A stretch of 64,000 nucleotides of DNA from Bacteroidota bacterium (GTDB lineage: Bacteria > Bacteroidota > Bacteroidia > Flavobacteriales_D > Sanyastnellaceae): positions 118,615 through 182,614 of the forward strand of contig NVXE01000007.1 of NCBI GenBank assembly GCA_002746975.1, read 5' to 3'. This document shows positions 1 to 64,000 of this stretch, one piece after another. The notes beneath the pieces were generated by a model. The model saw only the letters and a list, made by a program, of their open reading frames with translations. It was not told the DNA's origin and searched no databases. The translations under genes were made by a program, and so were the position numbers. Position 1 is the stretch's first letter; every line of letters starts with the position of its first letter.

Positions 1-656
1 TTAGGGGATATACCCATTTCTATGAAGGTAATACGACCTTAAACACACATAACGATAGCGTTCCCTTAGGTAAATCGTTATTAATTGATGGAGGAGGAGT
101 GTTAAGTGCCTCAATCATTTACAGAGGCCGATATCTACCAAACCCCGAACTATTTTATTTAGATGGTCATAGAGGAGTTTTTCACCCAGTTGCTTTAGGA
201 TTTGTACCTAGCCCAAACTACTCTGGAGGAGGAGATAATGCATTGGCTGATGGGAGGTTGGGTTCACTAGATTTTCACGATGGCGCGTGGCAAGCAGTCC
301 AAAGTGATGATATAACGGTTATTATAGATTTAGAAAAGGTGGTAGAAATAGATTCTCTCTTCTCGCACTTTTATCGATATCAGGACGCATGGATTTTCAC
401 TCCTCGTAGAGTAGCGTTTTCAACTTCTTTAGATGGGAATGAGTATAAAGTGATTTCAGAAATTAATCTGGAAGGGTTTGGTCTAAAAAATGACAATCAG
501 GAAATAATTACAGTAAGTTCTGGACCACTAAAAGGAATTAAGGCTCAATTTGTGAAACTTACGGCTGAGAATATAGTTCTTTGTCCAGATTGGCACGCCG
601 CATCATCTGAACCCTCATGGCTATTCTGTGATGAGTTTGTTGTGAGGGGAAAATGA
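1..656 (+). CDS. Beta-N-acetylhexosaminidase (GH20), C-terminal part, cut by window edge
   Basis: The reading frame is open from base 3 with no start, so this is the 3' part of a longer gene; an internal GTG at 99 is not a credible start because coding sequence continues upstream. The visible ~217 residues match the tail of Bacteroidota secreted GH20 enzymes: a short beta region followed by a discoidin (F5/8 type C)-like domain with the pattern GDNALADGRLGSLDFHDG, then a Trp/Gln-rich stretch and a VIIDLEKVVEIDS strand. The GH20 catalytic barrel would lie off the left edge. The family removes terminal GlcNAc or GalNAc from glycans, usually in the periplasm or at the cell surface. The stop lies 3 bases from the stop of the convergent beta-mannosidase gene, which suits a shared glycan-degradation locus. 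Activity itself cannot be judged from this fragment. Confidence 0.75.
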   Translation, partial: RGYTHFYEGNTTLNTHNDSVPLGKSLLIDGGGVLSASIIYRGRYLPNPELFYLDGHRGVFHPVALGFVPSPNYSGGGDNALADGRLGSLDFHDGAWQAVQSDDITVIIDLEKVVEIDSLFSHFYRYQDAWIFTPRRVAFSTSLDGNEYKVISEINLEGFGLKNDNQEIITVSSGPLKGIKAQFVKLTAENIVLCPDWHAASSEPSWLFCDEFVVRGK

Positions 657-659
657 TGA

Positions 660-3299
660 TTATAAGACTGACGAAAGGCTTCTTGATGTGACGAAAAGCT
701 GTGTTTTGACGTTATGAATCTTAGGGCTTGAAGAAAATTCAGGTGCCCACGTTGAGAGCTTGAAAGGGGTAAACTTTATAAACCGCTTTTCTCCAGGAAG
801 TAAATCGAATCCATTATCGTCGAAATTACCTGAGATATTAGCCTCTAATTGAACACTTTTCGCGAAAACATCTGATTCTATTTTTAGTAACACGCTACCA
901 TCATCTTGAACACTAAGCTTTTCGATAGATATTTTCGCATCAAGTAACTTAATGTCTTTAGGCTCTACAGCCCAAACAACTGCGTTAGCTTTCATCTCAC
1001 AATTAGATATTTCTAAACATGCGCTGTCCGACCACGACAATTGCACAAAAGTTTTTGAGAGGTCAGTTTTTTTGCTTATGATATCATCAAGAATAAGCCA
1101 GTTAGGTATTCCAGGTTTTAAATTAAATGTGTGATTACTAATTGAAAGCACTTCGCCATCTAACCCTACCAACGAAACTCGTAAATAACCTGAGATTAAT
1201 TCAGGAAAGCTAGGATTTGGGTTAGCCACAAGTCCCACCTTTAACTTCGAATCTCGCCCCAAAACATCCCACTTTCCGTACAATAATATTGGCGCGAATG
1301 CTTCTTTTAGTGCATGGTGTAAGAGTTTCCACTTTCCATGAGAATCTATAGAAGACCATGAGGCTATGGGTAGGCAATCATTTAACTGCCAAACAAGAGA
1401 CCCCGAACAATGCTCTTGATTAAGCCTTGCCGCTCTAACTCCGTCAGAAATTCCTTTCGCCTGTATTAACTGAGATAAATACGTCCAATCATCGAACGAC
1501 AGTTCTTCTATATCATCTCCATAAGGTTTAGCTAAATACGAATTAATAATATCAAACCCTCTCGATTGCTTTTCGTGTGATATAAGTTCGTGTGAACTTC
1601 TATCAGACGAATTTAATATCGTTTCGTAGTTCACGACAGTTTCAAACGTCGATTTCTCAGGAAAGCTTTGAAATCCAAACTCACTCATAAATCTCGGAAC
1701 CCGAGTCCACAAACTATCGAAGGAGTATCCATCATGCCAAATCCCCCAGTCATGTGCATCCCCACGGTTCACGAAATCGTTGTCTCCTCTACCTAACATA
1801 GGAGATGACGGCCAGTAAGGAGCATCGTCAATTTCTTCGACAATAGATGGTAAGACTTCATTAAATAAGAGGTTGTACGATTTTTCAACGTCTTTAACCT
1901 CGGCTTCGCTCAATCCAGTCTTCCAGCCCCATCTTTCCCAGCCTTCACTCACTTCATTATTGCCACACCACATTGCTAATGAAGGGTGGTGTCGAAGTCT
2001 GGTGGTTTGGTATATGGCTTCCTTAGAAACAGACTCAATAAATTGTTTGTCACCCGGATACATTGCACATGCAAACATGAAGTCATGCCAAACCAATATT
2101 CCCATTTCATCGCACGCATTCATAATTTTATCTGAAGCGTAAATTCCTCCACCCCATATCCGCAACGTATTCATGTTCGCTTGAACAGCATTTTCGACGA
2201 GAGCTACATCTTCTGTCGCCCTCAGTCGATTCAAAATCATATCACCAGGGACTACGTTAGAACCACCTGCGAATATCGGGATGTTGTTTAAAACCCACTG
2301 AAACGTAGCACCTTCGTTTCCGTTCTTATTATCTGATTCAGTACTGAGCTTAAGTGTTCTTATACCTACCGTTTGTTTTTCTCGAACTATTACACCTTTA
2401 TCGCTTACTGCTACAACTTCTAAAGTATGTAAGTTAGGTTTTCCCAAATCGTGAGTCCACCAAAGTTTTGCGTTTTCAATTTTAAATGGAATTTCTACCT
2501 TACCTACTTCATTCCTAAACTTACCTGCTGCAACCATTTTTCCATCAGGGTCAGTTAATGCCCATCTCAATAAAACTTTATTATTAATTTCGGAAAGGTC
2601 TGAACTAGATATAATTTCAACACACACCATTCCAGTTGCTGTTGTGCCTTCAATTTTTTCAGTTCTGACATCTAGGTTTTTTATTGAGAGAGTAGATTTC
2701 TCATTGTGAATAATTTTTAGTGATCCGACAGAGCAGTCTAGTAATTTAATTGAGAAATCCCAACCAAAAGTGAATTGTGGAGTCCTGTGTACAGATCTAT
2801 TATGATCGCCAGGTAGTGGGTGTTCTGCTTTGAGTAACTTGTTGTTTGTGACTTTTGCGGGAGCAGTAAATTCTACTGATAAAATATTATTATTAGGCCT
2901 TATTGTCTTTTTAAAATCTAAAACCCAAGGCCTAAAAGCATTGTCTGTATGGCCAATATTTACTCCATTCAAACTCCAAGTAGAGTAGGTTATTACGTCA
3001 CCGACTTCCAAATCTCCTTCAGTAGGTTTTTCAAAGGGTTCAGAAATAAACTTCCAGTCCATTTGCCCCACCCATTGGATAGAATCTTCATTAGTACCTA
3101 TAAAAGGATCTGGAATATTTCCATTAGAAATTAGAGCAAGATGTAAACTGCCTGGGAGTCTTCCAGGAACAGGCAATATAGATGAGTCAAGGCAATGCCA
3201 ATTTCCTTTGATATAAAATGGTGAAAAGCCAGTTTGGGCTAAAACATTTAAAGAAGTCAACGCCAGAAGGCTGATAAGGGTCAAAAGTAAATTTCTCAC
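660..3299 (-). CDS. Secreted beta-mannosidase, glycoside hydrolase family 2
   Basis: This 879-residue protein starts at GTG with a signal peptide (about residues 1-22, ending ...LNVLAQ). The GH2 order is visible: N-terminal jelly-roll (about 25-200), immunoglobulin-like sandwich (about 200-315), then the TIM barrel with WGGGIYASD (382-390). The catalytic acid/base is Glu449 in WCGNNEVSEGW and the nucleophile is Glu540 in FMSEFGFQS, both in the form typical of beta-mannosidases rather than beta-galactosidases. The C-terminal ~200 residues form further beta domains. It should release mannose from beta-mannosides such as the N-glycan core, which fits the adjacent GH20 gene. No T9SS tail is seen, so a periplasmic location is likely. 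It is divergent from the amylase gene with only 45 bases between starts; a TAATTTG-like element lies just upstream of the GTG. Confidence 0.9.
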   Translation of the reverse strand: MRNLLLTLISLLALTSLNVLAQTGFSPFYIKGNWHCLDSSILPVPGRLPGSLHLALISNGNIPDPFIGTNEDSIQWVGQMDWKFISEPFEKPTEGDLEVGDVITYSTWSLNGVNIGHTDNAFRPWVLDFKKTIRPNNNILSVEFTAPAKVTNNKLLKAEHPLPGDHNRSVHRTPQFTFGWDFSIKLLDCSVGSLKIIHNEKSTLSIKNLDVRTEKIEGTTATGMVCVEIISSSDLSEINNKVLLRWALTDPDGKMVAAGKFRNEVGKVEIPFKIENAKLWWTHDLGKPNLHTLEVVAVSDKGVIVREKQTVGIRTLKLSTESDNKNGNEGATFQWVLNNIPIFAGGSNVVPGDMILNRLRATEDVALVENAVQANMNTLRIWGGGIYASDKIMNACDEMGILVWHDFMFACAMYPGDKQFIESVSKEAIYQTTRLRHHPSLAMWCGNNEVSEGWERWGWKTGLSEAEVKDVEKSYNLLFNEVLPSIVEEIDDAPYWPSSPMLGRGDNDFVNRGDAHDWGIWHDGYSFDSLWTRVPRFMSEFGFQSFPEKSTFETVVNYETILNSSDRSSHELISHEKQSRGFDIINSYLAKPYGDDIEELSFDDWTYLSQLIQAKGISDGVRAARLNQEHCSGSLVWQLNDCLPIASWSSIDSHGKWKLLHHALKEAFAPILLYGKWDVLGRDSKLKVGLVANPNPSFPELISGYLRVSLVGLDGEVLSISNHTFNLKPGIPNWLILDDIISKKTDLSKTFVQLSWSDSACLEISNCEMKANAVVWAVEPKDIKLLDAKISIEKLSVQDDGSVLLKIESDVFAKSVQLEANISGNFDDNGFDLLPGEKRFIKFTPFKLSTWAPEFSSSPKIHNVKTQLFVTSRSLSSVL

Positions 3300-3332
3300 G
3301 TCGCAAATTACGACAGCAGACTTAAGATGTAG

Positions 3333-3340
3333 TATCTTAG
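3333..3340 (+). promoter_or_regulatory. Possible -7 element of the amylase gene (TATCTTAG)
   Basis: TATCTTAG is one base off the Bacteroidota TAnnTTTG element and ends 4 nt before the ATG at 3345, the same placement as at several other genes in this window. No TTG is found 19 nt upstream, so the call is weak. Confidence 0.35.
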
Positions 3341-3344
3341 TGTT

Positions 3345-5825
3345 ATGAGGACACTTACTGTGCGTTTGATTGTGGTTATTGTAATATGTTTAAGTTCTGA
3401 CATTATTTCAGGCCAAACTCCTATTGTGATCAACCCTCCTTCTGGAACTTTAGATGGGATAAATATTCTATCAGGAACCTCAGTAATTCTTCAGTTAAGA
3501 GCACCAGGAAAGCAATATGTTCATGTAAGGGGCGACTTTAACTCGTACACATCGGATGCCAATAGTCTTATGAATATTTCTCAAGACGGAAATATATACT
3601 GGCTTCAAATTGATGGATTAAGCCCCGGAAATTACTATAAATTTTATTATCGTATCGATGGTGTACTTGATATTGCTGATCCGTATTCTGAACTTATTCT
3701 TGATCCTTGGGATGATGGTTTTATTCCTCCCAACCACTTTCCTGGAATGCCCCAATATCCTACAGGTCAGGCGACAATGCATGTCAGCACCTTTAGAACC
3801 GATAGCCCATATTTTCTTTGGACAGATTATAATTACCAAAAGCCTTCTCAAGATAAGCTAGTCATTTATGAATGTCTTGTCAGAGATTTTGATAGTGGGG
3901 GAGTATATCAAGACCTAATAAATAGACTTGACTATTTAGAATATATGGGTTTTAATGCTCTAGAGCTTATGCCGATTAATGAGTTCGAGGGAAATTTAAG
4001 CTGGGGTTACAATCCAAATTTTAGATTTGCTCCAGATAAATATTACGGAACAAAAGCGAAATTAAAAGAACTAGTAAATAAGTGTCACGAACGTGGCATC
4101 TCTGTAATTATGGATGTAGTTCCTAATCATAGCTTCGGAACGGACCCTCTAGTACGACTATATCAAGATTCAACAGGTCAAGTAACAGCTAATAATCCAT
4201 GGTTTAATTCAATAGCAACACACCCCTTCAGTCCGGGTTATGATTTTAATCATGAAAGCACATGGGTAAGAGAATATTGGAAAAGAGTATTCGATTTTTG
4301 GCTTACAGAATACCACATAGATGGTTATCGAGTGGACCTAAGTAAAGGTCTAACTCAAGTTAATAGTGGTAATAACGTTAACCTGTGGAATCAATACGAT
4401 CAATCTAGAATTAATATTCTATTCGATTATTGGAATGACATTCAGGCAAATCATCCTGGGACTTACGTTATTTTAGAACACTTGGGTAACAATGATGAGG
4501 AGAAGGTTCTTGCTGATGGTGGATTTATGATATGGGGTAAGATGACTTATGATTTTGCTCAGAGTGCTATGGGTTACTCAGGAGATATGAATTATGGGTC
4601 TTGGCAGAATAGAGGTTATAATTGGCCAAACCTTGTTACATACATGGAATCTCATGATGAAGAGCGAATAGCGTATGACCTTCAATTGTTTGGTAATTCC
4701 TCAGGAGGATACGATACAAAATCTTTTGCGACATCTATGGATCGCTTGAAGATGACTAATGCATTTCTCCTCACCATCCCAGGTCCCAAAATGATTTGGC
4801 AATGGTCAGAGCTAGGTTATGATTTGAGTATTTTCGATTGCGGAGATGGTACATATTCCGAAAGCTGTAAACTTTCCGAAAAAAATGAACGCTGGACAGA
4901 CCTTGAAGTTCCTGAGAGGCTTTCTCTTGCAAAAACGATTTCTGCTTTAACAAACCTTAAGCAATCTCAACCGTGTTTTAGTTCGTACGACTTCAATATG
5001 GATTGTGCAGGCACTGGTAAGTTGATTCACTTATTTACACCAAATCAAAACGCAGTCTTGATCGGCAACTTTGATGTCGTCCCCCTTAACATCGTCCCTG
5101 GATTTCCTCACACAGGAACTTGGTATGATTACTTTTCAGGTGCGATTACAACAGTATCCGATTTAACAACACCCATGTCATTTTCACCTGGGGAGTGGCA
5201 TTTATATCTTGACACGCAGTTACCGACACCTGATACGAACGGATTATTCCCCATTTTGACAAGCTCAGGATGTACGGATTCTCTCGCGCTTAATTATGAC
5301 CCTACGGCAGTTTTCGATAATGGAACGTGTCAATACTCAACTACCCTAAGGCTAGATATGGGTAATATAATAGTTTCACCTGATGGGCCTCATGTCGCAG
5401 GTTCTTTCCAAAACTGGAGCCCTTTAACCAGCCCTCTAGTTCTTGATGTTGACGGCACTTATTATATAGACGTCATAGGTACAGTAGGAGCTCAAATTGA
5501 TTATAAATTCATTAACGGGATTGTATGGGCACAAGAAGAATCTGTCCCATCTTCTTGTGGAAACCCAAATGGACTTGGTGGATACAATAGGTATTTCATT
5601 GTTGATCCAAATGTGTTAGAAGTTCCAATACATTGTTTTTCTGAGTGTTTAGCTTGTGGCGACCCTGGCTTTTGTGGTCCAGGAACATATTGGGATGTTA
5701 TTACAGGTTTTTGTTTGCCACTTGATATCCCTTTAATATGTAACGAAGATCTTAATGGCGATGGGTATGTCGCAGTTGGAGATTTGTTGATGCTTTTGAG
5801 TGCTTTCGGCTCGTCGTGCCCTTGA
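3345..5825 (+). CDS. Secreted alpha-amylase family protein (GH13) with starch-binding-like modules and dockerin-like tail
   Basis: 826 residues with a signal peptide (about 1-24). Residues 40-125 form a CBM48/E-set-like domain (VRGDFNSY, YKFYYRIDG). The GH13 barrel follows from about 170 with all four conserved regions: DVVPNHS (257-263), GYRVDLSK with nucleophile Asp331, the acid/base Glu378 in YVILEHLG, and ESHDEER with His437-Asp438. It should cleave or rearrange alpha-1,4-glucans; the layout resembles branching-enzyme/maltogenic subfamilies as much as plain amylase, so the exact activity is open. After the barrel come one GCTDSLALNYD Cys repeat (642-663), a second carbohydrate-binding-like beta domain with VAGSFQNWSP (about 683-755), a Cys-rich linker, and a terminal EF-hand/dockerin-like motif DLNGDGYVAVGDLLMLL (802-818). 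No T9SS CTD is recognisable. Confidence 0.85.
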   Translation: MRTLTVRLIVVIVICLSSDIISGQTPIVINPPSGTLDGINILSGTSVILQLRAPGKQYVHVRGDFNSYTSDANSLMNISQDGNIYWLQIDGLSPGNYYKFYYRIDGVLDIADPYSELILDPWDDGFIPPNHFPGMPQYPTGQATMHVSTFRTDSPYFLWTDYNYQKPSQDKLVIYECLVRDFDSGGVYQDLINRLDYLEYMGFNALELMPINEFEGNLSWGYNPNFRFAPDKYYGTKAKLKELVNKCHERGISVIMDVVPNHSFGTDPLVRLYQDSTGQVTANNPWFNSIATHPFSPGYDFNHESTWVREYWKRVFDFWLTEYHIDGYRVDLSKGLTQVNSGNNVNLWNQYDQSRINILFDYWNDIQANHPGTYVILEHLGNNDEEKVLADGGFMIWGKMTYDFAQSAMGYSGDMNYGSWQNRGYNWPNLVTYMESHDEERIAYDLQLFGNSSGGYDTKSFATSMDRLKMTNAFLLTIPGPKMIWQWSELGYDLSIFDCGDGTYSESCKLSEKNERWTDLEVPERLSLAKTISALTNLKQSQPCFSSYDFNMDCAGTGKLIHLFTPNQNAVLIGNFDVVPLNIVPGFPHTGTWYDYFSGAITTVSDLTTPMSFSPGEWHLYLDTQLPTPDTNGLFPILTSSGCTDSLALNYDPTAVFDNGTCQYSTTLRLDMGNIIVSPDGPHVAGSFQNWSPLTSPLVLDVDGTYYIDVIGTVGAQIDYKFINGIVWAQEESVPSSCGNPNGLGGYNRYFIVDPNVLEVPIHCFSECLACGDPGFCGPGTYWDVITGFCLPLDIPLICNEDLNGDGYVAVGDLLMLLSAFGSSCP

Positions 5826-5984
5826 GTTTAAGCGACTAATTACCTGTTTTCATCGATTAATAAAAATATTTATGTATAATAACTTTTTATTATAAGAAAT
5901 ATGTATTATTTTTATATCGTATTATTTATCGATTAGGGAATTGAATGAGCCCTTCTTGAATGAGTACAAGTAGATTGTTAGGAT

Positions 5985-6014
5985 AAAAGAGCGCCTTTTG
6001 AGCGCTCTTTTTTT
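5985..6014 (+). terminator. Rho-independent terminator in the gap after the amylase gene
   Basis: The stem is AAAAGAGCGC (5985-5994) pairing with GCGCTCTTTT (6002-6011), loop of 7, followed by more T. It sits 160 bases past the amylase stop and just before the lipoprotein ORF at 6040. The rest of the gap (5826-5984) is very AT-rich and shows no gene; a short non-coding transcript ending here is possible but unsupported. Confidence 0.8.
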
Positions 6015-6039
6015 CATTAAATTGCGTGTTATTATTACC

Positions 6040-6492
6040 ATGAAACAATCTTTATATATAGCTATAGCACTCTTCGTCTTTCCGTTGTTCTCTTCCTGCT
6101 GTGACGACTCCGATCAGAATTATATCATCATAGATTCGATAGAAGTAATTAACTACGACGAAGGGTACTTTGAGGATGATTTGAACGAAGGGTTTCCAGA
6201 ACTATTTGCTATTGTAAGAACTGCTGGAGTGACATATTTCACTTCTGAAATTTCGTATGACACGAATACTCCAGCTGCAATTGACTTCGAAGGTCTATTA
6301 TTTATAGGAGAGGAGATGAATGAAGAGGTAGAAATCATGATTTTTGATGACGATGAGGCCACAACCGAGGACTTAATAGGTACAGCAACCTTCATTCCAG
6401 GTGATTTACTGCTACGTCATAATCGACGAGAAACCATACAGGGCGGGTTTTTAGAGATAGATTTACTGCTAAAATGGGAATGTGATAGTTAA
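6040..6492 (+). CDS. Putative lipoprotein, unknown function
   Basis: About 150 residues. I place the start at the ATG at 6040, because it begins directly with a lipoprotein signal peptide (MKQSLYIAIALFVFPLFSSC); an in-frame TTG at 5998 would add 14 unrelated residues and lies inside the upstream terminator. The lipobox LFSS|C gives a mature protein starting with a double Cys. The mature part is strongly acidic with beta-type composition (EDDLNEGFPELFAIVRTAG, a stretch rich in Glu and Asp around FIGEEMNEE), suggesting a small Ca2+-tolerant extracytoplasmic beta domain. I recognise no family. It is a single gene bounded by a terminator upstream and the rpsT promoter downstream. Confidence 0.6.
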   Translation: MKQSLYIAIALFVFPLFSSCCDDSDQNYIIIDSIEVINYDEGYFEDDLNEGFPELFAIVRTAGVTYFTSEISYDTNTPAAIDFEGLLFIGEEMNEEVEIMIFDDDEATTEDLIGTATFIPGDLLLRHNRRETIQGGFLEIDLLLKWECDS

Positions 6493-6506
6493 TTATACAT
6501 TTCGTG

Positions 6507-6536
6507 TTGGAAGAGTTCAAATCATTACTATATTTG
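6507..6536 (+). promoter_or_regulatory. rpsT promoter (TTG-N19-TATATTTG)
   Basis: TTG at 6507-6509 and TATATTTG at 6529-6536 are separated by exactly 19 nt, the spacing described for the Bacteroidota housekeeping sigma factor. Transcription should start near 6542, giving a leader of about 20 nt ahead of the rpsT ATG at 6562. Confidence 0.8.
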
Positions 6537-6561
6537 CACCCCTGATTATTAAAGGAAAAAG

Positions 6562-6816
6562 ATGGCAAACCATAAGTCAGCATTAAAGCGCGTTCGTTCA
6601 GATGAAAAGAAACGCGACCGCAATCGTTACCAGCACAAGACAACTCGTAACGCAATACGTAACCTTCGCGCGTCAACAGACGCGAAAGAAGCAACAGAGA
6701 TGTTGCCCAAGGTTTCGTCTATGTTAGATAAACTAGCAAAGACAAACGTAATTCATAAGAATAAAGCTTCCAACCTTAAATCTAGCCTTGCCGTTCATGT
6801 ATCGAGCTTAGGATAA
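6562..6816 (+). CDS. rpsT: 30S ribosomal protein S20
   Basis: The 84-residue Lys/Arg-rich protein starts [21 protein letters not shown], the standard S20 N-terminus, and has the usual three-helix content and length. S20 binds the 5' domain of 16S rRNA early in 30S assembly. The gene is a monocistronic unit: a strong canonical promoter at 6507-6536 and a GC-rich terminator at 6839-6868. The ATG is preceded by the A/G-rich leader AAAGGAAAAAG. Confidence 0.97.
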
Positions 6817-6838
6817 GTTAGGATAATTAAGATATTTG

Positions 6839-6868
6839 ACCCCTCGACTTCCGTCGGGGGGTTTTTTT
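6839..6868 (+). terminator. rpsT terminator
   Basis: A 10-bp stem (6839-6848 with 6853-6862, one G-U pair) around a TTCC tetraloop is followed by a run of seven T. It lies 22 bases after the rpsT stop and separates it from radC. Confidence 0.9.
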
Positions 6869-6888
6869 ATGATTAATTTTCTTAGATA

Positions 6889-7560
6889 ATGAATATGAGG
6901 TTAGAGTTGCGTCCAAGAGAAAGAATGTTACTTCAAGGAGTGAGTTCTTTAAATGATGCCGAATTACTTGCAATACTGATAGGGAGCGGTCCAAGTGGTA
7001 AAACTGCTCATGACGTCGCTCTTGACTTATTAGATTTAGCAGGTGATGATTTGTTTGAGCTTGGAAAGCTTCTTCCAGAAGGATATGCATCCATAAATGG
7101 TATAGGTACTGCGAGGGCTTCAGTTTTATCTGCGGCTATGGAAATAGGTAGGAGGCGAATGGCATTAGGAAGACCTAAAACTTCAAAAATTGTAACATCT
7201 AAGGACGTTTATTTAAAATTTGTGGATAGACTTTCAGATCTTCCGCATGAAGAGTTTTGGGTTTTACTTTTAAGAAGATCAAACCACATCTTAGCTGAAA
7301 TAAAAATATCATCAGGTGGCCTTACTGGAACTGTTGCAGACCCGAAGATAATTTTCGGACGAGCTTTAGCGTTAAGGGCTGCAGCAATGGTATTAGTACA
7401 CAATCATCCGTCGGGAAATCCTAAGCCTAGTCAAAGTGATATATCTCTCACAAAAAACCTTTGTGATGCAGGTAATTTTTTAGACTTGCCAGTATTAGAT
7501 CACATAATTGTAGCAGGCCGTCAGTACGTTAGCTTTGCGGATGAAGGATTACTAAAATAA
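6889..7560 (+). CDS. radC: RadC family JAB/MPN domain protein
   Basis: 223 residues, typical RadC length. A helix-hairpin-helix region lies at 20-90 (INGIGTARASVL at 69-80) and the JAB domain from about 100. Metal-ligand motif HNHPSG (His171, His173) with Asp184 is intact, as is the upstream Glu121/122, so this is a potentially active JAMM metallo-enzyme. Despite the name, the family has no proven role in recombinational repair; it is often linked to mobile elements but chromosomal copies like this are common. It overlaps the next gene (wecB) by one base (TAATG), which indicates cotranscription. The ATG at 6889 is followed by a second at 6895, either of which could be used. Confidence 0.92.
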   Translation: MNMRLELRPRERMLLQGVSSLNDAELLAILIGSGPSGKTAHDVALDLLDLAGDDLFELGKLLPEGYASINGIGTARASVLSAAMEIGRRRMALGRPKTSKIVTSKDVYLKFVDRLSDLPHEEFWVLLLRRSNHILAEIKISSGGLTGTVADPKIIFGRALALRAAAMVLVHNHPSGNPKPSQSDISLTKNLCDAGNFLDLPVLDHIIVAGRQYVSFADEGLLK

Positions 7561-8636
7561 TGCCGACTATACTCACAATTTTAGGGGCTAGACCTCAATT
7601 CATAAAAGCATCTGCCTTAACTAGGTCGATTACTAGACGAGGCGATTTAGAGTTTAAACAAATCATCCTACATACTGGTCAACATTATGACGCTTTGCTC
7701 TCCGATATTTTTTTTAATGAACTTAATCTTCCTAAGCCAGAATTTAAGTTTTTATTAAAAAGTGAGGACAGAAAGTCAAGGCTTCATGAAATGAAAGTAG
7801 CTATTTCAGAGGCAATTTTAATTTGTAAACCTGATGCTGTTCTTGTTTATGGAGATACTGACTCGACTCTAGCAGGAGCACAAGCTGCAAACGAACTAGG
7901 TCTGCCAGTTATCCATGTTGAAGCAGGATTAAGATCCTTCGATTTAGAAATGCCGGAGGAAATTAATAGAGTAGCTACTGATAAAATCTCCTCTGTTTTA
8001 ATAGCCCCTACGACTACAGCTGTTAGAAATCTTAATAAAGAGGGAATATTTGGTGCGTTCCATACGGGAGATATCATGCATGATAACGCTATTCATTTTA
8101 CAAGGGACCTTGTACTTGAAAAAGCCCCCTCGATTCTACTAACTATGCATAGACCATCAAATGTAGATTCCATAGACAGACTTAAGTCTTGGATTGATTC
8201 AATAGGAGAGTGGTGCTGTAAAAAGGGATTAATGGCTACTTTTCCGATACATCCACGGACAAAAAAATCTTTGATAAGCTTGTATGGAGAGGTTTGGTCT
8301 AAAGAGTTAGAGAAGATAAATATAAAGGCAGTTTTACCTGTTGGATATATCGAATTGCTTAAATTAATTAAAGGAAGTTCGCTGGTAATTACTGATTCAG
8401 GAGGAATTCAGAAAGAAGCATATAGCTGTGAAACGCCATCAGTAGTGATACGGCGCAATACTGAGTGGGTAGAATTAGTGAATGCAGGGCACACCGTTCT
8501 ATGTCCTGAACCAAATCAATTAAGTAACTTAGCAGACCGCCAAAATGGTCGAGTTTTAGACGTTACTGATTTTTTATATGGAAACGGAAATGCTGCGGAC
8601 GAAATTTTAGATATTATAAGTAATGCTTTATTTTGA
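7560..8636 (+). CDS. wecB: UDP-N-acetylglucosamine 2-epimerase (non-hydrolysing)
   Basis: 358 residues. N-terminal GARPQFIK (9-16), QHYD (41-44), YGDTDST (97-103), the catalytic HVEAGLRS (119-126) with MPEEINR (131-137), and the C-terminal nucleotide-binding TDSGGIQKEAY are all present. The enzyme converts UDP-GlcNAc to UDP-ManNAc for surface polysaccharides and is cytoplasmic. It is translationally coupled to radC upstream and followed after 10 bases by a polysaccharide deacetylase-like gene, which suggests a shared role in cell-surface glycan. Homologues with other UDP-sugar preferences (for example 2,3-diacetamido sugars) look similar, so substrate is inferred from family. Confidence 0.9.
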   Translation: MPTILTILGARPQFIKASALTRSITRRGDLEFKQIILHTGQHYDALLSDIFFNELNLPKPEFKFLLKSEDRKSRLHEMKVAISEAILICKPDAVLVYGDTDSTLAGAQAANELGLPVIHVEAGLRSFDLEMPEEINRVATDKISSVLIAPTTTAVRNLNKEGIFGAFHTGDIMHDNAIHFTRDLVLEKAPSILLTMHRPSNVDSIDRLKSWIDSIGEWCCKKGLMATFPIHPRTKKSLISLYGEVWSKELEKINIKAVLPVGYIELLKLIKGSSLVITDSGGIQKEAYSCETPSVVIRRNTEWVELVNAGHTVLCPEPNQLSNLADRQNGRVLDVTDFLYGNGNAADEILDIISNALF

Positions 8637-8646
8637 ACGATTATAA

Positions 8647-9957
8647 ATGAGCAAAGTAGTTATATCATACTCCAAACCCACTGAGCGAATGAGATATTCA
8701 GCAGATATCTTATTCCGGGTATGCCTGGGAATTGATGTCGAGTGGAATAAAGAAGTAGAGTTAGATAGTTACGGTTATACAATAAAATCAGAGACGAAAA
8801 CTATAGTGTGCCCTATTCACTCGTTAAGTATGAACGACGATAAGGCCGCTAGATCTTCTGGGGTAAGGTGGACAGATTGGAGGGGGTTTAAATTTCCGGC
8901 TGAGGTTTTAGGTGTTACAGACTTGGTTTTTGACCCACTAGCATCGGCATTCTTTTGTTGCTCAAGGTGGGAAGAATTTCCTTCAATGGGAGATATTAAC
9001 ACTACTGAAAGAGATTCTCATGGTAGATATAAGGGAAATCAAAGTGCCGCTTTTAGTGAAGGAATGCTGAGAACACCACTTGTAGAGAATTTGGCCTGGG
9101 CTATATCAGCAGAACTTAACCTTAAACATCCTGTATCCTCTAGAGATTATGAATTTAAGCCCACAATAGACGTTGACATAGCATATGCTTATTTGGGCCG
9201 AAGTGTTTTTCATAGTATTGCTGCTAGTGCAAGAGATTTGATTCTGTTTCGTTGGAGTAATTTCGTGAATAGAATTCAGGTATTGTTAAAAGGTGATGGA
9301 GATCCTTATGATTCGTACAATTACTTTCTTTCCCTTCACGAAGACCAAAACCTAAGTACGATATGCTTTATTCATTACGCTGAATACAATCGCCCCTATG
9401 ATTTGGGTGTTTCTAAACCGTATTTGGATTCACTAATTACTAAACTGAGGGGAAGAGCAAAAATATGTTGGCACCCCAGTTATGCCGCAACTCAGGAGAG
9501 GGGTGAGAAATTTAAAATGGAAAAGAAATCATTTGAAGATAAGGGGATAGTAGAAGAGGTGAGAACTCATTTTTTGAGAGGTCAATCTTCTATTTGGCGA
9601 GAATTTCAGGAAAATTCTATTTTGCACGATTATTCTATGGGATACGCAGATCAGCCAGGGTTTAGGGCTGGAATGAGTAGACCGTTTCCTGCATTTGATA
9701 TTGAAAATAACGAACCGCTAGAACTAATAATTCACCCTTTTGCGATAATGGATTCAACACTAATGACCTACTTGCAGTTAGATGCTGATAGCTCGATTCA
9801 ACTTGTAGGAGAGATGTCTGATGCAGTAAGAAAAGTAGGAGGAGTAATGGTTTCTGTTTGGCACAATACTTCAGTTTCGGATCATGGCATTTGGAAAGGT
9901 TGGCAAAGTCTTTATGAGGATGTAGTACGTAGGTGCTTACCTTCGTCACATGAATGA
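8647..9957 (+). CDS. Polysaccharide deacetylase family protein (Bacteroidota type)
   Basis: 436 residues without an obvious signal peptide. The N-terminal half (1-170) is a Bacteroidota-specific region (with DPLASAFFCCSRWEEF and a TPLVENLAWAI helix) that regularly precedes the catalytic part. The NodB-like part begins near 175 with TIDVDIAYAY, in place of the usual TFDDG, followed by a KICWHPSYAA His motif, a FRAGMSRPFPAFD stretch and LIIHPFAIMD. These fit a metal-dependent carbohydrate esterase fold (CE4-like), but the degenerate first motif leaves activity uncertain. It sits between wecB and upp, overlapping upp by 8 bases, so the whole block is probably one operon. A role in trimming or modifying surface sugars is inferred. 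Confidence 0.75.
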   Translation: MSKVVISYSKPTERMRYSADILFRVCLGIDVEWNKEVELDSYGYTIKSETKTIVCPIHSLSMNDDKAARSSGVRWTDWRGFKFPAEVLGVTDLVFDPLASAFFCCSRWEEFPSMGDINTTERDSHGRYKGNQSAAFSEGMLRTPLVENLAWAISAELNLKHPVSSRDYEFKPTIDVDIAYAYLGRSVFHSIAASARDLILFRWSNFVNRIQVLLKGDGDPYDSYNYFLSLHEDQNLSTICFIHYAEYNRPYDLGVSKPYLDSLITKLRGRAKICWHPSYAATQERGEKFKMEKKSFEDKGIVEEVRTHFLRGQSSIWREFQENSILHDYSMGYADQPGFRAGMSRPFPAFDIENNEPLELIIHPFAIMDSTLMTYLQLDADSSIQLVGEMSDAVRKVGGVMVSVWHNTSVSDHGIWKGWQSLYEDVVRRCLPSSHE

Positions 9958-10615
9958 TAACACGATACACGATTTCAGTAAAATGCCTGGATTGTCAGGT
10001 AATTTCTTGTTCGGTTTACGTCATCCGAAAGCTCAAAGCCATAGAGGAGCTTTCAGACATAATCTACAGAGGTTAGGATGGGTTATTGGAAATGCTCTTG
10101 CTTCAGATTGGCCTATGCGTGAGATAGAGGTTAACACGGGGTTAGGCACAGCAAAATGTACAATTCCAGCTGAGCAACCCATTCTTGCAACCGTTTTAAG
10201 GGCAGGTTTACCTATGCATACTGGAGTTTTAGAGGTTTGGGACCAAGCTGATTGCGCTTTTGTTTCAGCATATCGAAAACATAATTCCGAAGGTGGATTT
10301 GATATTGAGATTGAGTATTTAGGAGCACCATCATCAGATGGCAGGATACTTGTGATAGTAGATCCTATGCTGGCAACGGGAGCTTCAATGGTGGCTGCAT
10401 ATAAAGCGCTTAGTTCAGATGGGATACCTAGTAAACTTCATATAATCTCTGCTATTGCAAGCCCTGAGGGCTTGGAGTACGCACAACGAGAACTACCAAA
10501 AGGCACTACATTTTGGATAGGTGCTATTGATGATGGTCTAGATGAAAATGACTATATAGTTCCTGGTTTAGGTGATGCAGGAGATCTTTCTTACGGCCCT
10601 AAATCTAGGTCTTAA
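9950..10615 (+). CDS. upp: Uracil phosphoribosyltransferase
   Basis: 221 residues. The PRPP-binding loop is VDPMLATGASMV (137-148), and the C-terminal uracil-binding motif YIVPGLGDAGDLSYG is intact. The enzyme salvages uracil to UMP with PRPP in the cytoplasm. The ATG at 9950 lies inside the end of the deacetylase gene (8-base overlap); the N-terminal extension of a few residues compared with the shortest family members is normal. Followed after 9 bases by a small membrane protein gene. Confidence 0.95.
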   Translation: MNDNTIHDFSKMPGLSGNFLFGLRHPKAQSHRGAFRHNLQRLGWVIGNALASDWPMREIEVNTGLGTAKCTIPAEQPILATVLRAGLPMHTGVLEVWDQADCAFVSAYRKHNSEGGFDIEIEYLGAPSSDGRILVIVDPMLATGASMVAAYKALSSDGIPSKLHIISAIASPEGLEYAQRELPKGTTFWIGAIDDGLDENDYIVPGLGDAGDLSYGPKSRS

Positions 10616-10624
10616 AATCACTCT

Positions 10625-11098
10625 ATGGAATCGAGTTTAATATCAATAATTTTGGGATATATAGGCTGGGTATTTATGTCTATTTTGAAATTTCTGATTA
10701 CTCCTTCCTTAATGATTGCTGCTGGTTATAATTGGTGGGAGGTTCTAATAATAAGTTCTTTCGGAGCTGTTTTAGGAGTTTTTATTTTCTATAATGCAGG
10801 TAAAGCAATTTTTAATTGGTGGTCAAAATTTAGGACAAATTCAAAAAAGAATGATTCCTCCCCTCGTAAACCTACCCCTTCAAAAAGTAAGCGAAGGTTC
10901 ATCATCTTTAAGGATAAATATGGATTGCCAGGTTTAATTCTAATATCAGGCATCATTTCCGTTCCTATTGCAGCTGTCTTGGCAGCTAAGTATTTTAGAA
11001 ATAATAAGAAAACGCCATTCTATCTAATTATAGCATTTATGTGCTGGGCTTGCTTTTTGACCTTTGTTAGTTGGAGAGTTAAAGAGGGCGTTTCATAA
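10625..11098 (+). CDS. Small integral membrane protein, unknown function
   Basis: 157 residues with four likely transmembrane helices: about 5-28, 38-58, 99-120 and 131-149. Between the second and third lies a strongly basic, Ser/Pro/Lys-rich cytoplasmic loop (about 66-92). The third helix follows KYGLPGLILISGIISVPIAAV, reminiscent of small exporter-like proteins with a conserved GlxG...P pattern, but I cannot assign a family. It sits 9 bases after upp and 9 bases before the yjjG-like gene, so it is transcribed with them. Confidence 0.7.
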   Translation: MESSLISIILGYIGWVFMSILKFLITPSLMIAAGYNWWEVLIISSFGAVLGVFIFYNAGKAIFNWWSKFRTNSKKNDSSPRKPTPSKSKRRFIIFKDKYGLPGLILISGIISVPIAAVLAAKYFRNNKKTPFYLIIAFMCWACFLTFVSWRVKEGVS

Positions 11099-11107
11099 TA
11101 TAATTAC

Positions 11108-11824
11108 ATGAAGGACTTATTTTTCGATTTAGACCATACCCTTTGGGATTTTGAGAAGAATTCTAGAGAAGCTTTGAAAGAGGGATACGATTTATATTCA
11201 CTTAATACAAAAGGTATAGGTGATGTGTCAGAGTATGTTTTTCATTACGAAAAAGCGAATACTTGGTGCTGGGGCGAATATCAAGCTGGTAGAATGGAAA
11301 AGAATGAGTTAAGGTGGCGTAGATTTTCTATGGCACTCGAATATTGTGGCCTAGACGTTAATAGCGACCCTGAAGTGAAGATGCTCGGTGAAAAATTAGG
11401 TAAGCACTATGTAGAAACTTCGCCTTTTATGACTCATTTGGTTAAAGATGCCTTGGAGGTTGTAAAAGAATTGAAAAACAGAGGTCATAGGCTGATTATT
11501 CTAACAAATGGCTTCGAGGAGGTACAGCACATTAAAGTTAATAGGTGTGGTTTAGAACCATTTTTCGAAAAGGTCTTAACTAGTGATGCTCTAGGCATTA
11601 AAAAACCAAATCCGGGTATTTTTAAACTTGCACTCCACATTGTTGGCTCTCGTGTACAAGACGCGGTAATGCTAGGAGATAGTTTGGAGTCTGATGTAAT
11701 GGGGGCGAGAGATTCGGGATGGGGACAGGTTTATTATAACCCCATGGGTATCCCACATAACGAGGCGGTTTTACACGAAGTAAAAGACCTAAAATCTATA
11801 TTAGAGATTAAATTGAATAAATAA
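11108..11824 (+). CDS. yjjG: YjjG-like noncanonical pyrimidine nucleotidase (HAD superfamily)
   Basis: 238 residues. HAD motif I is FFDLDHTLWDF (Asp7, Asp9), motif II TNGF (about 138), motif III Lys in KKPNPGIF, and motif IV MLGDSLESDVMGA. The DHTLWDF form and the alpha-helical cap are those of the YjjG group, which dephosphorylates non-canonical pyrimidine nucleotides and so cleans the pool. Position near upp agrees with a pyrimidine-related role. It ends the plus-strand operon. Confidence 0.88.
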   Translation: MKDLFFDLDHTLWDFEKNSREALKEGYDLYSLNTKGIGDVSEYVFHYEKANTWCWGEYQAGRMEKNELRWRRFSMALEYCGLDVNSDPEVKMLGEKLGKHYVETSPFMTHLVKDALEVVKELKNRGHRLIILTNGFEEVQHIKVNRCGLEPFFEKVLTSDALGIKKPNPGIFKLALHIVGSRVQDAVMLGDSLESDVMGARDSGWGQVYYNPMGIPHNEAVLHEVKDLKSILEIKLNK

Positions 11825-11883
11825 AAGAAAGTATGTTTGGTCTAAAGGTGAAATAAGGATAAACCTTTTCTTAACTTCGTGAT

Positions 11884-12198
11884 ATGGCAAACGAAGAAAA
11901 AAAGAATAAGCTAAATATTGAGCTACCCGAAGATATGAGCGCTGGTGTCTACTCAAACTTAGCTGTAATAACTCATAGTCCCACAGAATTTGTTGCAGAT
12001 TTCATCCAAATAATGCCGGGAATGCCTAAAGCAAAGGTGCGTTCTCGTGTTATTATGACTCCTCAACATGCAAAGCGTTTATTAAAAGCTTTGGCAGGTA
12101 ATATCCAGAGATTTGAAGACAATCATGGAGAAATATCTGAGATTAGCGGACCAGAATCAATACCATTAGCATTTGGAGGCCCTCAGGGAGAAGCTTAA
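11884..12198 (+). CDS. DUF3467 family protein
   Basis: 104 residues, conserved across Bacteroidota, starting at ATG with MANEEKKNKLNIELPEDM. The core pattern GVYSNLAVITHSPTEFVADFIQIMPGMPKAKVRSRVIMTPQHAKRLL is characteristic of DUF3467, a small beta-rich domain of unknown role. The gene stands alone: 59 bases after yjjG and ending in a hairpin that also covers the stop of the convergent dihydroorotase-like gene. Function is unknown. Confidence 0.88.
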   Translation: MANEEKKNKLNIELPEDMSAGVYSNLAVITHSPTEFVADFIQIMPGMPKAKVRSRVIMTPQHAKRLLKALAGNIQRFEDNHGEISEISGPESIPLAFGGPQGEA

Positions 12199-12212
12199 TT
12201 TTTTATTAAGCT
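12192..12212. terminator. Hairpin shared by two convergent gene ends
   Basis: AGCTTAAT (12192-12199) pairs perfectly with ATTAAGCT (12205-12212) around a five-T loop. It covers the stop codons of both the DUF3467 gene and the convergent dihydroorotase-like gene. No T-run follows the stem on either strand, so it may protect 3' ends rather than terminate strongly. Confidence 0.55.
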
Positions 12213-13479
12213 ATTGCGAAGCTAAATAGATATTTGCCCCGTTAATTGTACCTAATACTGCACCTTGTAGTTTTTGTGTTTTCCATGGGTCATTAACTCC
12301 ACCCGATATTTTAGGATGTACGAATGATTTTTCTGGATCAAACCAAGTGATTTTTGCGTCCATTCCAACTTCTATATGAACTTCTGGGATGTTGTATATT
12401 CTTCTTGTGGCGTTAGATATTGAATCTACTAGTCTGGGAAGTTCTAAGTCTGGACAAGCGGTATTAATAGCAGCGAAAGTAGCTTCGATTCCTGATATTC
12501 CGAAGGGGCTGAGAGAGAATTCCACATCGTGAGTTTCAATGTTCTCTGGCCTATGATCTGACACTATGTTGTCTAAGGTCCCATCAGAAAGGGCTTTGCG
12601 AAGTGCTTTTCTATCGGATTTGGATCTTAATGGAGGGTGTACCTTTAATGTTCCATCGAAATTACTGAGGTCTTCATCACAAAAAGTGAGATGATGAGGA
12701 GTTGTAGATGCTGAGATATACAATCCTCGCTTTTTAGCAGCCCTTATTAATTTAACCCCTTCTGCAGATGATATGATAGGAATATGAAGCCGCCCTCCAG
12801 AATATGATAAAATTTCAATATCTCTATTCAGTCTAATCGTTTCAGATTCGGTAGGTGATCCAGTAAGGCCTAGAGCTGTACTTGTAACGCCTTCATGAAT
12901 ACTTGCTCCAGGATTTAGATCTGATTCATTTGATTCAGCAATAACTACATCCCCATTCGGTGCCAAATATTCTAACGCTCTTTGTAGTAACCCCACTCTG
13001 TCAATAGAACTGTCATCTGAAAAACCTATTGCTCCAGCGTTACTCATGTCTAGTAATTCAGCTAATTTCTCACCCTTTCTTCCAACAGAAATACAGCCTA
13101 TAGGTAGTGGGGTGCATGGAGTATTGCAATCTTTACCTCTAGAAATCAAGTATGATATAGAAGACTTATTATCTATAGGAGGTGAAGTGGATGGCAGAAT
13201 TGCCACGTCAGTGAACCCACCAGCAGATCCCGCAATTAACCCCCTTTCTAACCCTTCTTTTAGTTCTAAACCAGGATCTCTAAAATGAGCTTGCCCGTCC
13301 ATCCATCCTGGGCTTATAAAACTGTCCTTAGCATCAAGAATTTGTGCTTTTTTTGTATCTAAACCTGTTCCAATTTCATCAATGATTCCATTTTTAACCC
13401 TAACATCAAGACGTAAATTATTATAACTTCCACCAATATCAACGACTGTAACGTTCTTTAAGATTATATGACTTTCCAT
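12211..13479 (-). CDS. Dihydroorotase-family protein with lost metal ligands
   Basis: 422 residues, amidohydrolase fold, clearly homologous to class I dihydroorotases (GWMDGQAHFRDPG at 58-70, SAGGFTDVAILPSTSPPIDN, TLKVHPPLRS, FGISGIEATF). Key ligands differ: the HxH pair reads Gln63-Ala-His65; the usual vHaEd region reads VIAESNESDL with no His; the usual HiStaes region reads HIPIISSAEG with shifted His; only the late Asp308 in SDHRP is kept. Related Bacteroidota proteins share the QxH form and are usually annotated pyrC. In other bacteria inactive dihydroorotases act as structural partners of aspartate transcarbamoylase; here no pyrB is nearby. The start overlaps the end of the BatA-type gene by 16 bases, so translation is coupled. 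I therefore avoid the pyrC symbol. Confidence 0.8.
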   Translation of the reverse strand: MESHIILKNVTVVDIGGSYNNLRLDVRVKNGIIDEIGTGLDTKKAQILDAKDSFISPGWMDGQAHFRDPGLELKEGLERGLIAGSAGGFTDVAILPSTSPPIDNKSSISYLISRGKDCNTPCTPLPIGCISVGRKGEKLAELLDMSNAGAIGFSDDSSIDRVGLLQRALEYLAPNGDVVIAESNESDLNPGASIHEGVTSTALGLTGSPTESETIRLNRDIEILSYSGGRLHIPIISSAEGVKLIRAAKKRGLYISASTTPHHLTFCDEDLSNFDGTLKVHPPLRSKSDRKALRKALSDGTLDNIVSDHRPENIETHDVEFSLSPFGISGIEATFAAINTACPDLELPRLVDSISNATRRIYNIPEVHIEVGMDAKITWFDPEKSFVHPKISGGVNDPWKTQKLQGAVLGTINGANIYLASQ

Positions 13480-15527
13480 CGTTTTTGAAGAATTGTCTCA
13501 CCTGCAAGGGCTAGAATTACTACAAGTATAAGGTACCACCAAAAATGGTTTCCAGTTTCCAAATCTCCAATGACAGAAGATATCGTTTCATTATTTACAC
13601 TTAGAACAACAGCATTGTTCCATCCATATGATGATAATTGTTCCTTGAAGCTAGGTATATCCCAAGCTGTAGGGTCACTTTCTGCTCTGTCAGCATTAAC
13701 ACCAAAAGCAAGAACGGGTTTGTTTTGCACAGCAACAAAATAATTACCTGGTTTTTGGATTGAAGGTCCTAGTAAAAGTTTTGTTTCTCCTCCAGTACTT
13801 CTGGACTCTGGGATGGTGACATTAGATCCGCCCAATTCAGAAATAATTATTCGGTCTTCAGGCCTGGTTTCAAAATCTAAACTAATGTAATTTTCTTTTC
13901 CTAGCGTGATTGCTTCCACCTTAGCAGATCTAGCAACTTCTGACATTCTAAGAAGTAGGGGTACAAATAGTGCATGATTTACTAGGTTGCCAGTTTCGTT
14001 TGCAATAGGTGAACCAAATAGAAATGCTCCTCCTTCACCAACATCAATCTTTGATAAAAATGGAAGCCCAGCATTTGTAAAGGACAAAACTTCTTCTCGT
14101 GGAGTAATCTTGCGAGCAATACATCTATCGGTTGAAGGCATATCCATTCTATTTGGAATGGAAGAAAACATCCCTTCGAAAAAAGGATTCTCAAATTTGA
14201 GACTTCCAATAATTTGAGGAGAATCATAACGACTCCATCTCAAGCCGGAACCAAACCCTAGCTCAGTTCTTAGTGAATTTGCTTTAGGAGAAAGATTAGA
14301 AGAATCAGGGATAATAACTACAGACCCGCCTTTCAATGAAAAGTTTTTAAGAGACTGAGTTAATCCATTAGTGGGTGTTTCAATCCCATTTGCGATAATT
14401 AAATCGTAAGTTGACAAAGTTGCTTCGTCTGGAAGAGCTTCAAAAGTATCAAGCTTTACAAAGTCCTTAACGGAATGAAAAACATTATTTATACTCTTTG
14501 TTTCTTTAGAATTGATATCTGGAGTTAGTTGAAGAATGTTGATTTGATTTACAACCTCATAACCAAGAAAGTATGTATCATCAAATGTGATAGGAGCATC
14601 GTCAATAGTAAGAACTGCGTGATAAATTCCAGGATTTTCGTGAGTGAACCGCAGTACTGTATCTGTTGAAAGACCTGGTTCAAGATGAAAAGTTGTAATC
14701 GCTTTTCTCTCTCCTTGTATGTGAAGTTGTAATCCCAAACCATCCACTCTTTCCATAGCATTATGCTTAATTCGGACGTTTAATAGTGCTGGTTTACCAG
14801 CAGAGGCTATAGGAGCATTAAACCAAGCGGAGTCAATCCAAACGTTAGGCCTTTTATTTGCTAGGCAAGGAAGAAAGTAAAGACTAATATTCGTGTCGGG
14901 AACAAAAGATTCAGATAATATATGTGAACTTTTTTGCAGGTCACTCAAAAGGTAGATTGTGCGATTTCTATTTCCGGCTTTATTTAATTGGTCTGACGAA
15001 CGAGATATTACAGACTCAATATTTCTAACGAAAGGCTCGGTTTGCACAGCTGCAATTCTCTCGAGCGCTTCATCTTTACTGAGAAAATGCGAGTCTTTAC
15101 CGGCAAAACTGTTTGTGATTATGTGAAACTTGTCAGTTTCAGAGTAATTATCAACTATTTCGGCGGCTCTAGTTTTCGAAACTTGTAATAAAGGGCCATC
15201 TTCTCCTATAGCATCTATTGAAGGGCTAGTGTCTAGGTAAATAGAGATAGCATTACCGACTCCTGAGTCATTGTCATTACCTTTTGAAAAAGGTATATAA
15301 GGGTCTGCAAAAGCGGAAACAATAGCTGCCACAACTATTAACCTTAACAAAAGAATTAATAAGTTTCTTAATCGATGCTTTGATCTTGTTTCTTTTTTTA
15401 CATCGGCCAAAAAAGCTACATTGGAAAAAGCTACTTCACGAAATCTTCGCAAATGCAGTAAATGGATTAAGACGGGAATTATTAGCGCTGCTAACCCCCA
15501 AAGTATTTCAGGTTTGACCCACTCCAT
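13464..15527 (-). CDS. BatA-type membrane protein with von Willebrand A-like region
   Basis: 687 residues. The N-terminus MEWVKPEILWGLAAL...HLLHLRRFREVAFSNV is the BatA domain: two membrane helices (about 6-24 and 55-75) separated by a basic loop. Residues 90-230 resemble a von Willebrand A fold (SIYLDTSPSID, TIYLLSDLQKS), though the MIDAS DxSxS is DTSPS. A long extracytoplasmic beta-rich part follows, and a last helix (about 660-680) precedes the basic C-terminus. Bat proteins in Bacteroidota are linked to aerotolerance and envelope stress; the exact task of this two-domain type is unknown. A minus-strand TAACTTTG element (15536-15543) ends 8 nt before the ATG. Confidence 0.82.
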   Translation of the reverse strand: MEWVKPEILWGLAALIIPVLIHLLHLRRFREVAFSNVAFLADVKKETRSKHRLRNLLILLLRLIVVAAIVSAFADPYIPFSKGNDNDSGVGNAISIYLDTSPSIDAIGEDGPLLQVSKTRAAEIVDNYSETDKFHIITNSFAGKDSHFLSKDEALERIAAVQTEPFVRNIESVISRSSDQLNKAGNRNRTIYLLSDLQKSSHILSESFVPDTNISLYFLPCLANKRPNVWIDSAWFNAPIASAGKPALLNVRIKHNAMERVDGLGLQLHIQGERKAITTFHLEPGLSTDTVLRFTHENPGIYHAVLTIDDAPITFDDTYFLGYEVVNQINILQLTPDINSKETKSINNVFHSVKDFVKLDTFEALPDEATLSTYDLIIANGIETPTNGLTQSLKNFSLKGGSVVIIPDSSNLSPKANSLRTELGFGSGLRWSRYDSPQIIGSLKFENPFFEGMFSSIPNRMDMPSTDRCIARKITPREEVLSFTNAGLPFLSKIDVGEGGAFLFGSPIANETGNLVNHALFVPLLLRMSEVARSAKVEAITLGKENYISLDFETRPEDRIIISELGGSNVTIPESRSTGGETKLLLGPSIQKPGNYFVAVQNKPVLAFGVNADRAESDPTAWDIPSFKEQLSSYGWNNAVVLSVNNETISSVIGDLETGNHFWWYLILVVILALAGETILQKRWKVI

Positions 15528-15532
15528 TTCGG

Positions 15533-15562
15533 TTGCAAAGTTAATTAGTTTTCCGACCTTTA
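15533..15562. promoter_or_regulatory. Interlocked divergent promoters, BatA and TIGR02757 genes
   Basis: On the plus strand TTG (15533-15535) and GACCTTTA (15555-15562) are 19 nt apart and point to TIGR02757, whose ATG is only 4 nt further (15567). On the minus strand TAACTTTG (complement of 15536-15543) lies in that 19-nt spacer and points to the BatA gene (start 15527). The two polymerases must compete for the same ~40 bases. Confidence 0.65.
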
Positions 15563-15566
15563 CACC

Positions 15567-16382
15567 ATGAATTTTAAGGATAAGAAGGCAGATGACTTAA
15601 TTAAGTTATCAAAGCTCGAATTAGGAGAGTTTTTACTAGAGAAAGCAGAGCAGTTTGAAACACAAGATTTCATCCCCGATGACCCAATTTCAATACCCCA
15701 TATGTTTTCGAAAAATGGCGATATAGAAATAGCGGGATTCCTAGCAGCCACAATAGCTTGGGGTAATAGGAAGTCGATTTTAAAAAATGCAAATCGCCTG
15801 ATGGAAAGGATGGATTTCTCTCCCTATGATTTCGTTGTAAATTTCGAAAAATCAGATGAAAAGGTATTCCAAGGCTTTGTTCACAGAACTTTTCAACCAG
15901 AAGATGTCGTCTGTTTTATGCAAGCTTTACAGCAAATTATTCGTAATTACGGTTCATTAGAGAACGTTTTTGCTCAAAGTTGGGAGACCTCAGGCCGTCC
16001 TGACAACCTTAAATCTACCATTATTGATTTTCATAATACTTTCTTTGATATTCCGCACGCTCAAAGAACTCGTAAACATGTAGCAAATCCATCAAGAGGT
16101 TCTGCAGCAAAACGCATAAATATGTATCTACGTTGGATGGTAAGATCTTCAGATAAAGGCGTGGATTTAGGTATTTGGAAGAGGTTGCCGACAAGTGTTT
16201 TAAGTATTCCATTAGACGTTCATACTTCTAACGTAGGTCGTGCGTTAGGTCTCTTGGAGAGAAAACAAAATGATTGGAAATCTGTAGCTGAGCTAGATAA
16301 ATCGCTCAGATATTACGATTCTAAAGATCCAGTAAAATATGATTTCGCATTGTTTGGTTTAGGAGCGATTGAAGGTTTTTAA
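15567..16382 (+). CDS. TIGR02757 (DUF2400) family protein
   Basis: 271 residues. The pattern SIPHMFSKNGDIEIAGFLAATIAWGNRKSIL (partly quoted: PHMFSKNGDIEIAGF, AATIAWGNRK) and the C-terminal RWMVRSSDKGVDLGIW and PLDVHTSNVGRALGLL are hallmarks of this Bacteroidota/Spirochaete family of helical proteins. The HTSNVGR segment and overall helical content recall DNA glycosylase helix-hairpin-helix folds, which is only a suggestion. Function is not known. It is divergent from the BatA gene with 39 bases between starts. Confidence 0.85.
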   Translation: MNFKDKKADDLIKLSKLELGEFLLEKAEQFETQDFIPDDPISIPHMFSKNGDIEIAGFLAATIAWGNRKSILKNANRLMERMDFSPYDFVVNFEKSDEKVFQGFVHRTFQPEDVVCFMQALQQIIRNYGSLENVFAQSWETSGRPDNLKSTIIDFHNTFFDIPHAQRTRKHVANPSRGSAAKRINMYLRWMVRSSDKGVDLGIWKRLPTSVLSIPLDVHTSNVGRALGLLERKQNDWKSVAELDKSLRYYDSKDPVKYDFALFGLGAIEGF

Positions 16383-16393
16383 TCTTCCACAGA

Positions 16394-16975
16394 CTATCCT
16401 ATAAGACCTAGTCTATACTCTACACAATCTTGTATACGATAATACAGTTGTTCTGGCTTATATGTTCTCCACCCCATTTCACTTAATTCTCCTCCCATTA
16501 CAAAGAAACTATCTAGATCAATTGTTTTCATGTCTTCTAAAACATGGTCGTTAAAGTTAAGAAGTGCTATCCAACCATCTTCATCTGTCACCTCATCGAA
16601 CCATTCTTCATAGTATGAGTCATCGCTATAATGAAAATTTAGAACATTTTCACCTATTAAAATATACTTTGAGATGCCGGCATCTTGTAATGTTTCTATA
16701 ACATCACGTTTCAAGAGCATTATGTCATTATGTAAACAATCGTTCCACTCCCCGAATAATTCAATTATTGCATATCCATCTTCATAATCTGCGAATAAAA
16801 TTTTTAAGTATAAAGTTGAAGAACCGAAGACATCCCATTGTGGATGAATGAAATGGTCATATAATTTCATATGATAAGACATTTCATTATACTTTCTATC
16901 ATAGAATGGACTTTGAGGATCATTACTTGAGATATAATGATTTCTCCAACTATAATATGGTTCTATTGAGTGCAT
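16394..16975 (-). CDS. Conserved acidic Bacteroidota protein, unknown function
   Basis: 193 residues, very rich in Tyr, Trp, Asp and Glu. Motifs that look conserved are YYSWRNHYISSNDPQSPF near the N-terminus, YDHFIHPQWDVFGSSTLYL, IIELFGEWNDCLHNDIMLLK, and ILIGENVLNFHYSDDSYYEEW. I recall such proteins being widespread in Flavobacteriia as hypothetical proteins, without an assigned domain. There is no signal peptide or membrane helix. It follows murQ by 7 bases on the same strand and is probably the last gene of that operon. Confidence 0.75.
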   Translation of the reverse strand: MHSIEPYYSWRNHYISSNDPQSPFYDRKYNEMSYHMKLYDHFIHPQWDVFGSSTLYLKILFADYEDGYAIIELFGEWNDCLHNDIMLLKRDVIETLQDAGISKYILIGENVLNFHYSDDSYYEEWFDEVTDEDGWIALLNFNDHVLEDMKTIDLDSFFVMGGELSEMGWRTYKPEQLYYRIQDCVEYRLGLIG

Positions 16976-16982
16976 TTGAAAC

Positions 16983-17807
16983 TCAGTCTTTTATCGAATT
17001 TTCATATTTCTTTACAGCATCTCTAACACTTCCTTCTAATAATAGAAGTTGCTTAGACTCAATTTCATTGAGACTAGTCGCCTCCATAACCATGTAGGTG
17101 CCTCGCTCTATAAGTTTATCGTTTGATAACTGCATGTCCACCATTTGGCTACCTTTTACATGGCCAAGTTGAATCATCGCGATAGTTGAAATCATGTTTA
17201 GAACAAGTTTCGTCGCTGTACCTGCTTTGAGTCTTGTAGAGCCAGTTACAAATTCTGGCCCAGTAATTACTTCAATAGGGTGTTCTGAAACTTCAGCAAG
17301 CTTGGATTCCGGATTACATGTTATGCAAGCTGTAAGTAATCCTTTTTTTCGAGCTTTATTTACTGCTCCGATTACATAAGGAGTTCTTCCACTAGCTGCA
17401 ATTCCAACGACTGAGTCTAAATCTGTTAAATCGAATTTAGATAGATCCTCCCATCCCATTTCATAGTCGTCTTCAGCTCCCTCCACAGATTTTCTAATTG
17501 CTCTATCTCCTCCTGCAATAATTCCCACAACCACACCTTGAGTCACTCCGAAAGTAGGAGGGCACTCGCTTGCATCTACTATTCCTAACCGACCACTAGT
17601 ACCTGCCCCCATATAAAATAGCCGTCCCCCTTTTTTCATCCGAGGCACAAGTTTATCTATAAAGGAGTGTATTGCAGTTTTAACTTTACCTACAGCTTCT
17701 ACAGCCTCTATATCTAACTCATGCATAGAAGAGGTAAGTTCTTCTACACTCATCTTATGTAACTCGGTAAACTTACCTACTCGCTCTGTCGGAGGTGGTT
17801 TCTTCAT
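16983..17807 (-). CDS. murQ: N-acetylmuramic acid 6-phosphate etherase
   Basis: 274 residues. The SIS-domain motif MGAGTSGRLGIVDASECPPTFG (66-87 in two blocks, GAGTSGRLGI and DASECPPTFG) carries the catalytic Glu82, and the later helix contains KAGTATKLVLNM. The enzyme cleaves the lactyl ether of MurNAc-6-phosphate to GlcNAc-6-phosphate and lactate during peptidoglycan recycling in the cytoplasm. Length is slightly below the ~300 of the E. coli enzyme. It has its own TAACTTTG element overlapping the end of aroE, so it can be expressed apart from the upstream genes. Confidence 0.93.
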   Translation of the reverse strand: MKKPPPTERVGKFTELHKMSVEELTSSMHELDIEAVEAVGKVKTAIHSFIDKLVPRMKKGGRLFYMGAGTSGRLGIVDASECPPTFGVTQGVVVGIIAGGDRAIRKSVEGAEDDYEMGWEDLSKFDLTDLDSVVGIAASGRTPYVIGAVNKARKKGLLTACITCNPESKLAEVSEHPIEVITGPEFVTGSTRLKAGTATKLVLNMISTIAMIQLGHVKGSQMVDMQLSNDKLIERGTYMVMEATSLNEIESKQLLLLEGSVRDAVKKYENSIKD

Positions 17808-17811
17808 ACTA

Positions 17812-17839
17812 CAAAGTTACAAACCATTTTCAATCCAAA
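17812..17839 (-). promoter_or_regulatory. murQ promoter inside the aroE end
   Basis: TAACTTTG (complement of 17812-17819) ends 4 nt before the murQ ATG (17805-17807); a TTTG (complement of 17836-17839) lies 16 nt further upstream. Spacing is shorter than 19, so strength is uncertain, but it predicts a leaderless murQ transcript. Confidence 0.55.
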
Positions 17840-18581
17840 TATCCCAAGATTTTTCCGCTTGTAGCCTTAGCATATCTAATCCATTCATTGCAACGGCACC
17901 TTGTTCACGAGCTTTTTTGACAAAGAGTGTAATCTCTGGATTATAAACTAGATCTACCATTAAATGATGTTTTCCGACACCATCCCATGGAATTTTAACA
18001 ACACCCTTACAATCGGGGGACATTCCTACTGGTGTACAATTGACAATTAAAAGGTTGTGTTTTAATGCTTCAGAAGTCAAATCAGAGTATGTGATTACTT
18101 TTTCAAATCCTGGTTTCACTTCTGAATTTCTGCTCACAAAAGTATACTCAATGCCTATTTTTTTCATAGCAAATCCCACTGCTTTTGCCGCTCCTCCAGT
18201 CCCTAAAATTAATGCTCTTTCGTGCCTTCCCTTCAGAAATGGTTGTATACTTCTGCTGAACCCCCAACTATCTGTATTATAACCGAACCATTTTCCGTCA
18301 AGCTTCATAATCGTGTTTACTGCTCCTATTTCTCTTGCATCATCGTTTAAGATATCCAGAAATGGTATGATACTTTCTTTGTGTGGTATCGTTACGTTAA
18401 GCGCGATTAATTTGGGATTGTTTTCACAGAGAAACTTAAAATCAGAAATGTCTTTAAGGTCGAAAGGTAAATACTCCAAATCATGTCTTCCCTCTTTAAT
18501 AAACTTCTCTTTAAAAAGTAATGGAGATTTAGAGTGCAAAACTGGATGACCTATAAGCCCCAGAAGTTTTGAAAAAGTCAT
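17817..18581 (-). CDS. aroE: Shikimate dehydrogenase
   Basis: 254 residues. N-terminal GLIGHPVLHSKSPLLF binds shikimate, VTIPHKESI carries the catalytic Lys, GAVNTI and GYNTDSWGF carry the substrate Asp, and ALILGTGGAAKAVGFAMK is the NADP-binding Rossmann loop. It reduces 3-dehydroshikimate in aromatic amino-acid synthesis. The length is a little under the E. coli enzyme. It overlaps the DUF368 gene upstream by 4 bases (coupled translation) and lies 9 bases before murQ. Confidence 0.95.
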   Translation of the reverse strand: MTFSKLLGLIGHPVLHSKSPLLFKEKFIKEGRHDLEYLPFDLKDISDFKFLCENNPKLIALNVTIPHKESIIPFLDILNDDAREIGAVNTIMKLDGKWFGYNTDSWGFSRSIQPFLKGRHERALILGTGGAAKAVGFAMKKIGIEYTFVSRNSEVKPGFEKVITYSDLTSEALKHNLLIVNCTPVGMSPDCKGVVKIPWDGVGKHHLMVDLVYNPEITLFVKKAREQGAVAMNGLDMLRLQAEKSWDIWIENGL

Positions 18582-19486
18582 TTGGTCTTAGCAAATAAAT
18601 TCAAGCCAGTTACTACTCCTACTCCCAACAAAACAAGTGCAATGATAATGATTACCTCAAAAACACTTCCCTCAGGTAAACCGTTTTCTAAAATCCATTC
18701 CTCCCTTCCATCTGAATGTGTGTAGAGTAACTCAAGTTTATTTTTCCATGGCCAAAGCACATGTAATGAACCCAGTAAGAATCCGGTTAATAGAGCTATT
18801 GTTTGGTGACGAAATCTATGTAGTACCTTAGAAATTATTCGACTAAAGGCTAACAGTCCTGTCACTGCCCCAATTCCGAAGGCAAAGATTCTAACGAAAT
18901 CTATATTTACTAAAGCAGCTATCACTGACGTGTAGGCTCCTAAAATCAGTAGTATGAAACTGCCACTTATCCCGGGTAATAGCATTGCACAAATAGCTAC
19001 TACCCCACTAAAGAAAAGGAAAAGCGGTTCGTCGGATTGTATTGCTGGTGGCAGGGTTGTAATGGCGATGGCAATAGCTATGCCTACCCCACCCCATAAA
19101 TAATCACTCTTGGCTAGAGGTTTAAGCTCTCGTGCAATTAACGGAGCAGAAGCAAGTACGAGGCCGAAAAACACGGCTCTCAATTCCGATGGATAATCCT
19201 CTTGAAGCCAATGAAGAGTACCTGACAGTGAAGCCACAGCTATGACAAGCCCTATTCCCAACACAAAAAGGAAGTTGAAATTATACTTCGTCCAAACTTT
19301 GACAGGACCGATTTTTAATAAATCTTTTAGTGTTTTAACCCCAAGTCCTGCAATAGTAGAAATTAATTCGTCATATATTCCAGTAATAAAAGCGATAGTT
19401 CCACCGCTTACTCCAGGAACTAGATCTGCTGCTCCCATTGCAAACCCTTTTGCAACAATACCTACCCATTCGCGGGTAGACCTCAT
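18578..19486 (-). CDS. DUF368 membrane protein, probable undecaprenyl-phosphate translocase
   Basis: 302 residues with about eight membrane helices. The N-terminal GFAMGAADLVPGVSGGTIAFITGIY and a second AICAMLLPGISGSFILLILGAY form the inverted-repeat PGxSGG signature of DUF368. This family has been identified as one of the recycling flippases of undecaprenyl phosphate (PopT), returning the lipid carrier to the cytoplasmic face after peptidoglycan or polysaccharide assembly; assignment here is by family. It overlaps the rhodanese gene by 4 bases and aroE by 4 bases. Confidence 0.88.
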   Translation of the reverse strand: MRSTREWVGIVAKGFAMGAADLVPGVSGGTIAFITGIYDELISTIAGLGVKTLKDLLKIGPVKVWTKYNFNFLFVLGIGLVIAVASLSGTLHWLQEDYPSELRAVFFGLVLASAPLIARELKPLAKSDYLWGGVGIAIAIAITTLPPAIQSDEPLFLFFSGVVAICAMLLPGISGSFILLILGAYTSVIAALVNIDFVRIFAFGIGAVTGLLAFSRIISKVLHRFRHQTIALLTGFLLGSLHVLWPWKNKLELLYTHSDGREEWILENGLPEGSVFEVIIIIALVLLGVGVVTGLNLFAKTK

Positions 19487-19800
19487 GCGACTTCAATATT
19501 TGGGTCTACCTCAGAAGCCCAAGCTATGATTCCTCCCCTTAAATCATAGACGTTTTCGTATCCAAGTTGAATTGTAAGATGATGAACTACAGCGGCTGAT
19601 CTAGCCCCAGACTTACAATGTACTACTACGGGAATATCTCTCCTAACAAGTTCAATTGACTCTAGAAGTTCATTCATAGGAATATGTATGCCTCCCATAT
19701 TACCGACTTCTACTTCCCATGATTCACGAACATCAATTAGCTGATGTACAATATTGTCTTTACGCCACTTGTTAAGTGTTTTTACCTCAATAATATTCAC
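19483..19800 (-). CDS. Single-domain rhodanese-like protein
   Basis: 105 residues, one rhodanese domain. The active-site loop is HCKSGARSA with Cys near position 60, the six-residue loop of sulfurtransferases; LIDVRESWEVEVGNMGG and VYDLRGGIIAW are the usual flanking motifs. It probably carries persulfide sulfur in the cytoplasm. It is positioned 2 bases after a phosphosulfolactate synthase homologue and overlaps DUF368. Confidence 0.9.
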   Translation of the reverse strand: MNIIEVKTLNKWRKDNIVHQLIDVRESWEVEVGNMGGIHIPMNELLESIELVRRDIPVVVHCKSGARSAAVVHHLTIQLGYENVYDLRGGIIAWASEVDPNIEVA

Positions 19801-19802
19801 GA

Positions 19803-20609
19803 CTATTCACTTTCAGGGTCAACTTCTTGTCTTAATCCGGTTGCTAGTTTTTCGGGTAAGTGGTCGAAAAAGGTATCCCCTCTTAATCCTAGTCTTAATG
19901 TTTCAAGCGGTATTACATCCCATGGCCCGATGTTTCCAAGGTTTACATTTGCTCCGAATTGTTGTATAAACCAAACCTGTTGTGGCTTCTTCGGTGCCTC
20001 CCATAAAATATCTTCAAGACTTACTTTAGTAAGAATTTTTCTAATAAGGGCGGTATGAGCTGAGCCGTTTGGCCTATAAATACCTACGTTACCACTTTCT
20101 CTAGCCTCAGCTATAACTTTCCAACTACCAGCTTCTAATTCTTGGCTCATCATCGAAGTCCATTTAGAGGGGCTTATTAGAATGCCTGCTTCCTTAGATC
20201 CGACTTCACTTAATACTTTATAGTTGGCAGAAAGTGTACGAATCATCTCACATTTGTCGTCTTCGTTAATTACCATAGATCCATCACTTACTTCAAGGCA
20301 TTCTATTCCCAAATCATCGATAAACCGTAGGTAGTCATCTACAGAATTTCTAATGTAAAAGGCTTCAAATAGGGTTCCACCACAATAAACATCAATGCCT
20401 GCATCTCTATAAAGTTTAACCTTTTCTTTGATGTTAGGAGTTATTAAAGATGTACCAAACCCAAGTTTTAAGAGGTCAGTTCTTTCGGAATTTATTTCAA
20501 TAAAATCCTCTGCTTGTCTTAAACTAAGACCTTTGTCCATTACCATATTTAAACCATTTTCTCTTGGTTTAGTAGTACGCTTAGGAAGGTGAGAAATTTT
20601 TGTATTCAT
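19803..20609 (-). CDS. Phosphosulfolactate synthase (ComA) family protein
   Basis: 268 residues, TIM-barrel family. Characteristic segments are KPRENGLNMVMDKGLS (residues 13-28), DLLKLGFGTSLI, DVYCGGTLFEAF, CLEVSDGSMVI and EAGILISPSKW. ComA adds sulfite to phosphoenolpyruvate, the first step of archaeal coenzyme M synthesis; homologues in bacteria and plants may do other chemistry. Bacteroidota make sulfonolipids (capnine type), so a role in a sulfonate precursor is possible but inferred. The next gene, 2 bases on, is a rhodanese; the preceding gene is a TPR protein 5 bases upstream. Confidence 0.82.
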   Translation of the reverse strand: MNTKISHLPKRTTKPRENGLNMVMDKGLSLRQAEDFIEINSERTDLLKLGFGTSLITPNIKEKVKLYRDAGIDVYCGGTLFEAFYIRNSVDDYLRFIDDLGIECLEVSDGSMVINEDDKCEMIRTLSANYKVLSEVGSKEAGILISPSKWTSMMSQELEAGSWKVIAEARESGNVGIYRPNGSAHTALIRKILTKVSLEDILWEAPKKPQQVWFIQQFGANVNLGNIGPWDVIPLETLRLGLRGDTFFDHLPEKLATGLRQEVDPESE

Positions 20610-20614
20610 TGTTT

Positions 20615-22027
20615 TCAGGGTTTAAGGCGGTTATATCTATCCGCAATCCTGTTGTCATTGAGCAAGTCGGGGAATGAGTTAAAAATTCTACTAGCACTGT
20701 CATAGTGGTTTAGTAGTAAGTGGTCTAGTAGGTCAAGAGCTCTGGCTTCTTCACCAGTCGCAAAAATACTTACAAATTCTTGATACCTCAAGTGGGTAGG
20801 TTCTGGAATGAAATCTAGTCCTTCTTTGAGTATTTCAAGCGCTGTTTCATGAGCGTCAAGTCTTTGTAAGTTGTCGACTCGACCTTCCCATGCTTCGGAA
20901 TTATTAGGTTCCTTATTAATAATAGCAGCGTATTGCTCCTCAGCATCTTGAGGTTTAGAATATTTTATTAACGCTGCAGCAAAAAGTAATCTGAAATCTG
21001 AATGATTTGGCTCTAACAAAACAGCTTGCTCAAAAAACCTTACGGCCATCGCGGCATCTGACTGAAGATCAGCGAGGACGCCAAGTCCTACATATGCGTC
21101 AGTGAAATCAGAATCTATGTCTAGCGACTTATTATAGTAGTTTTCAGCCTCTATATAGTCTTCCATTCTTTCATAACATTCACCCATACAGCAGTATATA
21201 TGTGGGGTTGCATTATCTATCTGTAAAGAGTCTCTATAGGTATCAATTGCGGCTGCAAAGTTTTCTAAAGTTATTAATGCTTCTGCTTTTTGGGTATAGG
21301 CTCTAGAATACTTGGGGTCTATGGCAATGGCAAAGTCATATGCATCAACAGCTTCCTTAAGTGATCCTAACCTGTGAAAGGAATTACCTAAGTTGTACCA
21401 CCCGTTAACACTATAAGGATTTTCGTCTATATACTTTTCGAAAAAACAAATAGCACTTTTAATGTCATTGACTTTATCATAGCAAAAGGCTAGCTCAAAG
21501 AGTGCTGATTCATTCGTCTCATCTAGAGCTAATGCTTTTTCAAGTATAGCAATAGCTGTTTTCCATTGGCCAAGGTTCTGATACTCTAAAGCTATGTCAA
21601 TTCTTATTTCTGATTTCAACTCTTTATCTGAAAGTTTTAGAGCTTGTTTGAAATACTTAATAGCATTGTTATGATCGAAGATATTACTGTAAATACTAGC
21701 TAAAGTCAGGTGAATTTCTTCGTTGTTAGGTTCAAAAGCAAGAAGATTATTAAGTCTAGGAATTGCTTTCATGTGGCTCCCACGACCAGCTAAAATTTGT
21801 GCTTCACGTAATTGAAGGTTCAGACTTTCAGGAAATAAAGTGCTTGCGTATTGTAAAACGTTAGATGCTTTTTCAATTACACCATCGCCTAAATATTTTT
21901 CAATAAGCAGTTCGAATTCCTCGACATCAAAATATCGATTCTCACCACTTTCAATCATACGCTCATAGCGTTTAATTAAGTCGTCAATTCCGCTTTCGCG
22001 ATGCATATGGTTTTCCTCTTCAAACAT
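20615..22027 (-). CDS. TPR-repeat protein
   Basis: About 470 residues, almost entirely tetratricopeptide repeats (roughly twelve units, for example GWYNLGNSFHRLGSLKEAVDAYDFAIAIDP split over WYNLGNSFHRLG and AVDAYDFAIAIDP). No signal peptide, so a cytoplasmic scaffold or regulator. The open frame extends to an ATG at 22108, but the extra 27 residues (MSFPLMLLKTLVFL...) do not look like the family, and both a GACCTTTG promoter-like element (minus strand, 22047-22054) and a hairpin fall in that stretch; MFEEENHM at 22027 is the better start. First gene of the operon running to 16394. Confidence 0.85.
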   Translation of the reverse strand: MFEEENHMHRESGIDDLIKRYERMIESGENRYFDVEEFELLIEKYLGDGVIEKASNVLQYASTLFPESLNLQLREAQILAGRGSHMKAIPRLNNLLAFEPNNEEIHLTLASIYSNIFDHNNAIKYFKQALKLSDKELKSEIRIDIALEYQNLGQWKTAIAILEKALALDETNESALFELAFCYDKVNDIKSAICFFEKYIDENPYSVNGWYNLGNSFHRLGSLKEAVDAYDFAIAIDPKYSRAYTQKAEALITLENFAAAIDTYRDSLQIDNATPHIYCCMGECYERMEDYIEAENYYNKSLDIDSDFTDAYVGLGVLADLQSDAAMAVRFFEQAVLLEPNHSDFRLLFAAALIKYSKPQDAEEQYAAIINKEPNNSEAWEGRVDNLQRLDAHETALEILKEGLDFIPEPTHLRYQEFVSIFATGEEARALDLLDHLLLNHYDSASRIFNSFPDLLNDNRIADRYNRLKP

Positions 22028-22046
22028 CCCTACCAAATCTAATGTC

Positions 22047-22054
22047 CAAAGGTC
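22047..22054 (-). promoter_or_regulatory. Possible -7 element of the TPR operon (GACCTTTG)
   Basis: GACCTTTG on the minus strand, one base off TAnnTTTG and identical to the element upstream of the U32 gene, lies 19 nt before the chosen ATG. No matching TTG is seen upstream. Confidence 0.4.
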
Positions 22055-22064
22055 TATAATCAGG

Positions 22065-22088
22065 GTTAAAAACACGAGGGTTTTTAAC
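22065..22088. repeat. Inverted repeat upstream of the TPR gene
   Basis: GTTAAAAAC (22065-22073) and GTTTTTAAC (22080-22088) form a perfect 9-bp stem with a 6-nt loop in the divergent gap between the TPR and phosphohexomutase genes. It could be an operator or an mRNA hairpin. Confidence 0.45.
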
Positions 22089-22152
22089 AACATTAAAGGA
22101 AAACTCAACGAATAGTGTATAAAGAGTATGCATATAGATAGTTAGTGATGCT

Positions 22153-22160
22153 TTACTTTG
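22153..22160 (+). promoter_or_regulatory. Possible -7 element of the phosphohexomutase gene
   Basis: TTACTTTG, one base off TAnnTTTG, ends 5 nt before the ATG at 22166. This placement supports that ATG over the in-frame ATGs at 22145-22148. Confidence 0.4.
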
Positions 22161-22165
22161 TGGAT

Positions 22166-23551
22166 ATGCTAATAAAATCGATTTCAGGAATACGAGGAAC
22201 TATAGGTGGAGAAGCCGGAAATGGCCTTACGCCGCCAGATATAGTACGCTTCGCAACAGGTTACGGATTGTGGGTTTTGTCAAACATCGATGGCGATACA
22301 GATGAGAGACCATCTGTCGTAATAGGTCGAGATGCGAGAATATCTGGACCTATTGTAAGTAGTTTGGTAGCTGCTACATTAAATTCATTGGGGATTGATG
22401 TCATTGATTTAGGTTTGAGCACAACTCCGACAGTAGAGTTAGCTGTTCCGGAACTGAAGGCAAAGGGGGGGGTAATAATTACTGCATCTCATAATCCCAA
22501 GCAATGGAATGCACTAAAGTTGTTAGACCACAATGGAGAGTTCCTTTCTAAAGCAGAAGGAGAGAAGATGTTAGAATTGTCAGATTCGAATGCGCACTAT
22601 GCTGAGGTAGATTTTCTAGGAGTGACTAGGGCCGATAGTCGTTGGATAGACTGGCATGTTGCTCACGTTCTCGAATTAGATCTTGTTGATGCAGTAGCAA
22701 TTAGAAGAGCCAATTTGAGAGTTGCTGTAGATGCGGTTAATTCATCTGGAGGCATTGCAATACCTTTACTACTAGAAGCTCTAGGTGTTGATGTGGTGAA
22801 AGTACACTGTGAACCAACAGGAGACTTTGCTCACAATCCTGAGCCTTTGCCTAAGAATCTTACCGATTTAATGAATGTGGTAGTTGATAATAACTGTGAC
22901 CTAGGCATTAGCGTTGATCCAGATGTAGATAGACTGTGTTTTGTAAGTGAAGACGGTACGTTTTTCGGAGAAGAATACACTCTAGTAGCTGTAGCAGACT
23001 ATGTTTTATCTAAAACTCCTGGAAATACCGTTAGCAATCTTAGTTCTACTCGAGCTCTGAGCGATATAACAAGAAAACATGGTGGCGTGTACACAGCCTC
23101 AGCAGTTGGAGAGGTGAATGTTGTTGAGACTATTAGATCCACATCTGCAATTATTGGAGGTGAGGGGAATGGGGGGGTTATATATCCTACGTCTCATTCA
23201 GGTCGTGACGCATTAGTAGGAGTGGGGTTGTTTTTGACTCATTTGGTGGAGTCTAAGTTGAAATGTAGCGACCTTAGAGATACCTATCCTAGTTATGTAA
23301 TTCAAAAGGACAAATTAGACCTTCCTGAATTTGGTGTGGAAGAAGCCCTAAAAAAATTAGTAGAAAACCATCCTGAAGCTAAAGTTAATACTATTGATGG
23401 TGTGAAATTTGATTTAGAGGAGGGGTGGGTGCATCTAAGAAGGAGTAATACAGAACCTATAATTCGTGTATATGCCGAATCTAGCAGTTCAGAGGCTTCA
23501 AAATTACTGGCTGACAGGTTTAAATTAGAATTACAGCATCTTCTAGATTAA
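22166..23551 (+). CDS. glmM: Phosphoglucosamine mutase / phosphohexomutase
   Basis: 461 residues from the ATG at 22166, where the typical N-terminus LIKSISGIRGTIGG begins; ATGs at 22145 and 22148 would add seven atypical residues. Phosphoserine motif TASHNPKQWN (Ser108), metal loop DPDVDRLCF (about 246-254), sugar loop GEGNGGVIYP, and phosphate loop RRSNTEPIIRVYAE are intact. GlmM interconverts glucosamine 6- and 1-phosphate for UDP-GlcNAc synthesis; phosphomannomutases look alike, but the phosphoglucosamine assignment is favoured by GEGNGG. Divergent from the TPR operon. Confidence 0.85.
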   Translation: MLIKSISGIRGTIGGEAGNGLTPPDIVRFATGYGLWVLSNIDGDTDERPSVVIGRDARISGPIVSSLVAATLNSLGIDVIDLGLSTTPTVELAVPELKAKGGVIITASHNPKQWNALKLLDHNGEFLSKAEGEKMLELSDSNAHYAEVDFLGVTRADSRWIDWHVAHVLELDLVDAVAIRRANLRVAVDAVNSSGGIAIPLLLEALGVDVVKVHCEPTGDFAHNPEPLPKNLTDLMNVVVDNNCDLGISVDPDVDRLCFVSEDGTFFGEEYTLVAVADYVLSKTPGNTVSNLSSTRALSDITRKHGGVYTASAVGEVNVVETIRSTSAIIGGEGNGGVIYPTSHSGRDALVGVGLFLTHLVESKLKCSDLRDTYPSYVIQKDKLDLPEFGVEEALKKLVENHPEAKVNTIDGVKFDLEEGWVHLRRSNTEPIIRVYAESSSSEASKLLADRFKLELQHLLD

Positions 23552-23579
23552 ACATTTACAAAAAAGTGCAGTTAAAGAT

Positions 23580-23587
23580 TACATTTG
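23580..23587 (+). promoter_or_regulatory. -7 element of the cysteine desulfurase gene (TACATTTG)
   Basis: TACATTTG matches TAnnTTTG exactly; the GTG start at 23613 lies 25 nt downstream. Upstream TTTAC is at a reasonable distance, but no TTG at 19 nt. Confidence 0.6.
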
Positions 23588-23612
23588 CAAACTGAATTAG
23601 AATGCTCAATAC

Positions 23613-24758
23613 GTGAAATCTATTTATCTCGATAATGCTGCTACGACACAGTTAGCTCCAGAAGTCTCTGAGGCTATGATTCCTGTGCTTTGTGAAGTGT
23701 TTGGAAATCCATCTTCAACTCATTCTTTAGGTAGAAAGGCGAAAGCACTCATAGAAACAAGTAGAAGAGATATAGCAAAACTGCTAGGATGTGAACCCAG
23801 ATCTATCACATTTACGTCAGGAGGTACTGAAGCTGATAATTTAGCATTGAGAGCTGCGGTTAAAGATTTGGGTTGCAGGAGGATTGTTACATCTGCCGCA
23901 GAACACAGCGCTGTTATTGCTAGCTCCGAGAAAATGTCTGATTTATACGGGGTAGAAGTGGTTCATGTTGCACATCACTCAGATGGTACAGTCGATTGTG
24001 AAAATTTACGATCTATTTTGGCCACAGGCCCACTAACCCTTGTAAGTTTAATGCATGCGAATAATGAGGTAGGCGTGATTCAGCCTCTAGATCAAATTTC
24101 CAAGGCTTGCAAAGAAGTTGGGGCTTATTTTCACAGTGATACAGTCCAAACAATGGCACACTATCACTTCCAATTAGACGCTCTTCAGATTGACTTCCTC
24201 ACATGTTCAGCTCATAAGTTCCATGGTCCAAAGGGAACCGGTTTTTTATATACTCACCCTCGAAATAAGATTAAAAGCCAAATTGTTGGAGGCGGACAAG
24301 AACGAGGGTTGAGAAGCGGAACAGAAAACCTTCACGGCATAGTAGGTTTGGGAGCTGCTCTTAAGCTTGCATATGAAGGACTGGAAAATCATTCAACTCA
24401 TATTCGTTCTATTAAAAAACGTATGGTTGAGGGACTTAGAAAAATCGATAAGGGTATAACATTTAATGCAGATAGTGACAAAGAAAGTCGACTTTACACT
24501 GTGTTAAGTGTGAAATTCCCACCCCACCCTAATAACGGAATGGCTTTATTCTTACTTGACTTAGAAGGAGTTGCTTGCTCAGGTGGAAGTGCTTGTTCAA
24601 GTGGAGCTACTACGGGTTCACATGTATTAAATGCCCTAGGTTATCACGATACAGAAAGAGCTAGCCTTAGATTTTCGTTTTCAAGATATACTACCGTGGA
24701 AGAAATTGACTATGCTTTAGGAGCTATAGCTAGAGTTTTCGCGCCAGTTGATGTGTAA
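23613..24758 (+). CDS. Cysteine desulfurase (NifS/IscS group)
   Basis: 381 residues starting at GTG with the family N-terminus KSIYLDNAATTQLAPEV. PLP lysine is Lys202 in SAHKFHGPKG; the His stacked on PLP is in AEHSAV (98); the active Cys is Cys328 in GGSACSSGATTGSHVL, the mobile-loop form of group I enzymes. It produces a persulfide for Fe-S clusters and thiolated tRNA. Not placed beside iscU or sufBCD, so the general supplier role is inferred. The stop is followed at once by the ATG of the GH3 gene (no spacer). Confidence 0.93.
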   Translation: MKSIYLDNAATTQLAPEVSEAMIPVLCEVFGNPSSTHSLGRKAKALIETSRRDIAKLLGCEPRSITFTSGGTEADNLALRAAVKDLGCRRIVTSAAEHSAVIASSEKMSDLYGVEVVHVAHHSDGTVDCENLRSILATGPLTLVSLMHANNEVGVIQPLDQISKACKEVGAYFHSDTVQTMAHYHFQLDALQIDFLTCSAHKFHGPKGTGFLYTHPRNKIKSQIVGGGQERGLRSGTENLHGIVGLGAALKLAYEGLENHSTHIRSIKKRMVEGLRKIDKGITFNADSDKESRLYTVLSVKFPPHPNNGMALFLLDLEGVACSGGSACSSGATTGSHVLNALGYHDTERASLRFSFSRYTTVEEIDYALGAIARVFAPVDV

Positions 24759-26294
24759 ATGTCCATAAATAAGATTTTCTCATCTATTATACGCCGTAGA
24801 ATGGTGGAAATAGACTGGATGATGCAAAGGCCTATAGAGTCTCAAAGAGCTGTCTTTCTTGAGTTAGTTCATGGATTACAAAGGACTAAATATGGATGCG
24901 AACATGGTCTAAATAAGGGCCTTAAGTCTGTTAGGGTTAGAGAATTTAAATCTTTAATACCTATAAAAACATATGATGAGATAAAGCCTTGGATATCTAG
25001 ATCTATAGCTGGAGAGTCTGACGTTCTTTGGCCTGGGAAAGTGGATTGGTTTGCTAAGACATCTGGAACGACATCGGATCGATCTAAATTATTACCCGTT
25101 ACAAGAGAATCTTTAAGAACAGGACATTATAAAGGAGGGCGAGATCTACTAGCAATGTTCTGTAACCAGAAACCTAAAGCTAAATTATACTCGGGTAAGC
25201 ACTTAATAATTGGAGGAAGTGCTAAACTCAGCTCTACATACACAGGTGCATTAATAGGTGATTTGTCTGCAATTATTATCCGAAATCTTCCACCTTGGGT
25301 GGAAATGCGGAGAACTCCGAGTAGACAGATAACGATGCTCGAAGATTGGGAAGAAAAAATTGAGTTGATGGCTCGAAATGTAATAAAAGAGGATGTTAGG
25401 ATTTTAGCTGGTATTCCAAGTTGGATGCTAGTTGTAACAAATAAAGTTTTAGAAATAACAGGAGCTTCTAGCCTTGATGATGTTTGGCCTAATTTACAGT
25501 TATACATGCACGGTGGTGTAGGATTTGAGCCGTATAGACAGGAATTTAACCGCATGATAAAATCTCCGGATATTAATTATATGGAGACATATAACGCATC
25601 TGAGGGTTTTTTTGCAATTCAAGACTCACTAGATAGAGATGATATGGCCCTACTTCTCGATCATGGCATTTTCTATGAGTTTATTCCTATACATGACTTA
25701 TCTACAGTTAACCCTGATACTTTAGATTTACGAGAGCTTGAGGTGGGAGAGGAGTACGGTTTGGTGATTTCAACTAACGCTGGTTTATGGAGATATCTAG
25801 TAGGAGACGTAATTAGATTGACGAGTAAAGATCCTTATAGAATAAAAGTTGTAGGTAGACTCTCATCATATCTAAACATTGTAGGGGAAGAGCTAATGGT
25901 TGATCAAGTAGAAAAAGCTATATCGATTGCCGCTAAAAAGCTTAATATCTCAATTAAAGAATTTACAGGTGCTCCTAAATTCGCACCAGACGGTCATCCT
26001 GTTGGTCATGATTGGGCTGTTGAGCTTTTTAATAAATCAAACTTAGATTTAATTTCAATCAAACGATTTGCAGAAGCTTTTGATATAGAGTTGAAAAAAG
26101 TAAATTCTGATTATGATGCTAAAAGATCCTCTGATTTAATTCTAAAAATGCCAAATATCTATGTGCTAGAAAATGGTGCATACGATTATTGGTTGAAAAA
26201 GAATAATAAACTAGGTGGCCAACACAAAATACCTAGACTTTCAAATTCTAGAGCTTTCATAGACGAAATTTTAAGAGTTATCCCCAATCGATAG
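24759..26294 (+). CDS. GH3 auxin-responsive promoter family adenylating enzyme
   Basis: 511 residues, member of the bacterial GH3 branch of ANL adenylate-forming enzymes. TSGTTSDRSKLLPVTRESL (102-120, in part) is the ATP-binding motif, YMETYNASEGFFAIQD the second, and YLVGDVIRLTS the third. Plant GH3 proteins join amino acids to acyl acids such as jasmonate and auxin. Bacterial members are common in Bacteroidota with unknown substrate. Begins directly after the cysteine desulfurase stop, hinting at translational coupling; whether the two are linked in function is unclear. Confidence 0.87.
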   Translation: MSINKIFSSIIRRRMVEIDWMMQRPIESQRAVFLELVHGLQRTKYGCEHGLNKGLKSVRVREFKSLIPIKTYDEIKPWISRSIAGESDVLWPGKVDWFAKTSGTTSDRSKLLPVTRESLRTGHYKGGRDLLAMFCNQKPKAKLYSGKHLIIGGSAKLSSTYTGALIGDLSAIIIRNLPPWVEMRRTPSRQITMLEDWEEKIELMARNVIKEDVRILAGIPSWMLVVTNKVLEITGASSLDDVWPNLQLYMHGGVGFEPYRQEFNRMIKSPDINYMETYNASEGFFAIQDSLDRDDMALLLDHGIFYEFIPIHDLSTVNPDTLDLRELEVGEEYGLVISTNAGLWRYLVGDVIRLTSKDPYRIKVVGRLSSYLNIVGEELMVDQVEKAISIAAKKLNISIKEFTGAPKFAPDGHPVGHDWAVELFNKSNLDLISIKRFAEAFDIELKKVNSDYDAKRSSDLILKMPNIYVLENGAYDYWLKKNNKLGGQHKIPRLSNSRAFIDEILRVIPNR

Positions 26295-26362
26295 ACAACG
26301 CTTGTTCGAGGCTAGATTAGGTGCTAATTTCCCACCTTTATATTTAACTTTACTTTAGAGAC

Positions 26363-26989
26363 ATGCATTTAGCTGTTGCAGGAAATATCGGGTCGGGTAA
26401 AACCACCTTAACCACGCTTTTAGCGAAGCATTACAAGTACACACCTCATTATGAGAGTGTAGATGACAACCCTTATTTAAACGATTTTTATAAGGATATG
26501 CAACGTTGGTCATTCAATTTACAAGTGTATTTTTTGAATTCTCGTTTTGAACAACTGATTTCCCTAAAAGAAAAGGGTAAGCCTATGATTCAAGATAGGA
26601 CGATATATGAGGATGCTCATATTTTCGCACCTAATTTAAGTGCGATGGGGCTTATGACTCATAGAGATTTTGAAAATTACCTCCATTTATTTGAGTTAAT
26701 GGAGACTTTTGTTACTCCTCCAGATCTTTTGATATATTTAAGAGCCTCTGTACCTAAACTAGTTTCTCAGATTCAAAAAAGAGGCCGTGATTATGAAGAG
26801 GCTATTCGACTAGATTATTTAAATAGACTTAACGAAAGATATGAGGCGTGGATTTCAACATACTCTAAGGGAGGTCTTTTAATAATCGACGTTGATGATA
26901 TCGACTTCAATGAAAATAAGGAAGATTTAGGAAAAATTATTGAATCTATAGATGCAAAACTTCATGGACTTTTTGAGCATACCAAATAA
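26363..26989 (+). CDS. Deoxynucleoside kinase
   Basis: 208 residues. P-loop GNIGSGKTTLT (7-17), ESVDDNPYLNDFY, and the DRS-type motif QDRTIYEDAHIFA are those of the deoxyguanosine/deoxyadenosine kinase family; the LID region has RGRDYEEAIRLDYLNRLNERYE (partial: RGRDYE, DYLNRLNERYE). It phosphorylates deoxynucleosides for salvage. TATATTTA at about 26340 could be its -7 element. The gene is closed by a strong hairpin at 27004-27043. Confidence 0.9.
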   Translation: MHLAVAGNIGSGKTTLTTLLAKHYKYTPHYESVDDNPYLNDFYKDMQRWSFNLQVYFLNSRFEQLISLKEKGKPMIQDRTIYEDAHIFAPNLSAMGLMTHRDFENYLHLFELMETFVTPPDLLIYLRASVPKLVSQIQKRGRDYEEAIRLDYLNRLNERYEAWISTYSKGGLLIIDVDDIDFNENKEDLGKIIESIDAKLHGLFEHTK

Positions 26990-27003
26990 AAAGTATGTTT
27001 AGA

Positions 27004-27043
27004 GCATTAAAAAAGCCACGCAATTGCGTGGCTTTTTTAATGC
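27004..27043. terminator. Bidirectional terminator, perfect 20-bp palindrome
   Basis: The 40 bases form a perfect palindrome: GCATTAAAAAAGCCACGCAA (27004-27023) and its complement (27024-27043), with GC core and A6/T6 arms. It serves the dNK gene on the plus strand and the convergent YceI gene on the minus strand. Confidence 0.9.
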
Positions 27044-27067
27044 ATAATATTTTATTCTAGATTTATC

Positions 27068-27754
27068 CTAAATAGCGATAAACTCAAAAAATATTAGTAC
27101 ATCGTCTTTAATAACCTTATCTCCAAGATTTTTAAAGAAAGACCCTGAACCGTAAGTGATTTTGTGCTTGGTACGGTCAATGAAAAATTCTCCAGAGATT
27201 TTATATCCCTTTCCAATCTCTCCGGTTTTTACCTCTTCAACAGCAAAAGGAATTAGGTAATCTACCTCAACACCATTCAATTCAAGTGTGGTTGAAATTT
27301 GAAGTCCGCCGTTTGCATCTTTAGAAGATTCGTTTATAATAAGTCTTGCTGTTGGGAATTTCTCAACATTAAAAAAGTCTGCTGATTTCATGTGGTTATC
27401 AAAGTCTTCTTTGCTTTTCCCTTCCAAATTCGTTACTTCAAACCCTCTCATGTTGAATGACACAACACCTCTAGATATAGCTCCATTTTCAACTTTAAAT
27501 TTACCTAAGGTAGCTGGAATGATACCACTATGCCCATCTCCGGTTATTTTCTTAGCAGTCCATATCAAAGATGGTGACTCCTTCGTAAGACTATAGTTTC
27601 CGTCTGGTATTCCCAAATCACCAGTTGCGAATTTCACCTCAGCTTTCTCTGTGTTAGGAGTTGAGCTTTTATTTGATGTTTCACCTCCTGTTTCATTAGT
27701 ACACGAAGAAATTACCAAAACAGAAAGGGCTAATATTAGATTAGTTATTTTCAT
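27068..27754 (-). CDS. YceI-family lipoprotein
   Basis: 228 residues, lipoprotein signal peptide with lipobox VISS|C (Cys18) and a Ser/Thr/Asn-rich linker. The YceI beta-barrel follows from about 45: SLIWTAKKITGDGHSGII, VSFNMRGFEVTNLEGKSK, FFNVEKFPTARLII, and the C-terminal FFIDRTKHKITYGSGSF. YceI barrels bind isoprenoid or similar hydrophobic chains. The stop of the pyrophosphatase gene overlaps the ATG by one base, so the two are co-translated. Confidence 0.9.
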   Translation of the reverse strand: MKITNLILALSVLVISSCTNETGGETSNKSSTPNTEKAEVKFATGDLGIPDGNYSLTKESPSLIWTAKKITGDGHSGIIPATLGKFKVENGAISRGVVSFNMRGFEVTNLEGKSKEDFDNHMKSADFFNVEKFPTARLIINESSKDANGGLQISTTLELNGVEVDYLIPFAVEEVKTGEIGKGYKISGEFFIDRTKHKITYGSGSFFKNLGDKVIKDDVLIFFEFIAI

Positions 27755-30024
27755 TATTTCTTAGAAATTAAGTTTGACTCAGTAATTGTCATTACAACAT
27801 CATTTGTAGTATCTATAGAGTCGTTGTTATGATTTGCATGGCCGTTTCCTATTCCTACTGAAAGTAGAGGAGCGATAACAAGGCCAATTAGACAAGTGAG
27901 TTTAATTAAAATATTCATAGAAGGACCAGAAGTGTCTTTGAAAGGGTCTCCTACAGTATCTCCAGTTACAGCAGCTTTGTGAGCTTCTGAACCTTTGTAA
28001 GTCATCTCTCCGTCAATCTCTACACCAGCTTCAAAACTTTTCTTCGCGTTATCCCATGCACCTCCTGCGTTGTTTTGGAATATAGCCCAAAGAACACCAC
28101 TCACAGTCACACCAGCCATATAGGCTCCTAACGGTTCAGCACCCATTGTGAACCCCACTAGAATAGGTGTTACAATAGTTAGTGCTCCTGGAAGCATCAT
28201 CTCGCGAAGAGCGGCTTTAGTACTAATATCTACACACTTACTGTACTCGGGCTTACCTGTACCTTCCATTATTCCAGGGATTTCTCTGAACTGACGACGT
28301 ACTTCCTTAACCATTTCCATAGCCGCTTTACCAACAGAACTCATTGCGAGAGCAGAAAACACAACCGGAATCATAGCTCCTACGAATAACATTGCTAATA
28401 CATCGGCTTTAAAGATATTAATACCATCAATACCTGTCATGGTAACAAAGGCGGCAAATAATGCCAAAGCTGTTAAGGCGGCAGAAGCGATAGCAAACCC
28501 CTTTCCGATTGCTGCAGTAGTATTCCCTACAGAATCTAAGATGTCAGTACGAGTACGAACTTCTTCAGGAAGTTCACACATTTCGGCAATACCCCCAGCA
28601 TTATCAGCAATAGGTCCGAATGCATCAATAGCAAGTTGCATTGCAGTAGTTGCCATCATCGCGCAAGCTGCAATAGCCACTCCGTAAAATCCTGCAAAAT
28701 CATATGAAAGGTAGATGGCAGCTGCGAATAGTAGTATGGGGCCGAAAGTAGACATCATTCCCGTTGATAAACCGGCGATAATATTTGTTCCAGCTCCAGT
28801 ATTTGAGTTGCGAACAATATCCATAACCGGCTTCTTTCCTAGTCCAGTGTAGTATTCTGTCATCCAGCTTATTCCTCCTCCAACTCCAAGTCCTACAAGA
28901 ACTGCGTAGAAAACATTTATTGAAGAGAATGAAGTAGAAGATTTAGCCGCATCATGGAAGAATTCCATATTTAATTGTGCAGGCAGCATCCAGTCAATAA
29001 GAAAATAACAAGCGATAGCAGTCATAATGATAGATCCCCAGTTACCTTTATTTAATGCGGCTTGTACCTCAGCCTCCTTGCCTCCATCTTTTACTTTGAT
29101 AAAGTAAGTTGCTAAAATTGAGAAGATAATTCCCAGTGCAGAAATAACAAGAGGAAGAAGTAATGTCGCTGAACCTCCAAAATTATCAGAGTAATTCACA
29201 CCCATATCTCGTATCACGTATACTCCTAATACCATAGCCGCTAGTACTGTTGCAACATAAGAACCGAATAAGTCAGCCCCCATGCCAGCTACGTCACCGA
29301 CATTGTCACCAACGTTATCTGCAATTGTAGCAGGGTTACGAGGATCATCTTCTGGGATTCCTGCCTCTACCTTACCTACTAAATCAGCACCAACATCGGC
29401 AGCTTTTGTGTAAATACCACCACCTACACGAGCGAAAAGAGCTATAGATTCAGCTCCGAGAGAGAATCCAGCTAATGCCTCAAGCACTATAAGCATGTGA
29501 TTTACATTAGTTGGGTCAACTCCGCCACTTAATCCTAGGATTGAAGTCTTCATAAGAATGATAAATATTACACTTAATCCGAAAACAGCAAGTCCTGCGA
29601 CACCTAGTCCCATTACAGTACCTCCTGTAAAACTTACTTTAAGCGCTTTTGAAAGGCTGGTTTTAGCAGCTTCTGCAGTTCGCACATTTGCTTCAGTAGC
29701 AATTCGCATTCCTATGTTTCCCGCAACAGCAGAAAACACGGCTCCAATTACAAAAGCAATAACGATAAACCAATGTGTTGTAGGGACTAAGTATGAAATC
29801 ATACCAAGAGCTGCACCTGCAATTATTACGAAAACTGCTAACATTCGATACTCTGCATTCAAGAAAGCAAGTGCCCCCTCGTGAATGTAAGTTGCGATTT
29901 CAGTCATTCTTTCGTTTCCTTTTGGTTGCTTCTTAACCCAAGAACTTTTAATAGCCATAACGACTAATCCAAAAACAGCAATTGCTGGCACGAAATAAAG
30001 TATGTTGTCAATCAAAAAATCCAT
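27754..30024 (-). CDS. hppA: Membrane-bound ion-pumping pyrophosphatase
   Basis: 756 residues, about 16 membrane helices. The active site motifs are clear: [39 protein letters not shown], and NTGAAWDNAKK-like [15 protein letters not shown]. The stretch [21 protein letters not shown] has Ala where K+-independent enzymes have Lys, so this is the K+-dependent type; pumping of Na+, H+ or both is not decided from this. It hydrolyses PPi in the cytoplasm to energise the inner membrane. A hairpin (30044-30062) stands just upstream. The extended His/Asp tail (about 736-745) is unusual but short. Confidence 0.95.
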
Positions 30025-30043
30025 GTTGTATTGTTATATCTGT

Positions 30044-30062
30044 GTTAGCAATTGTTGCTAAC
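30044..30062. repeat. Inverted repeat before hppA
   Basis: GTTAGCAA (30044-30051) and TTGCTAAC (30055-30062), perfect 8-bp stem with a 3-nt loop, lie between the pdhB stop (30073) and the hppA ATG (30024). No T-run follows on the minus strand, so a leader hairpin or a protein site is more likely than a terminator. Confidence 0.5.
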
Positions 30063-30072
30063 GTATTATTTA

Positions 30073-31053
30073 CTATTTAAGGTACGTAACGCTCTTCACA
30101 GCCTCCACGATTTCTTTAATCTGAGGAGTTGCTTCTTCAATTAATGTTATCGCAAAAGCATAAGGGGTGTCTGATTGACATATCCTTATTATAGGAGCGT
30201 CTAGGTGGTCGAATGCATTACGTTGGACTCTGTATGCGACTTCAGATGATACAGAACTCACAGGGAAACTTTCCTCAACAATCACTAGACGATTTGTTTT
30301 TTTGACAGACTCAATAATTGTATCTAGGTCAAGTGGCCTAATTGTTACAAGGTCAATTATCTCAACTTCAACCCCGTCTTTAGCTAGTTCGTCAGCTGCT
30401 GCGTGGACTGTTTTCAAAATCTTTCCAAAAGAAACAATGGTAACGTCGGAACCTTTCTGTCTAACATTAGCTTTTCCGATGGGAACTAAAAATTCTCCTT
30501 CAGGAATCATTCCTTTATCCCCATACATTTTTTCAGATTCCATTACAAGAACGGGATCATTATCACGAATAGCTGATTTTAGAAGTCCTTTTGCTTCATA
30601 TGGAGTGAACGGAGTCACAACTTTAAGCCCGGGAATCGCTGAATACATAGATTCATAGCTTTGACTGTGAGTAGCAGCGAGCTGACCTGCCGGTCCATTA
30701 GGTCCTCTAAAAACAATGGGAGTTGTAAATTGACCACCACTCATTTGAAGCATTTTTGCAGCGTGATTTATGATTTGGTCTGATGCAAGAACAGCAAAAT
30801 TCCAGGTCATATATTCAACTATGGGGCGCAAGCCATTCATAGCCGCTCCTACTGCAATACTAGTAAAACCAAGCTCTGCGATAGGAGTGTCAATGACTCT
30901 TCTAGCACCAAACTCGTCTAGCATTCCTTTAGATGCTTTATAAGCACCGTTGTATTCGGCAACTTCTTCGCCCAACAAAAATACACGCTCATCTCGGCGC
31001 ATCTCTTCGCTCATCGCCTCGGCGACGGCCTCTCTATATGTGATTTCACGCAT
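30073..31053 (-). CDS. pdhB: Pyruvate dehydrogenase E1 component, beta subunit
   Basis: 326 residues from the ATG at 31053 (REITYREAVAEAMSEEM); a further in-frame ATG at 31080 would add nine residues and overlap the promoter. EEVAEYNGAYKASKGML and DTPIAELGFTSIAVGAAM bind ThDP; VEYMTWNFAVLASDQIINHAAKM and the C-terminal transketolase domain (VEIIDLVTIRPLDLDTI, IVEESFP) follow. With an alpha subunit encoded elsewhere, it decarboxylates pyruvate for acetyl-CoA. Branched-chain 2-oxo acid E1 beta is an alternative; PdhB is favoured by overall pattern. Divergent from etfB. Confidence 0.9.
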   Translation of the reverse strand: MREITYREAVAEAMSEEMRRDERVFLLGEEVAEYNGAYKASKGMLDEFGARRVIDTPIAELGFTSIAVGAAMNGLRPIVEYMTWNFAVLASDQIINHAAKMLQMSGGQFTTPIVFRGPNGPAGQLAATHSQSYESMYSAIPGLKVVTPFTPYEAKGLLKSAIRDNDPVLVMESEKMYGDKGMIPEGEFLVPIGKANVRQKGSDVTIVSFGKILKTVHAAADELAKDGVEVEIIDLVTIRPLDLDTIIESVKKTNRLVIVEESFPVSSVSSEVAYRVQRNAFDHLDAPIIRICQSDTPYAFAITLIEEATPQIKEIVEAVKSVTYLK

Positions 31054-31077
31054 GGTTTTAACGCTTAATTCGGTCGG

Positions 31078-31130
31078 CAAAGGTAAGTGATTTATGATAG
31101 CATTATCACACCTTCTAATTCTTACATTTG
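31078..31130. promoter_or_regulatory. Divergent promoter region, pdhB and etfB
   Basis: A minus-strand TACCTTTG (complement of 31078-31085) points to pdhB, and a plus-strand TACATTTG (31123-31130) to etfB. The -7 elements are 37 bases apart, so the -33 regions overlap. Neither has TTG at 19 nt. Confidence 0.6.
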
Positions 31131-31170
31131 CAGAACCGAGAAATACATCTCGGATTATTTATTCAAGAGA

Positions 31171-31911
31171 ATGAAATTACTTGTTTGTGTAAGTAAGGCC
31201 CCTGATACGACTAGTCGTATATCCTTTACTGACGAGGGAAGGAGCTTCGATGAAAGTGGAGTTCAGTTTATAATTAATCCTTATGATGAGTGGTATGCAC
31301 TTGTTAGGGCTATTGAATTAGTTGAAGCAAACGGAGGTTCTGTTACAACGATTACTGTGGGCGACGCTTCATGCGATCCAATTATTCGCAAAGCTTTAGC
31401 TATAGGAGCTACCGATGCAGTTAGAGTTGATACAACTCCAAAAGATTCAACTCAAGTTGCTAGATTAATTGCCGACTATTCTAAAAATGAAGGTTTTGAT
31501 ATCATTCTTTGTGGAAAAGAAACAATAGATCATAATTCTTCTGCAGTTCCAGCAATGATTGCCGAATGTTTAGATCTACCATATGTTGCCCTAGCTACTT
31601 CTTTAGAGGTTTCGGGATCTGAATCAACAATAGTGACTGAAGTATCAGGAGGTACAAATAACGTAACTGTGTCTGGTGCGTTTGTTCTAAGTGCTGCTAA
31701 AGGAATGTCAGAACAAAGAATTCCAAATATGAGAGGCATTATGTCAGCGAGAACTAAGCCGCTCAAGGTTGTTGAAGCGACTGATGTTACTCAGACAACA
31801 GAAGTTACAGAGTTTAAGCTACCTCCTGCTAAAGGTGATTGTGTTTTAGTTGACGCGGATAATGCAGAGGAGCTAGTTCGTCTTTTACGTGAAGAAGCAA
31901 AAATCATATAA
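31171..31911 (+). CDS. etfB: Electron transfer flavoprotein, beta subunit
   Basis: About 246 residues from the ATG at 31171 (MKLLVCVSKAPDTTSRI); an ATG at 31087 in frame lies upstream of the promoter and is not used. ETF-beta motifs: NPYDEWYALVRAIEL, DIILCGKETIDHNS, LPYVALATSLEV, and the AMP-binding part. With EtfA it passes electrons from acyl-CoA dehydrogenases to the quinone pool in the cytoplasm. Followed by etfA after 1 base. Confidence 0.95.
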   Translation: MKLLVCVSKAPDTTSRISFTDEGRSFDESGVQFIINPYDEWYALVRAIELVEANGGSVTTITVGDASCDPIIRKALAIGATDAVRVDTTPKDSTQVARLIADYSKNEGFDIILCGKETIDHNSSAVPAMIAECLDLPYVALATSLEVSGSESTIVTEVSGGTNNVTVSGAFVLSAAKGMSEQRIPNMRGIMSARTKPLKVVEATDVTQTTEVTEFKLPPAKGDCVLVDADNAEELVRLLREEAKII

Positions 31912-31912
31912 T

Positions 31913-32848
31913 ATGTCAGTATTAGTTTATATCCCTACTCACGAAGGCCGTGCTACTAAAGTGGGCCTTGAAGTAGCTTCATATGCTGCTACAATTAGTT
32001 CAGATAATAAAGTTGTTGCCTTAGTCTCTGGTGATTTAACAGAAGATGGTGGTATCGGCTCTACAGGAGTGTCGCGAGTTTTACATTTCGAAGCTAACAT
32101 CTCTGATAATAGCCAAATCTCAAAATTAGTGTCTGCAGCGGCGAAAGCTGAAGGAGCTCAAACAATAGTATTATCAGGTAACAACGAAGGAAAAGCTATC
32201 GCTCCTCGAGTTGCGATTTCTTTAAATGCGGGTTATGTGCCAGGCGTTACATCGACTACTGGAGGAAAATCATTCACACGCAATGTGTTCAGCGGGAAAG
32301 CTACTGCCATAGTCAATGTTCAAGCTGATATTAGTGTAGTAACTATAACCCCTAATTCTTTTGGTATAAAGGTTCAAGGTGATTCATCTGCAATAATAGA
32401 ATCGTTCTCAACTGAGGTTGGAGACGAAAGAGTTACTTTAAATTCTTTTACTCCTACAAGTACTGATGGTTCTGTTCCTTTACCTGAGGCTGTGAGAGTT
32501 GTGTCTGCTGGAAGGGGTTTGAAGGGTCCTGAAAATTGGGGGATAGTGGAGGATCTAGCAAAAGCTTTAGGGGCTACTACTGCATGCAGTCGACCTGTAG
32601 GTGATATGGGTTGGCGTCCTCATCATGAGCATGTAGGCCAAACCGGAATTACTATTCGCCCAGACTTGTATATTGCTTGTGGAATTTCAGGTGCGATACA
32701 GCATCTTGCCGGAGTAAACCAAAGCAAAGTCATTGTGGTAATAAATACTGATCCAGACGCTCCTTTCTTTAAAGCAGCTGATTATGGTATTGTAGGAGAT
32801 GTTTTCGAAGTTCTTCCTAAATTAACAGAAGCGATTAAAGCTCTATAG
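31913..32848 (+). CDS. etfA: Electron transfer flavoprotein, alpha subunit
   Basis: 311 residues from the ATG at 31913, just after the etfB stop; an ATG at 31889 in frame overlaps etfB and is less likely. The C-terminal FAD domain has SAGRGLKGPENW, RPVGDMGWRPHHEHVGQTG, CGISGAIQHLAGV and NTDPDAPFFKAADYGIVGD, all standard ETF-alpha signatures. The N-terminal domain starts SVLVYIPTHEGR. Confidence 0.95.
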   Translation: MSVLVYIPTHEGRATKVGLEVASYAATISSDNKVVALVSGDLTEDGGIGSTGVSRVLHFEANISDNSQISKLVSAAAKAEGAQTIVLSGNNEGKAIAPRVAISLNAGYVPGVTSTTGGKSFTRNVFSGKATAIVNVQADISVVTITPNSFGIKVQGDSSAIIESFSTEVGDERVTLNSFTPTSTDGSVPLPEAVRVVSAGRGLKGPENWGIVEDLAKALGATTACSRPVGDMGWRPHHEHVGQTGITIRPDLYIACGISGAIQHLAGVNQSKVIVVINTDPDAPFFKAADYGIVGDVFEVLPKLTEAIKAL

Positions 32849-32859
32849 AATTTAATTAC

Positions 32860-33507
32860 ATGAAGAAAATAGCCCTTGAAATATTAGATGTATCCCATAG
32901 CGGGACTAGTTCTGGGGCCTATGCAATGGTTTTGGTTGAAAAAAACGGAAGTAGAAGAAGATTACCTATAATAATCGGACCGTCTGTAGCTCAAGCGATC
33001 GCAATAGAGCTTGAAAACATGAAGCCATCGAGACCATTAACTCATGACTTATTTAAAACAACTTTAACAACGTTTAATTTGTCCGTTGATGAAGTATTTA
33101 TTTATAAGTATGAGGAAGGTGTTTTCTTTTCGAAAATAATTATAAGTGATGAATCAAAAACCGTTGAAATAGACGCACGATCATCTGATGCTGTTGCAAT
33201 TGCTCTTCGTTTTAGAGTTCCTATTTTATGTGCAGAGTCGATACTTGAGTCTATGGGGATTTCTCCAGGTGAAGCAGCGAATGGAGAGTCTGAAATGGAG
33301 TCAGATCTTGATGCAGAGAGTAATTTTGACGATAGTGATGAAATAGTATTCGAATCTGACATGGACGAATTCGAGTTAAGTTTTGAAGACAGTGAAAAAG
33401 ATTTGGTAGAATTGAGGAAAAAGCTTGAAATTGCTATTGAAAAAGAGGATTACGAATCAGCAGCTAAGATTCAGAAATCAATTGATAAGATTGAATCTAA
33501 TAAATAG
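32860..33507 (+). CDS. Bifunctional nuclease-domain (DUF151) protein with UvrB/UvrC motif
   Basis: 215 residues. Residues 1-135 are the BFN/DUF151 domain (LPIIIGPSVAQAIAIELENM, SRPLTHDLFKTTL, SSDAVAIALRFRVPI). A very acidic linker (136-178) leads to a UvrB/UvrC-like coiled motif (about 180-213: LRKKLEIAIEKEDYESAAKI). Proteins of this layout are standard in Bacteroidota; nuclease activity has been described in plant and thermophile members only. Placed 11 bases after etfA and 6 before purE, so cotranscription is likely. Confidence 0.88.
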   Translation: MKKIALEILDVSHSGTSSGAYAMVLVEKNGSRRRLPIIIGPSVAQAIAIELENMKPSRPLTHDLFKTTLTTFNLSVDEVFIYKYEEGVFFSKIIISDESKTVEIDARSSDAVAIALRFRVPILCAESILESMGISPGEAANGESEMESDLDAESNFDDSDEIVFESDMDEFELSFEDSEKDLVELRKKLEIAIEKEDYESAAKIQKSIDKIESNK

Positions 33508-33513
33508 ATAAAG

Positions 33514-34011
33514 ATGAATAAAGTAGGAATCATAATGGGAAGTACTTCTGATCTGCCAGTAATGGAAGAAGCGATGCGTGTACTGGATGTGCTAGGAGTG
33601 GGTTATGAATCTACCGTTATTAGTGCTCATAGAACTCCAGACATAATGGCTGATTACGCAACTTCAGCAATTTCTAGAGGTCTTTCAGTAATTATTGCTG
33701 GAGCGGGAGGTGCAGCACATTTGCCTGGCATGGTTGCTGCATACACTGCATTGCCTGTGATCGGCGTTCCTGTTAAAAGTAGAAACTCTATAGATGGTTG
33801 GGATTCTATTTTAAGTATCCTGCAAATGCCTGCAGGAGTCCCCGTTGCTACAGTTGCCCTTGATGGTGCTAGAAATGCGGGTATTCTTGCAGCCCAAATT
33901 CTTGCCACCTCGGACACCCAACTTCTTGAACGGATTCAGTCATTTAAGGAGGGATTGAAGTTAAAGGTGGCGAATACAAAATCTACAGTCGAGAATCATA
34001 AGCCATCATAA
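33514..34011 (+). CDS. purE: N5-carboxyaminoimidazole ribonucleotide mutase
   Basis: 165 residues. GSTSDLPVM (9-17), SAHRTPD (39-45), AGAGGAAHLPGM and GVPVKS mark class I PurE, which converts N5-CAIR to CAIR in purine synthesis together with PurK. The C-terminal tail has about ten extra charged residues. The TAA stop is followed directly by the ATG of the flavin reductase gene. Confidence 0.95.
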   Translation: MNKVGIIMGSTSDLPVMEEAMRVLDVLGVGYESTVISAHRTPDIMADYATSAISRGLSVIIAGAGGAAHLPGMVAAYTALPVIGVPVKSRNSIDGWDSILSILQMPAGVPVATVALDGARNAGILAAQILATSDTQLLERIQSFKEGLKLKVANTKSTVENHKPS

Positions 34012-34914
34012 ATGTCTCATTTGTCATTTTCTCCATCGGATTTAGATCCTCAAAAATTACATGCGTTTTTACTTGGAGGGATTTCACCTAGACCCATTGC
34101 TTTTGCAAGTACCATAGATCTAGATGGTAATGTAAACCTTGCTCCATTTAGTTATTTCAACGTTTTTTCAGCAAATCCACCAGTTTTAATATTTTCTCCT
34201 GCAAGGCGAGGAAAAGATAATACGACAAAGCATACTTTGGATAATGTTCTTGAGGTGCCAGAGGTAGTGGTTAATATGGTAGATTATGATTTAGTCCATG
34301 CTTGTTCTCTAGCAAGTACAGATTATCCAGCTGGAGTTAATGAGTTTATTAAGGCTGGTCTCACAGAGGTGCCTTCTGAAACTATTGCACCACCTCGTGT
34401 CCTAGAGTCTCCTGTTTCATTAGAATGTAAAGTAATTCGGGTTGATTCTTTTGGGAGTAACCCCGGAGCAGGTAATTTGGTGATTTGCGAAATTTTGAAG
34501 TTTCATTTTAGAGAAGATGTTTTAAGCTCGAATGGTTTGCCCGATGCTAAGAAATTAGATTTAGTAGGTCGTTGTGGGGGCTCTTACTACGTCAGGGCTA
34601 ACGGAGATGCATTATTTGAAATTCCTAAACCGTTAGCTAATTTAGGAATAGGGGTAGATAAACTACCTGAGGATGTACGCTTAAGCAATATTTTGACTGG
34701 TCGTCATTTAGCGATGCTCGCAAATGTTGAGTCATTACCTGATGAAACTGATGTAAATGAATATAAACTAATGGAGTTGTCTGAATTCTTTTTGGACTAT
34801 TCAGATGACGGTACTGTTTTGGAACAAAAACTGCATAATCATGCCCTTGAACTTCTTGACAATGATAATGTTAATGAAGCGTGGAAAACACTCCTAAGTT
34901 TTAACCTTGGTTAG
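34012..34914 (+). CDS. Flavin reductase-like FMN-binding split-barrel protein
   Basis: 300 residues. The N-terminal 200 are the FMN-binding split barrel: GGISPRPIAFASTIDLDGNV, LAPFSYFNVFSANPPVL, DNTTKHTLDNV, FIKAGL. The C-terminal third (about 205-300) is helical and specific to this Bacteroidota subgroup. Likely a flavin- or FMN-dependent reductase; the substrate is unknown. It starts immediately after the purE stop. Confidence 0.87.
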   Translation: MSHLSFSPSDLDPQKLHAFLLGGISPRPIAFASTIDLDGNVNLAPFSYFNVFSANPPVLIFSPARRGKDNTTKHTLDNVLEVPEVVVNMVDYDLVHACSLASTDYPAGVNEFIKAGLTEVPSETIAPPRVLESPVSLECKVIRVDSFGSNPGAGNLVICEILKFHFREDVLSSNGLPDAKKLDLVGRCGGSYYVRANGDALFEIPKPLANLGIGVDKLPEDVRLSNILTGRHLAMLANVESLPDETDVNEYKLMELSEFFLDYSDDGTVLEQKLHNHALELLDNDNVNEAWKTLLSFNLG

Positions 34915-34916
34915 CA

Positions 34917-34946
34917 TTGTTTTATCACAACAATAATTTACCTTTA
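34917..34946 (+). promoter_or_regulatory. DUF3127 gene promoter (TTG-N19-TACCTTTA), leaderless
   Basis: TTG (34917-34919), 19 nt, TACCTTTA (34939-34946), and the ATG 4 nt later at 34951. Transcription probably starts at or next to the A of the ATG. The TTG overlaps the flavin reductase gene end. Confidence 0.75.
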
Positions 34947-34950
34947 TGGT

Positions 34951-35340
34951 ATGTCATTTGAGGTAAAAGGTAAAATTAAAGTTCTGTTCGATCAACAGGA
35001 TTTTCCCAGCGGCTTTTATAAGCGCGATTTCGTTGTAACTACTAACGAACAGTATCCACAGGATATTAAATTTGGTGCGCTTAAAGAGCGTGTCGAACAG
35101 TTGAATGGTCTCGGAGAGGGCGATGAAGTAACTGTTAAGTTTGATATTCGCGGACGTGAATACAACGGTAACTACTATGTTGACTTGAATGCTTGGAGGA
35201 TTGAACGAGGTGTTTCTTCTCAGTCTGCCACACCTAATAGTTCTTCTGATAATAAATCGGTTAGTTCTGAGCCTCTTTCTGAAGTTAAAGAAGTCGAGTT
35301 AACAGCTCCTTCTCCTAGTGACGACGATCTTCCGTTCTAA
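34951..35340 (+). CDS. DUF3127 protein with SSB-like acidic C-terminus
   Basis: 129 residues. The first 90 are DUF3127: FEVKGKIKVLFDQQDFPSGFYKRDFVV, QYPQDIKFGALKERVEQL, VKFDIRGREYNGNYYVDLNAWRI (in parts), a small OB-like beta domain. A Ser-rich, acidic flexible linker (about 91-122) ends in SDDDLPF. That end resembles the DDDIPF tip that bacterial single-strand DNA-binding protein uses to recruit partners. The fold plus tail suggest a nucleic-acid-binding hub protein, which is inference. Single gene with its own promoter. Confidence 0.88.
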   Translation: MSFEVKGKIKVLFDQQDFPSGFYKRDFVVTTNEQYPQDIKFGALKERVEQLNGLGEGDEVTVKFDIRGREYNGNYYVDLNAWRIERGVSSQSATPNSSSDNKSVSSEPLSEVKEVELTAPSPSDDDLPF

Positions 35341-35441
35341 AAGGAGATATAGATTAGTTTTCATTCGTATAACTACAAGTTATTTTGTGGTATATGGAAT
35401 ATGTGTTTGTCCGCACTTAATGCTATTTAGGATTTTTTGTA

Positions 35442-36677
35442 ATGCAAGCTGAATTCCACACATTTACATTGCCAAACGGCATTAGGGTCATCCATAAAGA
35501 GGTGTCAAGAGCAGCAAGTCATGTTGCTTTAGTGATAAATGCAGGAACTAGAGATGAACGTGAAGGAGAAGCTGGCGTAGCTCACTTTATTGAGCATTGC
35601 TTGTTTAAGGGAACAAAAAAAAGAAAGACTTTCCATATCCTTAATAGATTAGAGAGGGTAGGAGGTGAATTAAATGCTTACACAACAAAGGAGGAGACTT
35701 GGATTAGTGCATCATTTCTTGAAAGAGACCAAAGTCGAGCCATTGAACTAATTTCAGATATCGCATTTAATTCTAATTTTCCTGAAAAAGAAATAGTCAA
35801 AGAACGAGACGTAATCTTAGACGAAATCGCTTCGGTATTAGATAATCCTAGCGACATAATATTTGATGAATTCGAGGAAAGATTATTCGGAAATCACCCA
35901 TTAGGAAGAACTATTTTGGGTACAAAGAAGTCTGTTGAGGCTCTTGGAAAGAAAGAAATTTTGGACTTTGTTGGTCGCCATTATTGTCCTGACCAAATGG
36001 TTTTCGCCTCTGTCGGGTCAACTCCGATTAAGAAATTTAGAAAGCTGTGTGAAAAATATTTGGGCTATGAAAGCAATAAAAAGGCATTACTCAATAGAAA
36101 AGCTCCTCAACCTGTAAGTGTTTTCAATGAACGGATAGAGCAAGAAACTCATCAAGTTCACCATCTACTTGGTGGGTTAACAGTTGGTGCAGATCATACT
36201 GATAAATTACCCCTCACTTTAATAGCAAATTATCTTGGAGGGCCTGCAATGAACTGTCGTCTTAGTCTTAATATTCGTGAGAAATATGGTATGGCTTATC
36301 ATATCGAGGCTGGCTATTCTCCATATCAAGATAGTGGAGTATTTTCAGTATATTTCGGCACTGACGGTCGGCATCATAAGCGTGTTGAAGAACTTGTAGA
36401 TAAAGAACTAAATCTTTTATGTAATAAGAAATTGGGCACAATGCAGTTACATGATGCTAAGAAGCAACTAATAGGCCAAATCGCTCTTAATCAAGATAGC
36501 GGCACTGCAATGATGACCGGCCTAGCAAAGAGTTTCCTATTGTACAATAAAGTACAACCGCTTTCAACTTTCTTTAAGTCTATTGAAGATATAAGCACAG
36601 AAGATATCTTGAGAGTATCTAATCAGTATATCTCGCCTAAACTTCTAAGTAGATTAGTGTACTTAGATAAAGAATAG
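35442..36677 (+). CDS. M16 family zinc metallopeptidase
   Basis: 411 residues. Inverted zinc motif HFIEH (His48, Glu51, His52) with the third ligand Glu129 in VILDEI, the exact spacing of active M16 enzymes. An RxxY-like region follows in the C-terminal half (NIREKYGMAYHIEAGYSPY). No signal peptide is visible, so this resembles the cytoplasmic/processing-peptidase-like group. Usual partners lacking the motif are not adjacent. The 101-base gap before it is AT-rich; a TTATTTTG near 35375 is a weak promoter candidate. Confidence 0.92.
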   Translation: MQAEFHTFTLPNGIRVIHKEVSRAASHVALVINAGTRDEREGEAGVAHFIEHCLFKGTKKRKTFHILNRLERVGGELNAYTTKEETWISASFLERDQSRAIELISDIAFNSNFPEKEIVKERDVILDEIASVLDNPSDIIFDEFEERLFGNHPLGRTILGTKKSVEALGKKEILDFVGRHYCPDQMVFASVGSTPIKKFRKLCEKYLGYESNKKALLNRKAPQPVSVFNERIEQETHQVHHLLGGLTVGADHTDKLPLTLIANYLGGPAMNCRLSLNIREKYGMAYHIEAGYSPYQDSGVFSVYFGTDGRHHKRVEELVDKELNLLCNKKLGTMQLHDAKKQLIGQIALNQDSGTAMMTGLAKSFLLYNKVQPLSTFFKSIEDISTEDILRVSNQYISPKLLSRLVYLDKE

Positions 36678-36681
36678 TTAT

Positions 36682-37092
36682 TTATCGTTGTGATAAAGAA
36701 TGCCAATCATCGTGTTCTGCTTGAATGTCATTTTTTACGGCTCTAATTTTTAAACTTATCATAGCCCATTCTCTATGACCCTCCATAAGTAATTGCTTTA
36801 CGGCTTCATCATCATTGTCTGCTCCTTCAGCAATTAGCGCCAGTTTTCTAAATTCATTATCCCTAAGCCAAGTAAATGCTTTTGAGTCACCTTCGGCTCC
36901 TCTAACTAGCGCCATTAATTCAGGATATCCCTCTTTCATAAGCCAAATTCTTGCGGACTCTTCTAAATTAAGTGCCGCAATAAAAGCAGCTAGTTCAGCA
37001 TATCCATTAGATTTAAGCCAACTAGCTAATTTATGATTTCCACTTATAGCTTCTGCCCAAGCGATAATTATTTTAGGAGAGTATTCCTTCAC
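36682..37092 (-). CDS. Small helical-repeat protein, unknown function
   Basis: 136 residues starting at GTG. It consists of four ~25-28-residue repeats, each with the pattern WLxxxGYxELaxxxxxxxxxxxA: around ASWLKSNGYAELAAFIA, RIWLMKEGYPELMALVR, FTWLRDNEFRKLALIAE and KQLLMEGHREWAMISL. Such short helical repeats suggest a binding scaffold. I do not recognise a family. The stop faces that of the M16 gene (4 bases apart). It is divergent from the MFS gene with only 30 bases between starts, sharing the palindromic promoter region at 37098-37115. Confidence 0.75.
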   Translation of the reverse strand: MKEYSPKIIIAWAEAISGNHKLASWLKSNGYAELAAFIAALNLEESARIWLMKEGYPELMALVRGAEGDSKAFTWLRDNEFRKLALIAEGADNDDEAVKQLLMEGHREWAMISLKIRAVKNDIQAEHDDWHSLSQR

Positions 37093-37097
37093 GCCCT

Positions 37098-37115
37098 TAA
37101 AGGTAAGTACCTTTG
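37098..37115. promoter_or_regulatory. Palindromic divergent promoter (repeat protein / MFS)
   Basis: TAAAGGTA (37098-37105; TACCTTTA on the minus strand) and TACCTTTG (37108-37115) are two -7 elements back to back, 2 bases apart; AAAGGTA and TACCTTT form an exact 7-bp inverted repeat. The minus-strand GTG start (37092) is 5 nt from its element and the plus-strand GTG start (37123) 7 nt from its own. No TTG -33 is seen for either. Confidence 0.65.
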
Positions 37116-37122
37116 CCGACTA

Positions 37123-38343
37123 GTGAAAACAAGCCCCTCAATATTTTCGAGAACATTTATACTTCTGAGCATTAGTACTGTAATGTTTATGGCAAGTTTT
37201 GGGATGATTCTTCCAGAACTTCCAGGCTATTTAAGCCAAATGGGGGCGAGTCACTTAATCGGTTATATTGTAGGACTTTTTACACTTGGTGCTTTAGTCT
37301 CTCGTTTTTTTTCTGGTAAAATCGCAGATAAAGCTGGCAGGCGAGTTGTAATGATTATAGGTACCTCAGTAACTGCTATCGCAGGGTTTTGTTATGTTCT
37401 ACTTGGATATATAAGCGGTTTGGAATTTTTTGCTATAGAATCTGGTATGATTGCAGTTTGGGTATTTTTAGGTCTGAGATTTTTTCATGGATTAAGCACT
37501 GGATTTAGACCAGCTGGTTCAAGCGCTTTACTTACAGATATAGTTCCTGTAGATAGAAGGGGAGAAGCATTAGGTTTTTTAGGAGTTGCAGGTAATGCTG
37601 GTATGGCTGGAGGCCCTGCAATTGGTAGTTTTTTGGCGGTAGAATGGGGGTATGATGCAATGTTTATAGCATCATCGATATTAGGTATAGCATCTTTACT
37701 AATTACATTAAAACTTCCGGAGACATTACCTAATTCTAGAGCAATTGAATGGAGAGATTTGAATGTTTTTAGAGGAAAGAATTTTGAAAAGGCAGCTTGG
37801 CCAGCAGCTATTTCTCTTTTACCAGTTGCTTTAGCTTTTGGAGTTTTTTTAACAATAACACCTAATTTCGTTGAAGGTTTGGGCTATAAATACAAGGGGT
37901 TGTTTAACACAATAATTGTAGTTGCATCGATCTCTATGAGATTTGTAGCGGGCAAAGCCTCAGATAAATACGGAAGAAAACCTGTTCTTGCTATTGGAGG
38001 TATTTTACTGTTTTTAGGTATGGGTATTTTATCTTACTCTACTACTAAATTAGCAGCAGCTTTTGGTGGAATTGTCTATGGATTGTCGATAGGTATTAAC
38101 ATGCCTACCATATTTGCTTGGACAGCTGACTTGGCTCCAAAGGGTAAAATCGCACTAGCAATTGGAACAACACTTGTTGCACTGGAAATAGGAATAGGTT
38201 TAGGCGCTTTTGTTTCGGGGTCATTATTTTCTTCAGATGAAAATTGGTTGCCTATACTGTATAGATTTTGTGCTTTTACCGGTTTATTAATGTCTATAGT
38301 GATTTTTTTCAATAGAAAAAACCCCGATTCCTCTATTAATTAA
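37123..38343 (+). CDS. MFS transporter
   Basis: About 406 residues from GTG at 37123 (KTSPSIFSRTFILLSIS). The frame is open from an ATG at 37033 but that stretch overlaps the divergent gene and its promoter. Twelve membrane helices; motif A GALVSRFFSGKIADKAGRRVVM after helix 2 and its copy RFVAGKASDKYGRKPVL after helix 8 are clear. FHGLSTGFRPAGSSALLTDIVP follows. Substrate not inferable; drug-exporter-like or siderophore exporter-like pattern. The upstream promoter implies a leaderless mRNA. Confidence 0.85.
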   Translation: MKTSPSIFSRTFILLSISTVMFMASFGMILPELPGYLSQMGASHLIGYIVGLFTLGALVSRFFSGKIADKAGRRVVMIIGTSVTAIAGFCYVLLGYISGLEFFAIESGMIAVWVFLGLRFFHGLSTGFRPAGSSALLTDIVPVDRRGEALGFLGVAGNAGMAGGPAIGSFLAVEWGYDAMFIASSILGIASLLITLKLPETLPNSRAIEWRDLNVFRGKNFEKAAWPAAISLLPVALAFGVFLTITPNFVEGLGYKYKGLFNTIIVVASISMRFVAGKASDKYGRKPVLAIGGILLFLGMGILSYSTTKLAAAFGGIVYGLSIGINMPTIFAWTADLAPKGKIALAIGTTLVALEIGIGLGAFVSGSLFSSDENWLPILYRFCAFTGLLMSIVIFFNRKNPDSSIN

Positions 38344-38400
38344 GATTAGTCGATTTAATAACTCATAGCGATATACTAGGATTTTTCAGAAAAAAGCACG

Positions 38401-38408
38401 TACTTTTC
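38401..38408 (+). promoter_or_regulatory. Possible -7 element of the coiled-coil gene
   Basis: TACTTTTC, one base off TAnnTTTG, ends 4 nt before the ATG at 38413. Confidence 0.4.
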
Positions 38409-38412
38409 GCCT

Positions 38413-38625
38413 ATGAATACAATCATTGCAGATCGTTTAAAAGAAGCTAAGCAGGAACGCTCACAAATAATGGGTGAATTTCTTAATCTTAAAGCCGAAC
38501 TAACTCGTACCCAGCAACGTAATGATGACTTAAGGTCAGAAAATAGAGCTCTCCGTGAGTCACTTCATGCGACTGAAAATATGGCCCAAAATCTATTAAC
38601 TTACGTTAATGATGAAAAAAAATAG
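38413..38625 (+). CDS. Small coiled-coil protein
   Basis: 70 residues, predicted fully helical with heptad pattern (FLNLKAELTRTQQRNDDLRSENRALRESL in part), no signal peptide. Leu/Glu/Arg-rich like short cell-division or chaperone-like coils, but no family is recognisable. It has its own promoter-like element 4 nt upstream and a hairpin terminator over its stop codon, which supports it as a real gene. Confidence 0.6.
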   Translation: MNTIIADRLKEAKQERSQIMGEFLNLKAELTRTQQRNDDLRSENRALRESLHATENMAQNLLTYVNDEKK

Positions 38626-38653
38626 TAGTAAACAATAGTTTACTATTATTTTG
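38620..38653. terminator. Hairpin terminator between coiled-coil gene and fabD
   Basis: AATAGTAGTAAAC (38621-38633) pairs with GTTTACTATTATT (38638-38650), one wobble, loop AATA, then TTT. A second hairpin of ACACAC/GTGTGT (about 38657-38677) follows and would lie at the 3' end of the convergent fabD transcript. Confidence 0.7.
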
Positions 38654-38693
38654 ATACACACACAATGGCGTGTGTGCCATTAAATTTCATGCT

Positions 38694-39581
38694 TTATTCT
38701 TCTAAACTTGCCGAATTGGTTGGGAAATGTCGATTAAGTTTCTTGAATAATCCAGATAGTACTCTACCGGGTCCAACTTCAGTTACAGAAGTAGCACCGT
38801 ACTTTATTATGGCTTCCATACTTTGAGTCCAATATACAGGGGCTGTTAGTTGTGCTATAAGATTAGACCGAATAATACTAACGTCCGTTTCTGGTTTAGC
38901 AGATACATTTTGAAATATAGGGCACGTTAGTTCATTTATAGTTGTGTTTTCAATTGCTTCGGCTAGTTTCATACGAGCCGGTTCCATTACTGGTGAGTGG
39001 AAAGCACCTCCAACGGGAAGTATTAAAGCTCTTCTAGCCCCAGCTTCTTTAAGAGCTTCGCAGGCCGCCTCAACAGCATGGGTCTCTCCTGATATAACTA
39101 TTTGTCCAGGGCAATTATAGTTAGCGGGTACAACTATCCCATCTGTATTGAAACAAATATCCTCTACAATATTGTTTTCCAATCCTAAAACAGCAGCCAT
39201 TGTTGACGGTGTTTCGTCACAAGCGGCCTGCATTGCATTAGCTCTTGCAGAGACCAAGCCTAATCCATCTTCAAAAGTCATCCCACCAGCAACAACTAAT
39301 GCGCTAAACTCACCCAAGCTATGACCTGCTACCATGTCAGGTTTTATTTGTTCTCCAAGTACTTCAGATAAAATTACTGAATGAAGGAATATCGCCGGTT
39401 GTGTGACACTAGTTTTTTTAATATCATCAGCTGAACCATTAAACATTATGTCAGTAATTCCAAAACCTAGTACTTCATCAGCAATAGCAAATCTATCTTT
39501 TGCTAATGAAGATGCTTCATATAAATCACTTCCCATACCAGGGAATTGTGCTCCCTGTCCGGGAAATACATATGCTTTCAT
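38694..39581 (-). CDS. fabD: Malonyl-CoA:ACP transacylase
   Basis: 295 residues. FPGQGAQFPGMG at the N-terminus, catalytic GHSLGE (Ser88) and later His in GGAFHSPVMEPA. It loads malonyl groups on acyl carrier protein in fatty-acid synthesis. It is not next to other fab genes here. The preceding gene on the same strand (T9SS type B protein) ends 43 bases upstream, with a short repeat of GGCTATTGGA between. Confidence 0.95.
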   Translation of the reverse strand: MKAYVFPGQGAQFPGMGSDLYEASSLAKDRFAIADEVLGFGITDIMFNGSADDIKKTSVTQPAIFLHSVILSEVLGEQIKPDMVAGHSLGEFSALVVAGGMTFEDGLGLVSARANAMQAACDETPSTMAAVLGLENNIVEDICFNTDGIVVPANYNCPGQIVISGETHAVEAACEALKEAGARRALILPVGGAFHSPVMEPARMKLAEAIENTTINELTCPIFQNVSAKPETDVSIIRSNLIAQLTAPVYWTQSMEAIIKYGATSVTEVGPGRVLSGLFKKLNRHFPTNSASLEE

Positions 39582-39624
39582 AATTTTAGTTTAAAGTCCT
39601 TTGGCTATTGGAAGGCTATTGGAA

Positions 39625-42600
39625 TTAGCGAACAAGGAAGACGTTTCCTGTAGCAATTTTAGCACCACGACCATCAATTTGTTTAATCTCAATTCTCCAA
39701 CTAAATGATTCAGTAGAGCTTACATAATGCGTTCCATTCCCATCAGTGACATTATCTCCAACCCAAACTTCACCAAGGGTTGTGGAATTAAATACAAGTT
39801 TTCCCCATCTGTCGTATACCCAGCATTCATAGCTTAAAATGTATTCTTCTCCATTAACTTGAGGTTTCCAAGCGTCATTATTGCCATCATTATTTGGAGT
39901 GAATGCATTAGGCACGAATATCTGAAGCTCACTGTTAACGATAATAGTTTGTGATGCAACGTCAGTACAACCATATTCATTTGTAACAAGTAGCTGAACA
40001 TTATAGCTTCCAGCTCTTTGATATTCGTGTTCTGGGTTAACCTCTGAAGCTCCGTCTCCATCTCCGAAAGACCAAATGTGTTCAGTTTCACCTTCTGAAA
40101 GGTTAGTAAACGTAACAATTGGATCTAAGAAGGTTATAATATCGGGAGTAACGTTAAAGTTAGCTATTGGTGGATACCAAGCTTGAAAAGCAGTATCTAA
40201 ATTAATTGTAACAGAACAGCCATCATCACTTGTTACAGTAAACATAGCTTCGTAAATACCTGGGTAAATCACATCAATCAGAAATGGAGATTCGAAATTA
40301 TTTGGTATAACAAAACCAGGAACATCAAGTTCAAAATATGAAGATCCTCCTGAAGTATTTAGAATTTCTACTTGTGTAGGTAGACAAATAGAATTCTGTA
40401 AAAATGTTACTTCAGGTGTCGGAAGTGGATAAACTTCAAAATCTTCAAAGACTTGTGCTGTACATCCATTAGTGTCATTAACAATAAGACCTATAGTAAA
40501 AACACCTGTTCCAGACGCTATCAGATTAGGAGAGTCATTTACGGTTTCTGTACAATCAGTTATTCCAGTAGGGAATACAGTCCATGAGTACGCTTCAATT
40601 CCGCTAGAACAGTTTAAGCCAGATATTTCAGACGAAAGATTGTTAACCAATATAGTTGCATCTCCAGTATTATCATAACAAACAGCTTGTTCGACAAAGT
40701 CAAAGGCAGGAGTGGGGACTGGATGCACTGTAATACTTTCATATCCTGTTGTGACACACAGTGGATTGGTTTCAGAAATGGCTGTGAAACTTACTTCATA
40801 AACACAATCTCCAGCAGAATAGTTTACACACTCAAAAGTAATTTGAGGGTTTGATGTTCCAGTCAATGATTCTCCATTTCCGAAATTCCATGCTGTTACT
40901 GACGCTAGTTGAGCCGCTGAGTTAAAATTAACAGTAAGTGGGCTACATCCCTCAGTAATGTCAGCACCTAAGGAAATAACAGGATGTTCAGACATATTTA
41001 CGGTAAGAGCTCCACTAGCTTGACATGAGTTGCCATCACTTACTGTTAGTGCAACATTAGAAGATCCCGAAGTATATAATGGACAGAAATTAAAGCTATC
41101 TCCATTGGAATATGGCATGCCATCAAGGCTCCAATCATAACTCAATGGTAAAACAGGAGTGTTGTTCCAGTTTATTAAAAAATTGATACAATCACCCTCA
41201 CATATAGCACTAACTCCCTCGAAGGTAAATGAAGGACTTTCGTTAATCAACCTATCGATAATAGCATCACTTGAACACGTTAAGTTTCCAGCATCGACAT
41301 AAAGTATATTACCTGTGACACTAATGTTTAATATCCCAGCCTGTAAACTTGAGTATGAAAGGTTGGCTACATTAAGTCCTGGATTGTTTAAATCAGGCGA
41401 TTCAGAAGATGAGTCTTCAGAGGGGCTACTAACCCATGTGTAACTTTCGGCTCCCGAGATATCTATAGAAGCACCTGACCCTTCACACTGAAGCCCATTA
41501 AAAGAGAGATTTATAATTGGATTCGGTCTAACATCAGCTATTAATGATTGGTCAGTAAGACAATCATAATTACCTGATAGTAATACTGATGGAGTAGTTA
41601 AAGTAGATGTTGCTACAAAGCTATCTAGATTATTAACGGGATAAAACGTATAATCATTACCAATATTAGATGTACTTGGAATATTCCATGAAATTGATCC
41701 GTTAGTACTAGCTGAAATCACTAATGTGTCACCTTCACAAATAGCAGAGGTTGAGATATTTAACTGAGGACTTTCCAGAACTTCAACGTCAATATCTGAT
41801 ACGCCAACACATCCGGATAAGTCAGTTACCGTACATGAAATGTTATTGATACCTGCATCAGTTGGAAATGCAAGAGGAATAGTAACTTCATTTGAAGATT
41901 CTATCAATAAAGTGTTATTTAATTCCCAAACAAAACTGTTATTAGAAGGGTTCATGCCTCCTGTATTAATTAAAACATCATCTGAACCACAAACAATAGG
42001 ATTAGCACTGTTTAGTTGAACATTAGGAAGGGCTAAAATATCAAAAGAAAAGTTCAAAGAACTCGAGCAAGTAAGGCTTCCGTATATAATATCACCTGTT
42101 ACTGATCCTTGCAATGGAGAAACAGAGAATGATGGATAAGTGGCAGAGCCTCCATTTTGAGATTCCGGAGTAGGAATCCATGAATATAAATCTGCCCCAG
42201 AAGCGGTTAATGATGGTGCTATGTCTTCGCAAAAGGCATTTCCATTCACAGACGCAAGGTTAAGTATTGGATTTAAATGAACCTCTGATGTTGTAGATTC
42301 AAGGGTAGAGCAAACTAAGTTTCCTATACTTGTTCCAGTGTAATTAATACTTCCCACGACATCAACATTGATTCCATCTGCCATAATAGCTGAATGGGTA
42401 TTTGTACCTCCAACTGTGAAAGGAGGTATTGGCCAATCGTAGTTAGTAGCATTTCCAGTAGCTGTAAAGTTTACAGGTTCATTTTCGCAAGCTGGTGTTG
42501 CACTAAGAGTAAAAAACACACCTTCGTAGACCTCAAGATTAAATGAATCTTGTGCTGTGCAACCATTATTGTCAGTTACAGTAATGCCTACAGTAGGTGT

Positions 42601-44778
42601 AGAACTTGCTAAACTTGTGAGGTCAACGGGTAAAGTGTCAAATGGCCCACTTGTGCTCGAGGTGCTAATGTTAACCCCATTTAAACTCCAATCAATAGTA
42701 TAAGGTGGTGTTCCAAAGTTTAGAGAGGTTTCGATATTTGCTATTTCAGTGGAGCAATAGACGATATCTGCATCTAGGCTACTTAAAGTAGCAACTGGGT
42801 CGGCATTTATTGTATAACTAAATGATGTAGTTGTTGAACATCCATTAGCCCCAGCTCCAATAACATTTCCACTAATAAGAGCAATTCCTAAATTTGTAAA
42901 TGTGATTGAATTTCCATTTGTAATATCAGCTACAGGGTTTGAATCCCAAAAATACGAGACTCCACCTGTCGCAGTCAAAGTTATATCGTCACCTGCACAA
43001 ACGTTACCGGATGAAGTTACCTCAATTATTGGCTGAGCGTCGTATTCAACGATAAAATCAAAAGTTGATGAACACGTAGTTACGCCGAAGGTAGAGCTAC
43101 CTGTAATGGTGACAACACCATCATTTGAAAATAAACCGAAGGGCACATCTACACAATTGCCTACAAGTAATGGGTCTCCTTCCCAGCTATAAGACCCTGC
43201 TCCTGAAGCACATAATGGAAGGTTTTCATCTAAACAAATTGGATAGTTTAAAGTATTCGGGGTAGCTGTAACTACTGGGTTAGACCAAACAACTGTAGAC
43301 ATGTCCAGTATTGCGTTGCAACCGGATGGTTCGGTAACTTGAACTGAAACTTCAAAAGGAGATGGTGTAACAAGGTTTGTAGAAAAAGTTGCTGCATTTG
43401 ATCCAGACTGTGGCACGCCATTAACGGACCACAGATATTCCGCTATTCCGCTATTAGTTACGCTTGAAACTTCATATGATACGAGATCATTTTCACAACC
43501 TGCAGTTGGAGACGATACTAGAGATAGTTCAGGTAGAGGGGTAACTGCAATATTGAAAGGCACAGTAGTCGAGCAAGTAACACCGGTAGTGCCATAAGTT
43601 AGAGACCCAGTCATTGTGCCAGAAACAGAGGTTAAAATATCACAGTAAATAGCTTGATTGGACAAGTTATTTATTTGGCAAGGAAGTGGAGCAGAGGTCC
43701 AAGAGAAAACAGCAGCTCCTGTGCCCTGAACTGTAGCAGATTGACCGCTACATACAGTCGCAGGAGTTACTAAAGCAGCAACTACAGGGTTTTCCTGCAA
43801 CACCACATTCTGACTAGTGGTACTTGAACATGTAATAAGGCCATAATTAACATCTCCAATAATAGATATTATTTCTCCGTTAATTAAAGTGCCAGGTAAA
43901 TACGAAGCAGTGAGACCAACGACAGAGTTGGGAGTAGGAGAGAAGACTATGGTCGTATTTGGTTCAGAAGAAAAAACAGTACCTTCTACCGGAACATCCT
44001 CACAAACAGGTGGCACAAATAGAGACAAATTAGGAGCTTGAAATATTTCAAAATCGACTGTGAGTGACGCAGTAGTGGTATTTATATCACCAGTTGCATT
44101 GAAAATTAATTGATGGTTACCGGCAGTTAAAAAACCAGCAGAGAACACTTCGCCAAAATCAATTACTCCAGGAGTGGTACACGATGTAGAGGCAATAAGT
44201 GTGGTAGATGAAATTGAGACTCCATCGAGAACTATGTCCAAATATATGTTTAAGTTGTTATTAGACGCAAGTTGCCAAAGCACTTCAATATTATCATTTG
44301 TACAAGAGGAAAGTGAAGTGAAGTTATTAACTACGATATCTGGTGTGCCAGCTACGGTAATTTCAGTGACAGGAGCATTAGCTGCTGTAGCACAATCGAG
44401 AACGTTTAGTGATATGTCATAACAACCTTGAGTGACAAATTCAATAGCAACATTAGTGGAATTTAAGTTTGTTCCTTCTGTGAAAAACCAATCAACTCCC
44501 TCAACACCACTGTTTATGGACCATGTGTAAATTGGAGGTGTGGCACATCCTGGGTCTAAATCGGTTGTTGTGTTCGTCGTATGAACTATGAATCCAGCGT
44601 TAGAACTTCCTTGAACGGCATCCACTGTAAAAGAAGGAAGTATAAATAATTCTGCGCTTCTTGATTCAGTAGCATATGAAATAGCGCAACTAAACAGTAT
44701 TATAACAGATAGTAAAACCTCGCGAAAAGCGTGTTTTCTATGCGATTTCAGAGTTTTTGTATTTCTTGTTAGGTTCAC
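39625..44778 (-). CDS. Giant secreted protein with PKD domain and T9SS type B sorting domain
   Basis: 1717 residues, signal peptide (about 1-40, ending YATES). The body consists of a dozen or so ~100-residue immunoglobulin-like units, each with phrases such as VCSGQSATVQGTGA, CAGDDITLTATGG, ICEGDTLVISAS, and a pair of Cys. A clear PKD domain is near 1550-1610 (FNVTPDIITFLDP, WSFGDGDGASEVNPEHEY). The last ~90 residues are the gliding-associated type B C-terminal domain: FVPNAFTPNNDGNNDAWKP, VYDRWGKLVFNS. It is exported through the T9SS, likely to a surface filament or adhesin. Divergent from the 732-residue repeat protein. Confidence 0.92.
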   Translation of the reverse strand: MNLTRNTKTLKSHRKHAFREVLLSVIILFSCAISYATESRSAELFILPSFTVDAVQGSSNAGFIVHTTNTTTDLDPGCATPPIYTWSINSGVEGVDWFFTEGTNLNSTNVAIEFVTQGCYDISLNVLDCATAANAPVTEITVAGTPDIVVNNFTSLSSCTNDNIEVLWQLASNNNLNIYLDIVLDGVSISSTTLIASTSCTTPGVIDFGEVFSAGFLTAGNHQLIFNATGDINTTTASLTVDFEIFQAPNLSLFVPPVCEDVPVEGTVFSSEPNTTIVFSPTPNSVVGLTASYLPGTLINGEIISIIGDVNYGLITCSSTTSQNVVLQENPVVAALVTPATVCSGQSATVQGTGAAVFSWTSAPLPCQINNLSNQAIYCDILTSVSGTMTGSLTYGTTGVTCSTTVPFNIAVTPLPELSLVSSPTAGCENDLVSYEVSSVTNSGIAEYLWSVNGVPQSGSNAATFSTNLVTPSPFEVSVQVTEPSGCNAILDMSTVVWSNPVVTATPNTLNYPICLDENLPLCASGAGSYSWEGDPLLVGNCVDVPFGLFSNDGVVTITGSSTFGVTTCSSTFDFIVEYDAQPIIEVTSSGNVCAGDDITLTATGGVSYFWDSNPVADITNGNSITFTNLGIALISGNVIGAGANGCSTTTSFSYTINADPVATLSSLDADIVYCSTEIANIETSLNFGTPPYTIDWSLNGVNISTSSTSGPFDTLPVDLTSLASSTPTVGITVTDNNGCTAQDSFNLEVYEGVFFTLSATPACENEPVNFTATGNATNYDWPIPPFTVGGTNTHSAIMADGINVDVVGSINYTGTSIGNLVCSTLESTTSEVHLNPILNLASVNGNAFCEDIAPSLTASGADLYSWIPTPESQNGGSATYPSFSVSPLQGSVTGDIIYGSLTCSSSLNFSFDILALPNVQLNSANPIVCGSDDVLINTGGMNPSNNSFVWELNNTLLIESSNEVTIPLAFPTDAGINNISCTVTDLSGCVGVSDIDVEVLESPQLNISTSAICEGDTLVISASTNGSISWNIPSTSNIGNDYTFYPVNNLDSFVATSTLTTPSVLLSGNYDCLTDQSLIADVRPNPIINLSFNGLQCEGSGASIDISGAESYTWVSSPSEDSSSESPDLNNPGLNVANLSYSSLQAGILNISVTGNILYVDAGNLTCSSDAIIDRLINESPSFTFEGVSAICEGDCINFLINWNNTPVLPLSYDWSLDGMPYSNGDSFNFCPLYTSGSSNVALTVSDGNSCQASGALTVNMSEHPVISLGADITEGCSPLTVNFNSAAQLASVTAWNFGNGESLTGTSNPQITFECVNYSAGDCVYEVSFTAISETNPLCVTTGYESITVHPVPTPAFDFVEQAVCYDNTGDATILVNNLSSEISGLNCSSGIEAYSWTVFPTGITDCTETVNDSPNLIASGTGVFTIGLIVNDTNGCTAQVFEDFEVYPLPTPEVTFLQNSICLPTQVEILNTSGGSSYFELDVPGFVIPNNFESPFLIDVIYPGIYEAMFTVTSDDGCSVTINLDTAFQAWYPPIANFNVTPDIITFLDPIVTFTNLSEGETEHIWSFGDGDGASEVNPEHEYQRAGSYNVQLLVTNEYGCTDVASQTIIVNSELQIFVPNAFTPNNDGNNDAWKPQVNGEEYILSYECWVYDRWGKLVFNSTTLGEVWVGDNVTDGNGTHYVSSTESFSWRIEIKQIDGRGAKIATGNVFLVR

Positions 44779-44961
44779 TTGTGCAGTGTTTAAGAGCGCA
44801 AAATACGGATATGACAGTTATCTCAGGCCTTTAATAGGTGTAAATGTCAAATTAACTATATCTAAAGTCAGTTGTTGAAAACCATTGAATGGTGTCATGA
44901 AATTTGGATAATTACTCATTAATTTGCAATCAAATACAATTTTTACGCAATATTCATTCTC
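44779..44961. other. Divergent intergenic region between two surface-protein genes
   Basis: 182 AT-rich bases. I find no exact TAnnTTTG with proper placement for either gene; a TTTGG (44903-44907) and TTAATTTG (44919-44926) lie only 12 nt apart, and TATTTTG on the minus strand (complement near 44799-44805) is one base short. No repeat or hairpin stands out. Confidence 0.4.
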
Positions 44962-47160
44962 ATGAAAAGATTTTACTCGATATTAGGGATGTCCCTTCTC
45001 TTATTTACAGGGGCTAAAGCCCAAAGCTTCCCCTTAGAAGTAGTAACACACCAAGTACACTCATTGACTCAAGGTGTTGCTGTACTGGATGGTATGACTA
45101 CTTATAGGCTTTACATTTCTAATATGGGGCCAACGGATTTTATCAGTAGTATATACGGTAATGACCAAGATCCGTTTACTCTGTCAGCACCAGGAGGGAT
45201 TTATAACTCTAGTTTTAATGCATCTTGGAGCGCCTCTGGAATATCTCCAGTCTTCGTTGGGCTGTTTCCCGAAATGGAGTTTGACTCTTATGCTACGATA
45301 GGACTTACTGAGTCTGCAGCGACATCGGGTATTGTTGGGGCTGCTGACCCCTCTGTTGTAGAGGACCCTACTCAGCAAATAACGCCTATGTTTTTAACTG
45401 ATGGGTCTACTGGCACTACGGTAAATTCAATTACTGGTATAGCGTACTATATACTAAATGGCAACCCAGTTGGATTGCCTGATGTAACAGGTCGTGTTCT
45501 TATAATGCAGATTACAACTGCTGGAACATTAAGCGGTACCATAAACGTACAAATATTCCCTAGTGGAATTGGTGAGAACTTTGTCACTATGACATATGTA
45601 TTTGACGGACCAGGATCCTTCTCTGCGGTAGGAGCTTGTATTAGCGATATTGACGGTGATGGTATTTGTGATGCGGATGAAATCCCTGGATGTACTGACG
45701 TTAATGCATGTAACTATGATATGACAGCTACTGATGATAATGGTACTTGTGACTTCGTGGATACTGATGGGGATGGAGTTTGTGACGCAAATGAGATACT
45801 AGGATGTACTGATTCTACCGCTTGTAATTATGACCCTTCTGCTACAGATGATGATGGATCTTGTGGCGTTCTAGACGGATGTGGTATTTGTTTAGGTGAT
45901 AACAGTACTTGTATAGGTTGTGGAATTGAATTTGCGTGTAACTATGACGCTGCTGCCATTGTAATTGATAACACTCTTTGTGAGTACGAATCTTGTGCCG
46001 GCTGTATGGATAATACTGCTTGTAACTATGATGCAACAGCTACATTTGATGATGGCACTAATTGTTTGTTTGCTGTAGAATTTCTGGATTGTGCGGGTAA
46101 CTGTTTAAATGATGCTGATGCTGACGGAATTTGTGACGAAAACGAAGTAGTGGGTTGTACAGATATGACTGCATGTAACTATGATGCACTAGCTACAGAC
46201 ACAGACAATACACTATGTGTATTTGCTGAGACAAATTATGATTGTGACGGCAACTGTATTAATGATACCGACGGTGATGGAGTATGTGACGAGAATGAAG
46301 TTAATGGTTGTACTGATATGACTGCTTGTAACTATAACGAGACTGCTACCGACGACGATGGTACTTGCGACTTTAGTTGCTATGGTTGTACTGATATGAC
46401 AGCGACTAACTACGACATGGACGCAACTATGGACAACGGTTCTTGTTGCTACCTAGTTATTTCGTTAGATGTAACTGACGCTATATGCTTTGACGGTGAG
46501 GGTATGATTACAGCAACTGTTACTGGTGCTACTGAAACTGTTACATACACTATAGGTGAGATTTCAAATGAAACAGGTGAGTTTAATGTTGCTCCTGGGA
46601 CATACACTGTAACGGCTACAGATTCAAACGCTAATATGTGTTCTTCGTCAATGGAGGTTACAGTTATGTCTGGAGTTGAGATGACAATTACAGCATCTGC
46701 TACTGACGAAACTGCTGCAGAAATGGGAGTTGGAACGGCAACTGCAACTGGCGGTGATGGGAATTACACATTTGTTTGGACTGATGCTGATGGAAACGAA
46801 GTAGATCCAAATGCATTATCAGCTGGTGAATACACTGTTACTGTTAGCGATGGTCAGGAATGTTCAACTTCAACGACAGTTACTGTAATTCTTAACGGAA
46901 TTGAGAATATTGATCCTTTAGCTTTCGGAATGTTCCCTAACCCTACTACGGGTGATGTTACAATTCAAGTTTCTTCTGTAATGGAGGATGTTAGAATGAG
47001 AGTTCTGGACGCAACAGGACGTGTTGTGTTTACTCAAGATGCTGTCGTTCTACAAGGAGCTACAACATTTAACTTCTCTGGAATTGCTACAGGAACTTAT
47101 ACTATTATGCTAAGTAACGATATGGGAACTTCTGTTCGTAGATTGTCTATTCAGCGTTAA
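44962..47160 (+). CDS. Secreted Cys-rich repeat protein with T9SS type A sorting domain
   Basis: 732 residues, signal peptide (1-20). Residues 21-225 form an Ile/Thr/Gly-rich beta domain (TTYRLYISNMGPTDFISS). Residues 229-497 hold seven GCTDxxACNYDxxATDDDGTC-like units and four thrombospondin-type-3-like Ca2+ motifs of the form DxDGDGxCDxxEixGC. Residues ~500-645 resemble SprB repeats (GTATATGGDGNYTFVWTD, GEYTVTVSDGQEC). The C-terminal ~80 are the type A T9SS signal: FGMFPNPTTGDVTIQ, GTYTIMLSNDMGTSVRRLSIQ. Likely a Ca2+- and disulfide-stabilised surface protein. Substrate or partner unknown. Confidence 0.9.
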   Translation: MKRFYSILGMSLLLFTGAKAQSFPLEVVTHQVHSLTQGVAVLDGMTTYRLYISNMGPTDFISSIYGNDQDPFTLSAPGGIYNSSFNASWSASGISPVFVGLFPEMEFDSYATIGLTESAATSGIVGAADPSVVEDPTQQITPMFLTDGSTGTTVNSITGIAYYILNGNPVGLPDVTGRVLIMQITTAGTLSGTINVQIFPSGIGENFVTMTYVFDGPGSFSAVGACISDIDGDGICDADEIPGCTDVNACNYDMTATDDNGTCDFVDTDGDGVCDANEILGCTDSTACNYDPSATDDDGSCGVLDGCGICLGDNSTCIGCGIEFACNYDAAAIVIDNTLCEYESCAGCMDNTACNYDATATFDDGTNCLFAVEFLDCAGNCLNDADADGICDENEVVGCTDMTACNYDALATDTDNTLCVFAETNYDCDGNCINDTDGDGVCDENEVNGCTDMTACNYNETATDDDGTCDFSCYGCTDMTATNYDMDATMDNGSCCYLVISLDVTDAICFDGEGMITATVTGATETVTYTIGEISNETGEFNVAPGTYTVTATDSNANMCSSSMEVTVMSGVEMTITASATDETAAEMGVGTATATGGDGNYTFVWTDADGNEVDPNALSAGEYTVTVSDGQECSTSTTVTVILNGIENIDPLAFGMFPNPTTGDVTIQVSSVMEDVRMRVLDATGRVVFTQDAVVLQGATTFNFSGIATGTYTIMLSNDMGTSVRRLSIQR
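45646..46455 (+). repeat. Coding tandem repeats: seven GCTD-ACNYD units and four DGDG motifs
   Basis: In the 732-residue protein, seven units of 25-45 residues start with GC(T/M/G)D and contain ACNYD; unit spacing is irregular because the Ca2+-type DxDGDGxCD motif and short Cys loops are interleaved. The DNA copies are diverged rather than identical, so this is an old expansion, not a recent slip. The same unit occurs once in the amylase and twice in the subtilase. Confidence 0.85.
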
Positions 47161-47188
47161 GATTAACTGAAAACTAAATTTCAGATTT

Positions 47189-47219
47189 AAAGCCCAGGCC
47201 ATTTAGGTCTGGGCTTTTT
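47189..47219 (+). terminator. Terminator after the 732-residue gene
   Basis: AAAGCCCAGGCC (47189-47200) pairs with GGTCTGGGCTTT (47206-47217), one G-U, loop ATTTA, followed by TT. It ends the transcript of the repeat protein before the subtilase gene. Confidence 0.85.
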
Positions 47220-47248
47220 CACGTTCATTATTTTGGTTTAGAATGGCA

Positions 47249-47256
47249 TATATTTG
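47249..47256 (+). promoter_or_regulatory. -7 element of the subtilase gene (TATATTTG)
   Basis: TATATTTG matches TAnnTTTG exactly and lies 42 nt before the chosen ATG (47299). A TTTTGG at 47231-47236 is upstream but 12-13 nt away, shorter than 19. Confidence 0.55.
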
Positions 47257-47298
47257 AAGCACCTGTTTTTGTGAATTTTGAACCTATTTACCAGTATT

Positions 47299-49614
47299 AT
47301 GAAAAATATTGTTTCAGCGATTTCTTTTGTCGCAATTTTTATTATGCCTTTTTCTGGGGCTCTAGCCCAAACCCCTTATGGTCTTCCCGGTGAGGCTGTT
47401 CCTGGGGAGTTGATAGTGATGTTTCACGATGCTTCCGATATAGAGGGTTTCGAGAGAGAGAATATAGTGGTCGGGGGATATTATTTGGGCTTAAAGTTTG
47501 AGAAAGAACTAGCTCCACTCTCACATATTTCACTATTCAGTTATGACATAAATCATCCTAATATTGATCTTGCTCTGAAGGAAATTGGTGAAAATTCTAT
47601 TGTTGAGGCTATTCAATTTAATCACTATGTTGAAGATCGTGAGACCGTGCCTAACGACCCTAGTTTAAGTACGCAATGGCATCATATTGAAAATGGTGAT
47701 CATGATATCGATAGTGATTTGGCTTGGGATATCACGACTGGAGGTTACACTGTTTCTGGAGATTTAATTGTAGTTGCTGTCCTCGAAGGTGGTGGAGCGA
47801 ATTATTCTCACACAGACCTAATTGACAATCATTGGACTAATGAATTTGAGATACCGAATAACGGAATTGATGACGATGAGAATGGTTATGTTGATGACTA
47901 TAATGGTTGGAATACAGTTACTAATAGCGATGGTATTGCAACTGGTGGGCATGGAACTTCGGTGAGTGGAATGATAGGAGCTCAAGGAGATAATGGAATA
48001 GGAGGAGTAGGGGTAAATTGGAATGTTGGGATTATGCAAATCCAAATGGGTGGGCTGAGTGAGTCAAGCGTAATAGAAGCTTATAGCTACCCACATATTA
48101 TGAGGAATCTTTACAATACAACAGGAGGTTCCAAGGGAGCTTTCGTAGTTGCGACTAATGCTTCTTGGGGTATAGATTTAGCAGACCCGGCTCAATTTCC
48201 CGTTTGGTGTGGATATTATGACGATTTAGGTGCCGTGGGAATTTTGAATTGTGGGGCCACCGCAAATGCCCCTTATAATATAGATACTCAGGGCGATATG
48301 CCTACTGGGTGTAGCTCGGATTACATGGTTTCTGTTACTGCGACCAATGATAATGATGTGAGAACATTCTCGGCATTCGGTGCAACTACTATTGACTTAG
48401 GTGCTCCAGGAGAAAATGTATACCTAGCATCTGGAAGTAGTAACTATTCTAGTACATCGGGAACTTCTTTCGCTAGCCCATGCGTAGCTGGAGCAATAGC
48501 GTTAATGTACAGTGCGCCTTGTTCTACTATCGGTTCGAGCGCTTTGACCGATCCACAAGGGACAGCTGATTTAGTGAGGGGATTTATTTTTGATGGTGTG
48601 GATTTAATACCAAACCTTACTACTGAAACGGTAACAGGAGGGCGTCTCAATGTTGCGAACTCTCTTGAGTTGCTCATGCTTAATTGTGACCCTACGCTTG
48701 GCTGCACGGACTCTATTGCGTGTAATTTCAGCCCGGTTGCTATTACTGATATAGGTAACTGTCTTTATTTCGACGGATGTCTCGTTTGTGGAGGCGATAA
48801 TTCTTCGTGTTCTGGTTGCATGGACGATACAGCAAATAACTACGATTTCGAAGCAACGTTAGATGATGGTTCGTGCTGTTACTTAGAGTTAAGCTACGAA
48901 GTAGATGACGCTAACGTACTTTGTTACGAGGATAACGCGCTAATTACAATTTCTGCTACGGGTGTTGTAGGTGCAGCCGACTCGGTTTGGTTTTCATTAG
49001 GAAACTCTCCATTACTCCAAAACTACTCGGGATTATTCAATCAATCTGTAGGCGAATATTCCGTATTAGGAACTGACTTAAATGGTTGCAGTGCATCTGT
49101 TACTGTGGTTGTAAACGGACCAGACCCATTAGAGATCACTCTTAGTGCTACAGGTGATATGGGGGGAGCTACAGGCATTGGAACAGCTTCTGCTGCTGGA
49201 GGAACAGGAGATTATACTTACGTTTGGATAAAGGCTACCACAGGCGAAGTTTCTGATCCAAATGCACTTGCTAGCGGAGTTTACAATGTCACTGTTACTG
49301 ACTCAAATGGTTGTGAGGACTCTGGGAACGTATATGTTGACGATGTGTTCAGTATCAACGATATTGATCCACTTCCATTCACTTTAGGACCTAACCCCAC
49401 TTCATCTTTCGTCTCTATTCACTCGGACATTAATATTGAAGGAGCTAGGGTAGAGGTGTATGATGGTTTCGGAAGAATTGTCTTATCTACTTTAGTAAAG
49501 GAAGGAGGATCTGATTTGGTTCTCGATTTAAGCGGACTTGCAAACGGAGTTTACTCCCTTTCTTTAATCGGGGAAAACGGTACTTCTGTAAGACAGGTTT
49601 CAGTACAGAAGTAA
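47299..49614 (+). CDS. Subtilisin-like (S8) protease with Glu at the Asp position, T9SS type A tail
   Basis: 771 residues from the ATG at 47299 with signal peptide ending ALAQ (24); an in-frame TTG at 47278 adds seven residues and is less likely. An inhibitor-like propeptide is at 25-115. In the S8 domain the usual V-A-V-I-D-T-G segment reads VVAVLEGGGANYSHTDL, so Glu163 stands where the catalytic Asp is expected. His218 (GGHGTSVSG), oxyanion Asn287 (ATNASWG) and Ser390 (SGTSFASP) are normal. Then two GCTD-type Cys repeats (about 468-526), an SprB-like repeat (600-672), and the type A sorting domain (FTLGPNPTSSFVSI...VSVQK). The end faces the ferredoxin gene, stop to stop. Confidence 0.85.
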   Translation: MKNIVSAISFVAIFIMPFSGALAQTPYGLPGEAVPGELIVMFHDASDIEGFERENIVVGGYYLGLKFEKELAPLSHISLFSYDINHPNIDLALKEIGENSIVEAIQFNHYVEDRETVPNDPSLSTQWHHIENGDHDIDSDLAWDITTGGYTVSGDLIVVAVLEGGGANYSHTDLIDNHWTNEFEIPNNGIDDDENGYVDDYNGWNTVTNSDGIATGGHGTSVSGMIGAQGDNGIGGVGVNWNVGIMQIQMGGLSESSVIEAYSYPHIMRNLYNTTGGSKGAFVVATNASWGIDLADPAQFPVWCGYYDDLGAVGILNCGATANAPYNIDTQGDMPTGCSSDYMVSVTATNDNDVRTFSAFGATTIDLGAPGENVYLASGSSNYSSTSGTSFASPCVAGAIALMYSAPCSTIGSSALTDPQGTADLVRGFIFDGVDLIPNLTTETVTGGRLNVANSLELLMLNCDPTLGCTDSIACNFSPVAITDIGNCLYFDGCLVCGGDNSSCSGCMDDTANNYDFEATLDDGSCCYLELSYEVDDANVLCYEDNALITISATGVVGAADSVWFSLGNSPLLQNYSGLFNQSVGEYSVLGTDLNGCSASVTVVVNGPDPLEITLSATGDMGGATGIGTASAAGGTGDYTYVWIKATTGEVSDPNALASGVYNVTVTDSNGCEDSGNVYVDDVFSINDIDPLPFTLGPNPTSSFVSIHSDINIEGARVEVYDGFGRIVLSTLVKEGGSDLVLDLSGLANGVYSLSLIGENGTSVRQVSVQK

Positions 49615-49881
49615 TTACTTCAATTTCTTTACGTGAATAATATTCACGGGGCAAGCTTCAGCAGCTGCTACATTTTCAAGGTGTTCCATGTCGTGTACGT
49701 TCACGGTATGGAACCCTTTTTTTTCGCGTGCTTCTAATAGCACGCTCTTTCCATCTTTTTTACTCATACGCCAACGTTCTGGAGCGATTTCGACACAGTA
49801 ATTGCATCCTATACACTTGTCGCGTTGTTGAGAAATCTGTATCATAGAACGGGGCGCTTCACTTTCGCGATTATGCGTCAA
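49615..49881 (-). CDS. Single-cluster 4Fe-4S ferredoxin
   Basis: 88 residues with CIGCNYC (24-30) and a distal EACPVN giving four Cys, enough for one [4Fe-4S] cluster; a second CxxC set is missing, so it is the one-cluster type. APERWRMSKKDGK is typical of Bacteroidota copies. The frame overlaps the U32 gene by 11 bases from the ATG at 49881; an inner ATG at 49845 (MIQISQQRDKCIGC) would leave a 25-base gap and is also possible. Coupling with the U32 protein suggests it donates electrons to it. Confidence 0.9.
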   Translation of the reverse strand: MTHNRESEAPRSMIQISQQRDKCIGCNYCVEIAPERWRMSKKDGKSVLLEAREKKGFHTVNVHDMEHLENVAAAEACPVNIIHVKKLK

Positions 49882-51127
49882 TCATTTTGTATATCTTGTC
49901 GCCAGGACGAATCGTAGTTTCTAGAGGGAACGTCATTCTATCTCCTTTCTTCGCCTCGTCGCGTGACTCGTCATCTATACGCATCGTTCCCATCTCGAAT
50001 TCTAGAACTCCTGTAGTTTTTCCCGTTATGAGGATGTTGTCGCCAGATTTTAAAGCCTGAGCGTCGATTTGGAATTCAGCTATTTGAATCTTCGGGTAGT
50101 ACTTTATCGCTTTCCCTAGGAAAATTTTCTTCTTCGTAGCTTTCGATCCGTGTACTCCGGCCCATTCGCCTAGTCTTTGGCCTAAATAGTATCCATCCCA
50201 AAACCCTCTATTGTACACCGTTTCCAGCTGAGTCATCAGTTCCACCACTAGCTCTTTCGTGTATTCGCCTGCCAAATATGCATCAGCAGCTTTGCGATAG
50301 CACTCCGTAACCGTCTTAACGTATTCAGGCGCTCTACCACGTCCTTCCAATTTAAGAACGGTCACCCCAGAATCAATTACTTGGTCTATAAATCCTATGG
50401 TACACAGGTCTTTAGGAGACATGATGAATTCATTGTCAATCGCTAACTGCTCACCGGTCTCTGTATCAGTAATAGTATATGTTTTACGACAATTTTGAAC
50501 ACATGCACCCCTGTTTGCTGAGGAGTTATTCGTGTGCAAACTCATATAACACTTTCCACTCACGGCAACACACAAGGCCCCATGAGCGAAAATTTCTATT
50601 TGAACAAGCTCGCCCGAAGGTCCGCAGATAGATTCTTTCTCTATAGTTCTCGTAATCTCCTTCACTTGTATCAAGCTGAGCTCTCTCGAAAGAACTATAA
50701 CATCTGCAAAGTGTGAGAAGAACCTAACAGTTTCTAAGTTCGTGACATTACATTGAGTGGAGATATGTACCTCCATCTTCTTAGATGCCGCATATCCTAT
50801 CACAGCCTGATCTGAAGCGATAATAGCCGTAATTCCCGATTCTTTCGCAGTATCCACGATACTCTTCATCAAAGTCAAGTCGTGATCGTATATAATGGTA
50901 TTCAGCGTGATGTACGTCCGAACCCCTACCTCGTTACACGTCTCAGCAATTTCGCGCAGGTCTTCCAAAGTAAAATTGCTAGATGCTCGAGCCCTCATAT
51001 TCAATTGCTCTATGCCGAAATAAACAGAGTCTGCCCCTCCTTGAATGGCAGCCCTCAAAGCTTCCCACGATCCCGCAGGAGCCATAACTTCTATTTTCTT
51101 CTCCACCTTATTTGTGACTTGTGTCAT
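49871..51127 (-). CDS. U32 peptidase-family protein, TrhP-like
   Basis: 418 residues from the ATG at 51127 (MTQVTNKVEKKIEVMAPAGSWEAL); an in-frame ATG at 51151 overlaps the promoter. The U32 motif is GKCYMSLHTNNSSANRGACVQNCRK (in two parts: GKCYMSLHT and ANRGACVQNCRK), which supplies Cys ligands for an Fe-S cluster. LKLEGRGRAPEYVKTVTECYR and NRGFWDGYYLGQ follow, then a C-terminal beta domain (KKIFLGKAIKYYPK). Length and motifs fit TrhP (YegQ), which makes 5-hydroxyuridine at tRNA position 34 from prephenate, better than the longer RlhA. The promoter is TTTG-N18-GACCTTTG. Confidence 0.85.
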   Translation of the reverse strand: MTQVTNKVEKKIEVMAPAGSWEALRAAIQGGADSVYFGIEQLNMRARASSNFTLEDLREIAETCNEVGVRTYITLNTIIYDHDLTLMKSIVDTAKESGITAIIASDQAVIGYAASKKMEVHISTQCNVTNLETVRFFSHFADVIVLSRELSLIQVKEITRTIEKESICGPSGELVQIEIFAHGALCVAVSGKCYMSLHTNNSSANRGACVQNCRKTYTITDTETGEQLAIDNEFIMSPKDLCTIGFIDQVIDSGVTVLKLEGRGRAPEYVKTVTECYRKAADAYLAGEYTKELVVELMTQLETVYNRGFWDGYYLGQRLGEWAGVHGSKATKKKIFLGKAIKYYPKIQIAEFQIDAQALKSGDNILITGKTTGVLEFEMGTMRIDDESRDEAKKGDRMTFPLETTIRPGDKIYKMIDA

Positions 51128-51148
51128 ATTATTTCCAAATACTTTGTG

Positions 51149-51178
51149 CAAAGGTCGTTTATTTTAAAGTGCTACAAA
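51149..51178 (-). promoter_or_regulatory. Promoter of the U32-ferredoxin operon
   Basis: On the minus strand TTTG (complement of 51175-51178), 18 nt, GACCTTTG (complement of 51149-51156). The predicted start of transcription is near 51143, about 15 nt before the ATG. Confidence 0.6.
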
Positions 51179-52458
51179 TCAAATCTAAACGTTTTTTGAA
51201 TTTTCCCTACTTGCTCATCTGCAACACCAGCCTTTATTGCGAATGTCTCCCAGAGTCTAACTACCTCCATTATTTCATAAATACTGTTCTCAGCATTCCC
51301 GTAGCTTATATTCTTTCCTACCTCTAATAAATCGTCTATTGTGAAATCGTCTCTTTTGCCATTAACACTCATTTGGTGTGAGTTAGTCCAAATCCCTGTT
51401 GGATTATAAGAGTATGTAATATCATAGGCAGGTGATAGTTTCCACTTCCCCTGTTTATTCATTAAAAACGAAATGTTTTTTGTGTGATCGTCTTGATTTC
51501 TTGCTATCACATTAAATACCATTCTTTTAAATAGCTTTACTGCATCCGAGTGTGGCAATCCTAGCTTTCGAATAATATCTAAACCATCTTCGTAAGAGTA
51601 TTCCCCCGCTTTTCTAAAGTCGTAGTGAGCAATAGAGCAAAGTGTTTGCATATGGAGCTTTTCATTGTTTCCTATTCTATCAAACCTCTTCGTCATGAAA
51701 TGAGCTCGTCCATTCTCTTCAAAGAGTAACGACGGCATCATCTCAATCCCGCACTCAATAGCCATCAGGTAGTAAGCGTATTCTATTCTTCCATAACCTA
51801 TAGGGTCTGACAATGAACTGTCTTCCACTCCGTCAAACTTCAATAAATAATGTTCAAATCCTTCAGGGACAGAAGTTTGTCCAGATCTAATTTCCTTTGT
51901 CACTTCATTATAAGCGATTATCGCCTTCGCTCTCTGACCTCCTGCTGAAGTCCCTACTTTGATAAGTTCATTCAGCCCCTCTGTATCTTGAAGGTTAAGC
52001 TTGATTTCTTTTCGATTATTAAGTATTTGCTGTGCTAATCCGACTAGTTTGTCAATATTAAGCGTAGTGGCGTTTTTCAAATGAACATTTGTCGCAGGTT
52101 CAAATTCTAACGCCCCCATCCCTCTAGACCCTATGTAGCACAGTCTATCTAGTGGTGTAAAATCATCTTTGTTAATTTTATTTAGGGATAACCATTGGTT
52201 AATTAACTCATTACCAAAATCATCCGGCAATACATCCGACAATAGTCCAGGCAACCCTTTGAAAGTCTCTTTATTTAATGACGAGAAGCTATAGATGGTG
52301 CCCTTTGATTCAAAAATAGGCATGTGAATAGGAGACACATCAAGATTACTATTTGTGAATTCGGGAAAAAATTCAAAAGACCCGAAATTCCGCTCTTTAT
52401 CCCAACTTAAGGCCCCTAGGTTTTGTCCCCATAATTTTATTTTGACTACATCTACCAT
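51172..52458 (-). CDS. hipA: HipA-family serine/threonine kinase toxin
   Basis: 428 residues, near the E. coli HipA length. The N-terminal subdomain has LWGQNLGALSWDKERNFGSFEF. GTSAGGQRAKAIIAYN is the P-loop/autophosphorylation segment, MTKRFDRIGN follows, the catalytic Asp is in IARNQDDHTKNISFL, and the Mg-binding loop is SPAYDITYSY. HipA phosphorylates glutamyl-tRNA synthetase in E. coli and induces dormancy; the target here is assumed. The start overlaps hipB by 7 bases. Every catalytic residue I can judge is present. Confidence 0.93.
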   Translation of the reverse strand: MVDVVKIKLWGQNLGALSWDKERNFGSFEFFPEFTNSNLDVSPIHMPIFESKGTIYSFSSLNKETFKGLPGLLSDVLPDDFGNELINQWLSLNKINKDDFTPLDRLCYIGSRGMGALEFEPATNVHLKNATTLNIDKLVGLAQQILNNRKEIKLNLQDTEGLNELIKVGTSAGGQRAKAIIAYNEVTKEIRSGQTSVPEGFEHYLLKFDGVEDSSLSDPIGYGRIEYAYYLMAIECGIEMMPSLLFEENGRAHFMTKRFDRIGNNEKLHMQTLCSIAHYDFRKAGEYSYEDGLDIIRKLGLPHSDAVKLFKRMVFNVIARNQDDHTKNISFLMNKQGKWKLSPAYDITYSYNPTGIWTNSHQMSVNGKRDDFTIDDLLEVGKNISYGNAENSIYEIMEVVRLWETFAIKAGVADEQVGKIQKTFRFDL

Positions 52459-52781
52459 TGTGCGTTCCCTTTATGTTCTTTAGATTTCCCAGAAGCACGG
52501 ACTCTTTCTTTTCCTTTAAGTTTAAGTAGCTCAATAGGACTCGCTCCTTTTTGAGGAAGGAAATGGTCTAAACTGTCGAGCTCGCCTAAAACTCTCATTA
52601 TTCGAATAAGAGTTTTAAGTTTAATGCTTTTGCCTTGTTCAAAGTTTTTAATGGTTTGCGCATGAAGCCCGGACTTTTGAGCAACATCACCCTGAGTCAT
52701 ATTGAGATTTAGCCTTCGCTGTTTTACGCGGCCCGTAATTTCATTTATAATTACATCATCTGTTTTTGTAGAGTATCCCAT
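52452..52781 (-). CDS. hipB: HipB-family antitoxin, XRE-type HTH
   Basis: 109 residues with helix-turn-helix about 20-75 (RRLNLNMTQGDVAQKSGLHAQTIKNFEQG). A C-terminal basic tail (KLKGKERVRASGKSKEHK) is long compared with E. coli HipB. It represses the operon and neutralises HipA. The upstream region has two palindromes and a perfect -7 element between them. Confidence 0.9.
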   Translation of the reverse strand: MGYSTKTDDVIINEITGRVKQRRLNLNMTQGDVAQKSGLHAQTIKNFEQGKSIKLKTLIRIMRVLGELDSLDHFLPQKGASPIELLKLKGKERVRASGKSKEHKGNAQW

Positions 52782-52785
52782 TACT

Positions 52786-52839
52786 GTGTTACAGTATATT
52801 ATTTTATACTATAAGCACAAATATACGTCATAAAGTATA
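52786..52839. promoter_or_regulatory. hipBA promoter with two operator-like palindromes
   Basis: Minus-strand TATATTTG (complement of 52818-52825) is the -7 element. AGTATA (52793-52798) and TATACT (52805-52810), spacer 6, form a palindrome that extends imperfectly to GTG..CAC (52786-52818) and covers the predicted start of transcription. TATAC (52822-52826) and GTATA (52835-52839), spacer 8, overlap the -7 element from upstream. The second has the layout of E. coli hipB sites (TATCC-N8-GGATA). Autorepression is inferred. Confidence 0.65.
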
Positions 52840-52908
52840 AATAAATATACGGTAAGTAGGGGGTAAGTGAGCTCGGATTAGAAATCAATTCCAAAACGTT
52901 AGATGCTT

Positions 52909-52930
52909 ATACAGAAAGTAATTAATATTT
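52909..52930 (+). repeat. Direct repeat, left copy
   Basis: ATACAGAAAGTAATTAATATT occurs here and again, with one extra T, at 55971-55992 in the same orientation. The pair flanks the DUF4143 ATPase, the IS3-type remnant and a lipoprotein gene (3.1 kb). It could mark the edges of a module or be a shared regulatory sequence; the evidence is one copy pair. Confidence 0.45.
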
Positions 52931-52976
52931 GTCGATATAATGAGCCCTGCAAAAAAATAAATACTGAAAACGAAGC

Positions 52977-54137
52977 TTAGATTTCATAGTTAACCATTGA
53001 TTTCCAGCTAATCAATTTTCCATTATTTCTAAGCTGATTTTCTTGCCCTCCGTATATAACAAACGATTTTCCGGGATCATTTTCGGATATCTTATTCCAA
53101 TAATCTAACCCATTAAAGTAATCGCCCCTTTTAGTGCTACCAGATTTTATTTCGATCGGAGTAATTAATTCTCCATCGTCTATTATTAAGTCAATTTCTT
53201 TGCCTTTATGATCTCTCCAAAAATAAAGATTAGGTTCTTTTCCTATATGAATATGTCGCTTCATTAGTTCCCCAATTATTAAATTCTCAAATATTGCTCC
53301 TTTGGCGAAGTGGATTTTAATTTGAGATGAATTTTTAATACCTAATAAATAAGATAATAGTCCTGTATCATAAAAATACAGTTTAGGCATCTTAGTTAAT
53401 CTTTTGTTGTAATTTTTATGGTGAGAGTATAACCGAAACACTATGTAGCTGGTTTCTAAAATATTTATCCAAGATTTTATAGTATTAACTGATACGCCTG
53501 CTTCATTTGACAGCTCCGACATGTTTAACAATTGTCCTGCTCGCCCTGCACAAAGTTTTAAAAAGGTTGTAAATGTATTTAGATTACCAACTTGGGTTAA
53601 CTGGCGCACATCTCTTTCAATATACGTTTGAAGGTAGTTAGGGTAAAAATCTTCTGGATCAATGTTTTGGTCAAAAATTCTAGGATAAAACCCCTTATAA
53701 GCTACATCTTCAAAGGTTTCAGACAAGCAGTTTACGCCCTTTAATTCAAACATACTAAAAGGCAGTAATTTTAGTATTCCAACTCTTCCTGCAAGACTTT
53801 GACTTATCTGTTCTGATAACAAGAAGTTTTGAGACCCAGATAGTATAAATTTAATTGATTGATCCTCATCGACAAGTCCCTGTATATATGAAAAAAGTTG
53901 TGGCACTCTTTGTACTTCATCAAATATTGCTCCTTTTGGATAGTTATTTAAAAAACCCCGCGGATCATCTAGTGCAAATGCTCTGTCATCAGGGTTCTCC
54001 AAGGATACATACGGTAAGTTTTTAAAAACTTCTTTAATCAAAGTTGTTTTACCAGATTGCCGAGGGCCTGTTACTGATATTACGGGAAATTTCGTGTATA
54101 AATGCCTAAGCTTTTTTTCTAGTGTTCTTGCTATCAT
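52977..54137 (-). CDS. AAA ATPase with DUF4143 domain
   Basis: 386 residues. Walker A GPRQSGKTTL (24-33), Walker B AIFDEVQRVP with Asp73-Glu74, then FILSGSQNFLLSEQISQSLAGRVG and the winged-helix part (VSVNTIKSWINILETSYI). The C-terminal DUF4143 region has a PD-(D/E)XK-like pattern FENLIIGELMKRH...EIDLIIDDGE...PIEIKSG. This family is widespread as orphan ATPases of unknown role, enriched near mobile and defence genes. The ATG lies 4 nt after a TACCTTTA element; that promoter is in the junction with the truncated transposase gene. Confidence 0.9.
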   Translation of the reverse strand: MIARTLEKKLRHLYTKFPVISVTGPRQSGKTTLIKEVFKNLPYVSLENPDDRAFALDDPRGFLNNYPKGAIFDEVQRVPQLFSYIQGLVDEDQSIKFILSGSQNFLLSEQISQSLAGRVGILKLLPFSMFELKGVNCLSETFEDVAYKGFYPRIFDQNIDPEDFYPNYLQTYIERDVRQLTQVGNLNTFTTFLKLCAGRAGQLLNMSELSNEAGVSVNTIKSWINILETSYIVFRLYSHHKNYNKRLTKMPKLYFYDTGLLSYLLGIKNSSQIKIHFAKGAIFENLIIGELMKRHIHIGKEPNLYFWRDHKGKEIDLIIDDGELITPIEIKSGSTKRGDYFNGLDYWNKISENDPGKSFVIYGGQENQLRNNGKLISWKSMVNYEI

Positions 54138-54141
54138 ACCT

Positions 54142-54173
54142 TAAAGGTACAATATTGCAGTCTAATTACAAAA
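54142..54173 (-). promoter_or_regulatory. Promoter of the DUF4143 gene at the transposase junction
   Basis: On the minus strand TTTTG (complement of 54169-54173), 19 nt, TACCTTTA (complement of 54142-54149), then the ATG 4 nt later (54137). The stop codon of the truncated transposase (54162-54164) lies in the 19-nt spacer. Confidence 0.75.
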
Positions 54174-54896
54174 CTGTACTATATCCCCTTGCGTTTGAGG
54201 GTGCATAGGAGCGCCATGAACTTGCTTGATACTCTTTGAGGTCATGTACTCTTTAATCTCTTTAGAGACGTAGCAAGGGCTGTTATCTGAAAGGATCTTA
54301 GGCCGTTCGCCTTCTTTTAACCCCGTTTTCTCAAGGGCAGCGTCTACACTGCGCATTACATCCGGTGTTTTCATGGTCCTACATAACTCATGATGAATAA
54401 TGAAGCGGGAGTAGTCGTCTAAGATGGTGGATAGGTAATACCAGCCCCATCCTTCTACCTTGAAATACGTAAAGTCTGTTTGCCACATCTGATGAACGTA
54501 AGTAGTCTTATCCTTGAACTCATCATTAGCTCTAAGTAGTATGTGATTAGGGCTAGTAATAAGATCTGCTGCCTTTAGAATAAGATACACAGAACTCTCA
54601 GAGATAAAGTGTTTCATATTGTCAGTCATATACGTAGCAAGTTCCCTGGGAGAGTCTGCCGTCCTATCTAGAGCAACATCAATAACCTTAGACCTGTAAC
54701 CGTCTGGGATTTTATTCCAAGAAGTTCTACGCACCCTGTCATGTAAAGCATCAACGCCGCCAACAAGGTAACGGTCATACCAATTGTAAAAGGTGCTTCT
54801 GGACACGCCTATCTCCTTAAGAGTACGTTTTACAGAAAGCTCAGACCTCTCAGTTAGACTTATAATCTCCATTTTTTCTTCAGCTGAATATCTCAT
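54162..54896 (-). pseudogene. IS3-type transposase OrfB, C-terminus truncated
   Basis: 244 residues. N-terminal HTH (TLKEIGVSRSTFYNWYDRYL), the integrase core with Asp141 in MWQTDFTYF and Asp204 in ILSDNSPCYVS, up to HGAPMHPQTQG. At this point intact relatives read GKIER..., where the third acidic residue (Glu) sits, and go on for about 90 residues; here the frame reads GDIVQFCN and stops. The DDE triad is therefore incomplete and the enzyme is almost certainly dead. The breakpoint lies near 54183 and the DUF4143 promoter follows at once. Confidence 0.8.
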
Positions 54897-54907
54897 GTAC
54901 TTGCCCT

Positions 54908-55270
54908 TTAAGAATCCAGACCGTTGGAGATCTTTTTTAAAACATGATTTGATAGAGTGAGTTCAGCTACAAGCTCCTTATACTTCCCTAACTCATCTCT
55001 CATCTTAACTACTTCGTTGCTGTTAGCATCACGCGTAGTATCTCCCGAAAGTCTACGCTTTCCTGCCTCCAAGAAGGATTTACTCCAACTGTAGAATAAA
55101 GAGCTTGTGATACCCTCTCGTCTACATATTTCAGCGATGGATTCTTCTCCTCGCAATCCTTCAATAACAATAGCAATCTTTTCCTCAGAGCTGAATTGTC
55201 TTCTGGATTTACGCCTGATGTCTTTAATGGTGGCCTCTGATTTCTTAGGCCTTCCTGGTACTCTCTTCAT
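54908..55270 (-). CDS. IS3-type transposase OrfA
   Basis: 120 residues. HTH region EKIAIVIEGLRGEESIAEICRREGITSSLFYSWSKSFL (in parts), a basic N-terminus (RVPGRPKKSEATIKDIRRKSRRQF), and a leucine-zipper-like end (VVKMRDELGKYKELVAELTLSNHVLKK). It looks intact but is useless without OrfB. The gene ends 11 bases before OrfB. Confidence 0.85.
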   Translation of the reverse strand: MKRVPGRPKKSEATIKDIRRKSRRQFSSEEKIAIVIEGLRGEESIAEICRREGITSSLFYSWSKSFLEAGKRRLSGDTTRDANSNEVVKMRDELGKYKELVAELTLSNHVLKKISNGLDS

Positions 55271-55271
55271 A

Positions 55272-55329
55272 ACAAAAGTTTTATGACACTCTAATGTAAA
55301 AAGTGTCCATTAATAAATTTAACTTTTGT
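55272..55329. repeat. Nested inverted repeats at the IS end
   Basis: Outer pair ACAAAAGTT (55272-55280) and AACTTTTGT (55321-55329); inner pair GACACT (55285-55290) and AGTGTC (55302-55307). They lie just upstream of the OrfA start. Confidence 0.55.
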
Positions 55330-55346
55330 CCAACTTTAGCTGACGA

Positions 55347-55366
55347 TTTACATTATGTAATGTAAA
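55347..55366. repeat. Near-perfect palindrome, possible operator
   Basis: TTTACATTA (55347-55355), TG, TAATGTAAA (55358-55366). Lies between the IS end and the lipoprotein gene stop, with no gene to regulate nearby except OrfA. Confidence 0.45.
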
Positions 55367-55440
55367 TATGTATAGCCGAAAATTATATTTCTAAAATGTA
55401 CGAATTGAAGGGAGGACGTCAATTTTTTGGGGAGACAACA

Positions 55441-55896
55441 CTAGTAGTCAATGAATTTTGTAGTACGTCTAAAGTCTGAAAGGTCGACTATTACAAGGCT
55501 ATCTATTAATTCATCATTTGAATTTTTTTTTAAATAAAACATCCCCTTAACTACTGTATCTTCATAGCATTGCGCTAGATAAGTCAGATAATGTTTATCA
55601 AACCCCGCCACTTTGTATTTTTCTTCTATTCCTCCTGGAAAAGAATCAAAAATTATTGAGGTAGGTAACCCAATAAAACAGTTGTCATTATTATTAACGA
55701 TATCAATTATCTCATCCTCAATTGGTGTCATCAGACAAGCGCCTATGCTCAGTCCTTCCTTTGCAATAACGTCGTTTTCAAAAATTGAAATTAGTCTGTC
55801 CACTTTTTCGGTACAAGGATCTACTACTTGATTAGGTTGTTGAATTATACATCCTGAGATGAAAAATAAAGCTAGTATTGAGGTGAGAGTTTTCAT
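55441..55896 (-). CDS. Small lipoprotein, unknown function
   Basis: 151 residues, lipoprotein signal peptide with lipobox FISG|C (Cys16) and a Gln/Asn-rich start of the mature part. Five further Cys, no recognisable family. It lies between an IS remnant and hsdM, so it is accessory. The gap up to hsdM (55897-56173) holds no gene that I can support. Confidence 0.6.
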   Translation of the reverse strand: MKTLTSILALFFISGCIIQQPNQVVDPCTEKVDRLISIFENDVIAKEGLSIGACLMTPIEDEIIDIVNNNDNCFIGLPTSIIFDSFPGGIEEKYKVAGFDKHYLTYLAQCYEDTVVKGMFYLKKNSNDELIDSLVIVDLSDFRRTTKFIDY

Positions 55897-55970
55897 CTTT
55901 GAATTATAAATGGTTTTTTAAATAGCTGTGTTCAAGTGGCAAGTGCAACAAGCTTGGTTTTTACTTCCCG

Positions 55971-55992
55971 ATACAGAAAGTAATTTAATATT
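55971..55992 (+). repeat. Direct repeat, right copy
   Basis: ATACAGAAAGTAATTTAATATT, the partner of the copy at 52909-52930 with one inserted T. Confidence 0.45.
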
Positions 55993-56173
55993 GTAAGTCT
56001 TTTATTAACAATATGTTATGATGAGTTTTGTAAATTTTCACGTCAGAATAACCGCAAAAGATTGATTTTTGAATCTACTTTCCCTTTTGTGTTTGAAATA
56101 TAATGAAATTAGAGCCTTGTTGATTCTATAGTTATATTTTCATTGAGTATTTTGCGAATCAATTAATATTACT

Positions 56174-57781
56174 ATGACAGGAGAACAATTGAAGGCTTTG
56201 GAGTCAAGGCTCTGGAAAGCAGCAGACGAGTTAAGAGCCAATAGTAAACTTACAGCTACAGAATATAGCTTTCCTGTATTGGGTATCATCTTTTTACGAC
56301 ACGCCCATAATCGCTTTGAAATAGCTAAAATAGAGATTGAGAAAAGTCTTCCAGTCCATGCTATTCGAGGAATAAGACCTATTGAGAAAAATGATTTTTT
56401 GACGGCTAAGGCCATCTTTTTGCCAGAAGAAGCTAGGTGGAATCATATTCTAGACCTACCAGAAAGTGTTGATGTTGGTGAGCATATCAATAAATCAATG
56501 AAGGGCATTGAAGATGAATACCCTGATTTGTTAGGTGTGCTTCCTAAAGTCTACAACCTTTTCGAAAAAGACTTGTTACTTAGGTTGCTTCGGATTTTTA
56601 ACGATGCAGCTTTAGATAATATTACCGGTGATGTGTTTGGAAGGATTTACGAATACTTCTTGAACAAATTTGCAATGAGTGGTGCTCAGGAAGGAGGTGA
56701 GTTCTTTACGCCCCCATCATTGGTTAAAACCATTGTAAATATCATTGAACCTAAAAGAGGTAAAGTGTTAGACCCCGCAGTAGGTAGTGCGGGGATGTTT
56801 GTGCAAACAGCACACTTTATAGAGAATGAAGGCTTTGATGCTAGTGATAAGGTTACCTTTTACGGACAGGAGAAAACAGACACCAACACCAAGCTTGCCA
56901 AGATGAATATGGCTGTGCACGGATTAGATGCTAATATCGTGCAAGGGAATAGCTTTTATGAAGACAAGCACGAGCTGGTAGGTAAATGCAGTTTTGTAAT
57001 GGCCAACCCGCCATTTAATGTGGACGGAGTAGACAAAGAAAAAGACAGTGTAAAAAAAGATGCACGTTTACCTTTTGGTCTGCCGAATAACGATAATGCT
57101 AACTACTTATGGATACAATACTTCTATAGCTATTTGAACGAAAACGGAAGAGCTGGTTTTGTTATGGCTTCTTCTGCTTCTGACGCAGGGCATAGTGAGA
57201 AGAAACTCAGGCAAAAGCTCGTAAAAACAGGTGCTGTAGATGTTATGGTTGCAATAGGAAACAAATTCTTTTACAGTGTGCCTCTTCCTTGTTCTTTGTG
57301 GTTTTTTGATAAATCAAAAGCCAAAGACCCTGTAAGAGCAAATAAGACCTTGATGCTTGACCTCAGAAATGTTTACCGTAAAGTAAGTTCCAATCATCAC
57401 GATTTTACAGAAGAACATTTAGAAAGTATACACGCTATTGTAAGCCTATACAGAGGAGATAATACACTCTTTAACGCCTTAGTAATTAAATACACTAAGG
57501 AATCCAAAACAGAAGAATTAGAATGGTTAACAAGCCGTTTTCCAGATGGAGTTTATACTGATGTAATTGGGCTTTGTAAAGTAGTTGATAGAACTGAAAT
57601 TGCTGATAATGATTGCAGTTTATCGCCTGGAAGATATGTAGGGGTAGTAGACCAAGTTGATTATGATTTTGACTACGAATCTGCAATGATTTGTATTAAA
57701 GAAGAGCTTAAGAATTTAAATGATGAAGCCAATGATTTAGCTGGCCAAATACAAATTGATTTAGAAGAGTTGGGTTTATGA
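56174..57781 (+). CDS. hsdM: Type I restriction-modification system, methyltransferase subunit
   Basis: 535 residues. The helical N-terminal domain (1-150) is followed by motif I LDPAVGSAGMFV (199-210) and motif IV NPPF (278-281), an N6-adenine methyltransferase. Between them GQEKTDTNTKLAKMNMAVHG. Two copies with one HsdS form the modification complex. The stop overlaps the hsdS start (ATGA). Confidence 0.95.
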   Translation: MTGEQLKALESRLWKAADELRANSKLTATEYSFPVLGIIFLRHAHNRFEIAKIEIEKSLPVHAIRGIRPIEKNDFLTAKAIFLPEEARWNHILDLPESVDVGEHINKSMKGIEDEYPDLLGVLPKVYNLFEKDLLLRLLRIFNDAALDNITGDVFGRIYEYFLNKFAMSGAQEGGEFFTPPSLVKTIVNIIEPKRGKVLDPAVGSAGMFVQTAHFIENEGFDASDKVTFYGQEKTDTNTKLAKMNMAVHGLDANIVQGNSFYEDKHELVGKCSFVMANPPFNVDGVDKEKDSVKKDARLPFGLPNNDNANYLWIQYFYSYLNENGRAGFVMASSASDAGHSEKKLRQKLVKTGAVDVMVAIGNKFFYSVPLPCSLWFFDKSKAKDPVRANKTLMLDLRNVYRKVSSNHHDFTEEHLESIHAIVSLYRGDNTLFNALVIKYTKESKTEELEWLTSRFPDGVYTDVIGLCKVVDRTEIADNDCSLSPGRYVGVVDQVDYDFDYESAMICIKEELKNLNDEANDLAGQIQIDLEELGL

Positions 57782-58986
57782 GCTGGAGACAAATTAAAAT
57801 ACAAGAGTTTGCTGATGTTGTTGGGGGTGGAACACCTTCAACAAGGGTTAAAGAATATTGGGGAGGGAATATTCCTTGGATTGGACCGAAAGATTTATCA
57901 AAATATGACTTCAGATTTATTAAAAATGGAGAAAGAAATATCACTAAGAAAGGATTGTCAGATTCATCTGCAAAACTATTGCCTATAAATACTGTGATGA
58001 TGACTTCAAGGGCTCCAATTGGGTATCTCGCTTTGGCTGAAAATGAGATTTGCACTAACCAAGGATTTCAAAATCTTATTTGTAAAGAAGGTATAGCATC
58101 TCCTTTTTTTGTTTATTATCTTTTAGCTAACAATCTTGATAAGATAAAAAGCATTGCAACTGGTGCTACTTTTCCTGAAATATCTAAAACAAAATTAAAG
58201 GGCATAGCATTGCCCCTCCCTCCCCTCCAAACCCAAAAAAGAATTGCAGATATTTTAATTGCTTATGATGATTTAATAGAAAACAACCTAAAACGCATTA
58301 AGCTATTAGAACAAACAACACAAAACATTTACAAGGAGTGGTTTGTCAACATGCGTTTTCCAGGACACGAGAATATAACTATAAACCAAGAAACAGGATT
58401 GCCTGAGGGGTGGAATTATGGTGTCGTTTCTGAATTTGGAACTGTTATTACAGGTAAAACACCCTCTACAAAAAAAGTAGAATATTATGGAAATGAAGTT
58501 CCTTTTGTGAAAACTCCAGATATGCATTCCTCACCTTATGTCATAGACACTTTTACTTCATTATCAACTTTAGGAGCAGAAAGTCAAAAGAATAAGTTTT
58601 TGCCTAAAGATTCAGTAATGGTGAGCTGTATTGGAACAGCTGGAGTTGTTGCATTAGTTAGTAGACCCTCTCAAACAAACCAGCAAATTAATTCAGTAAC
58701 ATTTGATGGAAATTATAAATCTTTTTATTTCTATTGCTTTTCAAAAGAACTTAAACCACTGTTAGAAGGATTAGGTAGTAATGGAGCAACTATGGTAAAT
58801 GTAAATAAAGGTAAATTTGAGGGAATTAAAATACTAATTCCTATTGCTGATGTATTGATTTCTTTTGATAATATTGTTAAAACCAACTTCAATCAAATTT
58901 TAAATCTTTTAAATCAAAACCAAAAACTAAAAGAAGCTCAAGATATTCTCTTACCGAGATTAATGAACCAAACTATAGAAGTATGA
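57778..58986 (+). CDS. hsdS: Type I restriction-modification system, specificity subunit
   Basis: 402 residues with two target-recognition domains: the first starts WRQIKIQEFADVVGGGTPST and ends near ALPLPPLQTQKRIADIL; the second starts GWNYGVVSEFGTVITGKTPSTKK and ends near KFEGIKILIPIADVL. Conserved helices LIENNLKRIKLLEQTTQNIYKEWF and the C-terminal partner separate them. The recognised sequence is not predictable. Overlaps hsdM and hsdR by 4 bases (ATGA both sides). Confidence 0.93.
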   Translation: MSWRQIKIQEFADVVGGGTPSTRVKEYWGGNIPWIGPKDLSKYDFRFIKNGERNITKKGLSDSSAKLLPINTVMMTSRAPIGYLALAENEICTNQGFQNLICKEGIASPFFVYYLLANNLDKIKSIATGATFPEISKTKLKGIALPLPPLQTQKRIADILIAYDDLIENNLKRIKLLEQTTQNIYKEWFVNMRFPGHENITINQETGLPEGWNYGVVSEFGTVITGKTPSTKKVEYYGNEVPFVKTPDMHSSPYVIDTFTSLSTLGAESQKNKFLPKDSVMVSCIGTAGVVALVSRPSQTNQQINSVTFDGNYKSFYFYCFSKELKPLLEGLGSNGATMVNVNKGKFEGIKILIPIADVLISFDNIVKTNFNQILNLLNQNQKLKEAQDILLPRLMNQTIEV

Positions 58987-61900
58987 GTAGAACCTTTTCA
59001 GAAGATGCTATAGTTGAACAGCCTGCAATGGATATTCTAAGCCAAGATTTGGCTTGGGAGGTTGCGAACGTCTTCGAAGGTGAAACTTTTGGTGCTTCTG
59101 GAACTATTGGTAGAGATAGTCAAGCGGATGTATTGCTTAAACATCGTTTTCTAAATGCGGTTCAATCAATTAATCCAGACTTGCCAGAGATTGCTTTTAC
59201 AAACGCTTTTGAGGTCATCAACAGCAAGGACACTACTAGAAACACAGCTGAGCTTAACCTACAGAAATACGAATATCTAAAAGAAGGTATTCCTGTTAGC
59301 TATAAAGATGCTGAAGGAGAAGTAGTATTAAAACAAAGGGTTAAGGTTTTTGATTTTGACATTCCAGAAAACAATAATTTTATTGCCGTTCAGCAATTGT
59401 GGGTAGAGGGTAAATCCAAACGAATGAAAAGACCTGATGTGGTTGGCTTTGTTAATGGTATCCCTCTTGTTTTTATGGAGCTTAAAAAGCCAAGTGTAAA
59501 ACTTAGAGCAGCCTATGAGCAGAACTTAAAAGACTATAAAAATGTTATCCCGCATATGTTCCATTGCAATGCGGTCATTATTCTATCGAATGGTCTTGAA
59601 AGTAAAATAGGTTCTATCACCTCAAAATTTGAGCATTTTAGCGATTGGAAACGTATTGCAGAAGAAGAGGAAGGAATTGTCAGCCTAGACACTATGGTAA
59701 AGGGTGTTTGCGAAAAAGGACGATTGCTAGACCTTTTTGAAAACTTCATTTTATTCAATACCTCCATAGGCACTATAGTTAAGCTAGTAGCTCGTAACCA
59801 CCAGTTTATTGGGGTGAATAAAGCTATAGCTCATTTTAAAAAGGCCAAACAGCATACAGGAAATGGTGTTGTTACTTCAGAAGATGCTCAAAGACTTGGG
59901 GTTTTCTGGCATACACAAGGCTCAGGGAAAAGCTACTCTATGGTTTTTCTTACTCAAAAGATTTTACGGGTTTTTGGTGGCGGATATACCTTCTTACTTA
60001 TTACAGACCGTAAGGAGTTAGATAAGCAGATATATGGAACGTTCACAGGAGTTGGTGCAGTAAATGATAAAGATGCACATGCAACTGATGGAGCACATTT
60101 AAAAGAGCTTCTGAAAACCGACAAACGATATATCTTTTCTCTTATTCAAAAATTTAATTTTGAGGAAGAGCTAACCAAGAGAGATAATATTATTGTTATT
60201 TCAGATGAAGCTCACAGAACCCAAGCTGGTTCATTGGCGATGAATATGCGTAAGGCTTTGCCTAATGCTTCATTTATTGGTTTTACAGGCACACCGCTTT
60301 TTAAAGATGATGAGCTAACCAGAAAGATATTTGGGGAGTATGTATCTAAATATGACTTTAAACGCTCTATAGAAGATGGTGCTACTGTTCCGCTTTATTA
60401 TGAGAATAGAGGTGAGAAACTACAACTAGACAATCCGCAAATAAACCAAGATATTAGGGAGGCTATAGAAGCTCAGGAATTGGATAGCGACCAAGAAGAT
60501 AAACTCAAACGTTTATTTGCAAAAGAATACCCTATTCTAACTTCTGAAAAACGTCTTCGAGCGATAGCAAAAGATGTAGTGCGGCATTTTAACAGCAGAG
60601 GATATAAGGGAAAAGCGATGTTCGTTGCTTTAGATAAGGTCACGACTGTAAAGATGTATAATTTTATTACAGAGGAGAGAACACTTTATATTCAAGAGCA
60701 ACAAGAAGCTATAGCTAAGCTTTCAGACCCAGAAGAAATAAAAAGCCAGGAACAAGCTTTAAAGTGGGCTGAAGAAACAGAATTTGCTGTTGTGGTTAGT
60801 AACGAGCAAAATGAAATATCCAAGTTTAAAGATTGGGGCTTAGATATTGAACCTCACCGATTAAAAATGAATACTCGAGATTTAGCAACCGAGTTTAAAG
60901 ACGAAGAGAACCCCTTCCGTTTTGCCATCGTGTGTGCGATGTGGATAACAGGGTTTGATGTGCCAAGTTTGTCTACGATGTATATAGACAAGCCATTAAA
61001 GTCGCATACCTTGATGCAAACCATAGCAAGAGCAAACCGTGTGCACTCAGATAAAAACAACGGGCTTCTTGTAGATTACATTGAAACGTATAAGGCCTTA
61101 TTAGAGGCTCTGGCTATTTATGGTGACAGTGACAGCAAAGGTGGGGATGGGGAGTCTGTAGCGCCTGTAAGACCGATTGAAGAGCTTGTTAATGAGTTGG
61201 AGGAAGTGTTAGATGCAGTGGAAGTCTTTCTAGTAGACGAATGCAAGTTTAAGCTGTCAAAAATTGTAGATGCTCCTGATAAGTTGCATCAGTTGCAATA
61301 CCTTCAAGAAGGTGTTAATGCCATAGTAGCAACAGATGATACAAAGGCGAAGTTTGGCGTATTAGCAAGAGAGCTATTTAAGAAGTATAAAGCTTTAATG
61401 CCTGACAAGTCGATTTACAAATTTCAGCCTAAGCGAGACGCTATAAATGCTTTATATGCTACCATCACAGCCAAGGTTGAGCAAGCTGATATAACATACA
61501 TCGTAAGGCAGGTTCAACAGGTCGTTAACGAATCTATAGCGACTTACAATGTAGCTCTTGATAAGATTGAAGGTTACGGAGAGAAGATTGATATAAGTGG
61601 CTTAGACTTTAAAAAAATTGAGGCTGAGTTTCTTAAGCTTAAGGGGAAAGAAAATATTGCCGTTCAATCCCTAAAATCCAAAGTTGAAAAGAAGCTTAAC
61701 AGAATGCTAAAAGACAACCCCTTGCGTATAGATTTTTACGAACGTTATCAGGAGATAATTGATGACTATAATCGAGGGAAAGACTACAAGGCACTCAAAG
61801 AAATATTCGATGAAATGGTTGTGTTGTTTGGTGAGCTATCTGAAGAGGGTAAACGAGCAGAGCGGGAAAACTTGGAAGAGGACGAACTTTTAGTTTTTGA

Positions 61901-62180
61901 TATGCTTTGTAAAGAGAAGAAAATAACCGACAAAGAAAAAGCAACTGTAAAAGAGGCTGCCTGTAGTTTGTTGGAACGCTTGAAGAACAATGAGTTTAAA
62001 GTTGTTCAATGGACAGAGAAAACCCAAACATCTTCAGCTGTGAAAAGAAAAATCAATGACTTTCTATTTAAGCAGCTTCCTCATCCAGCTTACGAAGACA
62101 AGGACATTTCTCTTAAAACAGAATTGCTGTTTACCGAATTTAAAACTAGATATGGTAATTTTGCTTCGGTAGCTGCTTAG
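58983..62180 (+). CDS. hsdR: Type I restriction-modification system, restriction subunit
   Basis: 1065 residues. The nuclease domain has Asp152 (KRPDVVGFVNG) and Glu166-Leu-Lys168 (FMELKKP). The helicase begins with Walker A TQGSGKS (311-317), DEAH at 408-411 (VISDEAHRTQ), FTGTPLF (motif III-like), and the QTIARANR motif VI. C-terminal helical domain follows. With HsdM and HsdS it cleaves unmodified DNA at a distance after translocation. All motifs are intact, so the system may well be active. Confidence 0.95.
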   Translation: MSRTFSEDAIVEQPAMDILSQDLAWEVANVFEGETFGASGTIGRDSQADVLLKHRFLNAVQSINPDLPEIAFTNAFEVINSKDTTRNTAELNLQKYEYLKEGIPVSYKDAEGEVVLKQRVKVFDFDIPENNNFIAVQQLWVEGKSKRMKRPDVVGFVNGIPLVFMELKKPSVKLRAAYEQNLKDYKNVIPHMFHCNAVIILSNGLESKIGSITSKFEHFSDWKRIAEEEEGIVSLDTMVKGVCEKGRLLDLFENFILFNTSIGTIVKLVARNHQFIGVNKAIAHFKKAKQHTGNGVVTSEDAQRLGVFWHTQGSGKSYSMVFLTQKILRVFGGGYTFLLITDRKELDKQIYGTFTGVGAVNDKDAHATDGAHLKELLKTDKRYIFSLIQKFNFEEELTKRDNIIVISDEAHRTQAGSLAMNMRKALPNASFIGFTGTPLFKDDELTRKIFGEYVSKYDFKRSIEDGATVPLYYENRGEKLQLDNPQINQDIREAIEAQELDSDQEDKLKRLFAKEYPILTSEKRLRAIAKDVVRHFNSRGYKGKAMFVALDKVTTVKMYNFITEERTLYIQEQQEAIAKLSDPEEIKSQEQALKWAEETEFAVVVSNEQNEISKFKDWGLDIEPHRLKMNTRDLATEFKDEENPFRFAIVCAMWITGFDVPSLSTMYIDKPLKSHTLMQTIARANRVHSDKNNGLLVDYIETYKALLEALAIYGDSDSKGGDGESVAPVRPIEELVNELEEVLDAVEVFLVDECKFKLSKIVDAPDKLHQLQYLQEGVNAIVATDDTKAKFGVLARELFKKYKALMPDKSIYKFQPKRDAINALYATITAKVEQADITYIVRQVQQVVNESIATYNVALDKIEGYGEKIDISGLDFKKIEAEFLKLKGKENIAVQSLKSKVEKKLNRMLKDNPLRIDFYERYQEIIDDYNRGKDYKALKEIFDEMVVLFGELSEEGKRAERENLEEDELLVFDMLCKEKKITDKEKATVKEAACSLLERLKNNEFKVVQWTEKTQTSSAVKRKINDFLFKQLPHPAYEDKDISLKTELLFTEFKTRYGNFASVAA

Positions 62181-62270
62181 TTGTCATTGTTGCGAGTATT
62201 ACAAGGTCATTCAGCCCACTTTAAAACGTATGAGAGAAAGGGGAGAGGTAGAGCGTAGGTAATAACTCCC

Positions 62271-62278
62271 GATATTTG
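62271..62278 (+). promoter_or_regulatory. Possible -7 element before the nuclease gene
   Basis: GATATTTG, one base off TAnnTTTG, ends 29 nt before the ATG at 62308. No -33 match. Suggests that the nuclease is not merely read through from hsdR, 127 bases upstream. Confidence 0.35.
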
Positions 62279-62307
62279 AGGGTATAATACGATAATTGAG
62301 AAGTAAT

Positions 62308-63489
62308 ATGGAATTACAAGAATTAAAAACTAATTACGATAAGCTTCTTAATGATGAAGATTTTGATAAATTGGATTTAGGCCTTAAAAACCCTAACATT
62401 TTCAGTATCCTACGTATTTCTAAAAATGAAATACGTCATTCAAATTTCTTATCCTGGTTGTTGAATCCGAATGATTCGCATAAGCTGGGTGACATCTTTT
62501 TAAAAAGATTTTTAAGAGAAGTTTTTTCGTCCGATAAGTTTAGTGACATAGACCAAGTAGATGTGGAGGGAATGAATTTGAGTAAAGTTGAAATACTCAG
62601 GGAATGGAAACATATTGATATTCTTATAAAACTCGAGAATGTTGTGGTGTGTGTTGAGAATAAAGTTCTATCAAAAGAACACTCAAATCAACTAAAAAGA
62701 TATAGAGAAATCATAGAGAATGAATTTCCAAACCACAATCTGACATTCGTTTATCTAACACCTGAAGGCGATTCATCTGATGATGAATCAGACACTTACG
62801 AGCCTATTTCATATACTTTTATAGTTGAATCTTTGGAGCGAATTATATCTGTATATGGTGAGTCATTGAACCTAAAAGTTCACAATTATATTAAAGATTA
62901 CATTACAATAATTAAACGCGAACTTATGGGAACAGATGGACTTACTCAGTTATCGAAAAAGATATACCAAAATCACAAGGAGTTATTTGATTTCATCATT
63001 GAGCATAAGCCCGATGTGTTAGATGGAGTTAGGTCGGTTTTTGATAAAGAAATTAAAAAAAGGGGTTGGATTTTGGGTTCTCCAGCAAAGAAATATCTAA
63101 GATTTACCACTCCAAAAATTTTGGAACTTACATATATAAATGAAAACTCCAATGGTTGGAAGAATAAAGAGTCTTTCTTATTCGAATTTATATTAGAGCC
63201 TTCAAAAAATAGGATGAATTTAAAAACGGTTATATCTCCTTCAGACACTCAATACGATACCTCAAGGCTTAGTGAAATATTCATGGAAATAGATGGTTTC
63301 AAACAACCTTCAGGAAAAAAATGGTTAGTGAATTATCAACAAATAGTCAAATTCCCGTTTTCAAAGGTTGATGATTTGTCGGAAGAAGAAATAGAGTTTG
63401 AATTTAATAAAATCCTTGATGGATTTGCTCAAATTATTCAATCCGTTGAAGAAAAGTTCTTGGAATATGAAAATGAATTACGGAATTAA
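62308..63489 (+). CDS. PD-(D/E)XK nuclease family protein
   Basis: 393 residues from the ATG at 62308; an in-frame TTG at 62296 adds four residues. SILRISKNEIRHSNFLSWLLNP (in parts) is the family's N-terminal motif. The catalytic set is Asp104 (HIDILIKLENV), Glu117 and Lys119 (VCVENKV), with SNQLKRYREI as a following helix. The C-terminal half is unassigned (FEFILEPSKNRMN). Members of this family are common in defence islands and phages; the substrate is unknown. Placed 127 bases after hsdR on the same strand. Confidence 0.85.
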   Translation: MELQELKTNYDKLLNDEDFDKLDLGLKNPNIFSILRISKNEIRHSNFLSWLLNPNDSHKLGDIFLKRFLREVFSSDKFSDIDQVDVEGMNLSKVEILREWKHIDILIKLENVVVCVENKVLSKEHSNQLKRYREIIENEFPNHNLTFVYLTPEGDSSDDESDTYEPISYTFIVESLERIISVYGESLNLKVHNYIKDYITIIKRELMGTDGLTQLSKKIYQNHKELFDFIIEHKPDVLDGVRSVFDKEIKKRGWILGSPAKKYLRFTTPKILELTYINENSNGWKNKESFLFEFILEPSKNRMNLKTVISPSDTQYDTSRLSEIFMEIDGFKQPSGKKWLVNYQQIVKFPFSKVDDLSEEEIEFEFNKILDGFAQIIQSVEEKFLEYENELRN

Positions 63490-63553
63490 AGAACATAAGG
63501 ATTTAATATCGCTAAAAATAACTCGTGTTTAACTAATCTCTTGTAGGTAGTAA

Positions 63554-63802
63554 TTACCAATCTGAAAAGTCCACAGGCTCGTCCATAGAGTGTGACACCG
63601 TGTTCATCCGTGGAAACACAAATGGCATTAGCTTAATCAACACCTCAACACGTTCCTTAGGTTCAAGCTGTTCTAACCGTTCACCGATACTCTCAAGCTC
63701 TTTGTGAAGGGCTTCCTTGAGAATCGCTCTCAGTTCTTTAGTTAATCTGTTGGGTGTGCCCTTCTCTCTACCCCCGTATTTAACCCCTGTAGTATTAGCC
63801 AT
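63554..63802 (-). CDS. Small protein, probably mobile-element encoded
   Basis: 82 residues, highly charged and helical. Start KYGGREKGTPNRLTKELRAILKEALHKEL is a pattern I associate with short proteins in Bacteroidota phages and integrative elements, sometimes placed in the DUF5681-like group. No function. It starts 14 bases after a stop on the same strand (partial gene at the right edge). Confidence 0.65.
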   Translation of the reverse strand: MANTTGVKYGGREKGTPNRLTKELRAILKEALHKELESIGERLEQLEPKERVEVLIKLMPFVFPRMNTVSHSMDEPVDFSDW

Positions 63803-63816
63803 TCTATTCTTAACTA

Positions 63817-64000
63817 TTATAGTTTGCTGTTTTCAGAGTAAGCAATTCCATACTCAATATTTTGCGACCTAATGTATTTGCTTACATAGTATGAAGCACC
63901 TTGTTCACTATGATAATCATAGTGCCTAATGAACTTTTTGTTAACTAATTTCTTTTTAAATAAGAAGTCATTCACAACCTCCTTAATTCCAATTCCTTTA
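63817..64000 (-). CDS. C-terminal fragment of an unknown protein, cut by window edge
   Basis: The minus-strand frame is open from the right edge to a TAA at 63817-63819, giving the last 60 residues. They include HYDYHSEQGASYYVSKYI and end YGIAYSENSKL. The A-x-Y-Y-V-x-K-Y-I pattern recalls the C-terminal part of rolling-circle replication initiators, but this is a weak resemblance. Next to the 82-residue gene it suggests a mobile element extending off the right edge. Confidence 0.45.
   Translation of the reverse strand, partial: KGIGIKEVVNDFLFKKKLVNKKFIRHYDYHSEQGASYYVSKYIRSQNIEYGIAYSENSKL

Follow-up and report, generated by a model that had tools for sequence, protein, structure and literature searches.

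Descriptions of the active site in peptidase family S8 usually list Asp-His-Ser alone. Siezen et al. 2007 reportedly set apart one subset of subtilases in which the catalytic Asp is replaced by an equivalent Glu. An example with published activity is SprP (PA1242) of P. aeruginosa, which the accessible part of its description places in the 'E-H-S family' of the Prokaryotic Subtilase Database, with Siezen, Renckens and Boekhorst 2007 (Proteins 67:681) cited as the source of the family, and for which a triad of E262, H299 and S499 is predicted (PMC3937732). According to the same text, SprP produces halos on skim milk and hydrolyses Suc-AAPF-pNA, and the S499A mutant is without protease activity (PMC3937732). 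The accessible parts of four papers that cite the 2007 subtilase paper (PMC9549277, PMC2605481, PMC3339403 and PMC4214739) yielded no mention of the E-H-S type, and no report of a Bacteroidota E-H-S clade was found among the open-access papers that the literature searches listed.

Subtilases with a T9SS C-terminal domain have been described from Bergeyella cardium, where SpBcA, SpBcB and SpBcC are putative T9SS cargo; in the available part of the source, SpBcA and SpBcB are reported to have an inhibitory propeptide and to show activity in vitro, with self-cleavage in the case of SpBcA (PMC11982257). The sedolisins (S53) represent another branch of the superfamily fold with a catalytic Glu, in a Ser-Glu-Asp arrangement (PMC11593635, accessible text).

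The window, by which we mean the whole analysed stretch of 64,000 nucleotides, encodes a T9SS-type S8 (subtilase) protein of 771 aa with a Glu-His-Ser triad at 47299..49614 on the forward strand. The ORF list and translation place the ATG at 47299 and the stop at 49614, and an alternative TTG start 21 bases upstream of the ATG would give 778 aa. The protein consists, in order, of a hydrophobic N-terminus, a prodomain-like domain, the S8 domain, Cys repeats, an intervening region and a T9SS sorting domain, all features lying on the forward strand. Residues 1–24 (47299..47370) form a probable signal peptide, judged from the hydrophobic N-terminus, and are followed by the prodomain-like domain (residues 25–111, 47371..47631). 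The Peptidase_S8 domain (residues 156–406, 47764..48516) matched PF00082 with an E-value of 5.5e-22 and 78.8 bits against a curated cut-off of 21.8, which assigns the protein to peptidase family S8. A pattern search revealed two Cys-rich repeats of the form GCxD...C (48700..48876), which begin at residues 468 and 506; no Pfam match at E<=0.001 was obtained for this region. The T9SS type A C-terminal sorting domain (residues 698–770, 49390..49608) was recognized both by Por_Secre_tail (PF18962), which matched residues 698–767 with 39.4 bits (cut-off 27), and by TIGR04183, which matched the C-terminus with 40.9 bits (cut-off 23).

Both by sequence and by structure, the best match among solved structures was deseasin MCP-01 from Pseudoalteromonas (3vv3; phmmer 1.1e-32). 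In a gapped phmmer alignment, VVAVLEGGGANYSHTDL of the window protein was paired with VVVGVIDTGVDYSHPDL of deseasin MCP-01, which placed Glu163 (codon GAA, 47785..47787) in the column of the catalytic Asp. His218, the triad base in the HGT motif (47950..47952), and Ser390, the nucleophile in GTSFASP (48466..48468), were aligned with the His and Ser of deseasin. The Pfam and 3vv3 alignments thus bear out the preliminary description, which had read the protein as a T9SS-type S8 protein that has Glu163 in place of the triad Asp and keeps His218 and Ser390. The Asp of the classical D-H-S subtilases is absent from the acid site, where the Glu is kept across the clade, and the combination of Glu with a retained His and Ser is that of the E-H-S type. 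Deseasin itself has Asp in the triad, unlike the window protein, and to our knowledge lacks a T9SS sorting domain.

Compared by description, SprP resembles the window protein in its S8 domain, the Glu at the predicted acid position and the retained His and Ser (PMC3937732). The two differ at the N-terminus, which in SprP is a DUF nearly confined to Pseudomonas and in the window protein a prodomain-like domain; furthermore, the accessible text on SprP does not mention a T9SS domain, whereas the window protein has one, and protease activity is in print for SprP but predicted for the clade of the window protein (PMC3937732). The Bergeyella proteins share the S8 domain and the T9SS C-terminal domain with the window protein, but they are of the KP-43 type, with a D133-H160-S388 triad in SpBcA where the window protein has Glu, and their propeptide is reported to be unlike I9, whereas the window protein has a domain with a predicted ferredoxin-type, prodomain-like fold (PMC11982257, available part). 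In S53 the Glu replaces the His and the Asp is located on the same helix, whereas the window protein has kept its His (His218) and has the Glu in place of the Asp (PMC11593635, accessible text).

Homologues were sampled at several taxonomic levels. At E<=0.001, the window protein had matches in 97 of the 114 genomes from its own family, some of them weaker and to other S8 proteins. With Asp and Glu types taken together, homologues were found in 183 of 399 genomes of the order and 24 of 395 genomes of the phylum at E<=1e-30, and in 143 of 395 genomes of the class at E<=1e-40. A search of plasmids with the protease returned 25 records, each below 60% identity. The best-hit loci and representatives chosen among the matches listed gave 265 distinct S8 domains, after matches covering fewer than 250 query positions and duplicate domains had been left out. 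The acid site was Glu in 164 of these domains (GAA in 119 and GAG in 45), Asp in 100 (GAT in 67 and GAC in 33) and a gap in one; the 164:100 ratio does not represent a frequency, because the set was hand-chosen and uneven. The Glu rows belonged to the genome-family codes f1, f2, f3, f4, f9 and f74, with one row each from f10, f11, f18, f75 and f76, and the codes f74, f75, f76 and f18 belong to the class of the window genome but are listed outside its order. Records of the Glu type include Lishizhenia tianjinensis CGMCC 1.7005 (L227) and many Flavobacteriales MAGs; the MAG labels Saprospiraceae, Chryseobacterium gleum and Euryarchaeota are given as deposited and may be wrong. One Glu-type homologue, L120 (G083:C169), has a TAA stop within the matched frame and is possibly a decayed copy.

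The preliminary description had called for an alignment with homologues, and had noted that a Glu confined to this protein, with Asp in all homologues, would amount to a single change. This case is false, and the Glu is a conserved trait of a subfamily. For the same reason a single mutation or error is ruled out, with Glu spread over 164 domains and two codons. An artefact of sequencing, assembly or gene calling could be suspected from the 14-contig draft assembly and from the fact that most of the named relatives are MAGs, but the Glu is found in many assemblies, that of the named Lishizhenia strain included, and is encoded by both GAA and GAG; we regard this explanation as having practically no chance of being correct. 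For the nearest relative, dN was 0.036 and dS 1.66, the latter near saturation. The median dN/dS values (0.28 for 272 Glu pairs and 0.34 for 18 Asp pairs) were not used, because saturated pairs were mixed in.

The 264 readable rows have solely Asp or Glu at the acid site, suggesting that a carboxylate is required. Within the 164 Glu rows, the His and the Ser of the NxS tripeptide were present in all. The oxyanion Asn was present in 163, the remaining row having a gap, and Thr389 and Ser390 were present in 163, the remaining row having an X, so that no Glu row had a substituted His, oxyanion Asn or Ser. Forty of 366 columns reached 99.4% identity among the Glu rows when gaps and X were excluded. 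These data bear on the alternative that the protein is a pseudoprotease, in which the subtilase fold has been kept as a non-cutting binding, adhesive or structural module on the T9SS surface. The altered triad acid is compatible with this idea, as are the Cys-rich repeats in the C-terminal part and the fn3, GEVED or PKD domains of relatives, and pseudo-subtilases, the Csp pseudoproteases, are reported to exist. A pseudoprotease is, however, defined by the loss of catalytic residues, whereas the His (164/164), the oxyanion Asn (163/163) and the Ser (163/163) are intact in the readable Glu rows and the change of the acid is conservative. Moreover, if the fold were no longer needed for catalysis, Asn, Gln, Ser or Ala would be expected to turn up at the acid site as well, and none of these was seen in the 264 readable rows; the prodomain-like fold has been retained, and an E-H-S subtilase, SprP, is active according to the accessible part of its description (PMC3937732). 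A working triad predicts an acid site limited strictly to Asp or Glu and a His, Asn and Ser that are left unchanged, whereas a freed binding module does not, and we consider the pseudoprotease improbable. Of the two options offered in the preliminary description, the family that tolerates Glu is thus supported by the 164 domains, while nothing positive was found for the binding or structural module.

The preliminary description mis-assigned Asn287, which it lists as intact beside His218 and Ser390. Asn287 (48157..48159), located in TNASWG, is by motif comparison Asn123-like and opens the NxS strand tripeptide, a structural element. The oxyanion-hole Asn is Asn323 (48265..48267) in GATAN, which aligned with AAAGN of 3vv3 and is intact. 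In subtilisin the oxyanion Asn is Asn155, which is distinct from the NxS residues Asn123 and Ser125. The tripeptide corresponds to Asn123-Ser125 in savinase, and both Asn and Ser/Thr groups are known at the CHO1 position, according to the accessible text of PMC11593635. Column 287 contained Asn in 143 and Ser in 21 of the 164 Glu rows. The idea that one subclade had lost its oxyanion Asn was considered and rejected, since the Asn-to-Ser change sits in this column, which is of the Asn123 type, and column 323 is Asn in every readable row. The 21 rows with Ser (L140, L141, L145, L246, L275 and others, with the codes f9, f3 and f10 and one row each from f74 and f1) represent a switch between two known subtilase CHO groups within one clade.

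The structure of residues 25–470 was predicted by AlphaFold2 with 68 relatives, with a pLDDT of 89.2 and a pTM of 0.81. The top match of the model in VIA-align was deseasin MCP-01 (3vv3), with a Z-score of 45.0 and an rmsd of 1.8 A over 317 residues at 35% identity, and the match extended to residue 463. Other VIA matches were Plasmodium SUB1 (Z 39.8, rmsd 2.6), thermitase (Z 36.5, rmsd 1.7, 271 residues aligned) and subtilisin BPN' (Z 33.5, rmsd 2.5, 272 residues aligned); the predicted model has the subtilase fold. The model is also relevant to a reading in which the enzyme is active but His218 is supported by some other residue or by a water, Glu163 being structural. Several further acidic residues are invariant in a 24-row Glu alignment, as such a reading would have it. 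Much of the acidic stretch NGIDDDxNGYVDD is, however, common to Asp-type relatives and was therefore not gained as compensation. The acid site furthermore alternates strictly between Asp and Glu, and the Glu model matches Asp-type subtilases across the S8 domain, which makes another supporting residue or water very improbable in our view.

The N-terminal domain alone was modelled with a pLDDT of 93.8 and a pTM of 0.84 and has a beta-alpha-beta-beta-alpha-beta topology in the AlphaFold2 prediction. The VIA matches to subtilase prodomains were PC1/3 (Z 8.0), A. fumigatus ALP1 (7.3), PCSK9 (7.2) and BPN' (6.7), with furin-bound PC1/3 within 6.7–8.0; these values of at most 8.0 lie within the range about which VIA itself warns, and AHAS/ACT (7.8 and 7.5) and S6-like (7.1) folds had similar scores. 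No Foldseek match at E<=0.001 was found for the domain, the best being A. fumigatus alkaline protease at 3.0e-3, followed by EF-1 beta, and the region had no Pfam match at E<=0.001. The predicted fold and the position of the domain are consistent with an I9-like prodomain but do not prove it.

Taken together, we hold it to be highly probable that the window protein is an active, exported Glu-His-Ser protease of the subtilisin family. As the Glu is kept in many relatives in which the other catalytic residues are intact, the protein probably works as an enzyme, with a triad of a type that is uncommon but has been described before, and by role it would be an ordinary exported protease. It would cross the inner membrane as a zymogen and then leave the cell through the type IX secretion system. 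The N-terminal domain is probably an I9-like foldase and inhibitor that would be removed after folding, and the C-terminal domain would be processed by the PorU sortase. Glu163 would take the role of Asp32 in subtilisin, its carboxylate accepting a hydrogen bond from His218 and thereby supporting His218 as the general base for Ser390, with the oxyanion hole presumably formed by Asn323. A function in nutrition or in processing of the cell surface would fit such an enzyme. Several points count against this reading. No assay of any member of the clade was found; the exchange of Asp for Glu in a triad that has evolved with Asp should shift the carboxylate out of place by roughly one methylene; and the Glu of SprP is a predicted member of the triad, the point mutant in the accessible text being S499A and not one of E262. 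The low prodomain scores, the similar scores of other folds and the paralogue L085, in which no T9SS sorting domain was found at E<=0.001, also weigh against it.

We examined the history of the exchange in trees. The 265 domains, less three rows that were incomplete or odd (L078, L079 and one of L259), were thinned at 72% identity to 134 rows (53 Glu and 81 Asp), and the tree was built without the columns around the acid site. It required 4 state changes, as compared to a shuffled mean of approximately 42. All but one of the 53 Glu rows fell into one group, which also contained 4 Asp rows; the Asp rows of f75 were placed inside this group, as were the long-branch Asp rows L075 and L077. Nine rows, mostly on long branches, were then left out (L075, L077, L081, L086, L087, L090, L121, L318 and L344; L090 and L121 have Glu). 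In the resulting 125-row quick tree, 50 Glu rows and 2 Asp rows of f75 were located on one side of a branch with an SH-aLRT of 99, and the 72 other Asp rows were likewise on one side of a branch. The Glu row L338 fell outside the main group of 50. A tree that held the 50 Glu rows together without f75 was 25.3 log units better, with an AU p-value of 0.696. The quick trees had missed this better tree, and the SH-aLRT supports, 99 included, therefore need caution. Since the AU test did not reject the 50 Glu rows as one clade, a single change from Asp to Glu suffices for the main group, and the large clade in which the Glu is fixed may be monophyletic. L338 and L090, which are placed elsewhere or on very long branches, may represent separate changes.

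The claim of a reversion from Glu to Asp in f75 was dropped in view of the better tree. The Asp proteins of f75 share His129, Ser139, Met225, Ala348, Thr386 and Phe391 with the Glu clade, and may be either a near, Asp-bearing sister or the product of a reversion. The f75 loci L265–L267 and L270–L272 combine Asp with a background like that of the Glu clade and have HG(V/I)N in place of HGT after the His. Both the Asp and the Glu version are present in genome G897. Because Asp and Glu relatives occur in similar backgrounds, the effect of the triad acid would be directly measurable.

Apart from the acid site itself, the columns that best separated Glu from Asp rows include 395 (Leu/Cys vs His), 225 (Met vs Ile/Thr), 348, 386, 391 (Phe vs Met) and 221 (Gln/Ala/Asn vs His). 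By the subtilisin motifs, 221 follows HGT, 391 follows the nucleophile and 395 closes GTSMASPH. Clade history alone could account for these differences. Another reading, which we put forward tentatively and think rather unlikely, is that the catalytic acid changed from Asp to Glu essentially once in a Bacteroidota lineage and that the surroundings of the active site were rebuilt to suit it. The longer side chain of Glu would then possibly replace the conserved water that coordinates Asp32, and the Asp-bearing f75 relatives would have part of the rebuilt surroundings. If this is true, the exchange of a triad acid could be followed in the clade as in a natural series. What is new here is a large Glu clade in Bacteroidota, in which 7 of 8 full-length relatives scanned have T9SS tails and which has near Asp-bearing relatives. 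Such a large clade with intact Glu-His-Ser residues would risk being labelled 'inactive' under Asp-His-Ser rules.

Profile searches for SprA and PorU gave matches above the cut-offs for both in the window genome, which makes export by the T9SS plausible. A T9SS type A sorting domain was present in all of the eight full-length Glu relatives scanned except L085, a paralogue from the same genome, and several of these relatives also carry fn3, GEVED, PA, PKD or SprB domains. The paralogue, on contig C6, is a second Glu-type S8 protein, in which no T9SS sorting domain was found at E<=0.001; a borderline dockerin match near its C-terminus scored 22.9 bits, equal to the cut-off. The window genome (95% complete, 14-contig draft) has two PF00082 matches only, both with Glu, and Asp-type S8 proteins are also present in at least 7 of 14 genomes of the genus.

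Immediately upstream of the protease, 44962..47160 on the forward strand encodes a T9SS-tailed protein of 732 aa that has Cys repeats of the GCTD type and, more weakly, a SprB repeat; in 6 of the 9 nearest loci (L151–L159) the protease gene is likewise preceded by an ortholog, with 64–81% identity. A repetitive protein of 1717 aa is encoded on the reverse strand at 39625..44778, with a gliding-type C-terminus (VPNAFTPNNDGNNDAW) as read from the sequence, and had matches near the protease gene in 9 of 80 loci from relatives. On the reverse strand at 51172..52781, adjacent genes for a HipA-type kinase-like protein and a small helix-turn-helix protein, as read from the translations, form a possible toxin-antitoxin module.
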